NCBI GenBank assembly: GCA_021824175.1
Contig: JAKALP010000014.1
Coordinates: 1-64,000 of the forward strand
Length of the DNA stretch: 64,000 nucleotides
Reading direction: 5' to 3'
Origin: Deltaproteobacteria bacterium
Lineage (GTDB): Bacteria > Desulfobacterota > Desulfobacteria > Desulfobacterales > Desulfosarcinaceae
The notes below the pieces were generated by a model. That model ran no database searches. It was not told the origin of the DNA and saw only the letters and a list, made by a program, of their open reading frames with translations. A program made the translations under genes and the position numbers. This document shows positions 1-64,000 of the stretch, one piece after another (position 1 is the first letter of the stretch; each line of letters starts with the position of its first letter).

Positions 1-338
1 TTCCGATCTTGTTTGCGGCGGGCGCGATCCTGCCGGTCCGCGCCAGCAGAGCGGATACGGAACTCGAAAAGGGGCAAAAGATTTACGAGACCAATTGCAT
101 GCTTTGCCATGGCAAAAACGGCAAGGGGGATGGACCGGCGGCGGCCTTGTTGAACCCCAAGCCGGCCGACTATACCCAGCCGGCCTTCTGGGCCAGCGAT
201 GCATCCAAAAAGATCGCCGCCACCATCAAGGACGGCAAAGGGCAAATGCCTCCCTTCGCCCTGGATAAGGAATCGGTGCAAGCAGTGATCGACTACCTCG
301 AACACACATTTAAACCGTCCTCCGAAAGCAAACCATAG
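1..338 (+). CDS. c-type cytochrome, single haem, 5'-truncated by window edge
   Basis: A small periplasmic class I cytochrome c. The visible part opens in the middle of a hydrophobic signal peptide that ends near an Ala-Asp-Thr cleavage region, so the true start lies before base 1; the TTG at 9 is only an in-frame codon. The haem motif CMLCH lies at residues 30-34 counted from base 9. It is followed by a Gly-rich stretch typical of this fold and by a GQMPPF segment whose Met is a likely sixth haem ligand. The C-terminal helix (VIDYLEHTF) is also typical. Role inferred: soluble electron carrier. The partner is unknown; the next gene is another haem protein on the same strand, which could be functionally linked. 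Confidence 0.85.
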   Translation, partial: PILFAAGAILPVRASRADTELEKGQKIYETNCMLCHGKNGKGDGPAAALLNPKPADYTQPAFWASDASKKIAATIKDGKGQMPPFALDKESVQAVIDYLEHTFKPSSESKP

Positions 339-536
339 CACACCGCCAACCGTGTCAATGACGGGCATGTGCGAGTTTGCCACCATCCCGTTCAGCACTG
401 TCGCCGTTGCTTCTTCACGGCTGCTAGCCAGCTGAATCCTTCTGTTCAGCGCTTGAGCGCTATGCGATCATTTTATCCGTTGATGACCGCTGGTTTCATA
501 AACCGATGACAAACCAATAGGAAGGAGAAGAAAAAG

Positions 537-1880
537 ATGAAAATACTACAGGATGGCCTTAAACCAACGCTCATGCTGACAATTATCGGCCTTGCGCTCG
601 GCGGTTTGCTGCTATTCCAGCGCCCCGCCCGCGCGCTGCCCAGTTATGCCCGCCAGACCGGCATGGCCTGCAATCTTTGCCACACCGTTTTTCCGGAACT
701 CACCGAATTCGGCCGAACCTTCAAGGCCAGCGGCTATACCCTGTCCCAGATGAAAAAAATCCAGTCCCCCCAGAGCGCCAAGCTGGCGCCCCTGGATCTC
801 AACGACACCTTGCCCTTGTCGGTGATGGCCCAGGTGGCCTATACCGGAATCCAGGAATCGGTTTCCGGCACCCAGAATAATGACATCCAGCTTCCCCAGC
901 AGCTCAGCCTTTTTTTGGCTGGCGAAATTACGCCCCACATCGGCAGTTTTGTGCAGACCACTTACACCCAGGTGGATGATCATCTGACCATGGACAATAC
1001 TGACCTGCGTTACGCCAATACGGCCCAAATGAGCGGCAAACCCCTGGTGTACGGCCTGACGCTCAACAACAACCCCACCGTGGAAGATCTGTGGAACAGC
1101 ACTCCCGCGTGGTCGTTTCCCTATGCGTCGGCTGATGTGGCGCCCACACCGGCCGCCGGCGCCCTGATCGACGGCGGCCTGGCCCAGCAAGTCGCCGGCC
1201 TGGGCGGCTACGGGTTCTGGGACAACAGCTATTACGCCGCCGTCGCCATCTATCGCTCGGCCCAGATCGGCCAGGCATCCCCGCCGGATGATACCAGCCA
1301 GAACACGATCAACAATGTGGCGCCTTATTGGCGTCTGGCCTGGCAGCACCCCCTGGGACCCGGCAGTTTTGAAGTCGGCACTTATGGCCTTTATGCCGAG
1401 CTCTACCCCAGCGGCGTATCGGGATCGACCGATCAATACACCGATTACGCCCTGGACGCCTCCTACAGGCACCCCCTGGGCAACCACCAGCTCAGTTTCC
1501 ACGCCACCTATATTTATGAAAACCAGAAATTGAATGCTTCCGTGCCGGCCGACACGGGCCACCACCTCAACACCTACCGGTTGGACGCCAATTACTACCT
1601 GGGAGGTTCGGTCGCTTTAACCCTGGCCTATTTTCGAACCGACGGAGATGAGAACCCCGGACTGTATTCACCGGCCCCGGTCACCGGCAGCCGTAACTTC
1701 AAGCCGGACAGTGAAGCTTACATCGCCCAGATCGGCTACTATCCCTGGCAGAATGTCCGTCTATCGGCCCAATATATCTACTATGATAAATTCAACGGCT
1801 CTGACACAAACTACGACGGCTTCGACCGGCAGGCCACGGACAACAACACGCTGTATCTGATGGCCTGGCTGGTATGGTAG
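537..1880 (+). CDS. mono-haem cytochrome with predicted outer-membrane beta-barrel
   Basis: 447 residues with an N-terminal signal/hydrophobic segment (residues 12-28) and one haem motif CNLCH at 45-49, inside a conserved-looking block of the form PSYARQTGMACNLCH. The rest has no further CxxCH. It is rich in alternating Tyr/aromatic and polar residues, with repeated strands such as LRYANT, YRLDANYYL and VRLSAQYIYYDKF, ending LYLMAWLVW, an aromatic C terminus typical of outer-membrane barrels. Proteins of this layout occur in Geobacter and sulfate reducers and are annotated as cytochrome c family proteins. Barrel location and a role in moving electrons across the outer membrane are inference. 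A clear AAGGAGAAG site precedes the ATG. No partner is proven, but a cytochrome c lies just upstream. Confidence 0.75.
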   Translation: MKILQDGLKPTLMLTIIGLALGGLLLFQRPARALPSYARQTGMACNLCHTVFPELTEFGRTFKASGYTLSQMKKIQSPQSAKLAPLDLNDTLPLSVMAQVAYTGIQESVSGTQNNDIQLPQQLSLFLAGEITPHIGSFVQTTYTQVDDHLTMDNTDLRYANTAQMSGKPLVYGLTLNNNPTVEDLWNSTPAWSFPYASADVAPTPAAGALIDGGLAQQVAGLGGYGFWDNSYYAAVAIYRSAQIGQASPPDDTSQNTINNVAPYWRLAWQHPLGPGSFEVGTYGLYAELYPSGVSGSTDQYTDYALDASYRHPLGNHQLSFHATYIYENQKLNASVPADTGHHLNTYRLDANYYLGGSVALTLAYFRTDGDENPGLYSPAPVTGSRNFKPDSEAYIAQIGYYPWQNVRLSAQYIYYDKFNGSDTNYDGFDRQATDNNTLYLMAWLVW

Positions 1881-1968
1881 GACAGAGGGCCCCCGCCTGG
1901 GCGATAAACGGAAAAGTGGGGCGGGAATGTAGTTCAATCCAGCGAATTCCTCCATGGAAGGATCTCTT

Positions 1969-2508
1969 ATGAGAATCCGCAATCCCATCCACCAGTGCCT
2001 GCCGGCGTTATTACTCACCCTGACCTGTCTGGCTGTACCGGCCGGCGCGCACGCCGACCAGGCGGACAGCGCGGTCTTGCGGCATGAGGTGCAAACCCTG
2101 CAGCAGACCGTGCAAGAGCTGACTCAACGCGTTGCTGAACTGGAAAAACGAATCGCGGCCGCGGGACCCGTTCCATCCATCGCCCCACAACGGCCGTCCG
2201 CGCAGAAATCGGCCGGGCCGGGGACCGGCAATGCCGCCACGGTCCCGGCCGCGATCCAGACCAACGCCGCCGCGCAAGGCGTTCACGGCGACCGCCCATC
2301 TTCGGTTCGTGAAAGCTGGCGGCGTCTCGACCGCCGCATGACCGCCGAACAGGTCGAAGAACTTCTGGGCAAACCGCAGCAACAGTTTCCCCTGGCCGGA
2401 AAAATCGTCTGGTACTACCACTACCCAGACAATCACAATGGAACCGTCACCTTCTTCCAGGATATGCGAGTGGCCGGCTGGCAGCCGCCGCCCGCGGGAG
2501 GTTTTTAA
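1969..2508 (+). CDS. exported coiled-coil protein with BamE/SmpA-like C terminus
   Basis: 179 residues. The ATG at 1969 is preferred over the in-frame ATG at 1954, because GGAAGGA (1956-1962) then sits six bases upstream and the product opens with a clean signal peptide (RIRNPIHQCLPALLLTL, cleavage near AHA-DQ). Residues about 30-60 are a heptad coiled coil (LRHEVQTLQQTVQELTQRVAELEKR), followed by a Pro/Ala-rich linker. The C-terminal 65 residues (RRMTAEQVEELLGKP, VWYYHYPD, GTVTFFQD) match the two-helix/three-strand SmpA-OmlA (BamE-like) pattern. Function unknown; probably a periplasmic or envelope-associated protein. It lacks a lipobox. Confidence 0.7.
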   Translation: MRIRNPIHQCLPALLLTLTCLAVPAGAHADQADSAVLRHEVQTLQQTVQELTQRVAELEKRIAAAGPVPSIAPQRPSAQKSAGPGTGNAATVPAAIQTNAAAQGVHGDRPSSVRESWRRLDRRMTAEQVEELLGKPQQQFPLAGKIVWYYHYPDNHNGTVTFFQDMRVAGWQPPPAGGF

Positions 2509-2539
2509 CCTGCTCCAATCCATGGAGCTGACCCAAGTA

Positions 2540-2590
2540 AGGGACGAGGAAGATGCAAACATACCCAATAGGTGCATCTTCTTCGTCCCT
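2540..2590 (+). terminator. long hairpin after the BamE-like gene
   Basis: Arms 2540-2557 and 2573-2590 pair over 18 bases with one G.T wobble around a 15-base loop. The hairpin lies 31 bases after the stop codon at 2508. No T-tract follows, so it may be a processing or stability hairpin rather than a classical intrinsic terminator. Confidence 0.5.
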
Positions 2591-2868
2591 AAGCGTTTCT
2601 GTTGCCACGCCAGCCAGGCCGTCTGCGTGGTCATCCGCGGCGATATACTGTTCATCCCAACGGCAAATAGGGCCTCCATCCTATTTCTGACGGCGCGGCC
2701 GATCGCTATCTTTTCTCATCACCGCTTGACTCTACACACGTGTACGCAAGGTCGGGGGGGATTGCTGCGTAGAGCTAAAAACCGGGTTTATGTGAGCAGC
2801 ATTCGGGGCGAACCTGGAGAAGTAAAACCGCCCATGATCCAAACAACTTCAGTGAGGAGGAGCAAAGC
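2591..2868. other. non-coding gap before transketolase remnant
   Basis: No convincing gene: the open frame across it has no ribosome site and no family resemblance. It ends in a strong GAGGAGG site (about 2853-2860) that serves the 2869 start. Confidence 0.5.
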
Positions 2869-3147
2869 ATGCCCGATCAAAAAAAACTCATCGAGCTGGA
2901 AAAGATCGCCAAGCTATTGCGTTATCACATTTTAACTTCCACGACCCGAGCCGGCTCCGGCCATCCCACCTCTTCGCTTTCAGCCACGAAACTCATGGCC
3001 GGTCTGCTGTTCGGCGGAGCTTTTCACTGCCTGACCGTCCGCAAACGCCCCGTGAGCGGCAATCCTCAAGAATTACTGGATTATGAAGAGATTTCGAGCT
3101 CGGCCATAATCAAAAAAATACAGGCCGCAATGGATGCCGCCGGATAA
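2869..3147 (+). pseudogene. transketolase remnant (N and C ends joined, centre deleted)
   Basis: A 92-residue frame with a strong GAGGAGGAG ribosome site. Residues 1-52 are the start of a transketolase: LLRYHILTSTTRAGSGHPTS carries the conserved SGHP thiamine-diphosphate/substrate loop. The text then jumps at about residue 53 into VRKRPVSGNPQELLDYEE, the C-terminal tail of the same family. A full enzyme has about 630 residues, so roughly 540 central ones are missing while the frame is kept. The product cannot bind ThDP or form the active site. It is an internal-deletion pseudogene that may still be translated. The join is read from remembered family sequences, not from an alignment. Confidence 0.75.
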
Positions 3148-3217
3148 TACGGGCGTTTCCCAATGGGGTCTCCCGAAAAACGCGCTGCGCCGCATCAATT
3201 TTGGAAAGGACAGACCA

Positions 3218-4015
3218 ATGGAGCTTCGGACCATAGCTAAAGACTTCCCACCGGAAGAAGATTTAATAAAAACGATAGAACCAATCCCCTACCCCCTGAC
3301 GGCGGACGATGGCGCCAATCGATTCGGCCCGGCCGTTGATCAGCCCAGCCGGAAAGTGCAAACCGTCGAGCTGGTAGTCTTTTTATTACTGGTTCTTCCC
3401 GCGCTGTCGACTTCATTTTTGATCGACGATCAATCCGGTGGAGGGTTTATCCTGAGCGCCGTTTACTCCATTCTCGGCGATCTGGGGTTGTTGAGCCTGG
3501 TATTTTACTTCCTCTGGCGCAATGGGGAGCCGTTGCGGCGCCTCGGCTGGACGCTGGGCAAGCTGCCCAAAGAAATCGGCTGGGGTCTGGTGTTGTTTCT
3601 GCCCGTCATTTACGGCGCCAATAAGTTGGAGAGCGCCTTGCACAGCCTGGGTTTGTCGGCCCCTTCCAAAGTGCCTTCTTTTCTGGCGGCCAAGGGCTTC
3701 GCAGGGATTGCGGTGGCGGTGGTGATGGTAGTAGTTGTGGCCGTCGTAGAAGAAATCATCTACCGCGGTTACCTGATCTTGAGACTGAAAAGCGTTGCCC
3801 GCCGTTCCTGGGCGGCGGTGCTGCTCTCCTCGGCCATCTTTTGTCTCGGCCATGGCTATGAAGGTTTGGCCGGCGTGATCAGCATTTACTTCCTGGGCGT
3901 GGCGTTGGCCCTTATCTATGTCTGGCGCGGGAGCCTGGTCGCGCCCATGATCATTCATTTCATGATCGATTTCAGCAGTATTGTACTAGCGGCCATGCTT
4001 GGCGGAAGAACATGA
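3218..4015 (+). CDS. CPBP family intramembrane metalloprotease
   Basis: 265 residues from the ATG at 3218, chosen because GGAAAGGA (3203-3210) precedes it at good spacing; an earlier in-frame ATG at 3134 has no such site and overlaps the transketolase remnant. A cytosolic N-terminal stretch is followed by several membrane helices (from VELVVFLLLVL onward). The Abi/CAAX signature motifs are present: EEIIYRG at 178-184 (paired Glu plus Arg), a His in FCLGHGYEG at 212, and HFMIDF near 246-251 as the last metal-ligand region. These proteases cut in the membrane plane; substrates are unknown here. It could act in envelope maturation or as an immunity-type CPBP; nothing around it decides. Confidence 0.85.
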   Translation: MELRTIAKDFPPEEDLIKTIEPIPYPLTADDGANRFGPAVDQPSRKVQTVELVVFLLLVLPALSTSFLIDDQSGGGFILSAVYSILGDLGLLSLVFYFLWRNGEPLRRLGWTLGKLPKEIGWGLVLFLPVIYGANKLESALHSLGLSAPSKVPSFLAAKGFAGIAVAVVMVVVVAVVEEIIYRGYLILRLKSVARRSWAAVLLSSAIFCLGHGYEGLAGVISIYFLGVALALIYVWRGSLVAPMIIHFMIDFSSIVLAAMLGGRT

Positions 4016-4156
4016 GAGCGGCCTACTGATGGCGCCGGATGCAATAGCCGACCAAACAAGGAGCACCGCCCAGTGTTGAAAAATGGATTCAAGGAATTAT
4101 CTTCTGCTGCGCTTGCTTGAGTTCCAACCGATTTTGACGCGAGGGAGAATAAGAGT

Positions 4157-6889
4157 ATGTTGTCACAGTCCAGTAATGCACACGATGCGCCATTGCGGCG
4201 GCTCACATTTGAGACGGCCGTAGGCATCATCATCTTCGTGGCCACCATGCTGCTGGTCACCGGGGTCTGGATCTTCTATGCCATTCGAACCGTTCCGCCC
4301 TCGGCCGAAATGGTGACCCGCACTACTCTTTCCAACGGGCTGCGGGTGGTGATTGTTCGCAACCCCATTGCCGCCGTGGTGACCACGGTGGTCAACTACC
4401 AGGCGGGTTCGGTGGAAGCACCCCAGGGCTTTCCCGGCATGGCCCATGCCCAGGAGCACATGATGTTCCGAGGCAGCCCGGACCTCAGCTCCGCCCAGCT
4501 GGCCAATATCAACGCCGCCATGGGCGGCCGGTTCAACGCCGATACCCAGCAGACCGTCACCCAGTACTTTTCCACGGTGCCGGCCGAGTACCTGGATGTG
4601 GCCCTGCGTATCGAAGCCATTCGCATGAGCGGTATACTGGATACGCAAGAGTTGTGGCAGCAGGAACGCGGCGCCATCGAACAAGAGGTAGCCAGCGATC
4701 TCTCCAGCCCCGAATATGTCTTTTACACCAAATTACTGGCCGCCATGTTCAAAGGCACGCCCTATGCCTGGGATGCCCTGGGCACCAAGGAATCTTTTGA
4801 TGCCACCACGGGTGCCATGCTGAAAAACTTCCACGACACCTGGTATGCGCCCAATAATGCCATCATCGTGGTGGCGGGTGATGTGACGCCCGAAAAAGTG
4901 ATTGCCCAGATCAAAACGCTTTTCGGCCCGATCCCGTCCAAAAAACTGCCCGCGCGGCCCGCCATCGAGCTCGGACCCGTGGAACCCCAAACGATCCAGA
5001 TGGCCAATGATCTGCCTTACAGCATGGCCATCTTGTCTTTCCGGCTGCCCGGTTACGATAGCCCGGATTATGCCGCCTGCCAGGTACTGGCGGATGTGCT
5101 CGACAGCCAGCGGGGTAAATTTGCCGATCTGGCCGCCGAAGGCAAGGTCTTGTCGGCCGGCTTTGATTTAAATGTGCTACCCAAAGCTGGCCTGGGTTTC
5201 GTCACGGCCTCATTTCCTCAAAGCATCAAACCGGAAACGGTGATCGATGAATTGTGGACGATCTTGCGCCAGGAACAGACCGATGGCTTTGATGCCGATA
5301 TCGTGGCAGCCGCCAAACGGCGTGAAACCGCCGATGTGGAATATCAGAAGAATTCGGTGACGGGCCTGGCCATGGCCTGGTCCCAGGCCTTGGCCATTGA
5401 GGGGCGGCCATCGCCCCAGGCAGATGTCGATGCCATTTCCCGCGTGAGCGTGGATGATGTCAACCGCGTGGCCCGCCTCTATTTGCACCCGAACCTGTGC
5501 ATCACGGCCATTTTTACGCCCCAAGCCTCGGGCACGCCGGTCATGGGCACCGGCCGCAGGGGCGCGGAGTCGGTCAATATGCCCCAAAGTCCGGAGACCA
5601 CCCTGCCCTCCTGGGCTGACGAAGCCCTCAAGCGCCTGAGCATTCCCGCGGCCCAATTGAATCCCTTTCAAAGACAGCTTCCCAACGGAATCACCTTAAT
5701 TGTTCAGCCCACGACCGTGAGCCGGACCGTGAGCATCTACGGGCGGGTCAAATCCAAACCGGGCTTGCAGGTGCCGCCCGGTCAGGAAGGGGTTGATAAA
5801 GTACTGAACGGCCTGTTCGATTACGGGACGCAAACGCTGAACCGGCAAGCGTTTCAAAAGGCTCTGGACGACATTGCCGCCAATGCATCGGTCGGCACCG
5901 ATTTCTCTTTGGAAGTACTCAAAGACCAATTCGATCCCGGCACCCGGCTGCTGGCGGATAATCTCCTGCATCCGGCCCTGCCTGAAGAGGCCTTCGCCAT
6001 TGTGCGCGATCAAACCGCCGCGGTGGCGGCGGGCGATGAACACAGCCCGGCCGAACTAGCCCACCGCGCCCTAAAAAAGGGTCTCTACCCGGAAAAAGAT
6101 CCGGCCCTGCGCTGGCCGACCCCTAAGGAAGTATCCGCATTGTCTCTGGCGGATGTGCGGGCCTACTACCAGAAGATCATGCGGCCGGACGAAACCGTCA
6201 TGGTTGTTATCGGCGATGTGACTGCCGAGGAAGCCGAGGCCACGGTGTCCAAATACTTCGGGGCCTGGCAGGCCACCGGCCCCAAACCCGATCTGCTCAT
6301 GCCACGGGTGCCGGCCAACGCGCCCGTCGTGGTCCATGTACCCAACAAAAGCCGCATCCAGGACAATGTCGTGTTGGCCCAGACCCTGGGTTTGACCCTG
6401 TCTGATCCAGACTACTACGCCATCAAACTGGGCAACCATGTCTTGGGCGGCGGATTCTACGCCACCCGCCTGTACCACGATCTGCGCGAAGAGCGCGGGC
6501 TGGTCTATAGCGTGGACGTGGAGGCGCACGCGGACCAACGGCGGGCGGTATACGCCGTAGAATACGCGTGCGACCCCGCCAATGTGGAGATCGCCCGCAC
6601 CATTGTCACGCGCAACATCGAGACCATGCAGACCCAGCCGGTGAATGCCGGCGAACTGGATCTGGCCAAGGCCATGCTGCTGCGCGAAATCCCGTTGGAT
6701 GAATCCAGCCTGGGGGCCATCGCCCGCGGCTATATCGGCCGCATTGAGGTGGAGCAGCCCTTGGACGAACCGGTCCTGGCGGCCCGCCGCTATGTGGCGT
6801 TAACCGCGGCGCAGGTGCAGGCCGCCTTTGCCAAATGGCTCCGACCCCAGGACTGGGTGCAGGTCACCGAAGGTCCGGCGCCGGAGTAG
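4157..6889 (+). CDS. M16 family zinc peptidase, two-repeat, membrane-anchored
   Basis: 910 residues. One N-terminal transmembrane helix (about 21-43) anchors a large extracytoplasmic part made of two M16 repeats (about 55-450 and 505-900). The inverted zinc motif HxxEH is intact as HAQEH at 97-101, with the third ligand supplied by Glu at about 175-177 (GAIEQEVA). The second repeat lacks the motif, as usual for the non-catalytic half; it retains the FYATRLYHDLREERGLVYS substrate-binding Arg/Tyr region. The family degrades peptides in a clam-shell chamber. The full length argues that it is active. No operon partner: 140 bases separate it from the CPBP gene and the next gene is convergent. Confidence 0.9.
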   Translation: MLSQSSNAHDAPLRRLTFETAVGIIIFVATMLLVTGVWIFYAIRTVPPSAEMVTRTTLSNGLRVVIVRNPIAAVVTTVVNYQAGSVEAPQGFPGMAHAQEHMMFRGSPDLSSAQLANINAAMGGRFNADTQQTVTQYFSTVPAEYLDVALRIEAIRMSGILDTQELWQQERGAIEQEVASDLSSPEYVFYTKLLAAMFKGTPYAWDALGTKESFDATTGAMLKNFHDTWYAPNNAIIVVAGDVTPEKVIAQIKTLFGPIPSKKLPARPAIELGPVEPQTIQMANDLPYSMAILSFRLPGYDSPDYAACQVLADVLDSQRGKFADLAAEGKVLSAGFDLNVLPKAGLGFVTASFPQSIKPETVIDELWTILRQEQTDGFDADIVAAAKRRETADVEYQKNSVTGLAMAWSQALAIEGRPSPQADVDAISRVSVDDVNRVARLYLHPNLCITAIFTPQASGTPVMGTGRRGAESVNMPQSPETTLPSWADEALKRLSIPAAQLNPFQRQLPNGITLIVQPTTVSRTVSIYGRVKSKPGLQVPPGQEGVDKVLNGLFDYGTQTLNRQAFQKALDDIAANASVGTDFSLEVLKDQFDPGTRLLADNLLHPALPEEAFAIVRDQTAAVAAGDEHSPAELAHRALKKGLYPEKDPALRWPTPKEVSALSLADVRAYYQKIMRPDETVMVVIGDVTAEEAEATVSKYFGAWQATGPKPDLLMPRVPANAPVVVHVPNKSRIQDNVVLAQTLGLTLSDPDYYAIKLGNHVLGGGFYATRLYHDLREERGLVYSVDVEAHADQRRAVYAVEYACDPANVEIARTIVTRNIETMQTQPVNAGELDLAKAMLLREIPLDESSLGAIARGYIGRIEVEQPLDEPVLAARRYVALTAAQVQAAFAKWLRPQDWVQVTEGPAPE

Positions 6890-6935
6890 ATTCGAGGAAG
6901 TTCAAGCCGTTTCAGAATAGGATTTTGGGTCGCGA

Positions 6936-9620
6936 TCAAAGCGGTGCCTGACCGCGCAGATGGTACTCGCCGAACTGTTGAATGAGCTTGGCCACCAGGC
7001 CGGTCCAGCCGGTCTGGTGGCTCGCGCCTAAGCCCGCACCGTTATCGCCATGGAAGTACTCGTTGAAGATCACTAGATCCCGCCAATGGGGGTCCCGGTG
7101 GATATGTGGCGCCTGGCCCTGAAAAGGCCGCCGGCCATGGGCGTCGGCTTCGAAAAGTAAAATCAGGCGCCGGGACAATTCCACGGCAATCTCCCATAAG
7201 GACATCGCGTGGCCCGAACCAACGGGGCACGGCACTTTGAAATCATCGCCCAGGTAGTAATGAAATTTTTGGAGCGTTTCGATCAGCAAGAAGTTGATGG
7301 GAAACCAAACGGGCCCGCGCCAGTTGGAGTTGCCGCCGAACAGACCGGTGGTCGATTCGGCCGGTTCGTAATCGAGCCGGTATGTTCGGCCGCGGACTTC
7401 GAAGACATAGGGGTTTTCCAGATGAATCTTGGAGACCGAGCGAATGCCGTACGGGCTGAGGAATTTCGCTTCATCCAACATATTGGCCAATATTTTGCGG
7501 AGCCTTTTTTCATCGACGATGGACAGAAGCCTGCGGCCGGCCAACCCTGTTTTTTCCAGGCTCGCGCAATCGCTGATCAATTCTGGGCGGTTGCGGATAA
7601 ACCATTCAAAGCGGCGCCTGAACTCGGGCAGGGCTTCCAGTACCTGGGACTCGATGGTCTCCGTTGCGAATAACGGAATCAGGCCCACCAGGGAGTGGGT
7701 TTTCATGGCCGTACTGCGGCCGTCCGGCTTGCGAATCACATCGTAGTAAAGCCCGTCTTCTTCATTCCACAAACCGCTTTGGATGTCGCCCAGACCGTTG
7801 ATGGCGTCGGCGATATAGACGAAATGCTCGAAGAATTTGCAGGCGATGTCTTCGTAAGCCGGGTCCTCCCGAGTCAACTCCAGCGCGATGGTCAGCATGT
7901 TCAGACAATACATGCCCATCCAGCTGGTGCCGTCGGCCTGCTCAAGATACCCTCCGGTGGGCAGGGGTTCGCTGCGGTTGAAAATACCGATATTGTCCAG
8001 CCCTAAAAATCCGCCCTCGAAGACATTGTTGCCGGCGGCGTCCTTGCGGTTGACCCACCAGGTGAAGTTCAAAAGCAGTTTTTGGAAAACCCGTCTCAAA
8101 AACAGACTGTCTTTGCGGCCGTATATCTTCTCTTCGATCCGGTAGACCCGCCAAGCGGCCCAGGCGTGCACCGGCGGGTTCACATCGCCAAAGGCCCATT
8201 CATAAGCCGGCAGCTGGCCGTTGGGATGCATATACCATTCACGGGTCAGGCGCAGCAGCTGGCGTTTGGCAAATCCGGGATCGATCATGGCCAGAGGAAT
8301 GGTGTGAAACGCCAGATCCCAGGCGGCGAACCAGGGGTACTCCCACTTGTCGGGAACCGAAAGAATGTCTTCGCAGTGGATGTGCGGCCACCTGGCGTTG
8401 CGGCCGCTGCGCCGCTGGGGGAACGGCGGCGGGCCGGCGGCGTCGCCCTTGAGCCAGTCGTGGATTACGTAATGGTAGTACTGCTTGTTCCACAGCATGC
8501 CCGCGAAGGCCTGGCGCTGAATCCGCCGCAAGTCTTCTTTGAGGGGAAAGGGGCAGATGCGTTCATAAAATTCATCGGCTTCCCGTTTACGCCGGGCCAT
8601 GGTTTCTTCGAATACTTCTCCAAAAGGCGATTGGAGCGAAAGTGTATCGCTCAGGCGCAGGCGGATGGTCCGGCGCTCGCCGGCCGCGATATCCAGAAAG
8701 TAATGGCCGGCCGCCTTGGTGCCCGCTTGATCCGGATTGACCGCCGCCTTGCGGCCCTGTATCAGGTAGTCGTGAAATCCATCTTTGGTAAAGGCGCTGG
8801 GATTGGCGGCGCCGAACAAGCGGTGGTGGTTGCTTTCGTTTTCGACAAACAGGAGCTCCGCGGGCGCTTCGAGGAAAAGCCAGCGTTTGCCCAGCAGAGA
8901 ATGGTCGGCTTCCACCACCGCAAAGGCGCCCGAGGCGGACTTGAGCTCCAGCGACGGCTTGGCCGCGCCGTCATTCCAGGACCAGGTGTTGCGAAACCAC
9001 AGCGTTGGCAACAGGTGCAGTCCGGCCCTCTCCGGACCGCGGTTGACTGCCTCGATTTGGATCAGGATATCTTCGGCCCCAGCTTTGGCGTACTCGACAA
9101 ACACATCGAAGTAACGGTTTTCTTTAAATACGCCGGTATCCAGCAATTCAAATTCAAAATCCCCGGCGCCCCGGCGGCGGTTTTCTTCGACCAGCTGTTC
9201 ATAAGGAAACGCCTGCTGGGGATACTTGTACAGAAATTTCATGTAGGCGTGGCTGGGAGTATTGTCGAGATAGAAGTAGTACTCCTTGACATCTTCGCCA
9301 TGATTGCCCTCATGGCCGGTCAAACCAAAGGCCCGCTCCTTGAGTATCGGATCGCGCCCGTTCCAGAGCGCCAACGCAAAACAAAGGTACTGATGGTAGT
9401 CGCAGATGCCGGCCAAACCGTCTTCGCCCCAACGATAGGCACGCGAGCGGGCCTGATCATGGGGGAACGAATCCCAGGCGTTGCCGTCGGCGCTGTAATC
9501 TTCGCGCACCGTGCCCCATTGACGTTCACTCAAATAGGGACCCCAGCTCTCCCAGCGAACTTTTTGGGTACGCATTTCTTCCAGGCGCAATTCTTCAGCG
9601 GTCAGCGAAGCTCTGTCCAT
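6936..9620 (-). CDS. GH63-like glucosidase (MGH1-type (alpha/alpha)6 hydrolase)
   Basis: 894 residues, no signal peptide, so cytoplasmic. The sequence has the look of the large bacterial glucosidase/GH63 family: an N-terminal block with [20 protein letters not shown], then a C-terminal (alpha/alpha)6 part with [50 protein letters not shown] and [14 protein letters not shown]. Members hydrolyse alpha-glucosides or mannosylglycerate-type compatible solutes; the substrate here is not readable. The SD (GGAGGA) lies inside the last codons of the SDR gene whose stop is eight bases upstream, so the two are translated as one operon. A role in glucosylglycerate or trehalose-like solute turnover is possible but unproven. 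Confidence 0.85.
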
Positions 9621-9627
9621 GGATTCT

Positions 9628-10452
9628 TCATCCTCCGGTTCGGAAACCGGGATAGAGCATCATACCGCCATCAATGAAGAGCGTGGCCCCGGTCATGTAG
9701 TCCGATTGATCCGACGCCAGCCAGACCGCGGCCCGGGCGATATCGGTGGTTTCGCCCACACGGTTATAGGGGATGAGTTTGAGCAACTCCCGTTCGGCCT
9801 CGGGCGTCTGCCAGGCGGATTGATTGATGGGCGTCTTAATGGCTCCGGGCGCAATGGAGTTTGCGCGGATGTGATACTGGGCCAGTTCCTGGGCCATGGT
9901 CTGCATCAGCATCATGACCCCACCCTTGGAGGCCGCATAGTTGGCGTGGCGGGCCCATGGGATGGCCTGGTGGACCGATGACATGCAGATGATCTTGCCG
10001 GCCGCGGCGGACAGTTCAGGCACGACGCCCCGGCGGATAAACTCGCGGGCCGCTTCCCTGGCACACAGAAACTGACCGGTAAGATTGACCGACAGCACTT
10101 TGTTCCATTGGTCCAGCGTCATCTCTTGAAAGGCCGCATCCCGTTGCAGGCCTGCGTTGTTGACCAGGATATCGATGCTGCCCCAGGCCGAAATCATCGA
10201 AGCAAACATCTCCCGCACCTGTTCTTCCATGCTGACATCGGCGTTGAGCGCCATGGCTGTACCGCCGTTGGCCTGGATCTCCTCCACGACCTGCCGGGCG
10301 TCCTTCTCGCTGGCCACATAATTGATCGCCACCGCTGCGCCGGCCGCGGCCAGGGCTTGGGCCACGGCCTTGCCGATGCCGCTGTTGGCGCCCGTGACCA
10401 GAGCCCGCTGGCCTGTCAGGATGGGCGTTGGTTGTGTTGATGTTGAAGGCAT
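9628..10452 (-). CDS. SDR family oxidoreductase (glucose 1-dehydrogenase-like)
   Basis: 274 residues, classical short-chain dehydrogenase. The dinucleotide motif TGxxxGIG is at 20-27 (TGANSGIG), NNAG at 98-101, catalytic Ser near 158 and YxxxK at 172-176 (YAASK). The C terminus ([20 protein letters not shown]) matches the glucose 1-dehydrogenase/3-oxoacyl-reductase subgroup. A strong AAGGGAGGA ribosome site precedes the ATG. First gene of a two-gene minus-strand operon with the GH63 glucosidase, so oxidation of a released sugar is a fair guess, though SDR substrates cannot be read from sequence. Confidence 0.88.
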
Positions 10453-10485
10453 AATCAGATCCTCCCTTGCGATTGTCCCATCGAT

Positions 10486-10741
10486 TCAAAACGGACCCTG
10501 CTTTAGTAAGCCTAGTAAGCCGAATGCATGTACCCGGTCTTTTTGTTTACCAGGATAAAATCGGTTGCCGCCGAAGGCACGGCACATGGCGCAATAATTG
10601 ACGAAGATCGAGGCACCGGCCGAAGGTGGTGGGTTTGCTTTTTTGGCTGCATGGGTTACCGGGCCTTCTTCCGCTCGCAACGGGAACGGGACAACCAGAG
10701 CGTACAAGAATAAAAGCCTTCATACAGAACCTTCCCTTCAT
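10486..10741 (-). pseudogene. decayed c-type cytochrome (frameshift, lost haem His)
   Basis: On the minus strand an ATG at 10728 (MKAFIL) begins a signal peptide. After about six codons one extra base moves the rest into another frame: YALVVPFPLRAEEGPV, then SIFVNYCAMCRAFGG. The haem motif would be CAMCH, but the His codon now reads Arg. The remainder after FGGNRFYPGK is short and ends in a repeated GGCTTACTA unit. So both a frameshift and a missing ligand disable it. The upstream 170 bases are a diverged copy of the leader of the sensor kinase gene at 13.8 kb. Interpreted as a dead cytochrome c gene. Confidence 0.6.
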
Positions 10742-10905
10742 GTAATTGTCGCTGTCGTCAAAGCAGTTCCGCCACCGATGCGGCGACCGAAACCCGGTGA
10801 TTTTTTCTTTTCCGCGCTATCTTTCATTGCTTATACCCTGGCCACCCGACGAACCCTATGGAGTAAATCATGTGTTTTGGGAATGCTTGTCCAGTAATCG
10901 AGCCA
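10720..10905 (-). repeat. diverged gene-leader repeat, copy A
   Basis: Shares long blocks with 13780-13965 in the same orientation: the minus-strand strings CCCAAAACACATGATTTAC, TCGGTCGCCGCATCGG and CTGTATGAAG align in order at similar spacing. The last block contains the start codon of the decayed cytochrome. Possible roles are a regulatory leader RNA or the 5' end of a duplicated gene. No known riboswitch consensus was recognised. Confidence 0.7.
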
Positions 10906-10934
10906 GAGTGGATCGCCAATAACCAGTGGCCGGG

Positions 10935-11621
10935 CTACTTCCCCAGCACGCTGGTGATGTAGTCATAAAGTGCCTGGACCTTGTCCGGCGGCAGCGTCTT
11001 ATCCGCAAAAGCGGGCATGGGGGCGGCGGGATGCCGCAGCCAGAATTCGAACATCTGCGGGCTGGCCAGCAACGGCGAGCGCGCCACGGGCTTATCCGGC
11101 ATCAGCGCATTGCCCCCATTGGGATGACAGGCTGTGCAACTGACGGCGTAGATCCGCTGACCTGCCAGGTACTGCCTGGGGCCTTCGATGGTGCGACCGC
11201 CGAAGGTCAACTGGCCGCCGTAATAGCCCAGGACCGTCACGGCGCAGAGGCAAAGGAAGTAAATCGGCAGCAGCCGGACCGAAGCGGCGCCATATTTCTT
11301 CCCCAATATAATCCCCAGGGCCAGCAGCACGATCAGGATCGGCGCGACCACGAGTTTGACCTTGATGGGCGTTATCCAAGCGCCCGCGTAGAAGTACTGC
11401 CAGTCCATGAAGCCCAGCGCCATGGTAGGAAATACCCAGATGAAAGCCAGAAGCATGCAATAGCGCGGGGTTGCCTCGAGTTTGATCCGTCGAAAGATAA
11501 TAGCCACAATGGCAAAGATGAAAGCGCCGACCACCAACCCGATGGGCATATGCACCTCCGTGGGATGCACGGGGTGATGATAGCCCAGGGCATTCATGAA
11601 ATGGTAAAAGGCTTTGATCAT
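10935..11621 (-). CDS. membrane protein with C-terminal cytochrome c domain
   Basis: 228 residues. Four hydrophobic helices (about 25-45, 55-72, 90-108, 118-136) form a DUF2231-like membrane domain with several His residues near the start (HPVHPTEVHMP). A periplasmic cytochrome c domain follows, with CTACH at 162-166 and a Met ligand candidate in PAAPMPAF. Such fusions pass electrons between a quinone or membrane haem and periplasmic carriers; the exact partner is unknown. AAGGAGAC precedes the ATG. It lies 128 bases downstream of the MASE3 kinase gene and may be cotranscribed with it. Confidence 0.85.
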   Translation of the reverse strand: MIKAFYHFMNALGYHHPVHPTEVHMPIGLVVGAFIFAIVAIIFRRIKLEATPRYCMLLAFIWVFPTMALGFMDWQYFYAGAWITPIKVKLVVAPILIVLLALGIILGKKYGAASVRLLPIYFLCLCAVTVLGYYGGQLTFGGRTIEGPRQYLAGQRIYAVSCTACHPNGGNALMPDKPVARSPLLASPQMFEFWLRHPAAPMPAFADKTLPPDKVQALYDYITSVLGK

Positions 11622-11749
11622 CTTCTTGTCTCCTTATGTTATGCTATTAGGAGGTCGGGGTTTGGCCTTCGCGGTCAAGCCCTGCTATATCGAGTTGGGG
11701 TCGGAGCTGGATGAAGTGAACGCTCTTTTCGATGGGCCGGCAAAGAAGA

Positions 11750-13786
11750 TCATTTTGCGATAGCTTGGTCCGTATCGCCGAGGACCGGGAAATAGATCCG
11801 TACGGTTGTCCCCTGGCCGGGCTTGGAATCGACCCCGATCCAGCCGCCGTGATTCTTGATAATGCCGTAAACAGCCGCCATGCCCAAGCCGCGGCCCTGG
11901 ACCTTGGTGGTGTAAAACGGCTCGAAAATGCGGGCGGCAATTGCATCCTCCATGCCTTTGCCGGTGTCGCGAACCTCGAAAAGAATATAATCCCCGGACG
12001 GCATGGCGGGTATCGGCCTGGCCGCGGCCTCATCCACATGCACCCGATCCACCGCGATATCTATGTGCCCGTGGCCTTCCACCGCCTCCACCGCGTTGCT
12101 CACCACTTCGGACACCACCATTTGCAGTTGCCTGGGATCGGCCATGATTGTGTGGACGCCCGCTGTGGCGCGCCACCTGAGCTGTACTCCGGGTTTGAGC
12201 CGAGCGCTGATTTCCGGCAGGCTGCGCGGCATGAATTCCTTCAGGTCAATCACCTGGGATTGGTAGCGCCCGCCGCGGGAATAGGCCAGCAGACTTCTGA
12301 TCAGCACCGCGATGCGCTCGCAGCTGCCGAGCACATCCGCAAGATCCTTGTCCATCGACGCATGTTTTTGTTGCGAAGCATTAAACCGCAGCAGCTCTAT
12401 GCGGCCAACCACGCCCATGAGCATGTTGTTGATGCGATGGGCCATACCGCCGGCCAGCAGGGCAATGGCCTCCATTTTTTGGGTCTGTTGGAGCTCTGTT
12501 TTCAAGCGACTGAATTCGGTCACGTCGATCAAGCTGGTCTGAATGGAGCTGAGCCGGCCCTCACGATAAACCGGCGTGGAATGGACGAGCACATCCGCCC
12601 AGGCGCCATCTTTGCGCTGCATCCGGTATTCGGTGCTGTCAAGGACCTTGCCCTGGTAGAGATCCTTGATACGGTTTTGCTTTCTTTCATGGTCTTCCGA
12701 ATCCAGCAGCCGGCTCAAGTCGATCCCGCCGGCCAGATCGCTGGATTCATACCCAAGGATGGCCAGGCCGGCCGGGTTCATGTAGCTGATGGAACCATCG
12801 GGTTGGAGCGTGCAGATGCCGGTGGGCAGTGCACTCACCAGATCCCGGAAGCGCTTTTCATTATCCGCCAGTTCCCGGAACAGGAAGGTGAAAGGCTGTT
12901 GCAGGCCTGTTTCGAGAATGGCTTTGTAAATCAGCCAGAACGAAATCAGTTTAAACACGTGGCCCGCCAGGTTGGAAATTCCGTAGACACTGATGTAGAA
13001 CGTAAACATTACTTCCGAAACGATGGTGCAGATGATAGCCGCCGCCAGCAGCTTATACACGTTTTCATCAAAGTGCGGCCGGTGCCGCTTCAGGATCACC
13101 AGGGCCGCCAGGAGTATGGCGGCGATGATATACTCGCTGATCTTCTTGAACGGCGTCAGCCCGACGCCGTCCACGAAGCATTTGGGGAACACCGGCCAGA
13201 AGAACACCGTGACGAGCATCAGTATGAAGAGCGCGGCATAAACGGCGAAAGCCCGCTCGATGGAGATCATGCGCTCGGCGAAGAACGGAGCGGCGGCCAA
13301 AGTTACCGCTTCAATATAGCGCGCCACGATCCATAACTGGGTGGCCGTATCCGCGCCATGGGTCTGAAAAACCCCCATGCCCTTATAGCTCAGGGTGTGG
13401 AGCAGGTCGACAGCGCCGATGATCATAAACGCCGCGCCCAGCAGCGTCAGACTGCCCTTTTGAAGATGAACGCGCGTGTTCCAGGCAAACATGAAAATGG
13501 CGAAGGCCACGATGACGCTGAAAATCTCAATGAGGACATGGAAAAGGAGAAAACTGTACAACTCGATGGAGGATAGAACGATAATGCTGATGCCGGCCAC
13601 CACCAGGGAGCGCCCGCTGATGTTCGGCAACCGCAACGCCCTGAAAATCCGGTCCATTTTGTCGTGTGGCCATGCAATTGGGCTTCGAAGCAGATCCCTT
13701 TGTCTTCCATCTGGCCCACTTTGCGAGGGGACGCTCACTGATGACGAGGATGAAAGCGTGGCGGCTGTAATGGTGACATTCTTCAT
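11750..13786 (-). CDS. MASE3-PAS sensor histidine kinase
   Basis: 678 residues as drawn. Residues 55-305 are a seven- to eight-helix MASE3 membrane sensor (ELYSFLLFHVLIEIFSV, DLLHTLSYKGMGVF). A PAS domain follows at about 310-430, then a HisKA-like dimerisation region with His450 in GGMAHRINN, and an HATPase domain with VVSNAVEAVE, DTGKGM and GRGLGMAAVYG. The start is uncertain: the ATG at 13786 has AAGGT upstream, but the first 43 residues are unlike the family and lie in the region repeated from the cytochrome leader. The ATG at 13657 (MDRIFRALR) would give a normal MASE3 N terminus but has no clear SD. The ligand of MASE3 is not established. A second MASE3 kinase lies at 31.5 kb. Confidence 0.88.
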   Translation of the reverse strand: MKNVTITAATLSSSSSVSVPSQSGPDGRQRDLLRSPIAWPHDKMDRIFRALRLPNISGRSLVVAGISIIVLSSIELYSFLLFHVLIEIFSVIVAFAIFMFAWNTRVHLQKGSLTLLGAAFMIIGAVDLLHTLSYKGMGVFQTHGADTATQLWIVARYIEAVTLAAAPFFAERMISIERAFAVYAALFILMLVTVFFWPVFPKCFVDGVGLTPFKKISEYIIAAILLAALVILKRHRPHFDENVYKLLAAAIICTIVSEVMFTFYISVYGISNLAGHVFKLISFWLIYKAILETGLQQPFTFLFRELADNEKRFRDLVSALPTGICTLQPDGSISYMNPAGLAILGYESSDLAGGIDLSRLLDSEDHERKQNRIKDLYQGKVLDSTEYRMQRKDGAWADVLVHSTPVYREGRLSSIQTSLIDVTEFSRLKTELQQTQKMEAIALLAGGMAHRINNMLMGVVGRIELLRFNASQQKHASMDKDLADVLGSCERIAVLIRSLLAYSRGGRYQSQVIDLKEFMPRSLPEISARLKPGVQLRWRATAGVHTIMADPRQLQMVVSEVVSNAVEAVEGHGHIDIAVDRVHVDEAAARPIPAMPSGDYILFEVRDTGKGMEDAIAARIFEPFYTTKVQGRGLGMAAVYGIIKNHGGWIGVDSKPGQGTTVRIYFPVLGDTDQAIAK

Positions 13787-13965
13787 ACAGGACCTTGTTC
13801 TTGTAGATGTGGTTGTGGCTAAAGAACTTCCTCCCCGATGCGGCGACCGAAATCCGATGGGCTATCGAGTCTGAGCCAACTCCTTTTTTTCATACCCTGA
13901 CCGCCCCACGAACCATATGGGGTAAATCATGTGTTTTGGGCGGGCCCGACCAGTAATCGGCTCAA
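13780..13965 (-). repeat. diverged gene-leader repeat, copy B
   Basis: Partner of the 10720-10905 copy, in the same orientation about 3.06 kb away. Conserved blocks in the same order: CAAAACACATGATTTAC, TCGGTCGCCGCATCGG and CTGTATGAAG, the last containing the annotated kinase start. Shortly after the start, GCTTTCATCCTCGTC still resembles the signal-peptide codons of copy A. The rest of the 13787-14209 gap holds nothing else recognised except, presumably, the efflux promoter. Confidence 0.7.
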
Positions 13966-14209
13966 GCCGAATAACCGAAAAACGGATGTTGCCCGCCCGA
14001 GGCTCCACCATCGTCTCGCCTCCCAGGGCGGCGCCCAGGTAGGAATCCACTATAGATCAGCTCCGCCAGCCGCCACGATAAGCAATGGCGCGCTTGCTTT
14101 TACCCGCTAAACCCCATTGTCTGCCCGGCGCGTTGATAATTATTAATTGCATATGTCGTTTTTCATTTCCGGCATGCGCCAAGGGCCGGTACCAATGGCA
14201 ACATCATAA

Positions 14210-15721
14210 ATGCGAAAGGAACTTGGGGTGCCGCGAAAACTCTTTTTACTTCTGATCAGCGGTTTTTTACTGACAGGATGCGCCGTGGGCCCCGATTTCC
14301 AACGCCCTGAAGCGCCCTCGTCGAAAAATTACACCGTGCAGCCGCTACCGGCCGAAACCGCCACCGCGCCGGTGACGGGCGGTACGGCCCAGCAATTCAA
14401 AACGGTAGAGGCGATTCCGCGGCAATGGTGGCAGGTATTTCAAAGCCCTAGCCTGGACCGGTTGATCCGGCAGGGATTGACAGACAGCCCTTCCATTGCC
14501 GCGGCTCAGGCGGCGTTGCGGCAGGCCCGTGAGTTGATGTCGGCCCAATACGGCACCACTTGGTTTCCCCAGGTAGACGCTCATTTGTCGGCGGCCAAGG
14601 AGCAGCTCAACAGCGCTTCCTTTGGGCAATCTTCCACTGGCACGACCAGCTTCGAGCTATACAACGCCTCGGTGGGGGTATCATATCTTCTCGACCTGTT
14701 CGGAGGTCAGCGCCGCCAGCTCGAAGCCCTGCAGGCTCAGGTGGATCTGCGCAATTACCAGCTGACGGGCACTTACCTGACCCTGAGCGCCAACATTGTC
14801 ACCGCCGCGCTGCAGGAGGCCTCGTTGCGCGCCCAGTTGCAGGCCACTCGCGATATCGCCGCTGATCAGCAGCGGGCCTATGACCTGGTGCAGCAGCAGT
14901 TTCAACTGGGCGGCGTCGCGCGCACCGACGTACTGGTGCAACAGACCGAGCTGGCGCAGACGCTGGCGAGCCTGCCGCCGCTGGAAAAGGCCCTGTCCCA
15001 AACCCGACACCTGCTGGCGGTGCTGGTGGGCCGGCTGCCCGGCGAGGCGGGAACGCTACCCGAATTCGATCTGGCCTCGATCACGCTGCCCGGGCAACTG
15101 CCCGTGACCCTGCCTTCGGTCCTGGTGCGCCAGCGCCCTGATATCCAGGCCGCCGAAGCTCTGCTGCACTCGGCCTCGGCCCAAGTCGGCGTGGCCACCG
15201 CCAATCTCTATCCCAATATCACGCTGTCGGCCGGCTATGGTTCACAGGCCAACAAGGTCGACGATCTCTTCAAGAGCGATACAATCGTGTGGAACCTCGG
15301 GGCGGGTCTGGTGCAACCACTCTTCCACGGCGGCGCCCTGCGCGCCCAGCGCCGGGCGGCCCTGGCGGCCTTGGATCAGGCGGGTGCGCTCTACCGCCAG
15401 ACCGTGCTGCTGGCTTTCTTGAATGTCGCCGATGTGCTGCGGGCTTTGGAAACAGACGCTCGCGCGCTCAAGGCCCAGGCCGAGGCTTATGCGGCGGCGG
15501 AAGATTCCCTGGCGCTGACCAAAACCCAGTTCCAGCTCGGCGCCGTGAACTACCTTTCCCTGCTGGTGGCCCAGCGCCAGTACCAGCAGGCCCGCATCAG
15601 CCTGATACAGGCCCAGGCCGCCCGTTACGCCGACACCGCCGCCCTGTTTCAGGCCCTGGGCGGCGGTTGGCAGTCTGAGCCGGCGGTGGCGCAGAGCGCG
15701 GCGGCCCGGGAGAATCAATGA
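14210..15721 (+). CDS. RND efflux outer-membrane lipoprotein, NodT/OprM family
   Basis: 503 residues with a lipoprotein signal peptide and lipobox LTGC (Cys24), followed by the family opening AVGPDFQRP. Two outer-membrane-efflux repeats show the long helical hairpins (QLTGTYLTLSANIV, QQQFQLGGVARTDVL and the second LTKTQFQLGAVNYLSLL) typical of TolC-like trimers. It is the exit duct for the adaptor and pump encoded next, 277 bases downstream. Substrates cannot be deduced. No TetR or MarR regulator is adjacent. Confidence 0.92.
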   Translation: MRKELGVPRKLFLLLISGFLLTGCAVGPDFQRPEAPSSKNYTVQPLPAETATAPVTGGTAQQFKTVEAIPRQWWQVFQSPSLDRLIRQGLTDSPSIAAAQAALRQARELMSAQYGTTWFPQVDAHLSAAKEQLNSASFGQSSTGTTSFELYNASVGVSYLLDLFGGQRRQLEALQAQVDLRNYQLTGTYLTLSANIVTAALQEASLRAQLQATRDIAADQQRAYDLVQQQFQLGGVARTDVLVQQTELAQTLASLPPLEKALSQTRHLLAVLVGRLPGEAGTLPEFDLASITLPGQLPVTLPSVLVRQRPDIQAAEALLHSASAQVGVATANLYPNITLSAGYGSQANKVDDLFKSDTIVWNLGAGLVQPLFHGGALRAQRRAALAALDQAGALYRQTVLLAFLNVADVLRALETDARALKAQAEAYAAAEDSLALTKTQFQLGAVNYLSLLVAQRQYQQARISLIQAQAARYADTAALFQALGGGWQSEPAVAQSAAARENQ

Positions 15722-15765
15722 TTATGGAGCGGCAGATGCAGAAGTAATTTGAAAGAAAGATTTCT

Positions 15766-15846
15766 ACCATGAAGAACATTAAGATCATGAAGAATGAAAC
15801 ATTTTCATCGTATCTTAAATTTCATGCCCTTCATGCTCTTCATGGT
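15766..15846. repeat. imperfect inverted repeat between efflux genes
   Basis: Arms 15766-15783 (ACCATGAAGAACATTAAG) and 15829-15846 are inverted copies matching 16 of 18 positions. They contain stacked CATGAAG units. It could form a stem-loop in the efflux mRNA; function unknown. Confidence 0.5.
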
Positions 15847-15954
15847 TCAAAGACAAAACGAACATATCACGATTTTCAGCGAGTTAATCAAAGTTGGAAG
15901 TAAAGTGAGACTGAGCTGTGCTGTCCAATTCCAAATGATGTTGATCCTTTTATT

Positions 15955-15989
15955 CCCTCTCCTTGGCGGGAGAGGGTCAGGGTGAGGGG
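15955..15989 (+). repeat. REP-like palindrome abutting adaptor RBS
   Basis: CCCTCTCC / GGAGAGGG form an eight-base stem, followed by TCAGGGTGAGGGG. The same unit recurs at 23062-23086 (inverted) and 23190-23221, and as a tail at about 20800. The GGTGAGGGGGAG end is the only SD-like sequence before the adaptor ATG at 15999. Confidence 0.65.
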
Positions 15990-15998
15990 GAGTATCCC

Positions 15999-17126
15999 AT
16001 GATCAAACGAATGATCATCATGCTGGTATGCGTCGGGCTGCTTTTCGGCGGCATCTTCGGCTATAAAGCCTTTGTGGGCCATATGATCGCCAAGGCTATG
16101 AGCGCCCAGCGCATGCCATCGGTCACCGTCTCCACCACCACGGCCCAGGAGCAGACCTGGCAACCCCGGATTGAGGCCGTGGGTACCGTGCGGGCCATGC
16201 GCGGCGTGGATGTCACCACTGAAATCGCCGGCCTGGTGCGCGACATCACTTTTCAATCGGGCGATGACGTACGCGAGGGGCAGGTTCTGGTGCAGCTCAA
16301 CGCCGATGCCGACCGGGCCTTGCTGCACTCGCTGCAGGCCGAAGCCGAGCTGGCGCGCACCACCTTCGCGCGTGATCAGCAGCAGTTCAACGTCAAGGCC
16401 GTCAGCAAGGCGACTTTGGACGCGGCCCAGTTCGATTTGAAGAGCAAAGAAGCCCAGGTGGCCCAGCAGGCGGCCATTGTCGAAAAGAAAACCATCCGCG
16501 CGCCCTTCAGCGGCCACATTGGCATCACCACCGTCAACCCCGGCCAATACCTCAATCCGGGCGATAAAATCGCGACCCTGCAAGCCTATGATTCCGTCTA
16601 TGTGGATTTTCTGGTACCCCAGCAGGATGCGGCCCAGGTTGCCCTTGAACAGACCGTAGCGGCCGCCACCAACACCTATCCGAACCGGTCGTTCGCCGGC
16701 ACCATCACCGCCATTAACCCGGCGGTGGACCCCCAGACGCGCAACCTGCAGGTCGAAGCCACGATCCCCAATCCCAAGCACGAACTGCTGCCCGGCATGT
16801 TCGCCACGGTGCAGGTCCAGGCCGGCCAGGCGCAACAGTTCCTCACCCTGCCCCAGACCGCCGTGACCTACAACCCCTACGGTGAAACCGTATTCGTGGT
16901 GGAGAAAAAAGAGGCGGCCCAGGGACCACCGGAGCTGATCGCCAAACAGACCTTTGTGACTACCGGCGCCACGCGGGGCGACCAGGTGGCCATCACCGAA
17001 GGGCTCAAGGCGGGCGACACGGTGGTGACCAGCGGCCAGCTCAAGCTCAAGAGCGGCAGCCCGATCACGGTCAACAACGAGATTCAACCCAGCGATCAAG
17101 CGGCGCCCCAGCCCAAGGACGAATAA
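15999..17126 (+). CDS. RND efflux periplasmic adaptor (membrane fusion protein)
   Basis: 375 residues from ATG 15999, chosen over 15963 because it begins directly with the membrane anchor (MIKRMIIMLVCVGLLFG). Domains in order: barrel-sandwich/lipoyl halves (GVDVTTEIAGLVRDI and APFSGHIGITTVNPGQYL), a helical hairpin (about 95-145), a beta-barrel (NPAVDPQTRNLQVEA) and a C-terminal membrane-proximal domain. It bridges the inner-membrane pump to the outer-membrane duct. Two bases separate its stop from the pump ATG. Its ribosome site seems to be built from a REP-like repeat tail. Confidence 0.92.
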   Translation: MIKRMIIMLVCVGLLFGGIFGYKAFVGHMIAKAMSAQRMPSVTVSTTTAQEQTWQPRIEAVGTVRAMRGVDVTTEIAGLVRDITFQSGDDVREGQVLVQLNADADRALLHSLQAEAELARTTFARDQQQFNVKAVSKATLDAAQFDLKSKEAQVAQQAAIVEKKTIRAPFSGHIGITTVNPGQYLNPGDKIATLQAYDSVYVDFLVPQQDAAQVALEQTVAAATNTYPNRSFAGTITAINPAVDPQTRNLQVEATIPNPKHELLPGMFATVQVQAGQAQQFLTLPQTAVTYNPYGETVFVVEKKEAAQGPPELIAKQTFVTTGATRGDQVAITEGLKAGDTVVTSGQLKLKSGSPITVNNEIQPSDQAAPQPKDE

Positions 17127-17127
17127 C

Positions 17128-20100
17128 ATGCCCAACGAACGCAACCGATTCACCGATATTTTCATTCAGCGGCCCGTGCTGGCCACGGTGGTCAGCCTGC
17201 TGATCCTAGTGCTGGGCCTGCGGGCCCTGGGTCTGCTGCGGGTGCGGCAGTTCCCCGAAACCCAGAACGCCGTGGTCACGGTTTCCACCGTGTACACGGG
17301 CGCTGATCCGGACCTGGTCTCCGGGTTCATCACCACGCCCCTGGAGAACTCCATCGCCCAGGCCGACGGCATCGACTACCTCAACTCGTCCAGCACCCAG
17401 GGTCTTAGCACCATCCAGGCCAATCTGCGGCTCAACTACGATATCAACGCGGCCCTGACCGAGATCAACACCAAGGTCAACGCCGTGCTCAACCAGTTGC
17501 CGCGGGAATCCCAGCAGCCGGTGATCACCCTCTCCATCGGCGAAACCATTGACGCCATGTACATCGGGTTCTACAGCACCGATTTGCCGGCCAATAAAAT
17601 CACCGATTACCTGATCCGGGTGGTGCAGCCCAAGCTGCAGGCCGTGCCCGGCGTGCAGACCGCCGAGATTTTGGGCGGCCGCCAGTTCGCCCTGCGCGCC
17701 TGGCTCGATCCGCGGAAAATGGCGGCTTACGGCGTGACCGGCAGCGACGTGAGCAATGTCCTGGCGGCCAACGATTTCATCTCGGCCCTGGGCCGCACCA
17801 AGGGCCAGATGGTGACCCTAAATCTGACGGCCGACACCGGTCTGCATACCGCCGACGAGTTCCGCAACCTGGTAATCAAATCGCAAAACGGGGCCATCAT
17901 CCGGCTGGGAGATGTGGCCCATGTGAGTCTGGGTTCTGAAAACTACGACACCTCGGTGGCCTTCGACGGCCGGCGCGCGGTCTACATCGGCATCCAGGTC
18001 ACGCCCAGCGCCAACCTGCTCAATGTGGTCAGCGGCGTGCACCAGGCCTTTCCGGCCATTGCAGCCCAGCTGCCGGCCGGGCTCAATGGCCGCATCGTCT
18101 ACGACTCCACCAAATATGTGGACAGCTCGATCCATGAAGTAATCATGACCCTGGTGGAGGCCTTGTTGATCGTGACCTTCGTCATTTTTCTCTTCCTGGC
18201 TTCGGTACGCACCGTGATCATCCCGGTCATCGCCATGCCCTTGTCGCTGATCGGCACCTTCTTCATCATGCTGATCCTGGGCTACACCATCAATCTGCTG
18301 ACCCTGCTGGCCCTGGTGCTGGCCATCGGTCTGGTGGTGGACGACGCCATCATCGTGGTGGAAAACGTGCACCGCCACATGGAAGAAGGCACCCCGCCCC
18401 TGCGGGCCGCCATCCTGGGCGCGCGCGAGCTGGCCGGGCCCATCGTAGCCATGACCGTGGTGCTGGTGGCGGTCTATGTGCCCATCGGGTTCATGGGCGG
18501 CTTGACCGGCGCGCTCTTCACCGAGTTCGCCTTTTCCCTGGTGGGCGCGGTGACCGTGTCGGCCATTGTCGCCCTGACCTTGTCGCCCATGATGTGTTCG
18601 CGGTTTCTCAAGCCCGACGACAAAGAGCACCGCCACCGCTTCATGGACTTCGTGGACCGCCAGTTCGACCGCCTGCGCAAGCGCTATGAGCGCCTGTTGC
18701 ACGGCTCGCTGGACTACCGGCCGGTAGTAGTGGTTTTCTCCCTGATCATTCTGGGAAGTATTTACTTCCTCTATACTTCTTCCAAACGCGAACTGGCCCC
18801 GCAAGAAGATCAGGGCGTGGTCATCGCGCTGGTCACGGCCGCGCCCGATGCGACCCTGGAGCAGACTCAGCTTTCGACCCACCAAGTCCACAAAATCTTG
18901 GCGGACTATTCCCAGACCGATCATATCTTCCAACTTGATGGTGTCAGCGGGCTCAACACCGGCATCGCCGGCATGGTTTTAAAACCATGGGACGAGCGCG
19001 ACCGCACCGCCATGCAGTTGCAGCCCGAAGTGCAGCAAAAGCTCAACGGGATTGCCGGCGTCAAGGCCGTGGCCTTCCAGCGGCCACCCCTGCCGGGCGG
19101 CGGCCGGGGTCTGCCCGTGCAGTTCGTCATCGGCACCACCGACTCCTTTGATCAATTGAACCAGGTCACCCAAGCCTTGATGGATAAGGCCCGCGCCAGC
19201 GGCCTGTTCGCCTTCCTGGACAGCGACCTTAAAATAGACAAACCCCAGATGGCCGTGCAAATCGACCGCAGCAAGGCCGCCCAGTTGGGCCTGACCATGG
19301 CCGATGTGGGCAGCGCCCTGGGATCGATGCTGGGCGGCGGCTATGTCAATTACTTCAGCCTGGCGGGCCGCTCCTACAAAGTGATTCCCCAGGTGATGCA
19401 ACGCTACCGCCTCAACCCGGACCAGCTCAGGAATTACTACATCCGGACTTCTTCCGGCGCCACCGTACCCGTCTCCACCATCGTGCACCTGAAGAGCAGC
19501 GTGGTGCCCGAATCGCTCAACCATTTCCAGCAACTCAACGCCGCAACCATTTCCGGCGTGCCACAGCCCGGCGTGAGCCTGGGCCAGGCCCTGGACAAGA
19601 TGAAAGAGCTAGCGGCTCAATCCCTGCCGCAGGGTTACAGCATCGACTACAGCGGCCAGTCGCGGCAGTATGAAAATGAATCGAGCCAGCTGGTGGTCAC
19701 CTTTGTCTTCGCCCTGATCATCATCTATCTCTCCCTGGCGGCTCTGTTCGAAAGCTTCGTGGACCCGCTGATTATCCTGATCAGCGTGCCCATGTCGATC
19801 TGCGGCGCCCTGATCTTCATCAGCCTGGGCGTGGGCGGCGCCAGCCTCAATATCTACACGGAAGTGGGCCTGGTGACCCTGATCGGCCTGATCAGCAAGC
19901 ACGGCATTCTCATCGTGCGCTTTGCCAACGATCTGCAATTGGCCGGCCGGCCCAAACGCGAGGCCCTGGAATCGGCCGCCGCCATCCGCCTGCGGCCCAT
20001 CCTGATGACCACAGCCGCCATGGTGCTGGGCGTGCTGCCCCTGGTGATCGCCACGGGCGCCGGCGCCGTGGGCCGTTTCAACATGGGCCTGGTGATCATG

Positions 20101-20205
20101 AGCGGCATCGCCATCGGCACCCTGTTCACCCTGTTCGTGGTGCCGGCCATGTATATGCTGCTGGCCCAGGAGCATGGCAGCGGAAGCACGAGCAACGTGA
20201 CATGA
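17128..20205 (+). CDS. RND family efflux pump, HAE1 (AcrB/MexF-like)
   Basis: 1025 residues, normal for the family. TM1 is at about 14-31, a large periplasmic loop follows, then TM2-6 with the proton-relay aspartates in LVVDDAIIVVENVHR (about 408-422). A second loop and TM8-12 (SLAALFESFVDPLIIL, GLISKHGILIVRFAND) complete the fold; the last block carries the conserved Lys/His region. It exports hydrophobic or amphiphilic compounds using the proton gradient. Third gene of the efflux operon; the stop overlaps the ATG of a cheR remnant by ATGA. Confidence 0.93.
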   Translation: MPNERNRFTDIFIQRPVLATVVSLLILVLGLRALGLLRVRQFPETQNAVVTVSTVYTGADPDLVSGFITTPLENSIAQADGIDYLNSSSTQGLSTIQANLRLNYDINAALTEINTKVNAVLNQLPRESQQPVITLSIGETIDAMYIGFYSTDLPANKITDYLIRVVQPKLQAVPGVQTAEILGGRQFALRAWLDPRKMAAYGVTGSDVSNVLAANDFISALGRTKGQMVTLNLTADTGLHTADEFRNLVIKSQNGAIIRLGDVAHVSLGSENYDTSVAFDGRRAVYIGIQVTPSANLLNVVSGVHQAFPAIAAQLPAGLNGRIVYDSTKYVDSSIHEVIMTLVEALLIVTFVIFLFLASVRTVIIPVIAMPLSLIGTFFIMLILGYTINLLTLLALVLAIGLVVDDAIIVVENVHRHMEEGTPPLRAAILGARELAGPIVAMTVVLVAVYVPIGFMGGLTGALFTEFAFSLVGAVTVSAIVALTLSPMMCSRFLKPDDKEHRHRFMDFVDRQFDRLRKRYERLLHGSLDYRPVVVVFSLIILGSIYFLYTSSKRELAPQEDQGVVIALVTAAPDATLEQTQLSTHQVHKILADYSQTDHIFQLDGVSGLNTGIAGMVLKPWDERDRTAMQLQPEVQQKLNGIAGVKAVAFQRPPLPGGGRGLPVQFVIGTTDSFDQLNQVTQALMDKARASGLFAFLDSDLKIDKPQMAVQIDRSKAAQLGLTMADVGSALGSMLGGGYVNYFSLAGRSYKVIPQVMQRYRLNPDQLRNYYIRTSSGATVPVSTIVHLKSSVVPESLNHFQQLNAATISGVPQPGVSLGQALDKMKELAAQSLPQGYSIDYSGQSRQYENESSQLVVTFVFALIIIYLSLAALFESFVDPLIILISVPMSICGALIFISLGVGGASLNIYTEVGLVTLIGLISKHGILIVRFANDLQLAGRPKREALESAAAIRLRPILMTTAAMVLGVLPLVIATGAGAVGRFNMGLVIMSGIAIGTLFTLFVVPAMYMLLAQEHGSGSTSNVT

Positions 20206-20779
20206 TTGTACCAGCTCTGAATTTCTCCCAATATAAAGTCAATACCCTGCTGCGGCGCATCAGCCGCCGCATGGGCCTGAACCAGATCGCGGACCAGGGG
20301 CAATACCTGCGCCACCTGCGCGAGAGCCCCGCCGAAGTGGAGGCGCTCTTCCGGGAGCTGCTCATCGGTGTCACCGGCTTTTTCCGCGACGCCGAATCCT
20401 TCGAAGCGCTGAAGACCGATATGCTGCCGAGCCTTTTGGCGCGGCAGTCCGACGATGGCACGCTGCTCGACAGGCGAAGAAGTCTTTTCTCTGGCCATGG
20501 TGCTGCGCGAAGTGATCGATGGGGAACCCAAGCGGATTCAATTGCAGCTCTTCGGCACTGATATCGACAACCGCGCCATTGACCGCGCGCGAGGCGGTTT
20601 ACCCGGCCAGCATCGCGGCGGATGTAAACGCCGAGCGCCTGAAACCCTTCTTTACCAAGGAAGACGATTTCTTCCGAGTGCGCAAGGAGATCCGGGACAG
20701 CGTGGTCTTTTCGGTCCAGGACCTGATCCGGGACCCGCCCTTTAGGCGGGGGTTGTCGGCCGCCGGGCCTTATGAATAA
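20202..20779 (+). pseudogene. CheR methyltransferase remnant (two frameshifts, truncated)
   Basis: Three frames together read as a CheR domain of the CheB-CheR type. FSQYKVNTLLRRISRRMGL to SLLARQ is in frame with 20202. CSTGEEVFSLAMVL (the SAM-binding region) to DIDNRAIDRAR lies in a second frame from about 20464. REAVYPASIAADV to VFSVQDLIRDPPF lies in a third frame from about 20590. The segment between the first two blocks is also shortened. The downstream part of CheR (after DPPF) is absent. The overlap of its first ATG with the pump stop is probably an accident of the rearrangement that brought it here. Confidence 0.75.
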
Positions 20780-21143
20780 GTAAGCCGTCTCAAGATAAGG
20801 TCGGGGTGAGGGGGCTAAGATATGCCATCGCCCTGCCCCGAGGCCTGATTTAGCTCGAATGCCAGGAAACTGCCCGTAGTGCCCCCATGGTTGTCCCCCA
20901 TTGCCTCCTGCCCAAGTACAAACTAATCTCTAAGCGTAGGCCAAACGCGTACACTGGGTAGGCCCCTGCGCTGGTGGCATTATTCGGACAATTTCAATCT
21001 TACTCGACGCATACACTGCTCCGCGGACATTGCCTGCGATGGGCATCTCAAACATCAAACGGATTCGAAGTGAAGTCCGTCCCCCGCTCTTTTGATTTTG
21101 CCGCCCCGACTCCTGCCCGGCTCAAATATCTGGAGGTAGTATT
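20780..21143. other. non-coding gap
   Basis: Holds a REP-like tail near 20800 and the GGAGGTAG ribosome site of the next gene. Otherwise nothing recognised on either strand. Confidence 0.4.
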
Positions 21144-21587
21144 ATGATCCATGTGCTGCAGTCTCAAGTAACCGCGATGATGGACGCGCCGCATAAAATT
21201 ACTACTGACCGCGTGCCATTAGGCCGCGCGCTGGTGGTGGACGATCAAGCCGTGGCCTTGAAATTGGTGCAGCGGATGCTGGAGATATTAGGCTTTTCGA
21301 CCGTGGCGGTTTCCGGCGGACGAGATGCCATGGTGTGTTTGAATCAATACCGCTACGATCTGCTGCTGACCGACCTTCAGATGCCGGATATGGACGGCTA
21401 TTCCCTGGCCGGCTGGCTCAAACACCAATGGCAGGATACCCCGGTGATTATCATGACAGGTACCTGCCCGGCCGAAGTGGCTGGCTTCATGCGCGGCAAC
21501 CTGGTGGACCACTGGCTTTTCAAACCGTTCACTTTGAATGAATTGGCCGCGGCCGTGAAAAAGTTCGTGCGCGTGAAGGACTCATAG
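21144..21587 (+). CDS. single-domain response regulator (receiver only)
   Basis: 147 residues: a 25-residue leader, then one receiver domain with acidic pair DD at 33-34, phospho-acceptor Asp77 (LLLTDLQMPDMDG), Thr in IIMTG near 103 and Lys in LFKPF near 125. All catalytic residues are present, so it should be phosphorylatable. There is no output domain, suggesting a CheY/Spo0F-like relay or protein-interaction role. It is followed by a related degenerate receiver and lies next to a cheR remnant, so the locus may have been part of a chemotaxis-like system. SD GGAGGTAG. Confidence 0.88.
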   Translation: MIHVLQSQVTAMMDAPHKITTDRVPLGRALVVDDQAVALKLVQRMLEILGFSTVAVSGGRDAMVCLNQYRYDLLLTDLQMPDMDGYSLAGWLKHQWQDTPVIIMTGTCPAEVAGFMRGNLVDHWLFKPFTLNELAAAVKKFVRVKDS

Positions 21588-21863
21588 ACAAGTGAAGTGA
21601 ATTGGCAAAGGCTTCAAGAACACCCCTTTTTCAAAAGCGCGGTATTTAAACAACAGGCGTTCTACTTCCAACATATGGTGTCGCCAATGGAGAAGTATTT
21701 TCTCTCCCCCGACATTACAACGGGAGGTCTTCTCTAAGAGCACCGGCACGCCGACACTGTTTTCATCAAGCGCCGCTCGGCCAATGAAGCCCATGAAACG
21801 CCGAACCCTGTTTCCGGATAGAGACCGCAAGCAAGATAGCTTGCGCAGAAAGGGGATGAAATC

Positions 21864-22400
21864 ATGTCTTCGATACTGAAAGATAGACAATGCCCTGGGG
21901 AGGGGGAGGCTTCGGCTTCCGCTTGTCGATCCATAGGTCCAAAGGCGTTGGTGGTGAACGATCGGATGGCCATGATCCATACAGTAGGCCGTATGCTCGC
22001 CGCTTTAGGTTATCGTGTGGAACCGGCCTGTGGTGCGCTGGCGGCGTTGCACCTTCTTCGCAAATCCATTTATGATTTGGTGGTCACTGACTTGAAAATC
22101 GCCCATATGGACGGATTTTCGCTCTCCGCCTGGGTCAAAAGCAGGTTTGAAGATACACGGGTGATCGTCATGATCGATCTGGTTTCCGCTGAGGTAGATT
22201 TGTATATGCGCGCGGGGGTGGTGGACCGATGGCTGTTCAAGCCTTTCCGCACTGAAGATCTGGTGGCTCTGCTTCGCGAAATGATACTGGTGCCGCCATG
22301 CATGAGCGGCACGTCGATTCCGTCAACCACGCCCCGCAGTACTGATGCTCCTCACCTGAGGGATGGGCACGGATTGCTCACAAATGGGCCTATTCGATAA
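21864..22400 (+). CDS. degenerate receiver-domain protein
   Basis: 178 residues with a receiver fold clearly related to its upstream neighbour (DLVVTDLKIAHMDGFSL versus DLLLTDLQMPDMDGYSL). The first acidic residue is Asn32 (VVNDR), the MP after Asp76 is IA, and the switch Thr is replaced (VIVMIDLV). Asp76 and the Lys in LFKPF remain. Phosphorylation is therefore doubtful and it may act as a constitutive or decoy receiver. A Ser/Thr/Pro-rich tail of about 40 residues follows the domain. The gene end overlaps the convergent REC-KH gene by 11 bases. Confidence 0.8.
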   Translation: MSSILKDRQCPGEGEASASACRSIGPKALVVNDRMAMIHTVGRMLAALGYRVEPACGALAALHLLRKSIYDLVVTDLKIAHMDGFSLSAWVKSRFEDTRVIVMIDLVSAEVDLYMRAGVVDRWLFKPFRTEDLVALLREMILVPPCMSGTSIPSTTPRSTDAPHLRDGHGLLTNGPIR

Positions 22401-22842
22401 TTTCAAGGACGGCCCGGGTGTGAGTCTTGGCTGCGACCGCGCCGATGAGGGTCCGCATGGCCTGGGCCGTACGCCCCTGGCGGCCGATAATTTTAACGAT
22501 ATCGTCTTTAGCAACCCGCAGCTCCAATACCATAGTGCCGCCGCCTTGAATCATCGAAACCTCCACTTCCTGAGGACGATCCACGAGAGCTTGCACGATT
22601 CGGGTTACCAAGTCGGTTACCAGCAGGTGATAAACCGCGCCGTTCTCGGAGTCGGACAGGGCTTGAGGATTTTGGGCGGCATCCACTTCGAAGCCGAGCT
22701 TGACGAGCAGATTGACCACGTAGCGCAATACCTGCGGTTCATCATCGACCACCAGGCAACGCAGGCCATTGCCGTCATTGCCCGCCTTGATCGTCAACAA
22801 TCCCCGGCTGGATGTTTTTTGCGGTAGCAATCTGTCTGGCAT
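22390..22842 (-). CDS. half-receiver fused to KhpA-like KH RNA-binding domain
   Basis: 150 residues. Residues 27-77 are the first half of a receiver: RCLVVDDEPQVLRYVVNLL, with the acidic pair in DDE 33-35, running to the phospho-acceptor-like Asp77 in HLLVTDL. The text then passes without a linker into a complete KhpA-type KH domain (78-150): [30 protein letters not shown] with GxxG loop GRQG at 120-123, and VLEIIE at the end. Stand-alone KhpA is about 75-80 residues and binds RNA, usually with KhpB. The receiver lacks its alpha3-beta5 half, so normal phosphotransfer is unlikely. SD GAGGAG precedes the ATG. No stop or frameshift is seen. A second KhpA-like gene lies at 33.3 kb. Confidence 0.8.
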   Translation of the reverse strand: MPDRLLPQKTSSRGLLTIKAGNDGNGLRCLVVDDEPQVLRYVVNLLVKLGFEVDAAQNPQALSDSENGAVYHLLVTDLVTRIVQALVDRPQEVEVSMIQGGGTMVLELRVAKDDIVKIIGRQGRTAQAMRTLIGAVAAKTHTRAVLEIIE

Positions 22843-23061
22843 TCACAAACTCCTCAGCCTTTGATATTCGAGCACCCTATTCAATATTCATTAAACAAAA
22901 TTGAACTGGAAGCAACAATGGGAAACACCGGTCAAAGTGCGGGAGAAAAGCCTCCGTCGCAAAGTGGCGAGAATCGACCCCATGGAAGAATTTATGGGTT
23001 ACAGAGTTCCGGGCATATAACCAAAATCCTTAGGCCATGTCGAAGTAATCAATTATCTTAG

Positions 23062-23221
23062 CCCCTCACCCCTCGGGGAGAGGGAGCACTTGCCCGTGAG
23101 ACCAATAGTATAAAGGTTTACTGGCACATTCCGTTTCTCTTAGGTAAGCAGAATATTTAAATATGCCGCAAAACATCAAGGTAGTGACTCCCTCTCCCCT
23201 CGGGAGAGGTTCGGGGTGAGG
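23062..23221. repeat. pair of REP-like palindromes in inverted orientation
   Basis: 23062-23086 reads CCCCTCACCCCTCGGGG and onward; 23190-23221 reads CCCTCTCCCCTCGGGAGAGG followed by TTCGGGGTGAGG. They are opposite orientations of the unit seen at 15955-15989. The second has an eight-base stem (23191-23198 with 23202-23209). The arrangement resembles a BIME. Confidence 0.65.
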
Positions 23222-23260
23222 ATCCCAAAAGCGATGCCCCTGGCATCATGCACCGGTTCG

Positions 23261-23288
23261 TTGACAAGCCCCCACGGGCTGCTATATT
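23261..23288 (+). promoter_or_regulatory. sigma-70-like promoter upstream of cyoA
   Basis: TTGACA at 23261-23266 and TATATT at 23283-23288 with a 16-base spacer. The spacer contains AGCCC-CCAC-GGGCT, a short inverted repeat that could be an operator. The cyoA start is about 150 bases downstream, leaving a long leader. Confidence 0.5.
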
Positions 23289-23441
23289 GCTTTAATTCAA
23301 TAAACGGCCATATCAGCGCTGCTGAGAAGAAAAACGGCGCACCGCTGGGCGGCTTGGCAAACGGTTTGGATGGGATATCGGCCAGAATTGCCATCCCTAT
23401 GTTGTGGCAACCACCTACTTTAAACATATTGGCGTGAATCA

Positions 23442-24380
23442 ATGAGAAGACTCATGCGGTTTCTGGGCAGCGGCATCGCAGCCCTGGGCGTCACGGCCCT
23501 GCTCAGCGGTTGTGATCATCTGCTGCTGCTCAACCCAAAGGGGCCCATCGGCGCGGAAGAGCGCTTTGTGCTCATTGCAGCCGTGGTGCTCATGTTGATC
23601 GTGGTCATTCCCGTGGCCATCATGAACATCTGGTTTCCCTGGCGCTACCGGGCTTCGCGCAGCGGAGCGGCGTACTCCCCCAAATGGGCCACCTCGCTTA
23701 AGTTAGAGGTGGTGGTGTGGCTGGTGCCGGCCCTCATCGTCACGGCGCTCAGTATTTTAGTGTGGGACACCACCCACCGGCTGGACCCCTACAAGCCCAT
23801 CGACACCGGTGTTAAGCCCGTGCGCATCGAAGCGGTCTCCCTGGACTGGAAATGGCTTTTCATCTACCCGGATTTCAACATCGCCGCGGTCAACAAGCTT
23901 GTCTTTCCCGCCAAGGTTCCCCTGAGCTTCCGGCTGACATCGGCCTCGGTGATGACCTCCTTTTTCATTCCACAGCTGGGCAGCCAGATTTACGCCATGG
24001 GTGGCATGCAGACGCAGCTAAATTTGCTGGCCGACGAGCCCGGCACCTATGCCGGCCAGAACCAGCAGTACAGCGGCGAGGGCTACGCCGGCATGAATTT
24101 CAAGGCCATCGCCACCTCGCGGGAAGCCTTCGAGGACTGGATAGCGCAAGCCCGCCAATCCCCTGAAACCCTTGACCTGGCACGCTACGAACAGCTTGAG
24201 GCGCCCAGCGAAAATGCACCGGTGATGCTCTTTTCGGGGGTCCAGCCCGGACTGTTCGACACCGTCTTGGTCAAATACGGCATGTCCATGCAGACCCAAC
24301 CAGCCGTTATGAATTCGCGGTCTCATGATATGGAATCCCATGGAATGCAGATGAAACCTAATACTTCGGAGAAAAATTGA
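23442..24380 (+). CDS. cyoA: cytochrome bo3-type quinol oxidase subunit II
   Basis: 312 residues, lipoprotein signal with lipobox LSGC (Cys24), two transmembrane helices (about 43-64 and 88-108), then a periplasmic cupredoxin-like domain. The CuA ligands of cytochrome c oxidases are absent (the region reads MNFKAIA), which marks a quinol-oxidising subunit. [18 protein letters not shown] is the family's typical block. First gene of cyoABCDE with one base before cyoB. The SD is weak. Confidence 0.94.
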
Positions 24381-24381
24381 T

Positions 24382-26367
24382 ATGCTTGGGAAGTTGAGCC
24401 TTTCCGCAATCCCCCTTCATGACCCAATCGTCATGGGCGCCGTGTCCGGGTCGATCCTGCTGGGTCTCGTGATTCTTGTTCTGATCACCTATTTCCGCCT
24501 GTGGAAACCGCTGTGGACCGATTGGCTCACCAGCGTGGACCACAAGAAGATCGGCATCATGTATATCGTACTGGCCCTGGTGATGTTGCTGCGGGGCATC
24601 TCCGACGCCATCATGATGCGGGCCCAACAGGCCATGGCCGCCGGCGCGTCCCAGGGCTATCTGCCGGCCGATCACTTCAACCAGATCTTCAGCGCCCACG
24701 GCACAATCATGATCATTTTCGTGGCCATGCCCTTTATCGTGGGTCTGATGAACATCGTCATCCCGCTGCAGATCGGTTCCCGGGACGTGGCTTATCCCTA
24801 TTTGAACGCGGTGAGCTTCTGGCTGACGGCCGCAGGCGCCGTGCTGGTCATGGTCTCGCTGGGCCTTGGAGAGTTCTCCAAGGCGGGCTGGTCCGGGTAT
24901 GCCCCTTTGACCGAACAGCAGTATAGTCCCGGCACGGGGGTTGATTACTGGTTGTGGGCGTTTCAGATCGCCGGCGTAGGTTCGCTGCTGACCAGCATCA
25001 ACTTTCTGGTCACGATCATCAAGATGCGCGCCCCCGGCATGACCCTCATGCGCATGCCGATCTTCGTCTGGACCTCGCTTTGCACCGCCGTGCTGATGGT
25101 GCTGTCGTTTCCCGTGCTGACCGCCGCCCTGGGCCTGCTGACCATGGACCGCTACCTGGGCATGCATTTTTTCACCAACACGCTGGGCGGCAACATGATG
25201 CTCTACGCCAATCTCTTCTGGATCTGGGGCCACCCCGAAGTCTACATCGTGATCCTGCCGGCCTTCGGTATCTACTCGGAGGTCGTGGCCACCTTTTCCG
25301 GCAAGCCCCTGTTCGGCTACACCTCCATGGTCTGGGCCACCGCGGCCATCATGGTGCTCTCTTTTTCCGTCTGGGTGCACCATTTCTTCACCATGGGCGC
25401 AAGCCCGGCAGTAAATATCTTCTTCGGCATCACCACCATGATCATCGCGGTGCCTACGGGCGTCAAGATCTTCAACTGGCTTTTTACCATGTACCGCGGC
25501 CGTATCCGCTTCGCCACGCCCATGTACTGGACCGCGGCATTTATCGCCACCTTTGCAGTGGGCGGCATGGCCGGTATCCTGCTGGCCTCGCCGGCTTCGG
25601 ACTATGTGCTGCACAACAGCCTGTTTCTCATCGCCCACTTCCACAACATGCTGATTCCGGGCGCGCTGTTCAGCTACCTGGCGGGTTTCACCTACTGGTT
25701 TCCCAAGGCCATGGGATTCCGGCTGAACGAAAAATGGGGCCGCCGGGCCTTTTTCGGCTGGCTCATCGGTTTCTACCTCTCCTTCGTTCCCCTGTATATT
25801 CTGGGGATCATGGGCATGCCGCGGCGCATGGTCCACTATGACAACCTGGCCTGGCATCCCTACCTCATTGTGGCGGCTGTGGGCGCTGCCGTGATCACCT
25901 TCGGAGTGGCCTGCCAGCTGATCCAGCTGGCCGTCAGCATCAAGGAGCGTCACGCCGCCCGCGACCTGACCGGCGATCCCTGGGGCGGCCGCACCCTGGA
26001 GTGGGCTATCGCTTCACCGCCGCCGATCTACAACTTTGCGCATATTCCCGAGATCCGGGATATCGATGCCTTCATGGAGATGAAGGAGAACGGCGCGGCT
26101 TACCGCCGGCCCGAGGGCTACACCGATATCCACATGCCCAAGAACACAGGCGCGGGTTTTATCAATGGGGCACTGGCCTTCGTGTTTGGCTTCGCCATGA
26201 TCTGGTACATCTGGTGGCTGGCGATTCTTTGCGCGCTGGGCATACTTGTAATCATGATCGTGCGCGCCGCCGACGACGACACACATTATACGGTGCCGGC
26301 CGCGGAAGTGGCGCGCATTGAAAATCAACGATATCAACAACTGGCTTCCGCTGCCGCATCGGCCTGA
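24382..26367 (+). CDS. cyoB: cytochrome bo3-type quinol oxidase subunit I
   Basis: 661 residues, the catalytic haem-copper subunit that reduces O2 to water and pumps protons. About 14-15 helices. Cu-B ligands and the cross-linked Tyr lie in [14 protein letters not shown], further Cu-B His pair in [10 protein letters not shown], and haem ligands in LIAHFHNML; the low-spin haem His is in FSAHGTIMI. The [11 protein letters not shown] opening is characteristic. Length matches E. coli CyoB (663). Second gene of the operon. Confidence 0.95.
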
Positions 26368-26408
26368 TGCCGGGCGGCCGCGAGCAAACGTTTCCACAGG
26401 TGTAGATA

Positions 26409-27020
26409 ATGACGACCGAGACTTTGACCATTGAAACCTCCGCCGCCCATGACGGCCATGCGGATCCCACCGAACTGCAGATCTTCGGCTTCTGGCTGTA
26501 TGTGCTCAGCGACCTGGTTCTGTTCGCGACCCTGTTCGCCACCTATGCGGTCTTGGGCCGCAACTATGCCGGCGGCCCCACCCCCAAAGAGATGTTCGAC
26601 TTACCCTATGTCTTCGGCGAAACCGTGCTCCTGCTGTTCAGCAGCGCCACCTGCGGCCTGGCCATACTGGCCGTGCAGGCCCACCGCAAGGATCGGGTAT
26701 GGATCTGGCTGGCCATCACCTTCGTGCTGGGACTGGCATTTGTCGGCATGGAGTTGCGGGAATTCTCCCAACTGATCCTCGAAGGCCACAGACCCGAGCG
26801 CAGTGCTTTTCTTTCCTCTTTCTTCACGCTCGTGGGCACCCATGGCGCCCATGTAACCGCGGGGCTGATCTGGATCATGGCCATGATCATGCAGGTATTC
26901 ACCAAGGGGCTGACTCCGGCAGTGCAATCCAGGCTGCTGCGTTTTAGTCTCTTCTGGCATTTCCTGGATATCGTCTGGGTCGGAGTATTTACCGTGGTTT
27001 ACTTAATGGGGGTGATGTAG
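26409..27020 (+). CDS. cyoC: cytochrome bo3-type quinol oxidase subunit III
   Basis: 203 residues with five membrane helices; motif blocks LQIFGFWLYVLSDLVLFATL, FVGMELREFSQLI and LVGTHGAHVTAGLIW contain the conserved Glu and His residues of subunit III. It stabilises the catalytic subunit. It sits 41 bases after cyoB and its stop adjoins the cyoD start. Length agrees with the family (204 in E. coli). Confidence 0.94.
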   Translation: MTTETLTIETSAAHDGHADPTELQIFGFWLYVLSDLVLFATLFATYAVLGRNYAGGPTPKEMFDLPYVFGETVLLLFSSATCGLAILAVQAHRKDRVWIWLAITFVLGLAFVGMELREFSQLILEGHRPERSAFLSSFFTLVGTHGAHVTAGLIWIMAMIMQVFTKGLTPAVQSRLLRFSLFWHFLDIVWVGVFTVVYLMGVM

Positions 27021-27350
27021 ATGAATCCTACACCAATGCAGCGCGCCGGCGCAGCCAGCGGCAGTTTTAAAAGCTACCTCACCGGTTTTATTTTGGCCAT
27101 GGTGCTGACGGCAGTTTCCTTCGCCCTGGTGGCAAAGGGGCAGGAATTGAGCCGCGCAACGATCTTGTGCGGTATCTTCGGCGCGGCCATTTTGCAAATC
27201 CTGGTGCACCTGCATTACTTCCTGCATCTGGATAGAGCTTCGACCACCACCTGGAATGGACTGGCTCTGATACTGACGCTATTGATCATGATCCTTTTTG
27301 TGGGCGGCACCCTCTGGATCATGTTTGACCTTAATGTCCGTATGATGTGA
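27021..27350 (+). CDS. cyoD: cytochrome bo3-type quinol oxidase subunit IV
   Basis: 109 residues, three membrane helices (about 17-37, 48-68, 79-101), with the family block QILVHLHYFLHLD. Small assembly/stability subunit. Start directly follows the cyoC stop codon; its end overlaps or abuts cyoE. Confidence 0.93.
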   Translation: MNPTPMQRAGAASGSFKSYLTGFILAMVLTAVSFALVAKGQELSRATILCGIFGAAILQILVHLHYFLHLDRASTTTWNGLALILTLLIMILFVGGTLWIMFDLNVRMM

Positions 27351-27352
27351 CG

Positions 27353-28252
27353 ATGACGCAAACCCTCAGAAAGTATTTACTGGTCATCAAACCAGGCATA
27401 GTGGCCGGTAATCTGGTCTCCGTAGCCGGCGGATTTCTTCTGGCGGCGGGCGGACGAATCGATGGCGCCCTTCTGGCGGCCACCATTTTCGGGACTTCGC
27501 TGGTGGTGGCCTCCGGGTGCATCTTCAATAACTGCATCGATCGGCATTTGGACCGCAAAATGGTTCGCACTCAAAACCGTGTCATGGCCAGGGGTCTCAT
27601 TGCTCTGTGGGTCGCCTGCTGCTATGCGACGCTGCTTGGTTTGGGCGGTGTCGGGCTGCTATTAGCCACGACCAACAAGCTCACCACAGCCATAGCAATT
27701 GTTGGTTTTGCCGATTATGTCGTCATATACAGCTTGTGGCTTAAACAGGCATCGGTCTACAGCATCCTCGTCGGCAGTCTGTCCGGCGCGACGCCGCCGC
27801 TGGTCGGTTACTGTGCGGTGCGCGGACGCCTTGACATGGGTGCGATCATTTTGCTGGCTATCTTTGCGCTGTGGCAGATACCTCACGCCTATGCCATCGC
27901 TCTGTACCGGCGCCAGGACTACACGGCCGCGGCCATTCCAATGCTGCCTCTTCGCGGAGAGATCGGGGCCGCGCGCAGGCAAATCATCTCCTACATTCTG
28001 GCTTATACTGCGGCGGCATCGATGCTGACCTTCGGAGGATATGCCGGCTATGGCTACCTGACGGCCGTCATGGTGGCGGGTCTGGGCTGGCTGGGTTTGG
28101 CCTGGGCGGGATATACTACTGGCCAAGAGCGTCTTTGGGCCAGAAGAATTTTTATCTTCTCCGTCGCGAGCATCACGCTGCTCAGCCTCATGATGGCCAT
28201 TGATGGGACATCGCCTTTCGCGGCACACTTGCTCGCAACCACCCTGCCTTAA
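27353..28252 (+). CDS. cyoE: protohaem IX farnesyltransferase (haem O synthase)
   Basis: 299 residues from ATG 27353 (an in-frame GTG at 27347 is also possible). UbiA-type membrane prenyltransferase with eight or so helices and the aspartate-rich motif NNCIDRHLDRKMVRTQNR; a second conserved block is YRRQDYTAAAIPMLP. It makes the haem O needed by CyoB, so the operon is self-sufficient. A perfect hairpin follows three bases after the stop. Confidence 0.93.
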   Translation: MTQTLRKYLLVIKPGIVAGNLVSVAGGFLLAAGGRIDGALLAATIFGTSLVVASGCIFNNCIDRHLDRKMVRTQNRVMARGLIALWVACCYATLLGLGGVGLLLATTNKLTTAIAIVGFADYVVIYSLWLKQASVYSILVGSLSGATPPLVGYCAVRGRLDMGAIILLAIFALWQIPHAYAIALYRRQDYTAAAIPMLPLRGEIGAARRQIISYILAYTAAASMLTFGGYAGYGYLTAVMVAGLGWLGLAWAGYTTGQERLWARRIFIFSVASITLLSLMMAIDGTSPFAAHLLATTLP

Positions 28253-28254
28253 TT

Positions 28255-28283
28255 GCACAGCCGAGCACTTGACTCGGCTGTGC
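28255..28283. terminator. bidirectional hairpin between cyoE and small Cys-rich gene
   Basis: Perfect 11-base stem GCACAGCCGAG (28255-28265) with CTCGGCTGTGC (28273-28283), seven-base loop. It lies between two convergent genes, ending cyoABCDE on one side and the 28293-28460 gene on the other. Confidence 0.75.
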
Positions 28284-28292
28284 CACGGGAGA

Positions 28293-28460
28293 TTAGGAGG
28301 CCTTCCGCCAATCCAGCGATGATTCGTTGCACTCGGATTTACAGGGTTCAGTGTGAATCCGGCAATAAATCAATTCGTCGCCATTGAACAGGCAGTCTCG
28401 CATTTGCTGTTCACAATTCCGTATACACGCTTGTTGATCAAGATCTTTGTAGGTATCCAT
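28293..28460 (-). CDS. small cysteine-rich protein, 55 residues
   Basis: A short frame with an SD-like GAGAGGTG six bases before the ATG at 28460. The product MDTYKDLDQQACIRNCEQQM and onward has six cysteines at about 12, 16, 23, 32, 38 and 42, including two CxxxC pairs (CIRNC and CKSEC), no signal peptide and many charged residues. I do not recognise the family. The Cys pattern suggests metal binding or disulfides. It shares the hairpin terminator with cyoE and is a real-looking gene on codon use and ribosome site, but no homologue can be shown here. Confidence 0.6.
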   Translation of the reverse strand: MDTYKDLDQQACIRNCEQQMRDCLFNGDELIYCRIHTEPCKSECNESSLDWRKAS

Positions 28461-28853
28461 AAATTCACCTCTCTAAGCCCCGGGTCGTTGTGAGTCCTTC
28501 AATCTGAACTCACCTCCCACTGGTCTATTGAACTAAGTGTAATTAGACATCGACCATTATCAAGTCCTCTCTTCCTATGGGCGGCATTTCAACTCTATCC
28601 ACAATTCATCTTCAGTCCGATCCGCCTCTGAATACTACCATCTGTCTAAAAAATCTTTTAACCCAAAACCATTTCTTGGGTTGGCTGGTAATCTAAGCCG
28701 TTATTTCGCCAAAGCTATAGCCGGGGCTGAAATACATTCTTTTTTAAGGATGACTACCGGTAGTTACCCATTCGCCGGCACCTGTAAACCGCGGCCGGCG
28801 TGATTCGATTGCCCTCGCGATCGGCCGGATTCTTTGCGGGGGGAGCCGCGTGA
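28461..28853. other. non-coding gap
   Basis: No gene recognised on either strand. It must hold the promoter of the small Cys-rich gene; I see no strong consensus. Confidence 0.4.
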
Positions 28854-29321
28854 TCAATGGCCGCCACCCGACGGATACGGTGATACCACCGTCAGGAGAT
28901 TGCGCACGATGGTGACCCCTTCTTCGCCGGCAGCAATGTGTTCGGCGCGATTTTTCTGACAGCGATCCAGGGCCTCGCCGCTCAAGGTTACCAAGCCGTT
29001 GACCACGCGCACGCCGATGTGGGTATCATCGACCAGCGGATCGGAAAACAGTCCGAAAATAATCCGGGAATGGATCAAGTCATCCGAAGGTTTGGGCATC
29101 CCTAATTGTGACAACAGGCTGCCACGACCATTGGATGCGGAACGATTGCTCTCGGGGATATTCAGGCCGCCAATGGCGGACCATGAATTCTCCAGCCGCC
29201 CCTCGGGGAGCTCTTCGAGGCGCTGGGTTTCGCCAGCGACGATCCTTTGATGCAGGGCCGGCCGCGATCCACGATTCGACTGGCCGGCGGCTTGAAATTT
29301 TTTCATTTCTATAATCTGCAT
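28854..29321 (-). CDS. BON-domain protein
   Basis: 155 residues, no signal peptide. The N-terminal 75 residues are polar and of low complexity. Residues 80-148 form a BON domain (IHSRIIFGLFSDPLVDDTHI, VRVVNGLVTLSGEALDR, AAGEEGVTIVRNLLTV), the phospholipid- or partner-binding fold of OsmY/Kbp-type proteins. Without an export signal it probably acts in the cytoplasm, like Kbp, but this is inference. AAGGAGAT precedes the ATG. Confidence 0.8.
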   Translation of the reverse strand: MQIIEMKKFQAAGQSNRGSRPALHQRIVAGETQRLEELPEGRLENSWSAIGGLNIPESNRSASNGRGSLLSQLGMPKPSDDLIHSRIIFGLFSDPLVDDTHIGVRVVNGLVTLSGEALDRCQKNRAEHIAAGEEGVTIVRNLLTVVSPYPSGGGH

Positions 29322-29588
29322 GGGATCTCCTTGTCTGTTTCGTGTAACGGTTGATAGGCCCTGAACGGCCCGAGGTCAGGTTCAGGCACGCCAGTGTGAT
29401 TTATCTATCAACACCAGATCCGAAGAAAAATGGGGTCTATATTTTAATCCGGCGTTCTATCACATGTAGAAAAGAGTGGTGGTGACGGGCTATTTCAGTC
29501 CAAATAGGGTCGACACCCAATGGCGGCCCGCCGCCAGCGGCCCTAATATGCACGGCATACCATCTCTACACAGCCAAGGAGGTTGACC

Positions 29589-29849
29589 GTGGAAAACAAG
29601 CATCAAACAATGACAGGATTTCTTCTAGGCATCGCCGTGGCGGCCATACTGGTGCTCGGCGTCGGCGCAGTAAACTCGCAGACCCAGAACAACGGCGGCG
29701 ATACTTCCCACGCATTTCAAAGCATCACCACCAGCAGTGATGGACAGACCGTTTACGTCTGCAGCACCCACGCGGTTTTTCGTTCCACCGACGGCGGCGC
29801 CAATTGGACGGTCGTGCTCAAAAAAGGTTCAAGCTCAGGCGGCTACTAG
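29589..29849 (+). CDS. small membrane-anchored protein with one Asp-box motif
   Basis: 86 residues from the GTG at 29589, which has AAGGAGG at ideal spacing (29576-29582). One N-terminal hydrophobic segment (GFLLGIAVAAILVLGVGAV) and then a short extracytoplasmic part with SSDGQTVYVC and FRSTDGGANWTVV. The latter is a textbook Asp-box/BNR repeat (S-x-D-x-G-x-x-W), normally found several times in beta-propellers. A single repeat cannot make a propeller, so this may be a fragment or a small surface protein. Function unknown. Confidence 0.6.
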   Translation: MENKHQTMTGFLLGIAVAAILVLGVGAVNSQTQNNGGDTSHAFQSITTSSDGQTVYVCSTHAVFRSTDGGANWTVVLKKGSSSGGY

Positions 29850-29883
29850 CAGCCTATCGGCAGAGCGACCGGTCCCGGCTGGC

Positions 29884-30819
29884 CTATTTGACGATCTTCC
29901 ATTGTCCATCCGGCTGACGGCAGGCCGTGCCGGTGGCTTCCTGTTGTTTGCCCTCGACCAAAACAGTGGTTTTATACTCCCGGCAATACTGGCCTGAAGA
30001 TTCCTGGAAGGTGCGGGTGGGCTCCACCGATATTTTGGCGCCGCTATCGGGATTGACCCAGGTGGAGGTCTGGCCGGTTTTGTTCTTCTCCAGAGCATAG
30101 GCAGCCCGAAGTTCATCGGCCTCATCGAGGGACTTGCCGATACTGTGCCCGACCAGCGCGCCCAATAGTGTGCCCACAATTACGCCGGTGATTCTTCCCG
30201 GCCCTCGGCCCATGGTAGAGCCAATCGCGCCGCCTACAGCACCTCCAATAATCGTTCCGCCAACCGTATTGGGCCCGCTGGTGGGTGGCGCGGGGGCCGA
30301 TTCGCCGTGAATTTCAGGCGGGGGCGGAGGCGCAATGGGAGCCGGCTCAGGTGGCACCTCCGGCGGTTGGGGGGGCGGGGCTGCGATGGTCGGTACCCAG
30401 ACCCAATAGTAGGGCACTCCCATGCCATCCCCGCGCAGTTCATAGTAGCCATTGGAATATCTTACAATGGTGTGATCAGGCACCAGACCCAGCACGGCCC
30501 GTCCATCCAGCCACCACCAGACATAAAACGGAGACCATATTCCGGGATGACGTTCGAACCGCCAGCCATGGCGTGGCTCGAAATGCCAGGGGCCATGAAA
30601 ATCGCGGCCATGGCGTTCGTAGCCGCGGTGATCGTAATCGTATCGATCGTGGTCGTGGCGAGCATAGTCGGGATGGTCAAAATCACGCCCCCAATGCCCG
30701 CTATGCTCGTCGGCCAACGCGCCCGCCGAATTCAGCACCAATCCGGCGCACATGATCATAATGCCAAAATAGCGCAGCCGCCCCATGATCGTTCTTTTGG
30801 TTGTGATCCTTGCCATCAT
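29884..30819 (-). CDS. exported glycine-zipper surface-antigen-like protein
   Basis: 311 residues. Signal peptide at the start (MGRLRYFGIMIMCAGLVL, ending near ALA-DE). A His/Asp/Tyr-rich low-complexity part follows (residues 38-80), then WVWVPT, a Pro-rich linker, and a glycine-zipper segment IIGGAVGGAIGS to GTLLGALVGHSIGK at about 188-225. The C-terminal 80 residues (GAKISVEPTRTFQ, GQYCREYKTTVLV, GTACRQPDGQWKIV) match the RT0821/Lpp0805 surface-antigen domain. Likely envelope-associated; the His-rich stretch may bind metal. SD GGAGG before ATGATG. Confidence 0.75.
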   Translation of the reverse strand: MMARITTKRTIMGRLRYFGIMIMCAGLVLNSAGALADEHSGHWGRDFDHPDYARHDHDRYDYDHRGYERHGRDFHGPWHFEPRHGWRFERHPGIWSPFYVWWWLDGRAVLGLVPDHTIVRYSNGYYELRGDGMGVPYYWVWVPTIAAPPPQPPEVPPEPAPIAPPPPPEIHGESAPAPPTSGPNTVGGTIIGGAVGGAIGSTMGRGPGRITGVIVGTLLGALVGHSIGKSLDEADELRAAYALEKNKTGQTSTWVNPDSGAKISVEPTRTFQESSGQYCREYKTTVLVEGKQQEATGTACRQPDGQWKIVK

Positions 30820-31501
30820 ATACCTCCCTCGGCCAAAGAAATTTTCAAACTCTTCCCCTGGACCGGCTGGGGATCATTTGAATGCGGGTAAACTCGAAAT
30901 GCTTTGCCCACACCCATCGGGTCGGTCCTTTACTGCTTTTGCAAGAATAATGCATGGAAGTATAAAGGCAACGCGTCAAACTGAGGCTTGAAGCGGGTTG
31001 GGAGACACCCTATTGGTTTGATTTCCATTGTCCTTGCTTCTTATCCTGGCGGGTTCGGGGCGCGGGGGTTCATATACTGCCCTGATGAATGGGAAATAGG
31101 GGCAAGTATGTATTCCAAAAATCGCAAAATCATTCTAAATGCTAAACGGAATAGACGCAAAGAGATAGCACGCGTGGCCAATCTTCTACGATGAGGATGG
31201 CTTCCAACTCCTGATGCCGAAAGAAATTCGAAAGGTTGACAAACCATCTCAATAACGGTTCTGTATCCAACACTATTTTGAGATGACCTAGTGGTTCCCC
31301 CGCTCGGCCGTCCTTCCCCGGATGGCCAAAAACTCCCCCTAATGACCGCAGGCACCCGGCTCCAATGGGTGTCGCACGACACCTTCCGGCAAATGCCTGC
31401 GGTCCCTGCCTCATTGTCTGCGCATATTTGCACTGCGGAGTCAAAGCTGATAGGTTATGGCTGATATCTCAACCGGCGGTTGTCCATCCAAAGGGAAAAA
31501 C
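30820..31501. other. long intergenic region upstream of MASE3 kinase
   Basis: About 680 bases. Several open frames on both strands lack ribosome sites and family resemblance. No hairpin, repeat or consensus promoter strong enough to name was seen. Confidence 0.4.
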
Positions 31502-33109
31502 ATGGTTATGAAAAAGACCCAGAATATATTCATGTTGGCCGTGGCGGTGATGGCCCTGATCGGCCTCTATCTCAGCAGCATTTACAGTTTTCTGCTGTTT
31601 CACACGCTGGCGGAGATGTTCTCCATTTCCATTGCCTGCGGCATGTTCATGATAGCCTGGAACTCACGCCAATTCACCAGCGACCACTATCTGCTGTTTC
31701 TTGGAATTGCCTATTTGTTCGTGGCGGGGTTGGATTTGCTGCATACCATCGCCTACAAGGGCATGCATCTGCTGATCATCGGCGATAGCACCAATGTGGC
31801 GGCGCAGTTCTGGATCGCGGCGCGATGCCTGGAAAGCGTTTCCCTATTGATCAGCCCATTGTTCTTGCGGCGCAAGCTGCAAGTCGATCTTTTGTTATCG
31901 ATTTTCGGTATCATTTTTTTCTTAATCATTTTGTCCATTGTTTACTGGAAAATCTTCCCAGCCTGTTTTATCGAAGGCAGCGGATTGACTCCGTTTAAAA
32001 TACGCATTGAGTATGTCATTTGCGGAATCCTGCTGGTGGCGGCCACGGTGATTTATAAGCGCCGGGCGGAACAAGAGCGCGTGGTGGTACAGTGGCTGCT
32101 GGTCTCCATTGCCTTTACCATCGCCTCGGAAATCGCCTTTACCGATTATGTCTGGGCCTACGGATTCGCCAACCTGATCGGCCACTACTTTAAGATTCTG
32201 TCGTTTTACTTCATCTACAGGGCCATCATTCAAACAGCGCTGACCAACCCGTACTCGTTGCTGTTTCTTGAATTGAAGCGGAGCGAACAGGCCCTGGAGA
32301 TAGCCCGTCGCAATCTGGAAGAGAAGGTATTCGAACGCACCGCCGACCTGCGGGCCACGGTCAATGAACTATCGCAAGAAGTTCGCAGGCGGTTAAACGC
32401 CGAAAACATGTTGCGTCGTCTTTCCCGCAAGAGCATAGATACCCTTGAAAACGACCGCAAATCAGTTGCCAAGGAGCTCCACGACAGCATCGGCGGCAGC
32501 CTGGCCGCGATCAAATTTCTGCTGGAGGAAATTTTAACGCATGCCGGCAAAAATGTTGATCTGGAAGTAAAGCAGATTAGAAAGGCAATCTACTACATGG
32601 CCGACACCATCCGTGAAACCAAACGTATTTCGGCCCGCTTGCGCCCCCTGACGCTGGAAGAACTTGGTCTGTTGTCCACGATTGAGGCGCACGTGCGTCG
32701 ATTTTCCGACCTCTACAGCGGCATCAAAATCGAACGGCGGATCGAGGTTAAGGAAGAGGAGATTCCGGACAATCTCAAAATCGTCATTTATCGTATATTG
32801 CAGGAAGCCCTGAACAATGTGGGTAAACACAGCAAAGCTTCCAGCGTATGTATCGGCTTAAAGGCCGTTAACGGCAAAATAATTTTCGAACTGGCGGACA
32901 ATGGCCTCGGTTTCGATCCCGAAATCCAGCGTCAATCCAATACCGGATTGAGCGGATACGGTCTGCAGAGCATGCGAGAGCGCACCGAAATTGTCGGTGG
33001 CTGTTTCACGGTAATTTCCGGTCCACACCAGGGTGTTCATATAAAAATCGAATTGCCTCTCGATCCAAATCCGATTGAAATCACTGCGGACCCCCTGCCC
33101 CAGGATTGA
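31502..33109 (+). CDS. MASE3 sensor kinase, NarX-type (HisKA_3)
   Basis: 535 residues from ATG 31502 (AAAGGGA upstream). The N-terminal 250 residues are a MASE3 membrane sensor closely resembling that of the kinase at 11.75 kb (YSFLLFHTLAEMFSI, DLLHTIAYKGMHLL). A coiled linker leads to a HisKA_3 region with AKELHDSIGGSLAAIKF (phospho-acceptor His) and an HATPase domain with LQEALNNVGKHS, DNGLGF and GYGLQSMRERTE. This subclass partners NarL/FixJ regulators; the only one in the window is at 37.7 kb. Its HisKA_3 part is very like that of the 35.8-kb kinase. Confidence 0.9.
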   Translation: MVMKKTQNIFMLAVAVMALIGLYLSSIYSFLLFHTLAEMFSISIACGMFMIAWNSRQFTSDHYLLFLGIAYLFVAGLDLLHTIAYKGMHLLIIGDSTNVAAQFWIAARCLESVSLLISPLFLRRKLQVDLLLSIFGIIFFLIILSIVYWKIFPACFIEGSGLTPFKIRIEYVICGILLVAATVIYKRRAEQERVVVQWLLVSIAFTIASEIAFTDYVWAYGFANLIGHYFKILSFYFIYRAIIQTALTNPYSLLFLELKRSEQALEIARRNLEEKVFERTADLRATVNELSQEVRRRLNAENMLRRLSRKSIDTLENDRKSVAKELHDSIGGSLAAIKFLLEEILTHAGKNVDLEVKQIRKAIYYMADTIRETKRISARLRPLTLEELGLLSTIEAHVRRFSDLYSGIKIERRIEVKEEEIPDNLKIVIYRILQEALNNVGKHSKASSVCIGLKAVNGKIIFELADNGLGFDPEIQRQSNTGLSGYGLQSMRERTEIVGGCFTVISGPHQGVHIKIELPLDPNPIEITADPLPQD

Positions 33110-33269
33110 CTCGATGTGTAGTATCCAATGGGGCCCTAAAAAAGGACATATAGTGTCTTGACCTGATACCTTGATTCATTTTCTTATAGTAGGTCATTCA
33201 CACGACTCATTCAGCCAGACAGCTGCTCGATCATGGGCGAGTCACAATCTTATCATAAAGGAGTGACAT

Positions 33270-33578
33270 ATGAACCGCATTATCAGCAGTATTCAGCCGC
33301 ATTCAAATGTTCCAGCACCGGTGGATAAGGGATTTTTTCGGGATGACACAGCGCAATTGGTGGATCAAATCGCCAAATCCCTGGTGGACAATCCACAACA
33401 GGTGCTGGTCACGATGGTCAATGGTGAAAATACTACGGTCCTTGAGTTGAAGGTGGCCAAGGAAGACCTCGGCAAGGTGATCGGCAAACAGGGTCGCACC
33501 GCCCAGGCGATGCGTACGCTTCTGTCAGCCATCTCATCAAAATCTCGAAAGCATATGGTCCTGGAGATTGTCGAGTAA
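33270..33578 (+). CDS. KhpA-like KH-domain RNA-binding protein
   Basis: 102 residues. Residues 28-102 form a full KhpA-type KH domain ([35 protein letters not shown] with GxxG loop GKQG at 72-75, MVLEIVE). A 25-residue extension precedes it, unlike the usual 75-80-residue KhpA. Normally khpA lies between rpsP and rimM; here it follows a sensor kinase, so it is probably a paralogue. AAGGAGTGACAT is the ribosome site. Expected role: RNA chaperone or small-RNA binding. The KH part of the REC-KH fusion at 22.4 kb is its closest relative in the window. Confidence 0.85.
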
Positions 33579-33613
33579 CGTAGATTTTCGTTGGCGGTTA
33601 TACTGACGCCTAT

Positions 33614-33727
33614 CAAGCCATTTCAAAAAAAGGCAAATTTTAAACCACGGACATACAAAAGTATTTCGGGGATTTAAAAGTTGGCTCCAACAAAGAATTT
33701 GGCCAAAAGACTTTTCGAAGTGGCTTG
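33614..33727. repeat. MITE-like element, diverged copy
   Basis: Short terminal inverted repeats CAAGCCATTTC / its near-inverse (ending TGGCTTG), and a core GGCAAATTTTAAACC to GATTTAAAAGTTGGC that is itself palindromic. The core aligns with the core of the 61291-61429 element (shared GTATTTCG, GGCAAA, TTTTAA blocks). No flanking target duplication was seen, in keeping with an old insertion. Confidence 0.6.
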
Positions 33728-33735
33728 CAAACTGT

Positions 33736-33787
33736 CATCTCCCTTCCTTGGGGGGAGATGATTCAGGGCGGCCCTCCGTGGCCGCCC
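33736..33787. terminator. two adjacent hairpins between khpA-like and sodC
   Basis: CATCTCCC/GGGAGATG (33736-33743 with 33753-33760) is followed by a perfect eight-base stem GGGCGGCC/GGCCGCCC (33766-33773 with 33780-33787) and TTGTT. The region is convergent, so the hairpins could end transcription from both sides. The first is REP-like. Confidence 0.45.
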
Positions 33788-33874
33788 TTGTTGCTGCATA
33801 ATGGAATTCAGCTCCGTGATCACTTAGTCACCGCCCTTACCGATCGAAGCGGTCTTTTCAAGTTCAACCCCTCA

Positions 33875-34432
33875 TTATTGCTGATAGCCAATAACACCGC
33901 AGGCCACTCTGGCACCGGCATTGCCGGCAGGTTGCGTCTTTAAATCATCCTGGCCGGCATGGACGATCACGGACCGACCGATGATGCTGTCGGGGCCCTC
34001 AAGGGATATGACTTTATCCGTGCGCTCGTAATGCGCCTTGCCATTGGCCTGGGCCACAATATTTCCCAAGTCGCCGAGATGCCGTTCTTTATCCATGGGG
34101 CCACCATGGGGCTTATTGAACGGATTGTAGTGTCCGCCGGCGGAGCTGCCATCTGAAGCGGTACAATCCCCCCATTGGTGGATATGAAAGCCATGCTCGC
34201 CGGGGCTTAGGCCACTTAGATCTGCTGCAATCCCTACCCCATCCATATTCTTCGCAAAACGCACCGTGCCACTGACCTGGCTGCCAGCCGTGGGGTGTAA
34301 AACAGCTACAGCCCGCGTCGCCGTGTTTTCGGCGCCTTTGCTTTGGGCGGCCAGCATCGCCACCCCTAAGGCCATCAGACCAATCCACACGATAATGGTG
34401 GTCCATGTGTAGTCTTTTAGGTTGAATTTCAT
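33875..34432 (-). CDS. sodC: Cu/Zn superoxide dismutase, membrane-anchored
   Basis: 185 residues from the ATG at 34432, which has AGAGGAGGAG upstream; a longer frame to 34576 lacks a site. An uncleaved-looking N-terminal helix (TTIIVWIGLMALGVAML) places the enzyme in the periplasm. The Cu/Zn SOD signature is complete: GEHGFHIHQWGDC with copper His residues, GGHYNPFNKPHGG zinc loop, HLGDLGN, IIGRSVIVHAGQDD, and a C-terminal Cys in RVACGVIGY for the disulfide. It dismutates superoxide, in agreement with other oxygen-linked genes in the window. Confidence 0.92.
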   Translation of the reverse strand: MKFNLKDYTWTTIIVWIGLMALGVAMLAAQSKGAENTATRAVAVLHPTAGSQVSGTVRFAKNMDGVGIAADLSGLSPGEHGFHIHQWGDCTASDGSSAGGHYNPFNKPHGGPMDKERHLGDLGNIVAQANGKAHYERTDKVISLEGPDSIIGRSVIVHAGQDDLKTQPAGNAGARVACGVIGYQQ

Positions 34433-34475
34433 GGCGTCTCCTCCTCTCTTGTCTTTTGCCTTCTCCTTCATAAGC

Positions 34476-34491
34476 AGCACTCTTTGCGCCA
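34476..34491 (-). promoter_or_regulatory. possible sigma-54 promoter for sodC
   Basis: On the minus strand TGGCGC-N5-GTGCT has the GG and GC dinucleotides 12 bases apart as required, but differs from TGGCAC-N5-TTGCT at one base in each half. It lies 44 bases before the start codon. Confidence 0.3.
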
Positions 34492-34688
34492 AATTGGCAA
34501 TTTTGAGTACCAGGGTAAATACGGCGGGGCAGGTACTTCCATGATCATCAGGCTGTATGTTCCCGCATGTGTTCAATACAGGGGTTATCCTCCGATTCTA
34601 CGGCATTGCCCCTATTCACCGGACTTCCGATCGGGATTATAGTACAGGCACGGACAAAGAGCGCCCGAAGATGCATGCGGGCAAGCCG

Positions 34689-34705
34689 GATGGCATTATG
34701 CCATC
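34689..34705. promoter_or_regulatory. perfect palindrome, operator-like
   Basis: GATGGCAT-T-ATGCCATC, a perfect eight-base inverted repeat around one base, in the 412-base region between sodC and the receiver gene at 34845. Could bind a dimeric repressor; the protein is unknown. Otherwise the 34433-34844 gap holds nothing recognised. Confidence 0.35.
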
Positions 34706-34844
34706 GCAATAATGTGGCCAATGCTCTTTGTCGGAGAAAGCTTGAAGCAGGGCGCTCGATGGCCAATATGATACGATTTAAACGTTGCGCGGTTGGCCGA
34801 AAGATAAAGCGACGCCCACTTTTGAAAAAGGATAAGAGGTCGTG

Positions 34845-35213
34845 ATGCCTACCCTCCTCATCATCGATAGCAATACGATATTCCGCCGGACGCTGAAGGA
34901 CATCATTCAACGCCGATTTTCCGGTCTGGAAATCGCCGAAGCCGAAGACAGCCGGGAAGGATTGGAAAAAGGAATTCATGGCCGGCCGCAGATGGTCATC
35001 ACCGACTTGAGTCTGAAGGGCGGCGCCGGCCTGAGCATGATCCAAAGCATTGCTTCCCAGAATACCGATGCCCGGATCGTGGTATTGACGGATATGGACG
35101 AAGAAGAGTATCGCATGGCTGCCATAGAGAGGGGCGCCGACGATTTTATCTCCAAAAGCAAACAGGCCAGCTATAAAGTGCTGGCCATCATTGAAAAGCA
35201 GCTTTTTAATTAA
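34845..35213 (+). CDS. single-domain response regulator
   Basis: 122 residues, receiver only. The acidic pocket is reduced to one Asp (Asp8 in LLIIDSN). The phospho-acceptor is Asp54 (VITDLSLKGG), the switch Thr is present in VVLTD and the Lys in FISKSK. It resembles the receiver half of NarL-type regulators but has no DNA-binding domain. The ATG at 34845 follows an in-frame GTG at 34842; the SD is AAGAGGTCG. The nearest kinase is at 35.8 kb. Confidence 0.85.
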   Translation: MPTLLIIDSNTIFRRTLKDIIQRRFSGLEIAEAEDSREGLEKGIHGRPQMVITDLSLKGGAGLSMIQSIASQNTDARIVVLTDMDEEEYRMAAIERGADDFISKSKQASYKVLAIIEKQLFN

Positions 35214-35240
35214 CCGGGAGTTTTTTTCAGACGGCTCGCA

Positions 35241-35513
35241 TTACGCCGCCGTTTCGATCAGGAACTCAAACAGAGCCGCCTGAATCTTTTCCCAGCCTTC
35301 CGCGTCGGCCACCAGGGCCGGCGACTGATTCGCGAAGACATAACGGCCGCAGACCTTGGATAACTCCGGGTGAAGTAAAATCAGACGCCGCCATAGCCCC
35401 TGAGTATCGTGTTCCGCGCCGAGAGAGGCAATGGCGTCCAAGACATCGATTCTCCCGTCGGGTGTAAACTTGATGGGATCTTCATCGATGATGACTGTCA
35501 CGGGATCGTACAT
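35241..35513 (-). CDS. conserved-looking small hypothetical protein
   Basis: 90 residues with an excellent ribosome site (AAGGAGGTAGCC). Opens MYDPVTVIIDEDPIKFTPDG, then DVLDAIASLG and a helical C terminus (WEKIQAALFEFLIETA). Acidic, no signal peptide or membrane helix. I do not recognise the family. The layout (short beta strands around VDD/IDEDP, then helices) hints at a KilA-N/antirepressor-like or regulator-associated small protein, but this is a guess. Confidence 0.6.
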   Translation of the reverse strand: MYDPVTVIIDEDPIKFTPDGRIDVLDAIASLGAEHDTQGLWRRLILLHPELSKVCGRYVFANQSPALVADAEGWEKIQAALFEFLIETAA

Positions 35514-35833
35514 GGCTACCTCCTTGCTGCAGAGTCAATGGCCCAGTACCTGAACCAGCAAACTATGCCGCAGTTTGCCCCACCCAGGAGCTTAAGGGAA
35601 TAATGCGAACGCCTTATTCGCCTTCGCCGCCGCCAGTATCCCACAGCCAACCGGGCGCGTAGCGCCGGCCGCCTTGAAAGTCGGTGCTTCCGCCAAGCGG
35701 AACGCCGTGGTCCAAAGCCGCCCAGCCTACAGTGGAAATTCCACGCGACTACCGCATTGATGGTATTTTTTTTTCCAATGTATTTTCTATACTGGAATCA
35801 GAATCGCATCACATAATAAACGAGCGGCGGGCC

Positions 35834-37603
35834 ATGTACAGAACACAATCACACCCATTACGGATGGAAGCACTTCTGCGGGAAAACCGGCGTCTCAAAG
35901 CCGCGCTCTTTTCCGGCAGAGGGTCGGTACGCGAACCGTTTCGAATCATGCCGCTCAATCGGCGCCGCGGACAAAAATCGCACGAAGAAAAAGGGGCTGG
36001 AATCGCTCATCGCCTGGACACGATGAAGCTGGTCTTCTCGGCCATTCAGGATATGGTGCTCATCACTGATCACAACGGCCGGGTGCTGGTGGCCAATCCG
36101 GCGACCACCGAGAGCGTGGGCTATGATCCCACTGGGATGAACATTGAGCAAGTCGTTTCCAGTTGGAAACTGCGTCATGAAGATGGTTCGGACGCAACCG
36201 GCCAAAACTCACCCCTCACCCGGTCCCTGGCTGGTGAAACTATTTTCAACAATGAATACAGGATCACCGATGGCGCCGGATCGAAACGATTGATCTCCTT
36301 GTGCGCGGCGCCCATCGCCAGCAATCGCAGCATTATCGGCGGTGTGGCCGTGATTCACGACAAAACCGAACGCGACGCCATCCTCCAGCGCGTGCAACTT
36401 AAAAGGGCCGCGCTGCAGGCAGTGATTGATCATGCCCCTGAAGGCATTGTGGTGGTAGACCGGCAAGGCATGATCACCATGACCAACCCAGCGGCCGAGG
36501 TGTTGTACGGTCGCCCCCTGCCCAATGGTCTTTCCCTGGAAGCCCACGCCCGGATGGGGTTGCGCCAGCCCGACGGCCGTTGCATGAGCTTTCGGGATCT
36601 GCCCTTGAGCCGATCGGTATTTGATGGCGCAACCATCAGCGACGTCCGAATTCTGGTTGACCGACCCGGCGGCAAATCCCGCATCATCTCGGCCAATACT
36701 TCTCCGATCCGTGATGATCTGGGACAAATTAACGGCGCCGTCGGCATCTACCGCGATGTGACCGAACAGCATATCCACCACAATCAGTTGAGCGCCGACA
36801 GGGATGAACTGCGCGGGCAGGTGAATGAACGCAATATGGAGCTTCAGGCGATGGTCCGAGAGCTGGAGGCGCAAATCGCCGAACGCCGCCGTGTCGAGAA
36901 GAAATTGATCCAGTCTAAAAAGAAGTTGCAGCGGCTCTCGCGCCACACCTTGAATACTTTGGAAAATAACCGCAAAAAAATGGCCAAGGAACTCCATGAC
37001 GGCATCGGCGCCAGCCTGTCGGCCATTAAATTTATCGTGGAAGAAAAACAGGCCATGATCGAAAAGAGATATCCCGATGCCGATTTCTCCTTGCAATCGA
37101 TCATCCGGCATCTCACCGATACGATCAAGGAGACCAAGAGCATTTCAGCCTACTTGAGGCCTTCAACCCTGGATGATCTGGGATTGCGCTCAACCCTGTC
37201 CTGGTACTGCAGGGAGTTTTCCGCGATCCGGCGCGGTATCCAGGTGGACTGCCGCATCGACGTGGCGGAGTCCGAAATTCCGGAAGAGTATAAAATCGTG
37301 CTTTACCGTATCATCCAGGAAGCAATGATCAATGCCGCCAAGCATGCCGATCCCACCATCATCCGCTGCCTTATTGATCGCCGGGGCGATCAGATTCATC
37401 TGACCGTCCAAGACAATGGGCATGGTTTCAATCCAGTGGCTGCGCTTGCTTCCAATGATCCGATGAGCGGATATGGTCTTCAAAGCATGCGCGAAAGAGC
37501 TGAAATTTGCGGCGGCATTTTTAAAATCAATTCCCAAGTCGGATTGGGAACGCAGATAAAGGTTTGCCTGCCTTTGCGGAGCAAAGATCTCAACCCGGAA
37601 TGA
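35834..37603 (+). CDS. cytoplasmic PAS-PAS sensor kinase, NarX-type (HisKA_3)
   Basis: 589 residues from ATG 35834 (MYRTQSHPLRMEALLREN); a longer frame reaches 35684 but that segment looks non-coding, and the SD is weak for either. No membrane helix. Two PAS domains (about 55-185 and 190-320: VLITDHNGRVLVANPAT and IVVVDRQGMITMTNPAA) lead through a coiled coil to HisKA_3 with AKELHDGIGASLSAIKF and an HATPase domain with IQEAMINAAKHAD, DNGHGF and GYGLQSMRERAE. The NarL-type regulator encoded convergently 105 bases away is the obvious partner. Confidence 0.88.
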   Translation: MYRTQSHPLRMEALLRENRRLKAALFSGRGSVREPFRIMPLNRRRGQKSHEEKGAGIAHRLDTMKLVFSAIQDMVLITDHNGRVLVANPATTESVGYDPTGMNIEQVVSSWKLRHEDGSDATGQNSPLTRSLAGETIFNNEYRITDGAGSKRLISLCAAPIASNRSIIGGVAVIHDKTERDAILQRVQLKRAALQAVIDHAPEGIVVVDRQGMITMTNPAAEVLYGRPLPNGLSLEAHARMGLRQPDGRCMSFRDLPLSRSVFDGATISDVRILVDRPGGKSRIISANTSPIRDDLGQINGAVGIYRDVTEQHIHHNQLSADRDELRGQVNERNMELQAMVRELEAQIAERRRVEKKLIQSKKKLQRLSRHTLNTLENNRKKMAKELHDGIGASLSAIKFIVEEKQAMIEKRYPDADFSLQSIIRHLTDTIKETKSISAYLRPSTLDDLGLRSTLSWYCREFSAIRRGIQVDCRIDVAESEIPEEYKIVLYRIIQEAMINAAKHADPTIIRCLIDRRGDQIHLTVQDNGHGFNPVAALASNDPMSGYGLQSMRERAEICGGIFKINSQVGLGTQIKVCLPLRSKDLNPE

Positions 37604-37708
37604 CGGCCGACCGGCATCCGGTCAGCCCGGATGGAGCGCTTCGACCACGCCGTGCGCGAGTCGGCCGCGCGGGAAAAATGATTCCGATGGGAGATTCCGA
37701 AGTAAGCG

Positions 37709-38374
37709 CTATGCTTTCTTCTGCTGCACCAAGCCCTGCTCGATGGCGTAGGCGGTCAGGGCGGCGGCATTGTGCAGGTCCAGCTTGGCCATGATATTGG
37801 CGCGGTGTTTTTCGACGGTCTTGGTGCTGATGTTGAGCAGGTCGCCGATCTCTTTGTTCATATATCCTTCGGCCAGCAGCTTGAGTACTTCACGCTCACG
37901 CTGAGTGATGGTTTCCCAGTTGCTTTTTTCCTTCAGGGTCTTGTGGCCGCTCAAATAACCGGCCATGACTTCATCGGCAATCCCCGGACTGATAAAGGTC
38001 TTGCCGGCCATGACGCTGTCGATGGCCATGAATAGTTCTTCGCGGCTGGCATCCTTGATACAGTAACCGTTGGCGCCGGCCTTGAATGTTTCCAGCACAT
38101 ACTGGTCGGATTCATGGATGGTCAATACCAGAATTTTCATCTCCGGAAACTGAGTGCGCACATCGTTGACCACGCTGATGCCGCTGAGCCTGGGCATGGA
38201 GAGGTCCAGCAGTAAAAGATCGGGAGTGTGTTTGCGCACGCAATGAATGGCTTCCAGGCCGTCCTGGGCTTCGGCCACCACCTCCAAATCCTCATTGGCG
38301 GCCAGTAAGGCTTTGAGCCCTTCCCTGAACAGTTGATGGTCTTCGGCAATGACTACTTTCTTCTTGGTCTTCAT
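37709..38374 (-). CDS. NarL/FixJ-family DNA-binding response regulator
   Basis: 221 residues: receiver with EDH at 11-13, Asp57 (LLLLDLSMPRLSG), VLTIHES and Lys in YCIKDAS, then a LuxR-type helix-turn-helix (ITQREREVLKLLAEGYMNKE, NISTKTVEKHRANIMAKL). Expected to be phosphorylated by a HisKA_3 kinase; two are present at 31.5 and 35.8 kb. Targets unknown. Confidence 0.92.
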   Translation of the reverse strand: MKTKKKVVIAEDHQLFREGLKALLAANEDLEVVAEAQDGLEAIHCVRKHTPDLLLLDLSMPRLSGISVVNDVRTQFPEMKILVLTIHESDQYVLETFKAGANGYCIKDASREELFMAIDSVMAGKTFISPGIADEVMAGYLSGHKTLKEKSNWETITQREREVLKLLAEGYMNKEIGDLLNISTKTVEKHRANIMAKLDLHNAAALTAYAIEQGLVQQKKA

Positions 38375-38610
38375 CGTTTAACTCCATCATCCGTATCTGA
38401 TAATTGGGCACTGTTGTTCATTGAACCGGACCAATGATGCTCATTAAGAAATGGTTCCTCAATGAGTGATTGGCGAGAATATCTCTTGCTACTTGTTTCT
38501 ATGGCAATCCGCGCATTGTGTAAAGCGTATTGTGCAACTCAAAGGATTCCAGGGGATGGTGATCATTCCCAATTCAGGGGAATTGCCTCGTCGACCCATT
38601 GAGCCGCCAA

Positions 38611-40035
38611 CTACCCGCCTTTCCTGGGAGAGTGGTAATGGGTCGACAACCCGTGAAGCAGTTGGGCGGCCTCCATGAGGGTTTCCGATAAGGTGGGGTG
38701 CGGATGGATCGTCAAACCCAGATCGGTCACATTGGCCCCCATTTCCATGGCCAGGACGCATTCGGCGATCAATTCGCCTGCTCCGGGCCCAACCATGCCC
38801 ACGCCCAAAATCCGCTCGTTTTCCGGCGCCACGATCAGTTTGGTCAAACCGTCATTGCGTCCCATGGTGGCGGCCCGGCCGGAGGCGGCCCAGGGAAAGC
38901 GCACGGTCCGAAATTCGATGCCGCGCTCTTTGGCGGCCGATTCGCTCAAACCGGCCCAGGCGATTTCCGGGTCGGTGAACACCACGGCTGGAATGGCGGC
39001 TGGTTCAAAGGCCACCTTGCGGCCGGCGATAGCTTCCGCCGCAATACGTCCCTCATGGGTGGCCTTGTGCGCCAGCATGGGCTCGCCGGCCACATCGCCG
39101 ATGGCGAAAATTCGAGGGTCGGTGGTACGCCGTTGGGCATCTACCCGAATGAACCCGCGGCTGTCCACTTCCACGCGGGTTCGGTCCAGTCCCAATCGGA
39201 CTGAATTGGGGCGCCGCCCCACGGCGATCAGGACTTTGTTAAACAGCTGGGCTTTATCATCGACATTCGCTCCGGCAAAGGTCACCTTGACGCCGTTTTT
39301 CTGGTCCTTCGCGGTTTTCACCGTGGTATTTAAGTGAATGGCGACCAACCGCTGAGACAATTGCCGGGCCAGAAACCGGACCATATCCGGGTCCACGCCG
39401 GGCAGCAGGCTGTCGGCCATTTCAGCCACGGTCACTTCCGACCCCAGGGCCGCATAGACCGTTCCCAATTCCAGCCCGATGTAGCCGCCGCCGATCACCA
39501 GGAGCTTTTTGGGAATGCTTTTCAGCTCCAGGGCAGCGGCGGCATCCAGAAAATTACCAGACTCGGTTTCCATATCCGGTAGTTCCGCGGCCCGAGAGCC
39601 AGTGGCGATGATGGCGTGCTCGAAGGTCAGGTCAAATGGTTGGCCTTTCAGGGGCCAAATGTGGAGCGATTCACTGTCCCGAAATGTGGCTGTGGCGCGG
39701 ATGTGTTCGATTTTCTTCTGGCGGGCCAGCTGCCCCACCCCACCGGTCAGCTGCGCGACCACGCCGTTTTTCCACTCCCTGAGCATTTTCAGATCGATCT
39801 GCGGGGGGCCAAACCGGATACCCCAGGCCTGCGCCTGCCTGGCCTCAAATACCAGCTTGGCCGCATGCAGCAAGGCTTTGGAGGGAATACACCCCTCGTA
39901 CAGACACACGCCGCCCGGGGACTCTCTGGGATCGATCAGCGTGACCTGCAGGCCCAGATCCGCGGCCATAAACGCCGCGGCATATCCGCCCGGCCCGCCG
40001 CCGATTACCGCCAGTTGGGTTTTGTCGGTGCTCAT
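38611..40035 (-). CDS. lpdA: dihydrolipoyl dehydrogenase (E3)
   Basis: 474 residues. FAD motif GGGPGGYAA at 12-20, redox disulfide CLYEGC (Cys44, Cys49) inside GGVCLYEGCIPSK, NAD motif VIGGGYIGLELG, second FAD block RIFAIGDVAG, and the C-terminal His-Glu pair in HPHPTLSE. It reoxidises the lipoyl arms of E2. Third gene of aceE-aceF-lpdA, ten bases after aceF. Confidence 0.94.
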   Translation of the reverse strand: MSTDKTQLAVIGGGPGGYAAAFMAADLGLQVTLIDPRESPGGVCLYEGCIPSKALLHAAKLVFEARQAQAWGIRFGPPQIDLKMLREWKNGVVAQLTGGVGQLARQKKIEHIRATATFRDSESLHIWPLKGQPFDLTFEHAIIATGSRAAELPDMETESGNFLDAAAALELKSIPKKLLVIGGGYIGLELGTVYAALGSEVTVAEMADSLLPGVDPDMVRFLARQLSQRLVAIHLNTTVKTAKDQKNGVKVTFAGANVDDKAQLFNKVLIAVGRRPNSVRLGLDRTRVEVDSRGFIRVDAQRRTTDPRIFAIGDVAGEPMLAHKATHEGRIAAEAIAGRKVAFEPAAIPAVVFTDPEIAWAGLSESAAKERGIEFRTVRFPWAASGRAATMGRNDGLTKLIVAPENERILGVGMVGPGAGELIAECVLAMEMGANVTDLGLTIHPHPTLSETLMEAAQLLHGLSTHYHSPRKGG

Positions 40036-40045
40036 GGTTCTCTCC

Positions 40046-41407
40046 TTAATCCAGGTGCAGGTTCAAGGGTTGCTCCAGACTCTCACAGATCCAGCGCAAA
40101 AAACGGGCTGCATCAGCGCCATCGATGATGCGATGGTCATAGGATAAGGCCAGCGGCAGCATGGGATGGGGAACGAACGCGCCATCCACCAGCACAGGCT
40201 CAATCCGCGTCCGACTGATGCCCAACAAGGCAGCCTGAGGCCACACGATAATAGGCGTAAATTGCGTGCCGCCGATACCACCCTGGTTGGAAATGGTAAA
40301 GGTGCCGCCTTCCATCTCATCGGGTTTGATCTTTTTGGTGCGCGCTCGTTCGGCCAGATCGGCGATCTCCCGGGCCAGCTGAAAGATGCCTTTGCGATCC
40401 GCATTCCGCACCACCGGCACCAGCAGCCCCCGTTCAGTATCCACGGCCAGACCGATGTGTACATACTTTTTGAAAATAAGCCGGTCGCCGGCCATATCGA
40501 TACTGCAGTTGAAGTTGGGGAATTTTAAAAGGGCTGCCGCGCAGATTTTCATGACCACGGCGGTGAGGGTCAATTTGACGCCGCGCCGTTGGAAATCGGC
40601 TTTATTTCTGCGCAGAAATTCCTCCACATGGTTCAGATCGGTGCGGTCAAACTGGGTGACATGCGGAATTTGCTGCCAGGAGTGGGCCATGCCGCGGGCG
40701 GTCAAACGGCGCACGGTGCTCAATTCAACCATATCCACCGGTCCCCAATGGCTGAAATCGGGCAACGGAACCTCAGCCAATGCACTCGGCCCGGCCAGTG
40801 GCAGGGCCGCCAACCCTTGGCGTGCGGCGGTTTTGACATCCTCCTGGCGGATGCGGCCGCCGGGGCCCGTGCCGCTGATACGATGAATATCCAGACCCAG
40901 CTCCCGCGCAAAGCGGCGCACCGATGGGGCCGCCGGCGCTGGTGGCCGTGTTTCGGCCTCCAGGAATTGGGCCGCGGCTTTGCCAACAGATACTTCCCGG
41001 CCCGCTTTCTTCTCCGCGGAAGCCCGCTCCTCAGCCGATGGTCTGGGTTGCTCGGCCTCCTGGGCCGGCGTTTGGTCCTCGGTTTCGTCTTCCGGCTCCG
41101 CCGGAGCTGGCGCTCCTGCTTCTGGTGCCACCTTTGAAGCCGTTTCAGGCGGACCTGCTTCTTCTTCGGCATCAGTTTCCACGCGCGCGATCACGTCTCC
41201 CACATTCATTACTTCGTTTTCGCGGGCCAGAAGTTCAACGATTTTCCCTTTTTGGGTGGAGGGAATTTCAACCAGCGCTTTTTCGGTTTCAAACTCCATA
41301 AGGATGTCGTCGATTTCGATCCAGTCTCCCACCTTGACCAATACCTTGACCACCTTGCCGGAGGTGACGTTCTCGCTGATCTCCGGGATCCTGACTTCCT
41401 TTAGCAT
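40046..41407 (-). CDS. aceF: pyruvate dehydrogenase E2, dihydrolipoamide acetyltransferase
   Basis: 453 residues. One N-terminal lipoyl domain with Lys43 in FETEKALVEIPS, an Ala/Pro/Glu-rich linker (80-135), a peripheral-subunit-binding domain (RRFARELGLDIHRISGTG at about 160-180) and a catalytic domain ending with YDHRIIDGADAARFL, whose His is the acetyltransferase residue. One lipoyl domain instead of the three of E. coli AceF. Sits 46 bases after aceE. Confidence 0.93.
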   Translation of the reverse strand: MLKEVRIPEISENVTSGKVVKVLVKVGDWIEIDDILMEFETEKALVEIPSTQKGKIVELLARENEVMNVGDVIARVETDAEEEAGPPETASKVAPEAGAPAPAEPEDETEDQTPAQEAEQPRPSAEERASAEKKAGREVSVGKAAAQFLEAETRPPAPAAPSVRRFARELGLDIHRISGTGPGGRIRQEDVKTAARQGLAALPLAGPSALAEVPLPDFSHWGPVDMVELSTVRRLTARGMAHSWQQIPHVTQFDRTDLNHVEEFLRRNKADFQRRGVKLTLTAVVMKICAAALLKFPNFNCSIDMAGDRLIFKKYVHIGLAVDTERGLLVPVVRNADRKGIFQLAREIADLAERARTKKIKPDEMEGGTFTISNQGGIGGTQFTPIIVWPQAALLGISRTRIEPVLVDGAFVPHPMLPLALSYDHRIIDGADAARFLRWICESLEQPLNLHLD

Positions 41408-41453
41408 GCCTCCTCCCTGGTTCTCTTAAAATTTCTGCTTGATAGATGGTTCG

Positions 41454-44135
41454 TTAAAAAGATGGATCGGCTTTGGATGGATCGATCTGCAATTTTTTAA
41501 TTGCTTTTTTTACTACCGCGGTGGAGATCTTCTTCTCACGCGCCAAGGCGCTCAGGGCTGCGAAGGCGATATGGCGCGCATCGACTTCGAAGAAATCGCG
41601 CAGTCCGGCGCGCGCGTCGCTGCGACCGTAACCGTCGGTGCCCAGCAGGGTCATCGGCCCTGGGACCCATTTAGCGATGGAGGCTGGCAGGGCGCGCACA
41701 TAGTCGGAGGCGGCAACGAAGACCCCCTCTTCTTCCGCCAACTGCCGTGCCAGGTAGCATTCGCCGGGCTTTTTTTCCGGATGGCGCATATTCTCCCGGT
41801 CGGTGGCCACGGCATCCCGGTAGAGATTCTTATAACTGGTGACGCTCCACACATCCGCGGAGATATCGAATTGCTTTTCCAGAAGCTCCCGCGCTTTGAC
41901 GGCTTCATTTAAAATGGTGCCGCTGCCGAAGAGATGGACTTTGTTACCGCCGCGCCGCGACGTGGAGGCCTTGAACTTGTAAATTCCGTTGAGAATGCCT
42001 TCTTCAACCCCTTTGGGCATGGGCGGCATGGGGTAGAATTCGTTCATGATGGTCAGGTAATAAATCACGTTATCGCCCGCTTCGAGCATACGGCGCATAC
42101 CTTCGCGGATGATGAGGGCGATCTCATAGGAAAAGGCCGGGTCGTAGGCCATCACATTGGGATGGGCATAGGCCAGCAGATGACTATGGCCGTCCTGGTG
42201 CTGCAGGCCTTCGCCGGCTAAGGTGGTGCGGCCCGAGGTTGCTCCTAAAAGAAATCCGCGCGCCTGGGCATCGCCGGCGGCCCAGATAAAATCCCCGATG
42301 CGCTGAAAGCCGAACATGGAGTAGAAAAAGAAAAACGGGATGGTCTGAAGGCCGTGAGTCGAGTAGGCCGTTCCCGCTGCGATGAAGGAGGAAATGGCGC
42401 CGGCTTCAGTAATGCCCTCTTCCAGGATCTGGCCGTCTTTGGCTTCCTTGTAGTACAAAAGACTTTCGGCATCCACCGGTTCGTAGGTTTGGCCGATGGA
42501 GGAGTAAATGCCGACGCTTCGAAACAATGCTTCCATGCCGAAGGTGCGCGCTTCGTCGGGTACGATGGGCACGATGTACGGGCCGATCTTTTTATCCTTC
42601 AGCAACTTGGACAGCAAATGCACCATCGCCATGGTGGTGGCCACCTCGCGCTCGCCGGAACCTTCCAGGAATTCCGCATACAGATCCTGGGCCGGCGGCC
42701 GGGAAACCGGCACGGACCAACTGCGGGCCGGCAAATAACCGCCCAGCCGGGCGCGGCACTCGTGGAGATACCTCATCTCTTCGCTGCCGGGATCGGGACG
42801 GTAAAAGGGCGCTGCCTTGATCGTATTGTCCGGGATGGGAATGCCGAAGCGGCTGCGGAAACGACGCAGTTCATCTTCATTCAATTTCTTCTGCTGATGG
42901 GTCACATTGCGGCCCTCACCGGCTTCGCCCAGCCCGTAACCTTTGATGGTCTTGGCCAGAATCACGGTGGGCGCGCCCTCATGGGCTACGGCGGCTTTGT
43001 AGGCGGCATACACTTTCTGGGGGTCATGGCCGCCCCGGCGCAGCTTGCGCAACTGGTCGTCGGAGTAGTTGCGCACCATTTCCGCCAGTTGGGGATACTT
43101 GCCGAAGAAGTCCCTGCGGATATAGTCTCCGCCCTCGGTGGAGTACTTCTGGTACTGGCCGTCGCAGACCTCTTCCATGCGTTTGACCAGCAGGCCTTGA
43201 TGGTCCTGGGCCAGCAGCGGGTCCCAGTCGCCGCCCCAGATCACCTTGATCACATGCCAGCCGGCCCCGCGAAAGGCGGCTTCGAGCTCCTGGATGATCT
43301 TGCCGTTACCGCGCACCGGCCCGTCCAGGCGCTGCAGATTGCAGTTGACCACGAAGATCAAATTATCCAGGTGTTCCCGGGCCGGCAAAGTAATGGCGCC
43401 CAGCGATTCCGGTTCGTCCAGTTCGCCGTCACCCAAAAAGGCCCACACCTTCTGATCGCTCTTTTCGATGAGGCCGCGGTCCCGCAGATAACGATTGAAT
43501 CGGGCTTGATAAATCGCCATCAGGGGCGACAATCCCATGGAGACCGTGGGAAACTGCCAGAAATCGGGCATCAGGCGCGGGTGCGGATAGGAAGGCAGGC
43601 CGCCGGGGCGTAGCTCGCGGCGAAAGTTCTCCAACTGCTGCTCGCTGAGGCGGCCCTCCAGAAAAGCCCGGGCATAGATCCCTGGCGAAGCGTGTCCCTG
43701 AAAATAGACGACATCGCCCGGATGTTGGGGGCTTTTTGCTCTGAAAAAATGGTTGAACCCGACCTCGAAGAGCGTGGCGCACGAGGCATAGGTGGAGATA
43801 TGGCCGCCGATGCCGCTGCTTTCCCGGTTGGCGCGCACCACCATGGCCATGGCATTCCAGCGGTTGATGCTCTTGATGCGCCGCTCGATTTCACGGCTGC
43901 CCGGAAAGGCGGTCTGCTGGGAGACATTGATGGTGTTGATATAAGGCGTATTGGCGCTGAAAGGAAATCCGACGCCCAGCTCCTGGGCGCGTGTCTGCAA
44001 CAAACGCAGCAGCTCGCGCACCCGGTCCGGTCCCTGGCTATTCAGGACGAATTCCAGCGACTCGATCCACTCGCGGTTTTCATAGGTCGCTTCTGCATCC
44101 AATTGGTCGGCTCGCTTGCCTTGCGTCGGGTTCAT
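41454..44135 (-). CDS. aceE: pyruvate dehydrogenase E1, homodimeric type
   Basis: 893 residues from ATG 44135 (MNPTQGKRAD), which follows CGGAGATTCGA; a 13-residue longer frame has no site. The homodimeric AceE family is clear: ANTPYINTI near the start, ThDP motif GDGELDEPESLGAI to NCNLQRLDGPVRGN, and EGITEAGAISSFIAAGTAY in the second half. It decarboxylates pyruvate and acetylates E2. First gene of the operon. A pyruvate dehydrogenase complex is more usual in aerobic or facultative bacteria, where sulfate reducers rely on pyruvate:ferredoxin oxidoreductase. Confidence 0.95.
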   Translation of the reverse strand: MNPTQGKRADQLDAEATYENREWIESLEFVLNSQGPDRVRELLRLLQTRAQELGVGFPFSANTPYINTINVSQQTAFPGSREIERRIKSINRWNAMAMVVRANRESSGIGGHISTYASCATLFEVGFNHFFRAKSPQHPGDVVYFQGHASPGIYARAFLEGRLSEQQLENFRRELRPGGLPSYPHPRLMPDFWQFPTVSMGLSPLMAIYQARFNRYLRDRGLIEKSDQKVWAFLGDGELDEPESLGAITLPAREHLDNLIFVVNCNLQRLDGPVRGNGKIIQELEAAFRGAGWHVIKVIWGGDWDPLLAQDHQGLLVKRMEEVCDGQYQKYSTEGGDYIRRDFFGKYPQLAEMVRNYSDDQLRKLRRGGHDPQKVYAAYKAAVAHEGAPTVILAKTIKGYGLGEAGEGRNVTHQQKKLNEDELRRFRSRFGIPIPDNTIKAAPFYRPDPGSEEMRYLHECRARLGGYLPARSWSVPVSRPPAQDLYAEFLEGSGEREVATTMAMVHLLSKLLKDKKIGPYIVPIVPDEARTFGMEALFRSVGIYSSIGQTYEPVDAESLLYYKEAKDGQILEEGITEAGAISSFIAAGTAYSTHGLQTIPFFFFYSMFGFQRIGDFIWAAGDAQARGFLLGATSGRTTLAGEGLQHQDGHSHLLAYAHPNVMAYDPAFSYEIALIIREGMRRMLEAGDNVIYYLTIMNEFYPMPPMPKGVEEGILNGIYKFKASTSRRGGNKVHLFGSGTILNEAVKARELLEKQFDISADVWSVTSYKNLYRDAVATDRENMRHPEKKPGECYLARQLAEEEGVFVAASDYVRALPASIAKWVPGPMTLLGTDGYGRSDARAGLRDFFEVDARHIAFAALSALAREKKISTAVVKKAIKKLQIDPSKADPSF

Positions 44136-44426
44136 ATTCGAATCTCCGCTGCCAGATGTGCAACAAGCCTGCACGTCATTAAAAAAACTTTGGACTGAAT
44201 GATCTTTAGATATGGCTTGTAACTGGCTTTCGTAAGCTAAATACAGCGCGGGTTGAAGTAAATACGGTCTATGCCTTATTGAGCGGTTCGTCCTTGCAAT
44301 TATTATTTAGTCCAAGCGCCGGCGGCCGGCGTGTGTCCGCATGATCCGCGCGGGCGGCCGCTGTTAGAGTCAGATACGGCCATGGCGCGAGTAAACCTTG
44401 AACCGTAAAGACGGATAGATATACCC

Positions 44427-45260
44427 ATGGAAGAGAGCGTGACTCAATTATCGGAAAGCTCCGGCCGGAGAGGGCTGTTTTCAGAATTTTTTGGCGCCAT
44501 TGGACGCGCGGGGTGGCGCGGTATCGATCATTTCGGCGCCGCCGGCATTTTCTTCATCCAGTCGTTGGCCATGATCTTCCGGCGACAGCAATTGAAGAGC
44601 ATTGTGCAGCAAATCAGTTTCATCGGCGCCCAGACCATGGGCATCATCGCCCTGGTGGCCCTGTTTACCGGCATGGTGATCGGCTTGCAGCTCTATTACA
44701 CCCTGATCAAATTCGGAGCAGTGAGCGCCATCGGCTCGGCTATCGGACTTTCGCTGGTGCGCGAATTGGGGCCGGTGTTGACGGCCATCATGATCACGGC
44801 CCGGGCCGGGTCAGCCATGACCGCCGAAATCGGCATACAACGCATCTCCGAGCAGATCGATGCGCTGATCACCATGCGCATCAACCCGCTGGCCTACCTC
44901 ATCAGTCCGCGGGTGGCCGCGGCCGTGATCAGCTTTCCGCTCCTGACGGCGTTATTCGACCTCATCGGCATTGCGGGCGGTTATCTCTCAAGCACCATTG
45001 TCACGGGTGTAAACACCGGCGCCTACTTTTACCGGCTCAAGGCCAGCCTGGCCTGGATCGACGTCATGGGCGGGTTTACCAAAGCCTTGGTGTTCGCTGT
45101 CCTGGTGGTCACGATCTGCTGTTACAACGGCTTTTACGCCCATATGCGCAAGGAAGGACGCGGTGCCCGGGGCGTAAGCCTGGCCACCACGGCGGCCGTG
45201 GTCCAGTCGTGCGTTTGTATTCTGATCAGCGACTACTTGATCACCTCATTTTTTCTTTAA
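44427..45260 (+). CDS. mlaE: MlaE-family lipid ABC transporter permease
   Basis: 277 residues. Hydrophobic protein with the MlaE signature: FIGAQTMGIIALVALFTGMV, SLVRELGPVLTAIMITARAGSAMTAEIG (split here to family blocks LVRELGPVLTA and RAGSAMTAEIG), and QIDALITMRINPLAYLI. It forms the membrane channel of a retrograde or anterograde phospholipid transporter with MlaF and MlaD. First gene of mlaE-F-D-C; ATPase gene follows 11 bases later. Confidence 0.93.
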   Translation: MEESVTQLSESSGRRGLFSEFFGAIGRAGWRGIDHFGAAGIFFIQSLAMIFRRQQLKSIVQQISFIGAQTMGIIALVALFTGMVIGLQLYYTLIKFGAVSAIGSAIGLSLVRELGPVLTAIMITARAGSAMTAEIGIQRISEQIDALITMRINPLAYLISPRVAAAVISFPLLTALFDLIGIAGGYLSSTIVTGVNTGAYFYRLKASLAWIDVMGGFTKALVFAVLVVTICCYNGFYAHMRKEGRGARGVSLATTAAVVQSCVCILISDYLITSFFL

Positions 45261-45271
45261 AAGGAATTTCC

Positions 45272-46531
45272 ATGGATCAAATCCACCCGCAACCCCTGAT
45301 CGAGGTCAAGGAACTGAGCAAGTCCTTTAATGACCGCGTGGTGCTAAACCGCGTGAATCTGAAACTGTTCAAGGGGCAGATTGTGGCGATCATCGGCAAA
45401 AGCGGCGTGGGCAAAAGCGTGCTGCTTAAGCACATCATCGGCCTGCTGGAGCCCGATGCCGGCGAAGTCCTGTTTCAAGGCATGCCCGTGGCGCGCATGA
45501 AAGCCAGGGAAAAAGAGCACTACCTTGGCAAAATCAGCTATATGTTTCAAAACAATGCCCTATTCAACTCTTTGACGGTGCATGACAATGTCGCCATGCC
45601 GCTGCGCTATCAGCGCCGGGCCGAGCGCAAAGCCATCGACGCGAAGGTGATGCAGCGCCTTGAACAAATGGAGTTGGGCGATGCGGCCGGCAAGTATCCG
45701 GGAGAGCTTTCGGGGGGCATGCAAAAACGGGTGGCCCTGGCGCGGGCGCTGATCACCGAACCGGATATCGTGCTGTTCGACGAACCCACCACCGGCCAGG
45801 ACCCCATCCGCAAAAACGCCATTCTGGGCATGATCGCCGCCTACCAGCATAAATTTAACTTCTCCGCCATCCTGATCAGCCACGACCTGCCGGATATCTT
45901 CTTTATTTCCGATATCATTCTGGCGCTTTATGATGGCAAAATCATTTTTGACGGCACGCCCGAAGCATTCGAGCATTTCGAGCATCCCTTCCGGACCGAG
46001 TTCATTCAGAGCTTGGAGCTGCTTCAGCAGGAGCTGACCGGCCTTTACTCCCGGCGCCAGTTCAAGGTGCGTTATCAGATGGATCTTTTTCGCAACCCGC
46101 GGGAGTCCGGCTATGCCTTATTGATCTTCAATCTGGAGGAACTGCCGCGGGTGGCCGAACAGTTGGGGCCTACCGCACTGCAGGAATTGATCGCCGTGAT
46201 GAGCGCCTATATTTCGAAGCACTTTAATGAAGTAGGTGGATTTTCAACGCGCTACGGCAGTACCCAATTTGTGACAATCCTGCCCCTGGCCAATGCCGAC
46301 GAGGCCGGCCGGCTGGTGGCGCTGCTGGCCAAAGACCTCACTCGAAACGGATTGAGCCGGTTGGCCTGCGCCGAATCGGCCGCGCGGGGCGGCCACCGCT
46401 CCGCATCGATCACCATCACCGCCGGGATCGCGGAAGGCAAATCGCAGACCCCTTTGAATCTGGTGATCGAGGCCGCGCGCCTGAAGCAACAGCCTCTGGT
46501 GCGATTCAACGTCAAATGCCGGGAGAATTGA
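45272..46531 (+). CDS. mlaF: MlaF-like ABC ATPase fused to degenerate GGDEF domain
   Basis: 419 residues from ATG 45272 (AAGGAA upstream). Residues 1-260 are a normal MlaF ATPase: Walker A GKSGVGKS 42-49, signature LSGGMQ 146-151, Walker B VLFDE 167-171 and His-switch SHD 203-205. Residues 281-415 add a second domain with the order and spacing of a GGDEF fold: YALLIFNLEELPRV, LGPTALQELIAVM, then RYGSTQF (327-333) exactly where RYGGDEF belongs, VTILPLANADEAGRLV and ITITAGIA. The catalytic GGDEF residues and the metal Asp are gone, so it should not make c-di-GMP. It may sense nucleotides or regulate the ATPase. MlaF normally stops near 270 residues. Confidence 0.85.
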   Translation: MDQIHPQPLIEVKELSKSFNDRVVLNRVNLKLFKGQIVAIIGKSGVGKSVLLKHIIGLLEPDAGEVLFQGMPVARMKAREKEHYLGKISYMFQNNALFNSLTVHDNVAMPLRYQRRAERKAIDAKVMQRLEQMELGDAAGKYPGELSGGMQKRVALARALITEPDIVLFDEPTTGQDPIRKNAILGMIAAYQHKFNFSAILISHDLPDIFFISDIILALYDGKIIFDGTPEAFEHFEHPFRTEFIQSLELLQQELTGLYSRRQFKVRYQMDLFRNPRESGYALLIFNLEELPRVAEQLGPTALQELIAVMSAYISKHFNEVGGFSTRYGSTQFVTILPLANADEAGRLVALLAKDLTRNGLSRLACAESAARGGHRSASITITAGIAEGKSQTPLNLVIEAARLKQQPLVRFNVKCREN

Positions 46532-46533
46532 AG

Positions 46534-46992
46534 ATGAAGAAATATGCAAGCGAAACCTGGGTGGGGTTGTTTATGACCATTGGATTGATTTGCGTGGGGT
46601 ATATGGCCATTGAATTGGGACATGTATCGCTGTTCGGCGGTGATAGCTACCCTCTGAAGGCGCGCTTTTCCGCAATATCCGAGCTTCATGCGGGCAGCCC
46701 GGTGACCATGATGGGCATCGATATCGGTCAGGTCACGGGCGTAAGCCTGGACCAGAAAGACCACCAGGCCGTGGTCCAGTTCAGGGTCCGTGATGGTATT
46801 GAAATCTACAGCGATGCCATCGCCTCCATCAAGACCCAGGGCCTCATCGGTGAAAAATATCTGGATATTGATGCGGGCGGGGCCGGGGACCAGCTCAAGC
46901 CCGGCGGCACTATCACCGACACCATACCGCCCGTCGACCTGACGGATCTGATCGGCAAATACGCTTTTGGATCGGTGGGAGGTAACAAATGA
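46534..46992 (+). CDS. mlaD: MlaD-like MCE-domain lipid-binding protein
   Basis: 152 residues from ATG 46534 with GGGAGA upstream. One N-terminal membrane anchor (VGLFMTIGLICVGYMAIEL) and one MCE domain (about 38-125: SELHAGSPVTMMGIDIGQV, IKTQGLIGEKYLDID). MCE proteins form hexameric rings that shuttle phospholipids between MlaC and the MlaEF complex. Its end overlaps the annotated mlaC start by four bases. Confidence 0.93.
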   Translation: MKKYASETWVGLFMTIGLICVGYMAIELGHVSLFGGDSYPLKARFSAISELHAGSPVTMMGIDIGQVTGVSLDQKDHQAVVQFRVRDGIEIYSDAIASIKTQGLIGEKYLDIDAGGAGDQLKPGGTITDTIPPVDLTDLIGKYAFGSVGGNK

Positions 46993-47609
46993 ACACTCGA
47001 CTTGGAAAGGATAAACCCATGCGACCATATTCCTGGATAGCGATCATGTTACTGTTACTTATCGCGGCTCCCTGCTCAGCGGCGCAAAGTTCGGCCACGC
47101 AGATGGTGGAGAGCCGGGTTCAGCAGTTGCTGAAAATTGTGGAGAGCCAATCTCCCGAGCAGACCAAAAAAAACGACATCCACCAACTGGTCAACGATTT
47201 ATTTGATTTCAACATCATGTCCAGGCTGGCCCTGAGTTACCACTGGAAGCAGATCAACGACGCCCAGCGCTCGCGTTTCGTCGACCTTTACGAGCAGCTT
47301 CTGGAAGCGACCTACATGGACCGCATACTGGCTTATAAAGGAGAAAAGGTTACTTTTGGAAGCGAAACACCACTGGGCAAAGATCGCGTCCAGGTGAACA
47401 GCCGGGTGGCGGCGGAAAATGGACCGATTGTGGTGGACTATCGGTTGATCAACGAAAACGGCCAGTGGAAAGTCTATGATTTAATCATCGAAAATGTGAG
47501 CCTGGCGCAAAACTACCGCTCCCAGTTCAACAGCATCCTGCAGCAGGGCAAATCCATGGATCAGGTACTGGAGGAGCTGCAGAAGAAGATCCAGATTAAA
47601 AAACAATGA
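46989..47609 (+). CDS. mlaC: MlaC-like periplasmic phospholipid-binding protein
   Basis: 206 residues as drawn; the ATG at 47019 (MRPYSWIAIMLLL) gives a cleaner signal peptide and has GGAAAGGA upstream, so the shorter form (196) is likely. Cleavage near CSA-AQ. The MlaC/Ttg2D fold is indicated by NDLFDFNIMSRLALSYHW, RFVDLYEQLLEATYMDRIL and GQWKVYDLIIENVSLAQNYR. It ferries phospholipid across the periplasm to MlaD. Last gene of the operon. No mlaA or mlaB is seen nearby. Confidence 0.9.
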   Translation: MNTRLGKDKPMRPYSWIAIMLLLLIAAPCSAAQSSATQMVESRVQQLLKIVESQSPEQTKKNDIHQLVNDLFDFNIMSRLALSYHWKQINDAQRSRFVDLYEQLLEATYMDRILAYKGEKVTFGSETPLGKDRVQVNSRVAAENGPIVVDYRLINENGQWKVYDLIIENVSLAQNYRSQFNSILQQGKSMDQVLEELQKKIQIKKQ

Positions 47610-47846
47610 TCTACAACCCGAACGGGCATAGGCGAAAAGTCGGCGCGTCGTTAGCCCCTTGCTGAAACCGTTCAATCCAGCCCCACTCCCCCGCGTCAAT
47701 CCTTTTTGCAGATTGTTTGCGAGACGCAGCATTACTAATCAGGCCCGGCCCAAATGGGGTCCATCCCCCATGGCAACCTTCCCGCTGATCGGTAACCTTG
47801 TTTGACGGGATGATGACGCATCATCCAAAAAGACACAGGAGGCCTT

Positions 47847-48413
47847 ATGAGTGATTTAAGCCAACAAATACGTAAAGGCGATGGCCTGATAATAGTTGAC
47901 CTACAGTGGGATTTTTGTCCGGGCGGACTGCTGCCGGTTCCGGACGCGCATAACACCCTACCGCTTTTAAACAAATGGATCGGCCGGGCATTAGCGCAGA
48001 ATATGCCGGTTTATGTTTCCCGTGACTGGCATCCTAAAAACCACATCAGTTTCCTGGAGCGGGGCGGGCCTTGGCCGCCGCACTGTATCCAAGATACCGA
48101 CGGAGCTCAATTCCATCCCGATCTGCTTCGGGACGACAAAATGGTAGTGGTTACCAAGGGTACGCGCTTTGATAAGGATCAGAATTCGGTATTCGATGAA
48201 ACCGGATTCCATCAACAATTAATCCATGATGGCGTTCGGCATCTGATCATCGGCGGGTTGGCCTTGGATGGCTGCGTGCTGCAAACTGTGCTGGATGCCC
48301 TCCACAACGGTGTGCAGATCAGCGTGATCCAGGAAGGCACCCGGCCGATGGATGCGGAAGCCGGCCGCCGCGCTATTGAACGGATGGCCAAGGAAGGAGC
48401 GGTGATCATCTGA
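47847..48413 (+). CDS. pncA: nicotinamidase (isochorismatase family), copy 1
   Basis: 188 residues. Catalytic triad Asp18 (IIVDLQWDFCPGG), Lys104 (VVTKGTRF) and Cys143 (GGLALDGCVLQT), and metal ligands Asp60, His62 (SRDWHP) and His79 at spacings like those of known PncA enzymes. It hydrolyses nicotinamide to nicotinate for NAD salvage. A ribosome site GGAGGCCTT precedes the ATG; the identical site precedes copy 2. The 237-base gap upstream holds no gene. Confidence 0.9.
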   Translation: MSDLSQQIRKGDGLIIVDLQWDFCPGGLLPVPDAHNTLPLLNKWIGRALAQNMPVYVSRDWHPKNHISFLERGGPWPPHCIQDTDGAQFHPDLLRDDKMVVVTKGTRFDKDQNSVFDETGFHQQLIHDGVRHLIIGGLALDGCVLQTVLDALHNGVQISVIQEGTRPMDAEAGRRAIERMAKEGAVII

Positions 48414-48503
48414 TGTGAACGGGGATTTTTTCTTCCCAGCCATTGCTGGTTGATGGAGAATTAGGGGCAAACGAGGAGAAGAGAACGAAAATGAGGAGGC
48501 CTT

Positions 48504-49070
48504 ATGATTGATTCTCACCAACATTTACAAAAAAGTGATGGTCTTCTGGTGATTGATGTTCAATGGGATTTCTGCCCCGGCGGACTTTTACCGGTTCCCG
48601 ACGCTCAGAAGATCATTGGCGTGCTCAACACATGGATCCAGACGGCCCTGGAACGGGAAGTGCCTGTCTACACGTCGCGGGACTGGCATCCCAGGGGTCA
48701 TCTCAGTTTCCGGGAAAAAGGCGGGCCGTGGCCGCCCCACTGTATTCAGGACACCGATGGCGCACAATTTCATCCGGCTCTCCATCGGGATGAGAAGATT
48801 CTGGTAATCACCAAAGGTACTCGGTTCGATATGGATCAGAATTCAGTGTTCGAAGAGACCGGTTTCAGCCGACAATTATTCCATGACGGTGTTCGGCGTC
48901 TGATCATTGGTGGTCTGGCGTTGGATGGCTGTGTGCTTCAAACGGCTTTAGACGCGCTGCATAATGGCTTTGAAGTTCACATCATCGAAGATGCCACCAG
49001 ACCGATGAATGAAGAAGAAGGCCGTCGCGCCATCGAACGATTGGTTAAGGCCGGGGCGGTCATTCTCTAA
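48504..49070 (+). CDS. pncA: nicotinamidase (isochorismatase family), copy 2
   Basis: 188 residues, same length as copy 1 and alignable without gaps; roughly two-thirds of positions identical by eye. The triad (Asp18, Lys104, Cys143) and metal ligands (Asp60, His62, His79) are all kept, so both copies should be active. Differences cluster in the N terminus, the 34-56 helix and the C-terminal half. A tandem duplicate including the RBS, separated by 90 bases. Confidence 0.9.
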   Translation: MIDSHQHLQKSDGLLVIDVQWDFCPGGLLPVPDAQKIIGVLNTWIQTALEREVPVYTSRDWHPRGHLSFREKGGPWPPHCIQDTDGAQFHPALHRDEKILVITKGTRFDMDQNSVFEETGFSRQLFHDGVRRLIIGGLALDGCVLQTALDALHNGFEVHIIEDATRPMNEEEGRRAIERLVKAGAVIL

Positions 49071-49121
49071 ATGACCGTCAAAGCATACGGATTACCAACC
49101 AACCTTCCTGCCCCAGCCGCC

Positions 49122-50456
49122 TCAAGCCTCTTCCGGTGTAGTAATGCCGAAGCGCTTGAGCTTACGCCGCAAAGTATTCTTGTCGATGCCCAGCTGCCGC
49201 GCCGTGGCTACTTTCTTCCACTGGTTGCGCTCCAGGGCTTTTAACAGGGAGAGCTTCTCGATATCGGCCAGGGACATGCCTTCGGGCAGATCACCTGCGT
49301 TGCGCGGTGTTTGCAAGCTCACAGGCAAATACTCCAGCCGAATGAGTGCTTCGGTGCATAACACGAAAGCGTGTTCGATGGCATTCTCCAGCTCGCGGAT
49401 ATTGCCCGGCCACTCGTAGAACATCAACGCGGCCATGGCCTCCTGGGAAAGCCCCAATATCTGTTTGCTTTTGGTGGCATTGAAATGGCTGATGAAATGC
49501 TCCACCAGCAACGGAATATCTTCCTTGCGCTCCTTGAGCGGCGGCAGCGTTACCTGAATCACATTGATGCGGTAGTAAAGATCGTCGCGAAACAATCCCT
49601 TTTCGACCAGTTCCTTTAAATCGCGGTGGGTGGCGGCAATCACTCTCGCGTTGGTTTGAACTGGCTGGGTGGCCCCCAGAGGCTCGTAAACGCGATCCTG
49701 AAGCACGCGCAACAGCCTGACCTGAACGGCCGGCGAGATATCGCCGATTTCATCCAGAAAGATGGTGCCCTCCTGGGCCATGGCGAATCGCCCGGCTTTG
49801 TCTTTCCTGGCGTCGGTAAAGGCGCCGGCCTTGTAGCCGAACAGCTCGGATTCGATCAGCGTGTCGGGCAGCGCGCCGCAATTAACTGCTATGAATGGGG
49901 CTTTGCGCCGCGGGCTGTGGTTGTGGATGGCCCGGGCCAAGAACTCCTTGCCCGTGCCGGTGGCGCCCTGGATCAGCAGGGTGCTGTCGCTCTCCGCGAT
50001 CTGGGGCAAGATGGCAAAGTTGCGCAGCATGCGGTCGTTCTTGCTGATGATGTCTTCAAAGGAATGCTTCTTGAGGTAGGCTTTCTTCAATTCGCTGATG
50101 GTCGACAGATCCCGGAAGATCTCCACACCGCCGATGATGGTATGGTCCGTGGCCCTGAGCACGGCCGTGTTCACACTGATGGGGATATTGCGCCCATCGG
50201 CGCGCTGGATGATTACGGGCATGTTGTTCAGGGGCGTGCCGCTCTCCATGGTTTTTCTCAGAATGCAGCCGTTGTCGCACACATTGGTGCGGAAGATTTC
50301 GCTGCAGCGCTTGCCAATGGCCTCCTTGCGGTTGAAGCCCGTAATCTTCTCCGCGGCCCGGTTAAAGGACATGATGCGCCACTGCTGGTTCACCGTGAAA
50401 ACGCCCTCTTCGATGCTCTCCAGGATGTTCTGATAATTTTTCAGAATCGATTGCAT
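49122..50456 (-). CDS. PAS-containing sigma-54-dependent transcriptional activator
   Basis: 444 residues from ATG 50456; the longer frame starts with TTG and is less likely. N-terminal PAS (about 8-118) with Cys51, Cys60, Cys64 in a CSEIFRTNVCDNGC pattern. Central AAA+ domain: Walker A GATGTGKE 164-171, GAFTDA 211-216 (variant of GAFTGA, the sigma-54 contact loop), Walker B TIFLDEIGD, GNIRELENAIEHA. C-terminal Fis-type helix-turn-helix (KKVATARQLGIDKNTLRRKL). It is divergent from the usp-tmc operon, whose promoter is of sigma-54 type, so it is the likely activator of that operon. The PAS Cys pattern suggests a redox or metal input. Confidence 0.92.
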   Translation of the reverse strand: MQSILKNYQNILESIEEGVFTVNQQWRIMSFNRAAEKITGFNRKEAIGKRCSEIFRTNVCDNGCILRKTMESGTPLNNMPVIIQRADGRNIPISVNTAVLRATDHTIIGGVEIFRDLSTISELKKAYLKKHSFEDIISKNDRMLRNFAILPQIAESDSTLLIQGATGTGKEFLARAIHNHSPRRKAPFIAVNCGALPDTLIESELFGYKAGAFTDARKDKAGRFAMAQEGTIFLDEIGDISPAVQVRLLRVLQDRVYEPLGATQPVQTNARVIAATHRDLKELVEKGLFRDDLYYRINVIQVTLPPLKERKEDIPLLVEHFISHFNATKSKQILGLSQEAMAALMFYEWPGNIRELENAIEHAFVLCTEALIRLEYLPVSLQTPRNAGDLPEGMSLADIEKLSLLKALERNQWKKVATARQLGIDKNTLRRKLKRFGITTPEEA

Positions 50457-50568
50457 GAAGCCACTATAAGCCTGTTTCGTCCATGGGTGCAATTGGTTTC
50501 CCGGCTCCGGTTGGTCGGGTTCATTCTGTTTCCTGATAATCGCGCACAGCGTGAGCTCCCCAAAGCAT

Positions 50569-50600
50569 CATCCAATAAATATTTAATTTATTATCGGATG
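50569..50600. promoter_or_regulatory. inverted repeat, likely activator site
   Basis: Perfect inverted arms AATAAAT (50574-50580) and ATTTATT (50586-50592) with five-base spacer, flanked further out by CATCC (50569-50573) and GGATG (50596-50600). It lies about 40 bases upstream of the sigma-54 promoter, where an enhancer-binding protein would act. Confidence 0.5.
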
Positions 50601-50632
50601 GTTACTATATTGCGAGCTCAGTCCGCAAGTCG

Positions 50633-50648
50633 CGGCACCATCCTTGCT
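50633..50648 (+). promoter_or_regulatory. sigma-54 promoter of usp-tmc operon
   Basis: CGGCAC-CATCC-TTGCT differs from consensus TGGCAC-N5-TTGCT in one base; GG and GC dinucleotides are 12 apart. Start of transcription would be about 50659, giving a 60-base leader to the ATG at 50720. Confidence 0.8.
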
Positions 50649-50719
50649 CCGCTTATAAGCAAACCCGGACCGCAAACATACTGCCGGACGGATGACCCCC
50701 TGGGCAAGGAGAAGGAGCG

Positions 50720-51685
50720 ATGTTTAACTCAATATTATTTGCCACGACGGCCTCTCCCACCTGTGACGACGCGGCCAAGGTGGCCTTTGACCTGGCCAAA
50801 AAGTACAACGCCGCGCTGCATGTGTTCCACGTTTTTGGTATTCCCACCCGTGGCGCAAGCCCTTTTGTCACCGATGTGCGCACGGGGGAACAGGAGACCC
50901 TGGACGATGACTACATGGCCTGGGTCAAGGAAGAGATGAAATCCACCTACGCGGCCCGCATGGAAGGGGTGAACAAAGCCCAGATCGATTGTACGGTAGG
51001 CGCTCCGGCCACAGAAATCCTGCGCAAGGCATGGAAAGAGGATGTGGATTTGATCGTGATGGGCGCCCACACCCGCCAGGATGATGTGGGCGCTTACAGG
51101 TATCGCCAGATTGCCGGCAGCACCATGCAACGGGTGGCCCGGGGCTCGCGCTGTCCGGTTCTGATCGTCAGCCGCCCTTGCAACACCTGCTTCTGGTATT
51201 TCAACAACATCGTCTTTGGTGCGGACTTCACCAAGGCCTCCACGGCCGCCTTCAAATTCGCCTATCAGACCGCTAAGCACATCGGCAGCAAACTCTACCT
51301 GTTTCACGCCATCGACCTTTCCGAAATGCGCTTCGGGCAGACCGCCGGCCAGGAAGATATCGAGCAGAGGATCACCGAGGCGCGCCGGCAAATGGAGGAA
51401 CGCTATCTCTCCCAGATGAAGGAGTTCGACAACTTCGACGTGGAAGTCTGGGAAGGCATTCCCCATGTGGAGATTTTGAAATTCGCACGGGAGAAGAACG
51501 CCGACCTGATCATCATGGCCCACCATACGCGGGAGGTCGATCCGGAAAAAGCACTGTTGGGCAGCACGGTGGAACAAGTGGTGCTGCGCTCGGCGTGCCC
51601 GGTGGTCAGCGTCAATCGCCTGGATAAAATCCAGAGCGGCGACGTGCCGTTGGTGCAAGCATCGAAGACGGAGACGGTGCCATGA
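50720..51685 (+). CDS. tandem universal stress protein (UspA x2)
   Basis: 321 residues made of two Usp domains (1-150 and 160-305). Each ends with an ATP-binding-like block: TMQRVARGSRCPVLIVSR in the first and TVEQVVLRSACPVVSVNR in the second, with GxxxT/S features such as VMGAHTR and IMAHHTR before them. First gene of the operon after a sigma-54 promoter; SD AAGGAGAAGGAG. Its stop overlaps the next ATG by ATGA, indicating coupled translation. Usp genes next to tmc genes point to a role in energy-stress response. Confidence 0.9.
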   Translation: MFNSILFATTASPTCDDAAKVAFDLAKKYNAALHVFHVFGIPTRGASPFVTDVRTGEQETLDDDYMAWVKEEMKSTYAARMEGVNKAQIDCTVGAPATEILRKAWKEDVDLIVMGAHTRQDDVGAYRYRQIAGSTMQRVARGSRCPVLIVSRPCNTCFWYFNNIVFGADFTKASTAAFKFAYQTAKHIGSKLYLFHAIDLSEMRFGQTAGQEDIEQRITEARRQMEERYLSQMKEFDNFDVEVWEGIPHVEILKFAREKNADLIIMAHHTREVDPEKALLGSTVEQVVLRSACPVVSVNRLDKIQSGDVPLVQASKTETVP

Positions 51686-52944
51686 GTCCATGCGATTCTT
51701 GGGACTGGGAGACCGAAGAAAAGCGCATACCCTTCTCGCGATGGCAAACGCAATACCAATGGGTTGAATCGCCCTGCGTGGCGCCCGACGGTGAAAGCAT
51801 TGCCGCCGTCGTTCGTTTGACAGAGGCGGGCTTCGGGGTGCGGGTCAATGATCGTTTGTGGACGCAGATGTTTGAAAAGGCATGGCATCTGGGCTTTGCT
51901 CCGGACGGCCGCCTGGTCGCCATTGTCTCTGATGGCGAGACGTGGACTGTGGCCGTGGACAGCCGGTTATGGGAGCATCGCTTCGACTACATCTGGCGTC
52001 CGTTGTTCTGCCCTCAGGGATCGCATATGGCGTTTGCCTTTCAGCAAGATAGGCAATACGGCATGATTCTGGATGATCATCCTTGGCCGAATACTTTCGC
52101 CAATATTTCCGCCATGAACCTGAGCCCCGACGGGCTGCACACCTCGGCCAGCGTGCAGGTGAAACACCTGCCGGCCGGCGATATCTTCGCCTTTGCCCAG
52201 GGCGCTTTTTCGGCCGCAGCCGACGGCCAAGCGTGGCCCGCGACCTTCATGAATGTCTGGCGTGGCTGTTTCAGCCCGGACGGCGCACACCTGGCCGCCG
52301 AAGTGCGCCTGAGCCCGGATGAATACACCATCGCCGTGGACGGCGAACAATGGCCGCACACCTTCACAGCCGTGTGGGAACCGCGGTTTCATCCCCATGG
52401 CGGTTCGGTGACGGCGCCGGTGCGGTTGGACGGTTGCTGGACTCTGGCCAGGGACGGCCGGATTGAGTGGCGACGAAATTTCGTGCAATGCTGGCAACAC
52501 CAATACAGCCCAAACGGCGAGCATATTGCAGCCATTGTGTGCCCCGAATATGGCCGCTGGACGGTGGCCCTGGATGGCAAACCCTGGCGTTTGCGGGTCG
52601 GTGACATGATCACCGATCTGAGCTTTAGCGCCGACGGTCGCCATGTGGCCGCGGCAGTCAAAAATAAGAACACCTGGTCCATTGCCGTGGATGATCTATG
52701 CTGGCACCACCGCTTTGACCGGGTGTGGCCGCCAGTGTTCAGCCCAGATGGTTGGCATGTGGCCATCAAGGCGGAGAAGGAGGGCCGCTTCGCCCTGGTG
52801 GTGGATGATGTGGTCACCCCTGTCAGCGGCGAAGTCATGTGGTCGCCGTGCTTCAGCCCGAACGCGGAAAAGCTGCTGGTGCCATTGATCAGAGATGGAA
52901 GCTTTGTCCGGCGAATTGTGTCAATGGGGGAGGTGTTAGGGTAG
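51682..52944 (+). CDS. tmcD: TmcD, tryptophan-rich WD40-like protein
   Basis: 420 residues with about a dozen repeats of the form (FxPDGxxxAaxvr...wtvavdgxxW), e.g. FSPDGAHLAAEVR and FSADGRHVAAAVK, each with a conserved Trp near the repeat end; this gives an unusually Trp-rich beta-propeller. No signal peptide, so cytoplasmic. Its position next to a cytochrome b, an HdrD-like protein and a tetrahaem cytochrome matches TmcD of the Desulfovibrio Tmc complex. The role of TmcD within the complex is not known. Overlaps usp by four bases. Confidence 0.85.
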   Translation: MSPCDSWDWETEEKRIPFSRWQTQYQWVESPCVAPDGESIAAVVRLTEAGFGVRVNDRLWTQMFEKAWHLGFAPDGRLVAIVSDGETWTVAVDSRLWEHRFDYIWRPLFCPQGSHMAFAFQQDRQYGMILDDHPWPNTFANISAMNLSPDGLHTSASVQVKHLPAGDIFAFAQGAFSAAADGQAWPATFMNVWRGCFSPDGAHLAAEVRLSPDEYTIAVDGEQWPHTFTAVWEPRFHPHGGSVTAPVRLDGCWTLARDGRIEWRRNFVQCWQHQYSPNGEHIAAIVCPEYGRWTVALDGKPWRLRVGDMITDLSFSADGRHVAAAVKNKNTWSIAVDDLCWHHRFDRVWPPVFSPDGWHVAIKAEKEGRFALVVDDVVTPVSGEVMWSPCFSPNAEKLLVPLIRDGSFVRRIVSMGEVLG

Positions 52945-52952
52945 AAGAAGTA

Positions 52953-52988
52953 TTTCAAATTTGAAAAGTAGGATTTGAAATTTCAAAT
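52953..52988. repeat. two different palindromes between tmcD and tmcC
   Basis: TTTCAAATTTGAAA (52953-52966) is a perfect 14-base palindrome; ATTTGAAATTTCAAAT (52973-52988) is a perfect 16-base one. Both fall in the only substantial intergenic gap of the tmc operon (65 bases). Confidence 0.6.
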
Positions 52989-53009
52989 TCATTTAAAGGG
53001 TGTAGAAAG

Positions 53010-53672
53010 ATGATACATACCCTTTATAAACTCCTCAGCGGACCCATGATGTGGCTGGCGGTCATCCTCTTTTGCGCTGGCACGCTCTACCGTCTATGGA
53101 CGATCTTCCGGCTGGTGCGCCGCAAGGAAAAATTTATTTGCAGCTACCTTAGCCTGCGATATAGCCTGCGCTCCCTTGTGCACTGGCTGACTCCTTTTGC
53201 TTCCCTCAATATGCGCCTGAACCCGGTTATGACCGTGGTGTCGTTCGCCTTTCACATCTGCCTGCTGTTCGTACCGCTCTTTTTGCTGGCCCACATCGTT
53301 CTTTGGGAACAAGCATGGGGCATTCACTGGTGGGCGTTGCCCGATCTGGTGGCCGACATCATGTCCCTGGTAGTGCCCGCGGCCTGTATTTACTTCGCCA
53401 TTCGCCGCATCCGAAAACCGGAAGTGCGTTATGTCACCGGCGTCGGCGATTATCTTTTACTGGGCCTGATCGCTTTGCCCTTTGTCACTGGATTCTATTG
53501 CCGCATGCAATGGCCGGGCTATGGGCCGGTCATGCTGGTACATATGTTCTCTGGACAAGTACTACTGGCCACCCTTCCCTTTACGCGCTTGAGCCATATG
53601 GTCCTTATGTGGTTCACCCGCAGCTATATGGGATCGGAATTCGGCGCCGTCCGGCATGCCCGAGACTATTAG
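53010..53672 (+). CDS. tmcC: TmcC, membrane cytochrome b subunit
   Basis: 220 residues with five membrane helices (about 13-33, 68-90, 107-127, 148-165, 175-197). It has the DsrM/NarI-like arrangement with His residues at helix ends (FHICLLFVPLFLLAHIV, LVHMFSGQVLLATLPF, RLSHMVLMWF) that can bind two b haems. It would exchange electrons between TmcA in the periplasm and TmcB on the cytoplasmic side or the quinone pool. Third gene of the operon. Confidence 0.88.
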   Translation: MIHTLYKLLSGPMMWLAVILFCAGTLYRLWTIFRLVRRKEKFICSYLSLRYSLRSLVHWLTPFASLNMRLNPVMTVVSFAFHICLLFVPLFLLAHIVLWEQAWGIHWWALPDLVADIMSLVVPAACIYFAIRRIRKPEVRYVTGVGDYLLLGLIALPFVTGFYCRMQWPGYGPVMLVHMFSGQVLLATLPFTRLSHMVLMWFTRSYMGSEFGAVRHARDY

Positions 53673-53707
53673 ACCGAGGAGTGTGAGTAGAAAAGCAAGG
53701 AGGCACC

Positions 53708-55063
53708 ATGGCTGAGCCGGCTGAAAAAACGCCCCTGGAGTCAATACCGCTGGCTGAACCTGCCACTGCACTGCCGGTAGCCGATGCCGGAATCGAGGCC
53801 GGTGTTCAGGCGTTGACGCCGCGGACCATAGCGGATACCGTTCGCCGGGTTTTGGGGGCGGAAACCGGTGCGCGCTTGAAGGCGTATCTATCCACCTGCA
53901 CCCACTGCGGCCTGTGTGCCCAGGCGTGTCATTTTTATCTATCCAATGCGCATGATCCGTCCTACGCGCCCATTGGAAAAATCAAGCACACCCTCTGGGA
54001 GCTCCTCAAACGCAAAGGCCAAGTCAGCCCGGAGTTTATCCGGCAGGCCAGCCTGATCGCTTATACTCAGTGCAACATGTGCCGCCGCTGCGCCATATAC
54101 TGCCCGCTGGGCATCGATGTCGCCTACATGATCTCCGTGGTGCGCCGCATCTGTCGCGCGTTAGGCGTCACCCCGCTGTATCTTCAGGACACGGTCAACA
54201 GTCACTCAGCCACGCACAATCAAATGTGGGTCAAGGCCGATGAGTGGGTCGACACGCTGCAATGGCAGGAAGAAGATGCCCGGGATGAAATCCCCGAGTT
54301 GCGCATTCCTTTGGAAAAAGAAGGCGCCGACATCATGTATTCCATCATAGCGCCCGAGCCCAAGTTTCAAGCCGGCCTGATCTATAAGGCCGCGGTCATC
54401 ATGCACGTGGCGGGGGTGGATTGGACCATGCCGGCCCGGCCGGGTTGGGACAACAGCGACATGGCCATGTACAGCGGCGACTACGACATCATGGGGCGCA
54501 TTAAACGCTTTCACTTCGATACCGCCGCCCGGCTGCGGGTGAAGAAGATCGTGATGGGCGAATGCGGACATGCCTTCCGCAGTGTTTACGACACGGGCAA
54601 CCGCTGGCTGGGGTGGCGCATGCCGCCCATTGAAACCCAACACGCCATTGATTTCTACTACGACTTGCTGACAAGCGGTCGCATCAAGGTGGCCCGCAAG
54701 TATGAAGAGCCGGTGACGCTGCACGATCCCTGCAACATCGTGCGTGGATACGGTTTGCACGAGAAAGCCCGTTATGTGGTCAATGCCCTGTGCGAACATT
54801 TTGTGGAGATGACGCCCAACCGTGAATACAACTACTGCTGCGGCGCGGGCGGCGGGGTCATCAACTGCGGTCCTCCCTACAAGCAGACCCGCATGCGGGG
54901 TAACAGCGTCAAAGCCCGGCAACTGGAGGCCACGGGCGTGAAGGTGCTCATCGCGCCTTGCCATAACTGCCACAGCGGCCTGGAAGACATCAGCCAGCAC
55001 TATCATCTGGGCTTGGAAGTCAAGTTCTTGGCCGATATCATGTATGAGGTGATGGAGAAGTAG
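53708..55063 (+). CDS. tmcB: TmcB, HdrD-like iron-sulfur protein with CCG domains
   Basis: 451 residues. Two 4Fe-4S motifs: C64xxCxxCxxxC74 (CTHCGLCAQAC) and C122xxCxxCxxxC132 (CNMCRRCAIYC). The C-terminal half has two CCG-type cysteine regions (ECGHAFRSVYD with LHDPCNIVRG, and NYCCGAGGGVINCG with LIAPCHNCHSG), the binding site for a noncubane cluster as in HdrD/HdrB. It faces the cytoplasm and may reduce or oxidise a thiol-disulfide or menaquinol-linked partner. Follows tmcC by 35 bases; tmcA begins immediately after its stop. Confidence 0.92.
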   Translation: MAEPAEKTPLESIPLAEPATALPVADAGIEAGVQALTPRTIADTVRRVLGAETGARLKAYLSTCTHCGLCAQACHFYLSNAHDPSYAPIGKIKHTLWELLKRKGQVSPEFIRQASLIAYTQCNMCRRCAIYCPLGIDVAYMISVVRRICRALGVTPLYLQDTVNSHSATHNQMWVKADEWVDTLQWQEEDARDEIPELRIPLEKEGADIMYSIIAPEPKFQAGLIYKAAVIMHVAGVDWTMPARPGWDNSDMAMYSGDYDIMGRIKRFHFDTAARLRVKKIVMGECGHAFRSVYDTGNRWLGWRMPPIETQHAIDFYYDLLTSGRIKVARKYEEPVTLHDPCNIVRGYGLHEKARYVVNALCEHFVEMTPNREYNYCCGAGGGVINCGPPYKQTRMRGNSVKARQLEATGVKVLIAPCHNCHSGLEDISQHYHLGLEVKFLADIMYEVMEK

Positions 55064-55459
55064 ATGGAAAAAAGAGCGATCATGCTTCTTATCATTCTGA
55101 TGGCCGTGGGATGGGCCGCCGCGCCGTGCCTAGCCCAGGAGAAAATGCACGTGGTCGACAATGCCATATTTCCCGATACCCGGTGCTCCCCTGCCCTTTT
55201 CGACCATGACGGCCATAATGAAAAGGCCGGCATCGACGATTGCGGCGTCTGTCATCATGTCTACCAGAATGGAAGAAAATCAGAAGTGGAGACCTCGGAA
55301 GACAGTGCCTGCGTGGAATGCCATGCGCTAAAGGCCGGAGCAGACAATCCCATCGGTCTGCGGCGCGCTTTTCACTTGCGCTGCATCGGGTGCCACCAGA
55401 TTGGTGAAGTCGGTCCGCTCATGTGCGCCGAATGTCATCCGCGTGCGTCTTTGCACTGA
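55064..55459 (+). CDS. tmcA: TmcA, tetrahaem type II cytochrome c3
   Basis: 131 residues with a signal peptide (MLLIILMAVGWAA, cleavage near CLA-QE). Four haem motifs: CGVCH 60-64, CVECH 83-87, CIGCH 107-111 and CAECH 121-125, with several free His residues (51, 65, 104) as sixth ligands. Acidic, as type II c3 cytochromes are. It accepts electrons from periplasmic hydrogenase/type I c3 and feeds TmcC-TmcB. Starts directly after tmcB. Confidence 0.93.
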   Translation: MEKRAIMLLIILMAVGWAAAPCLAQEKMHVVDNAIFPDTRCSPALFDHDGHNEKAGIDDCGVCHHVYQNGRKSEVETSEDSACVECHALKAGADNPIGLRRAFHLRCIGCHQIGEVGPLMCAECHPRASLH

Positions 55460-55473
55460 ACAGGAAGGGCGAT

Positions 55474-55863
55474 ATGGAATCACCCCTAATAAAAAAGATG
55501 AAGAAAAAAATCCTAGTCATCGACGACGATCCGGTGGTGCTTAGATTTTTAGAGTCGATTTTGACCGATAACGGCTACGAGGTTTACAAGGCCAATGATG
55601 GCATCCAGGGCTTGTCCATGCTTGACAGCGTAAAGCCGGACCTGATCACCCTGGATTTGCAAATGCCCGAACAGTGGGGGCCGCGCTTTTACCGGGCCAT
55701 GACCAAGCACCCGAACCATCGCCGGATCCCGGTCATCGTGATCAGCGGATTGGCGGGCGGTCGCTATAGTCTTCCCAAAGCTGCCGGTTTTCTGGCCAAA
55801 CCTTTTACTCCCGAAGATCTGGTGCAAATGGTGAAAGTCCAGATCGGGCAGGAAGAGGAATAG
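55474..55863 (+). CDS. single-domain response regulator
   Basis: 129 residues from ATG 55474 (AGGAAGG upstream). A receiver with DDD in VIDDDPVVLRFL, phospho-Asp in LITLDLQMPEQWG, Ser as switch residue in VIVISGL, and Lys in FLAKPF. No output domain. Same operon as tmcA, 14 bases downstream; partner kinases follow directly. Confidence 0.88.
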   Translation: MESPLIKKMKKKILVIDDDPVVLRFLESILTDNGYEVYKANDGIQGLSMLDSVKPDLITLDLQMPEQWGPRFYRAMTKHPNHRRIPVIVISGLAGGRYSLPKAAGFLAKPFTPEDLVQMVKVQIGQEEE

Positions 55864-55868
55864 ACGTG

Positions 55869-57356
55869 ATGGACACCATCAGCTGCCCCAAAACCAGTGC
55901 AGCGCTGCAAGGCAATCAATATCAAAGTCTGTTTGATCTGGTGCCTTGCATGATTTCCCTTCAGGATCGCAACTACCGTCTAATCGCCTATAATCGCGAA
56001 TTCGCCGACCGTTTTGCTCCTAAATACCTCGATTTCTGCTATCACGCCTACAAGGGGCTCACCAAAAAATGTGAGCGTTGTCCAGTAGAGAAGACCTTTG
56101 CGGATGGTCTGTCCCATTACAGTGAAGAGACCGGACTCAACAAGGACGGCACGCTGACCCATTGGATTGTCAAGACGGCCCCGTTACGCGATGAACATGG
56201 TGAGATCGTCGGCGCCATGGAGATGAGTCTGGACATCACTCACAAAAAGGAGCTGGAAAACAAGCTGATCCAGTCCGAAAAGAAGTACTATGCCATTTTC
56301 AATAACATTCCCAATCCGGTCTTTGTTCTGGCAGCCGATACCCTGGAGATCCTGGATTGCAACAGCAGCGTATCGCGGATCTATGGGTATGCGGCCGAAG
56401 AGTTGCTGGGACATGACTTTTTGGACTTCTTCCCTCCGGAAGAGCAGGAGCGCTGCCGAAACCTGTTTCAGACCGAGCACGACATCAGTCAGGTACGCCA
56501 GATGAACAAGGCCGGGGAAACTTTTTTCGTCCACCTGCGGCTCTCGCCCTCCGAATATCAGGACCGGCGCGTACTGCTGGTGACCACCAGCGACATTACG
56601 GATCGCATCGAGGCGGAATTGAAACTGGTGCATGCCGGCAAGATGGCCACATTGGGTGAGATGGCCACCGGCATTGCCCACGAACTCAATCAGCCCTTGA
56701 CGGTCATCAAGGCCGCCAGCAATTATTTCACCAAGAAGATCCGCAACCGCCAGCCCATCCCGCCGGATGTCCTGGGCGAAATGGCTCGGGAGATCGACCA
56801 ACATGTGGACCGGGCCGCCACCATCATCAACCATCTGCGTCAGTTCGGCCGCAAACCCATGCTCGATTCCACACCGGTTCAAGTCAATGAGGTATTACGA
56901 CGCGCCTTTGAGATGTTCAGCCAGCAATTCAAGCTACATCAAATTGAAGTCACCTGGGCGCTGGGAGAAGCATTACCCCCTATCATGGCTGAAGAAGGGC
57001 GACTGGAACAGGTCTTTATCAATCTGCTGCTCAACGCCCGCGACGCCATTGAAGAGAAATGGCACAATGGTGCAAACAGGGCCGAAGAAGTAAAACAAAT
57101 CCACCTCAAAACCTATTTGAAAGCCGATTGGGTCACTGTGGAGATAATCGATACGGGCGTCGGCATCCCGGCCGCCCATATCGACCGGATCTTCGAGCCG
57201 TTCTTCACCACCAAGAAAGCGGGCGAGGGCACGGGCATTGGCCTGTCCATCACCTACAGCATTGTTAAAGATTTCAACGGCACGATACGCGCCCGGAGCA
57301 AACCGGGCGAAGGGGCCTGTTTTACCCTTTCCTTTCCGTCAGGTGGTGGGACATGA
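55869..57356 (+). CDS. sensor histidine kinase, Cys-PAS + PAS
   Basis: 495 residues from ATG 55869 (GTG at 55866 is also possible). Two PAS domains. The first (20-130) carries Cys57-x10-Cys68-x2-Cys71-Pro in CYHAYKGLTKKCERCPV, a possible metal, haem or disulfide site; the second spans about 138-250. HisKA with GIAHELNQPL (His phospho-acceptor) and HATPase with LLLNARDAIEE, DTGVGI and GEGTGIGLSITYS. No membrane helix: cytoplasmic redox-type sensor. Third signalling step after tmcA; overlaps the following gene by ATGA. Confidence 0.9.
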   Translation: MDTISCPKTSAALQGNQYQSLFDLVPCMISLQDRNYRLIAYNREFADRFAPKYLDFCYHAYKGLTKKCERCPVEKTFADGLSHYSEETGLNKDGTLTHWIVKTAPLRDEHGEIVGAMEMSLDITHKKELENKLIQSEKKYYAIFNNIPNPVFVLAADTLEILDCNSSVSRIYGYAAEELLGHDFLDFFPPEEQERCRNLFQTEHDISQVRQMNKAGETFFVHLRLSPSEYQDRRVLLVTTSDITDRIEAELKLVHAGKMATLGEMATGIAHELNQPLTVIKAASNYFTKKIRNRQPIPPDVLGEMAREIDQHVDRAATIINHLRQFGRKPMLDSTPVQVNEVLRRAFEMFSQQFKLHQIEVTWALGEALPPIMAEEGRLEQVFINLLLNARDAIEEKWHNGANRAEEVKQIHLKTYLKADWVTVEIIDTGVGIPAAHIDRIFEPFFTTKKAGEGTGIGLSITYSIVKDFNGTIRARSKPGEGACFTLSFPSGGGT

Positions 57357-58534
57357 CGCCGGAAGAGAAGAATATGAAATTGCTGCTGGTGGATGATGAA
57401 GAAGGCATCCGGCGTGTTCTGGGCATCACACTTCTCGACATGGGCTACGGAGTGATCACCTCTTCCAACGGGCAGGAGGCCCTTAAGCTGTTCGAAACCC
57501 ATCAGCCCGCCATTGTGCTGGCCGACATCAAAATGCCCGGCCTGGATGGCATCGATCTGCTCAAAGCGATTAAATCGCGCCAGGCTGATACCGAAGTGAT
57601 CATGATCACCGGCCATGGTGACATGGAGGCCGCCATCTTCAGCCTGAAGCTCGAGGCCACGGATTTTATCACCAAACCCATTCACGCCGGCGCGCTGGAG
57701 ATTGCCTTGAAGCGCGCCAAGGAACGCATCGCCCTGCGTGCCCAACTGGCCCACTATACCGAGCATCTAGAACTGCTGGTGGCGGAGAAAACCCGGCAGC
57801 TCCTCGAAGCTGAACGTATGGCGGCTGTCGGTCAAACCATTGCCGGGTTGTCGCACACCATCAAAAACATCGCCGGCGGCCTAAAAGGCGGCTCCTTCTG
57901 CGTGGAAAAGGGATTGGAGCTCGACGAACCGCGCTACCTGCGCCAGGGGTGGGAAATCGTCAAGGGCAACGTGGAGAAGATCGCCCGCCTCTCCCTGGAT
58001 ATGATCCACTTTGCCAAAACCACTCAACACCAAGCCCGGAGTTGTGATCCCAACCGCCCGCTGAACGAAGCAGCCGAACTGATCCGGTCCCAGGCCGAAG
58101 CAGCCGGAGTGGAATTGCGAATGGAACTCAGCCCCGGCCTCGGCGAAGTGGCGCTCGACCCGGAAACCATCTGCCAGGCGCTGCATAACCTGGCACTCAA
58201 CGCGGTGGAGTCTTTTGCAGGTATCGAAGACAAGCGTCGCCGAGAAGTAATTCTGAAAACCGCTCAACCCGCGGGCTGGGGCGTGGCCTACTATGTGATC
58301 GACAATGGCAGTGGCATGGATGAAGCGGCCCGGGCCCAATGGGGCGAGCGCTTTTTCACCACCAAAGGCAGCGATGGCACGGGCATCGGCGTGATGATGA
58401 CCAAATATATCGTGGATAAACACCGCGGCGAGATGAATTTGCAAACCACTCCCGGCGCGGGCACGCAGGTGGTGGTGCGGCTGCCCAAGCGCGATGAAGG
58501 GACCGATTCGCCAAGTACGCCCATAAATGGTTAA
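57353..58534 (+). CDS. receiver-kinase hybrid (REC-HK)
   Basis: 393 residues. N-terminal receiver with DDE, Asp58 (IVLADIKMPGLDG), MITGHGD and Lys in FITKPIHAG, followed by a coiled coil and a kinase core: GLSHTIKNIAGGLKG as His box, LHNLALNAVES, DNGSGMDEAA and GTGIGVMMTKYIV. The receiver is NtrC-like, and the arrangement (receiver before kinase) is typical of soluble phosphorelay kinases in sulfate reducers. Start overlaps the previous stop. Confidence 0.88.
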   Translation: MTPEEKNMKLLLVDDEEGIRRVLGITLLDMGYGVITSSNGQEALKLFETHQPAIVLADIKMPGLDGIDLLKAIKSRQADTEVIMITGHGDMEAAIFSLKLEATDFITKPIHAGALEIALKRAKERIALRAQLAHYTEHLELLVAEKTRQLLEAERMAAVGQTIAGLSHTIKNIAGGLKGGSFCVEKGLELDEPRYLRQGWEIVKGNVEKIARLSLDMIHFAKTTQHQARSCDPNRPLNEAAELIRSQAEAAGVELRMELSPGLGEVALDPETICQALHNLALNAVESFAGIEDKRRREVILKTAQPAGWGVAYYVIDNGSGMDEAARAQWGERFFTTKGSDGTGIGVMMTKYIVDKHRGEMNLQTTPGAGTQVVVRLPKRDEGTDSPSTPING

Positions 58535-58687
58535 TCGAAGCTTCGGAGGCTTTGGACCATGGTTCGTGGGAAGAGGGAAATATGGGTTTCTTAGGTGCCT
58601 TGACTCCCGGTCCCCGTCTATGCGGGCATGAGGGAAAGAAATACCCCAGGCAGAACGAATCGTCCCCTGACTTATGACGGCTAAATT

Positions 58688-59218
58688 ATGAATCCTATCC
58701 GGCTCGAAGAAAATGGTGCCCTGCGCGACCAAGGTGGTGCCCTGGCCCAAGAGGCCATCACCCTGCTGGGGCGCCCGATTTTGCTTGATCCGGCATGCAC
58801 GCTGCGCAGCTTTTTCAGAATGCTTAAATGCCACAACATCCTGCAACGGCTCAACCCGTATATCTCTACTCTTCTGGAGCAGTTCGGTCGCTGTCCACCG
58901 CAGGATTGCCTGGCCTCTGGGCTGAAGGCCTTGCAGCTCAGTCGAATCATTGAGATGACCGGATTTCCGGCGCCGCCGGCCATCCGAATTTACATGACTC
59001 TGGAAGGTTTCGGCCCCGAAGGCTGTTGCGATATCCGTTGGACCAACCTCGCGCAAATCCTGGATCTGCCATTGCGGTTGGGCCAGTTAAAGCACACGGT
59101 GTTCGGCGATCCGATGAACAGCCTGGAATTCGATACGACCTTCAATCTTTTCGAACTCATCGACGGGATCTGCTGGGAGTTGAGCTTTCACAATCTGCCC
59201 GATCGGTGCAAGGTTTAG
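58688..59218 (+). CDS. unknown protein in tmc-linked signalling operon
   Basis: 176 residues, not recognised. Cytoplasmic, with cysteines in CPPQDCLASGL and FGPEGCCDIRW. The middle (PAPPAIRIYMTLEGFGPEG) and C-terminal part (NSLEFDTTFNLFELIDGICW) look like a compact alpha/beta fold. It lies between two signalling genes and is likely part of the same system. A hypothetical gene also lies in the tmc region of Desulfovibrio, but I cannot tell whether this is its counterpart. Confidence 0.6.
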   Translation: MNPIRLEENGALRDQGGALAQEAITLLGRPILLDPACTLRSFFRMLKCHNILQRLNPYISTLLEQFGRCPPQDCLASGLKALQLSRIIEMTGFPAPPAIRIYMTLEGFGPEGCCDIRWTNLAQILDLPLRLGQLKHTVFGDPMNSLEFDTTFNLFELIDGICWELSFHNLPDRCKV

Positions 59219-59227
59219 CGCTGTTTT

Positions 59228-59656
59228 ATGGTTGCGGACCTTCATATGCATATGGATCAGACATCCGCTCCAAAAACCATCCTGATCGTCGAAGATGAAC
59301 TGGGCATGCGGTTTTTCCTCATGACGCTGCTGGAAACCAATGGCTACAAGGTATTGACCGCCCAGAACGGCCGCCAAGGGAGTGATCTGGCCAGCTCCCA
59401 AGGACCGGATCTCATCGTGCTGGATGTCATGATGCCGCAGCAAGGAGGAATTCTCATGTACCAACACCTCAAGGCTGATCCGCTCTTGAAACAGATCCCG
59501 GTGGTGATGCTCTCCGCCGTGAGCGCCCAAGCGTTCAGCCATGCCCTGAGTATGCTTCGCAGCCAATCCAGCGAACCGCTACCGGCACCTGAAGCATATC
59601 TTGAAAAACCGCCTGATCCTGATCGCTTGTTGCGTACCATCCGGCAGCTCATATAG
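59228..59656 (+). CDS. single-domain response regulator
   Basis: 142 residues; the first ATG of several (59228, 59246, 59252) is used. Receiver with VEDE, phospho-Asp in LIVLDVMMPQQGG, Ser in VVMLSAVS and Lys in YLEKPPDPD. A loop of about a dozen extra residues (LRSQSSEPLPAPEA) lies before the last strand. No output domain. Nine bases after the unknown gene; next gene begins 46 bases later. Confidence 0.85.
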   Translation: MVADLHMHMDQTSAPKTILIVEDELGMRFFLMTLLETNGYKVLTAQNGRQGSDLASSQGPDLIVLDVMMPQQGGILMYQHLKADPLLKQIPVVMLSAVSAQAFSHALSMLRSQSSEPLPAPEAYLEKPPDPDRLLRTIRQLI

Positions 59657-59702
59657 AATAGAATTGCTGTCGGGTCCCTGGTTTATAGGTAGGCAGGTGA
59701 AA

Positions 59703-61199
59703 ATGGCCCTTCCGGAAACAGAAAAAAAGATTTCCATTCTGCTGGTGGACGATGAGGAGAGCATCCGCCGCGTTCTGAGTCTGACGCTGTTTGATGACGG
59801 GTACGACGTGGCCACGGCGGGAGATGGCCAGGAAGCACTGCGCATCTTCAGGCAATCTCTTCCAGATATCGTGATCAGCGATATTAAGATGCCCGGCATG
59901 TCTGGCATTGAACTGCTGGAACAGATCAAGGCCGAGCATCCGGAGACCGAAGTGATCATGATTACCGGCCATGGTGACCTGCAGACGGCCATTGAGAGCC
60001 TGAAAAAGGACGCCACCGATTTTATCACCAAGCCCCTACAGGATGAGACGCTCCAAATCGCGATAGGCCGGGCCCGCGAGCGTATCGCCATGCGCCGCCG
60101 CATGGCGGACTATACGCACACCCTGGAACAACAGGTAGCGGAAAAAATCGCTCACTTGGAAAGCTCCCGGCGCCGCTCGCAGCAACTGTTCGATGAAAGC
60201 CCTTGCTACATCACGGTCCAGGACGCCAATCTTCGCATGACCGAAGCCAACCAGCGCTTTATGGCCGATTTTGACGGTCACATCGGCATGCACTGTTTTC
60301 AAGCCTACAAAAAACGAAGCCAACCCTGCCCGGATTGCCCCGTAATGACAACCTTCACGGACGGTCAACCCCACCAGTCGGAAATGCAGGTTACCGCCAA
60401 GGACGGCACCTTGCGCCATCTCTTTATCGCCACCGCACCCATCACGGAGAACAACGGCCCTATCCGGCATGTGATCGAGATGTCTACCGACATCACTGAA
60501 TTGAGATATCTACAAAACCGGTTGGCTTCCCTGGGGCTGCATGCCGGCTCGGTGTCCCACGCCATTAAGGGATTGCTGACCAACCTGGATGCCGGCGTCT
60601 ACCTGCTCAACACTGGACGCCGCAAGGGGGACGACCAGAGGCTCACCGAAGGGCTGGAGATGATCAATCAAAGCGCGGGCCGCATCCGGCGCATGATTCT
60701 GGATGTGCTGTTCTACGCCAAAGAGCGTGGACTGGAATTTCAAATCGTAGATGCGCTCGAACTGGCCCGGGAGGTGTGCGCGCAATTCTCCGCGCGGTTG
60801 CAAAATCAGGCGGTGACACTGGAATGCCGGCTGGACCCTGGCGCGCCTGCTTTTTCCATGGACCCCGTGGCCATGCGCACGGCCCTGGCCAATATTCTGG
60901 ACAATGCTCTGGATGCCTGCCTCGAACGGGGCGACGGCAATGGCTTGAAAATCACCTTCGGTCTACAGGCCAAAAGCGATTATCTAATTTTTGATATCAT
61001 CGATAATGGCGTGGGAATGGATAAGGCGGCCGTGGAAAATCTCTTCGATCTCTTCTTCTCTTCCAAGGGCGGCCGGGGAACCGGTCTGGGGCTTTTCGTG
61101 GCCCATCAGATCATCACCCGCCACGGCGGCACCATCCACGTCAGCTCTGAAAAAAATCAAGGTTCCCACTTTCGCATCGTGCTGCCGGTAATTGGTTGA
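59703..61199 (+). CDS. receiver-Cys-PAS-histidine kinase hybrid
   Basis: 498 residues from ATG 59703 (AGGCAGGTG upstream). Receiver 1-122 with DDE 16-18, Asp60 (IVISDIKMPGMSG) and Lys110, very like that of the 57353 protein. A PAS domain (about 160-285) carries Cys198-x10-Cys209-x2-Cys212-Pro in CFQAYKKRSQPCPDCPV, the same spacing as the first PAS of the 55869 kinase. The His box is GSVSHAIKGLLTN, and HATPase has ILDNALDACLE, DNGVGMDKAA and GTGLGLFVAHQII. It ends the plus-strand operon. Confidence 0.9.
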   Translation: MALPETEKKISILLVDDEESIRRVLSLTLFDDGYDVATAGDGQEALRIFRQSLPDIVISDIKMPGMSGIELLEQIKAEHPETEVIMITGHGDLQTAIESLKKDATDFITKPLQDETLQIAIGRARERIAMRRRMADYTHTLEQQVAEKIAHLESSRRRSQQLFDESPCYITVQDANLRMTEANQRFMADFDGHIGMHCFQAYKKRSQPCPDCPVMTTFTDGQPHQSEMQVTAKDGTLRHLFIATAPITENNGPIRHVIEMSTDITELRYLQNRLASLGLHAGSVSHAIKGLLTNLDAGVYLLNTGRRKGDDQRLTEGLEMINQSAGRIRRMILDVLFYAKERGLEFQIVDALELAREVCAQFSARLQNQAVTLECRLDPGAPAFSMDPVAMRTALANILDNALDACLERGDGNGLKITFGLQAKSDYLIFDIIDNGVGMDKAAVENLFDLFFSSKGGRGTGLGLFVAHQIITRHGGTIHVSSEKNQGSHFRIVLPVIG

Positions 61200-61282
61200 T
61201 TGGTTGATTTGTAAAATTCGGACTATCAACCGAAGTTTAATATCTTTCGCCATACCAAATTTTCAGCTTCCCTAACCAAACA

Positions 61283-61437
61283 CTATTTAGTGCCTGGCCG
61301 AAAAGCCCCTATTTTTCCAAGTTCAAGGCGGAGGCAAAATTTTAACCGCAGGAATACATGGAGTATTTCGAGGATTAAAATTTTGCCCCAACGCAGAAAT
61401 TGGGAAAATAGGGGCTTTTCGGCCAGGCACTATTTAG
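61283..61437. mobile_element. MITE-like element with 8-bp target duplication
   Basis: The element spans 61291-61429 (139 bases). Its ends are inverted repeats (left TGCCTGGCCGAAAAGCCCC, right the exact inverse up to 61429), and the core GGCAAAATTTTAA...TTAAAATTTTGCC is a second palindrome. CTATTTAG flanks it on both sides (61283-61290 and 61430-61437), as a target site duplication should. The right copy contains the stop codon of the minus-strand kinase gene. No transposase inside. Confidence 0.8.
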
Positions 61438-62926
61438 CGGCCGGCAGAAAAACGCTGAAAGTACTCCCCTTGCCTTCTTCGCTCTGGACTTCGACTCGGC
61501 CGTTGTGGGCTTCCATGATGCTCTTGACGATGGGCAGCCCCAGACCCGTGCCGATAACATAACGGGTCTTTTCATTTTTTACCCGGTAAAAGCGGGTGAA
61601 GATGTGGTCCAGTTCATCCGCCGCAATGCCGAATCCAGTATCGGCCACCCGGATGCGCACATAGTCGCCCTGGGTGTCAGCGGAAATGGATACCCGCCCG
61701 CCCTCGGGCGTGTAGTTGATGGCGTTGGTGATCAGGTTGGAAAGTACTTCTTCCATATTCATGCGGTTGGCCAGCACGGGGGGCAATTGCGCCACGGGCG
61801 CCAATTCAAGGGTCAAGCCTTTGGCCTGGGCTTTGGCCGAATGGAACAAGGCCTGATCGGATAAAATCGGCCCCAGGGCCAGGCGTTGTTTTTCCATATT
61901 GGCCAGCCCGGACTCCATCTTGGTCAGATCCAGCAGCTCGCTGGAAAGATTGACCAGGGCGTTGATCTTCTCGGAAGCACGTCCCAATATCTCCCTTTGC
62001 TTTTCCGTCAGGGGACCGGCCAATTCATCCAGCACCACCTTTTGCTGCATCATCACCGAATTCAGCGGACCGCGAATTTCATGGGCCACCATGGCCACGA
62101 AATCGGATTTGATCTGATCCATGCGTTTAATCGTGGTGATATCGTGCAGCACCGTAATGGTGCCGAGGTTGCGGTCCAGCCGATCCCGGAAAGGCACGCA
62201 ACGCACTCCGATGATGCGTTCTTCACCCTGACCTTGGGGTTTGATAATGATCTCGTCGGTCAATTCTCCGAACTGGTCCGGCGCTATGGCCAGGGCTTGA
62301 TCAATCAGCGAAAGGATCTGGGGCTGGGCGACCAGTTGTTGCACGGGTTCGCCAATGGGGCTGGGACCCCGGTAATCCACGAGATTCATGAACGCATGAT
62401 TGGCCAGCGCCACTTTTTTGTGGATATCGGTGGCCATGACGCCACCGGACAAGTGGTTGATCATGGTCCGCATGCGGGACTTTTCGTTGGAAATATCCTG
62501 CAGGGTCCGGATGTACTCGATGGCCTTGGTCACCACCAGGCGCAAATCCTGGGGCGAAAAAGGTTTGGAAAGAAAATCGAATGCCCCTTGTTTCATGGCG
62601 TCAACGGCATGATCCAGGGTGGCATAACCGGTGATGACGATCACCACGGTGTCGGGATGTTCGCTCCGGATTTTTCCCAGTGCTTCCAGGCCCGACATGC
62701 CGGGCATCAGTAAATCCAGCAAAATGATGTCATAGTGGCTCTGGGCCACCATCGCCAGTCCCGCCTCGGCATTGGGCGCCTGGGCCACATCATAGCCTTC
62801 CTGGTTGAGCATTTTGGTACAAACGTGCCGGATGCGGCTTTCGTCATCCACGATCAATACGCTGGTCTTCTTAAAAGCGGCGTCATTGGCGTCAGGAGCT
62901 GTTATGGGGGGAAGTAACTGTGCCAC
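61430..62926 (-). CDS. receiver-PAS-histidine kinase hybrid
   Basis: 498 residues. Receiver 20-145 with DDE, Asp71 (DIILLDLLMPGMSG), VITGYAT and Lys in FLSKPFSP. A PAS domain follows (about 165-275), then HisKA with MVAHEIRGPLNSVMM and HATPase with NLITNAINYTPEGG, DTGFGI and GTGLGLPIVKSIM. Cytoplasmic. Convergent with the long tmc/signalling operon, 12 bases downstream of the PAS kinase in the same direction. The stop codon is inside the duplicated target site of the MITE-like element. Confidence 0.9.
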   Translation of the reverse strand: MAQLLPPITAPDANDAAFKKTSVLIVDDESRIRHVCTKMLNQEGYDVAQAPNAEAGLAMVAQSHYDIILLDLLMPGMSGLEALGKIRSEHPDTVVIVITGYATLDHAVDAMKQGAFDFLSKPFSPQDLRLVVTKAIEYIRTLQDISNEKSRMRTMINHLSGGVMATDIHKKVALANHAFMNLVDYRGPSPIGEPVQQLVAQPQILSLIDQALAIAPDQFGELTDEIIIKPQGQGEERIIGVRCVPFRDRLDRNLGTITVLHDITTIKRMDQIKSDFVAMVAHEIRGPLNSVMMQQKVVLDELAGPLTEKQREILGRASEKINALVNLSSELLDLTKMESGLANMEKQRLALGPILSDQALFHSAKAQAKGLTLELAPVAQLPPVLANRMNMEEVLSNLITNAINYTPEGGRVSISADTQGDYVRIRVADTGFGIAADELDHIFTRFYRVKNEKTRYVIGTGLGLPIVKSIMEAHNGRVEVQSEEGKGSTFSVFLPAAK

Positions 62927-62938
62927 TATCGCTATTCC

Positions 62939-64000
62939 TTATTCTTCACTACCGTTACTTGCATGGTAAAGCTCAAATTCCAGCAGGAAGGTGGTGCCTT
63001 CGCCGCTGGTTTGCTTCACGCTGATATTGCCTTTGTTCTCTTTGACCAAACCATAGGCGGTGCTCAATCCCAGGCCAGTACCCTCGCCCGGTGCCTTGGT
63101 GGTGTAAAACGGATCGAAAATTTTAGTCAGATTTTCCGGAGCGATGCCGCAGCCGGTATCAATCACTTCCAGATAGGCTTTGCCCGCTTCCTTGTCCCGA
63201 TAGGTGTGCAGCGTCAAGACGCCTGTGCCATCCATGGCGCTGATGGCGTTCATCACCAGGTTGATGATCACCTGACTGATCTGATTCTTGTCCACATGCA
63301 CCAGCATCATCTCGTCGGAAAACTGCCGCTCGATGCGCACATTGCGAAACATCTTGGGATCTCGGATCAGGCTCAAACTCTGATTGACGATGGCATTGAT
63401 GTGAATAATATCCTTCATCGGGCTGGACTGCCGGCTGTAGGCCAGCAGATTCTGCACGATCTCCTTGCAGCGCTTGACATCCTCGATCACCGCCTCAACA
63501 TCGGACCGTTCCGGATCTTCGGCAGTCATGGTCTCCAACTTGAGTGTCGCGTAAAAAAGAATGCCGGTCAGCGGGTTATTGATTTCATGGGCCACGCCGG
63601 CGGCCAGCTGCCCCAGTGACGCCATCTTCTCCGACTGGGCCAACTGGGCGCGGGTCTCCTTGAGTTTATTCTCAACCGCCAGTTTCTCCCGCAAGTCGGT
63701 GTAAATGCCCACCGTGGCCACTTCCTCGTTATCTTCGTAGATAATGGAGGCGGTCAGCTCCACCGGTATGGCCTCGCTCTGGGCGTTGATGATGGTGGTT
63801 TTCAGGCTGCGCAGCTTGCCTTTGCCATCTTTGAGTTGACGCATGATGCTGCTGGCCACGCCGGGCGGATAGATCTGATCGGCCGTGATTTGCCGTACGG
63901 CAAAAGCGTTGGCATAGCCGAAGAGTTCTTCGGCCGATGGATTCATGAGAAGTATATGGCCGTATCGATCCGCGGCCACAATGGCGATGGGTGATCCGAG
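62939..64000 (-). CDS. PAS sensor histidine kinase, 5'-truncated by window edge
   Basis: At least 353 residues, open at base 64000; the GTG at 63979 lies inside a PAS domain (SPIAIVAADRYGHILLMNPS), so the true start is outside. PAS is followed by a coiled coil and HisKA with GVAHEINNPLTG (His), then HATPase with INLVMNAISAMD, DTGCGIAPENL and GEGTGLGLSTAYG. Cotranscribed with the REC-PAS-HK, 12 bases upstream of it. Confidence 0.88.
   Translation of the reverse strand, partial: LGSPIAIVAADRYGHILLMNPSAEELFGYANAFAVRQITADQIYPPGVASSIMRQLKDGKGKLRSLKTTIINAQSEAIPVELTASIIYEDNEEVATVGIYTDLREKLAVENKLKETRAQLAQSEKMASLGQLAAGVAHEINNPLTGILFYATLKLETMTAEDPERSDVEAVIEDVKRCKEIVQNLLAYSRQSSPMKDIIHINAIVNQSLSLIRDPKMFRNVRIERQFSDEMMLVHVDKNQISQVIINLVMNAISAMDGTGVLTLHTYRDKEAGKAYLEVIDTGCGIAPENLTKIFDPFYTTKAPGEGTGLGLSTAYGLVKENKGNISVKQTSGEGTTFLLEFELYHASNGSEE

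Follow-up and report, generated by a model that had tools for sequence, protein, structure and literature searches.

The reading frame at 22390-22842 raises the question of whether a bacterium has brought two-component signalling and RNA binding together in one protein, or whether a loss of DNA has left parts of two neighbouring genes in a single frame. The frame lies in the window, i.e. the whole stretch of 64,000 nucleotides that was analysed, and it runs from half of a receiver into a KH domain of the KhpA type. We put the probability at roughly 80% that the fusion is the in-frame deletion product of a tandem pair made up of a receiver gene and a khpA gene.

The fused frame and its two domains

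The fused gene and its parts are as follows.

22390..22842, minus strand: fused open reading frame, first half of a receiver plus KhpA-type KH domain, 150 amino acids, ATG start
22612..22761, minus strand: receiver part with beta1-alpha1-beta2-alpha2-beta3, residues 28-77; it retains the acidic pair and Asp77 and has no second half
22399..22614, minus strand: complete KH_KhpA-B domain (PF13083), residues 77-148, found with Pfam
22474..22485, minus strand: GxxG loop, here GRQG, residues 120-123
22609..22620, minus strand: junction VTDL, residues 75-78, the putative deletion joint (from the alignment of the protein with the receiver and KH of C41, and from junction DNA)
22850..22855, minus strand: Shine-Dalgarno-like GAGGAG, 7 nt upstream of the fusion's ATG (by eye)

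It was originally predicted that half a receiver, with its acidic pair and strands 1-3 up to Asp77, passes without linker into a complete KH domain with a GxxG loop, and Pfam and the translation confirm this. The Pfam match to KH_KhpA-B covers profile positions 2-73 of 73 at E 3.4e-20 and scores 72.2 bits, where the cut-off is 32.1. Response_reg (PF00072) was matched at residues 30-78, over profile positions 2-50 of 111 (E 6.3e-5); its 23.5 bits stay below the cut-off of 30.2 for a complete receiver, as is expected for half a domain. Residues 28-79 also match a local receiver profile, made from four local receivers with one iteration on local ORFs, at an i-E of 2.7e-9, a value that is not independent because the fusion protein may itself have entered that profile. 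By eye, the acidic pair (DDE) and Asp77 are present in the translation and there are no linker residues between Asp77 and the start of the KH domain. Counted at the three codon positions, the GC content of each half is like that of a gene (0.66/0.35/0.69 and 0.68/0.40/0.63). With its unbroken frame and good start, the fusion is not an obvious pseudogene.

The AlphaFold model gave the predicted order of a half receiver (E28-32, H36-48, E52-56, H60-63, E73-75) followed by the KH elements. This prediction, which had been proposed as a check, came at low confidence (mean pLDDT 66.8, pTM 0.45) from a 16-row alignment whose rows seemed, by eye, to be correctly placed. A fold search with the model returned zero PDB matches at E <=0.001. 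The first five matches were KH- or GTPase-bearing RNA-binding proteins, going by title or recall, and later ones included receivers (3a0r_B, 50 columns, rmsd 2.1) and KhpB/EloR (9lrg, 75 columns, rmsd 3.0); these matches are given little weight.

KhpA is defined as a small stand-alone KH protein. The fusion shares with it the whole KH domain with GxxG and differs in the N-terminal half receiver, in a valine for glycine before the GxxG, and in being an additional copy, with a different one standing between the ffh-like and rimM-like genes; at 150 residues it is too large for a small stand-alone KH protein. The NCBIfam search placed KH and receiver models on the same parts of the fusion, none above its curated cut-off, and the fusion is not a KhpA-type equivalog by these models (80.3 bits against 106 for NF001748, 77.4 against 85 for NF002201). 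Receivers need strands 4-5, the conserved Thr/Ser and the Lys. The fusion has the acidic pair, strands 1-3 and Asp77 in common with single-domain response regulators (Response_reg), but it lacks strands 4-5, the Thr/Ser and the Lys and falls under the Pfam cut-off. Phosphorylation-driven switching is therefore unlikely, and the original prediction was borne out here since the second half of the receiver is missing. ANTAR regulators use another RNA-binding domain than KH, and their response-regulator members have a complete receiver. The ANTAR domain was absent from the 3 Pfam and 14 NCBIfam families that the fusion matched at E <=1. The ANTAR regulators EutV and NasR, described in two papers as signalling proteins with RNA-binding output (PMC3369931, PMC7496416), resemble the fusion in having a signalling part with such an output. 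Because of its likely deletion origin, the fusion is best classed as a KhpA paralogue that carries a truncated receiver.

Receiver and khpA genes side by side

A possible model for the ancestral arrangement exists in the same genome (G000), where a complete single-domain receiver gene on C41 is followed, after about 65 bp, by a KhpA paralogue at 167340. The fusion can be aligned first with the C41 receiver (156 aa) and after it with the C41 KH protein (85 aa), with one large gap of 81 residues and some short ones. This gap removes the C41 receiver after VTD and the C41 KH protein before Leu-Val. It should be noted that the fusion was aligned against the two C41 proteins joined one after the other as their genes lie in the genome, which partly prescribes the order of the matches, and that the DNA alignment to the C41 pair is noisy outside the KH part.

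The best KH match of the fusion in its own genome is the C41 KH (65% identity); in the named collection, a Desulfosarcina contig gave the highest value, 73% over 40 residues. The best receiver-only match in the fusion's own genome is the C41 receiver, ahead of the next by only 1.5 bits. When the receiver half was ranked against 99 other receiver stretches, the top two (G022 with 106, G020 with 104) belonged to the subfamily of the C41 receiver, and the C41 receiver itself came only tenth (91); L044 and L045, both of which had been fetched for sharing a query peptide, also outranked it. The receiver half alone is thus less telling on the origin of the fusion.

In the proposed course of events a single-domain receiver gene would have been followed by a KhpA-paralogue gene, and an in-frame stretch would have been lost from the copy in the window. 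The loss could have been about 310 bp if the genes were arranged as at C41 (the 81-residue gap, the stop and the intergenic gap), and it would have removed the second half of the receiver with its stop, the intergenic stretch and the beginning of the KH gene. What was left would be one frame, with an incomplete receiver joined to a KH domain keeping its GxxG. Such a receiver should not act as a phospho-switch, and phosphotransfer would presumably be lost. The product may still be a KhpA-like RNA-binding subunit, in which RNA binding is presumed, or it may be on its way out. In Streptococcus pneumoniae, according to one study, KhpA forms a homodimer and also binds the KH domain of EloR, giving the KhpB/EloR heterodimer (PMC6403258). 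By analogy, the fused KH domain could keep KhpA-like contacts and RNA binding.

We infer the deletion event itself from pairs at other loci. Separate full-length receiver and khpA genes, originally named as the sign of a local deletion, do occur as neighbours in the same genome (G000 C41) and in two congeners of the window genome (G001 C7, G009 C24), but at loci other than this one, and no intact pair was found at the exact place of the fusion among the relatives compared. The pair also looks eroded in other relatives. In G017, what we take to be a glucan-phosphorylase-like gene is directly followed by the second half of a receiver and then a KH domain. In G022 a similar phosphorylase-like gene has a receiver with an internal stop as its neighbour, and a tblastn search of the 7-kb stretch gave no KH. 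G020 has an intact receiver, with no KH before the contig ends shortly after. On a Desulfosarcina contig (L032, 5893-6123) the half of a KH domain that carries GxxG stands in frame behind an unrelated peptide, coiled-coil-like by eye, which is perhaps another deletion fusion.

A widely conserved pairing of receiver and KH was not seen. The receiver subfamily (profile A5) was found at 28 places in 22 of 291 genomes of the order, among the best 11 candidates per genome. A KH domain lay within 1.5 kb in 5 of these 28, namely G009, G000 C41, G017 and the two window receivers, whose KH neighbour is the fusion itself; G001 is missing from this result. The converse count rests on 66 KH ORFs, part of the 109 KH matches outside the window in 39 relatives and the same genome (4/4 from the rest of that genome, 40/40 from ten same-genus genomes, 22/45 from 14 other family genomes, 0/20 at order level; the count excludes G020, G021 and G024). 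In five of the 66 a gene with a receiver, or the remnant of one, stood within 150 bp upstream on the same strand (G000 C41, G001, G009, the G017 remnant, and G011 with a gene labelled NtrC-like by eye), and in six any receiver lay within 1.5 kb. In both G001 and G009, kinases whose N terminus resembles, by eye, that of the sensor-kinase-like gene at 31457-33109 of the window adjoin the receiver-KH pair.

A tree built from 69 KH domains groups the KH of the fusion with those of C41, G017 and G043 at a support of 0.902. Inside this group the supports are weak (0.191 with G017; 0.495 with G017 and C41), and no upstream receiver was noticed by eye for the G043 KH. A wider clade (0.797) also contains the receiver-adjacent KH domains of G001 and G009, and a receiver or remnant stands upstream in only 5 of its 11 KH domains, the fusion included. 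Both GxxG glycines are present in all 69 sequences. Four residues before the GxxG the fused domain has Val116, where the other 68 have glycine. It departs at three of 28 conserved columns, this valine among them, the most of any of the 69; four others depart at two, so the margin is small.

Neighbourhood and alternative explanations

The surroundings of the fusion include the following features.

20202..20779, plus strand: CheR remnant with a CheR_N match at its start, pieces in different frames (by eye)
21144..21587, plus strand: first receiver-only gene, whole Response_reg profile matched, over the Pfam cut-off
21864..22400, plus strand: second receiver-only gene, convergent with the fusion, over the Pfam cut-off
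20206..23441, no strand: 3.2-kb block from an RND-type efflux gene to a COX2-type gene, defined by comparison with G006
33270..33578, plus strand: KhpA paralogue that follows a sensor-kinase-like gene (the kinase judged by eye)

The two receiver-only genes said to adjoin the fusion are indeed there. The second overlaps its 3' end by 11 nt and, by eye, reads VVND and MID where others have VVDD and MTG; it appears to be degenerate, with its active site partly lost. The CheR remnant stands upstream of both. G020 has a CheR-like frame upstream of its related receiver.

The 3.2-kb block holds the CheR remnant, both receiver-only genes and the fusion, and the bordering efflux gene is presumably of the RND type. 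In the congener G006 the efflux and COX2-type genes lie about 224 nt apart without the block, and the COX2-type gene is 76% identical to that of the window. By this comparison, which covers the upstream side in G006, the block was either gained in the window genome or lost in G006. Among 29 other family genomes, a relative of the COX2-type gene at E <=1e-60 occurs in two (G006, G041). The sequence CCCTCACCCNNNCCCTCTCCC matches the window at 15968-15988 and 23202-23222, with 0 and 2 mismatches and no match in 100 shuffles, and a stretch at 20789-20811 is 78% similar to it; a dispersed repeat is possible.

The damaged neighbours bear on the alternative that the fusion is a pseudogene whose protein is not made. 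A broken CheR gene and a degenerate receiver adjoin it, its KH domain has departed furthest from the conserved columns, and a scan of 22300-23460 found no promoter-like match on the minus strand and two on the plus strand, against a mean of 1.1 in shuffled sequence, so that the scan favours neither side. However, 150 open codons have been kept together with a start, a ribosome-binding site and coding composition, and we consider a pseudogene a minority reading, rather unlikely as matters stand. It overlaps with the deletion reading, so the likelihoods of the two need not sum to one.

Selection could instead have favoured the chimera. The half receiver would then serve in docking or dimerisation and bring the KH domain into contact with a kinase, the neighbouring receivers or KhpB, or it would act as a decoy. 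The open frame, the strong ribosome-binding site, the gene-like composition of both halves and the kept GxxG would fit this, and the receiver and KH tandems of relatives hint at a prior functional tie. The original prediction proposed a search of related genomes for the same fusion. No second fusion was found in 39 other genomes (ten of the same genus, 14 others of the family, 15 from other families of the order), nor in 290 other genomes of the order, a partly overlapping sample in which up to 13 best candidates per genome were considered at E <=1e-22. A search with exact peptide seeds, which sees close relatives, gave no fusion matching both halves among 54 loci, and only one of 68 KH ORFs, the fusion of the window, had a receiver match. 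A fusion common to the genus or family was thus rejected for the samples searched. In the literature searched on KhpA, response regulators and RNA-binding output no receiver joined to a KH domain was found, and no paper there names KhpA together with Desulfo-.

Several candidates were set aside. In G027, G033, G036, G056, G197, G233, G253 and C25 of the same genome the match extends before the KH domain and contains internal stops; in G001 C13, G003, G032, G035, G071 and G091 the frames, of 91-107 aa, are too short for an added half receiver. The stop-to-stop frames of 178 aa in G002 C7 and G007 C148 were matched only at residues 72-150 and 74-150, and no receiver was found in these KH ORFs when read from the first start. 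In L086 and L092 a protein that we take to be rpsP-like is followed by a stop and then the KH domain.

The absence of a second instance, the valine in place of a glycine kept by the other 68 KH domains and the damage to neighbouring genes all speak against a selected chimera, which we regard as improbable. A tie between two-component sensing and RNA binding by design is likewise unsupported, given the lack of a second instance and the deletion reading. An artefact joining two places of the genome is very improbable: the assembly has 61 contigs and an estimated contamination of 3.44%, but the nearest KH copy in the genome is only 65% identical, so the KH part was not misjoined from a copy elsewhere in the assembly, and the joint is in frame and fits the C41 gene order.

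KhpA copies in the genome and the family

The same genome has six KhpA-type KH matches, the fusion included (C25, C55, two places on C41, window 33270-33578 and window 22390-22842), and one KhpB-like match in a longer frame on C48, which we take to be KhpB. The C25 copy lies beside genes that are presumably ffh-, rimM- and trmD-like, and the C55 copy near one that is presumably pyrG-like. All 30 family genomes sampled have at least one KhpA match, with 1 to 9 each, some of them partial; the 15 sampled outside the family but within the order have 1 or 2 each. A few of the family copies stand directly behind a receiver gene. This range of 1-9 matches, a few of them behind receivers, is less ordinary than the fusion.

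The extra KhpA copies could be RNA-binding partners of the receivers upstream of them and the fusion a functional, phosphorylation-blind version, but we give this little credence. As the probable result of a deletion, the fusion taken alone is a one-off, and a plain case of how a deletion makes a new domain combination. If the receiver-KhpA pairs act together, they would form a link from two-component signalling to RNA, and the family background of 1 to 9 KhpA matches per genome, a few of them behind receivers, may matter more than the fusion itself.
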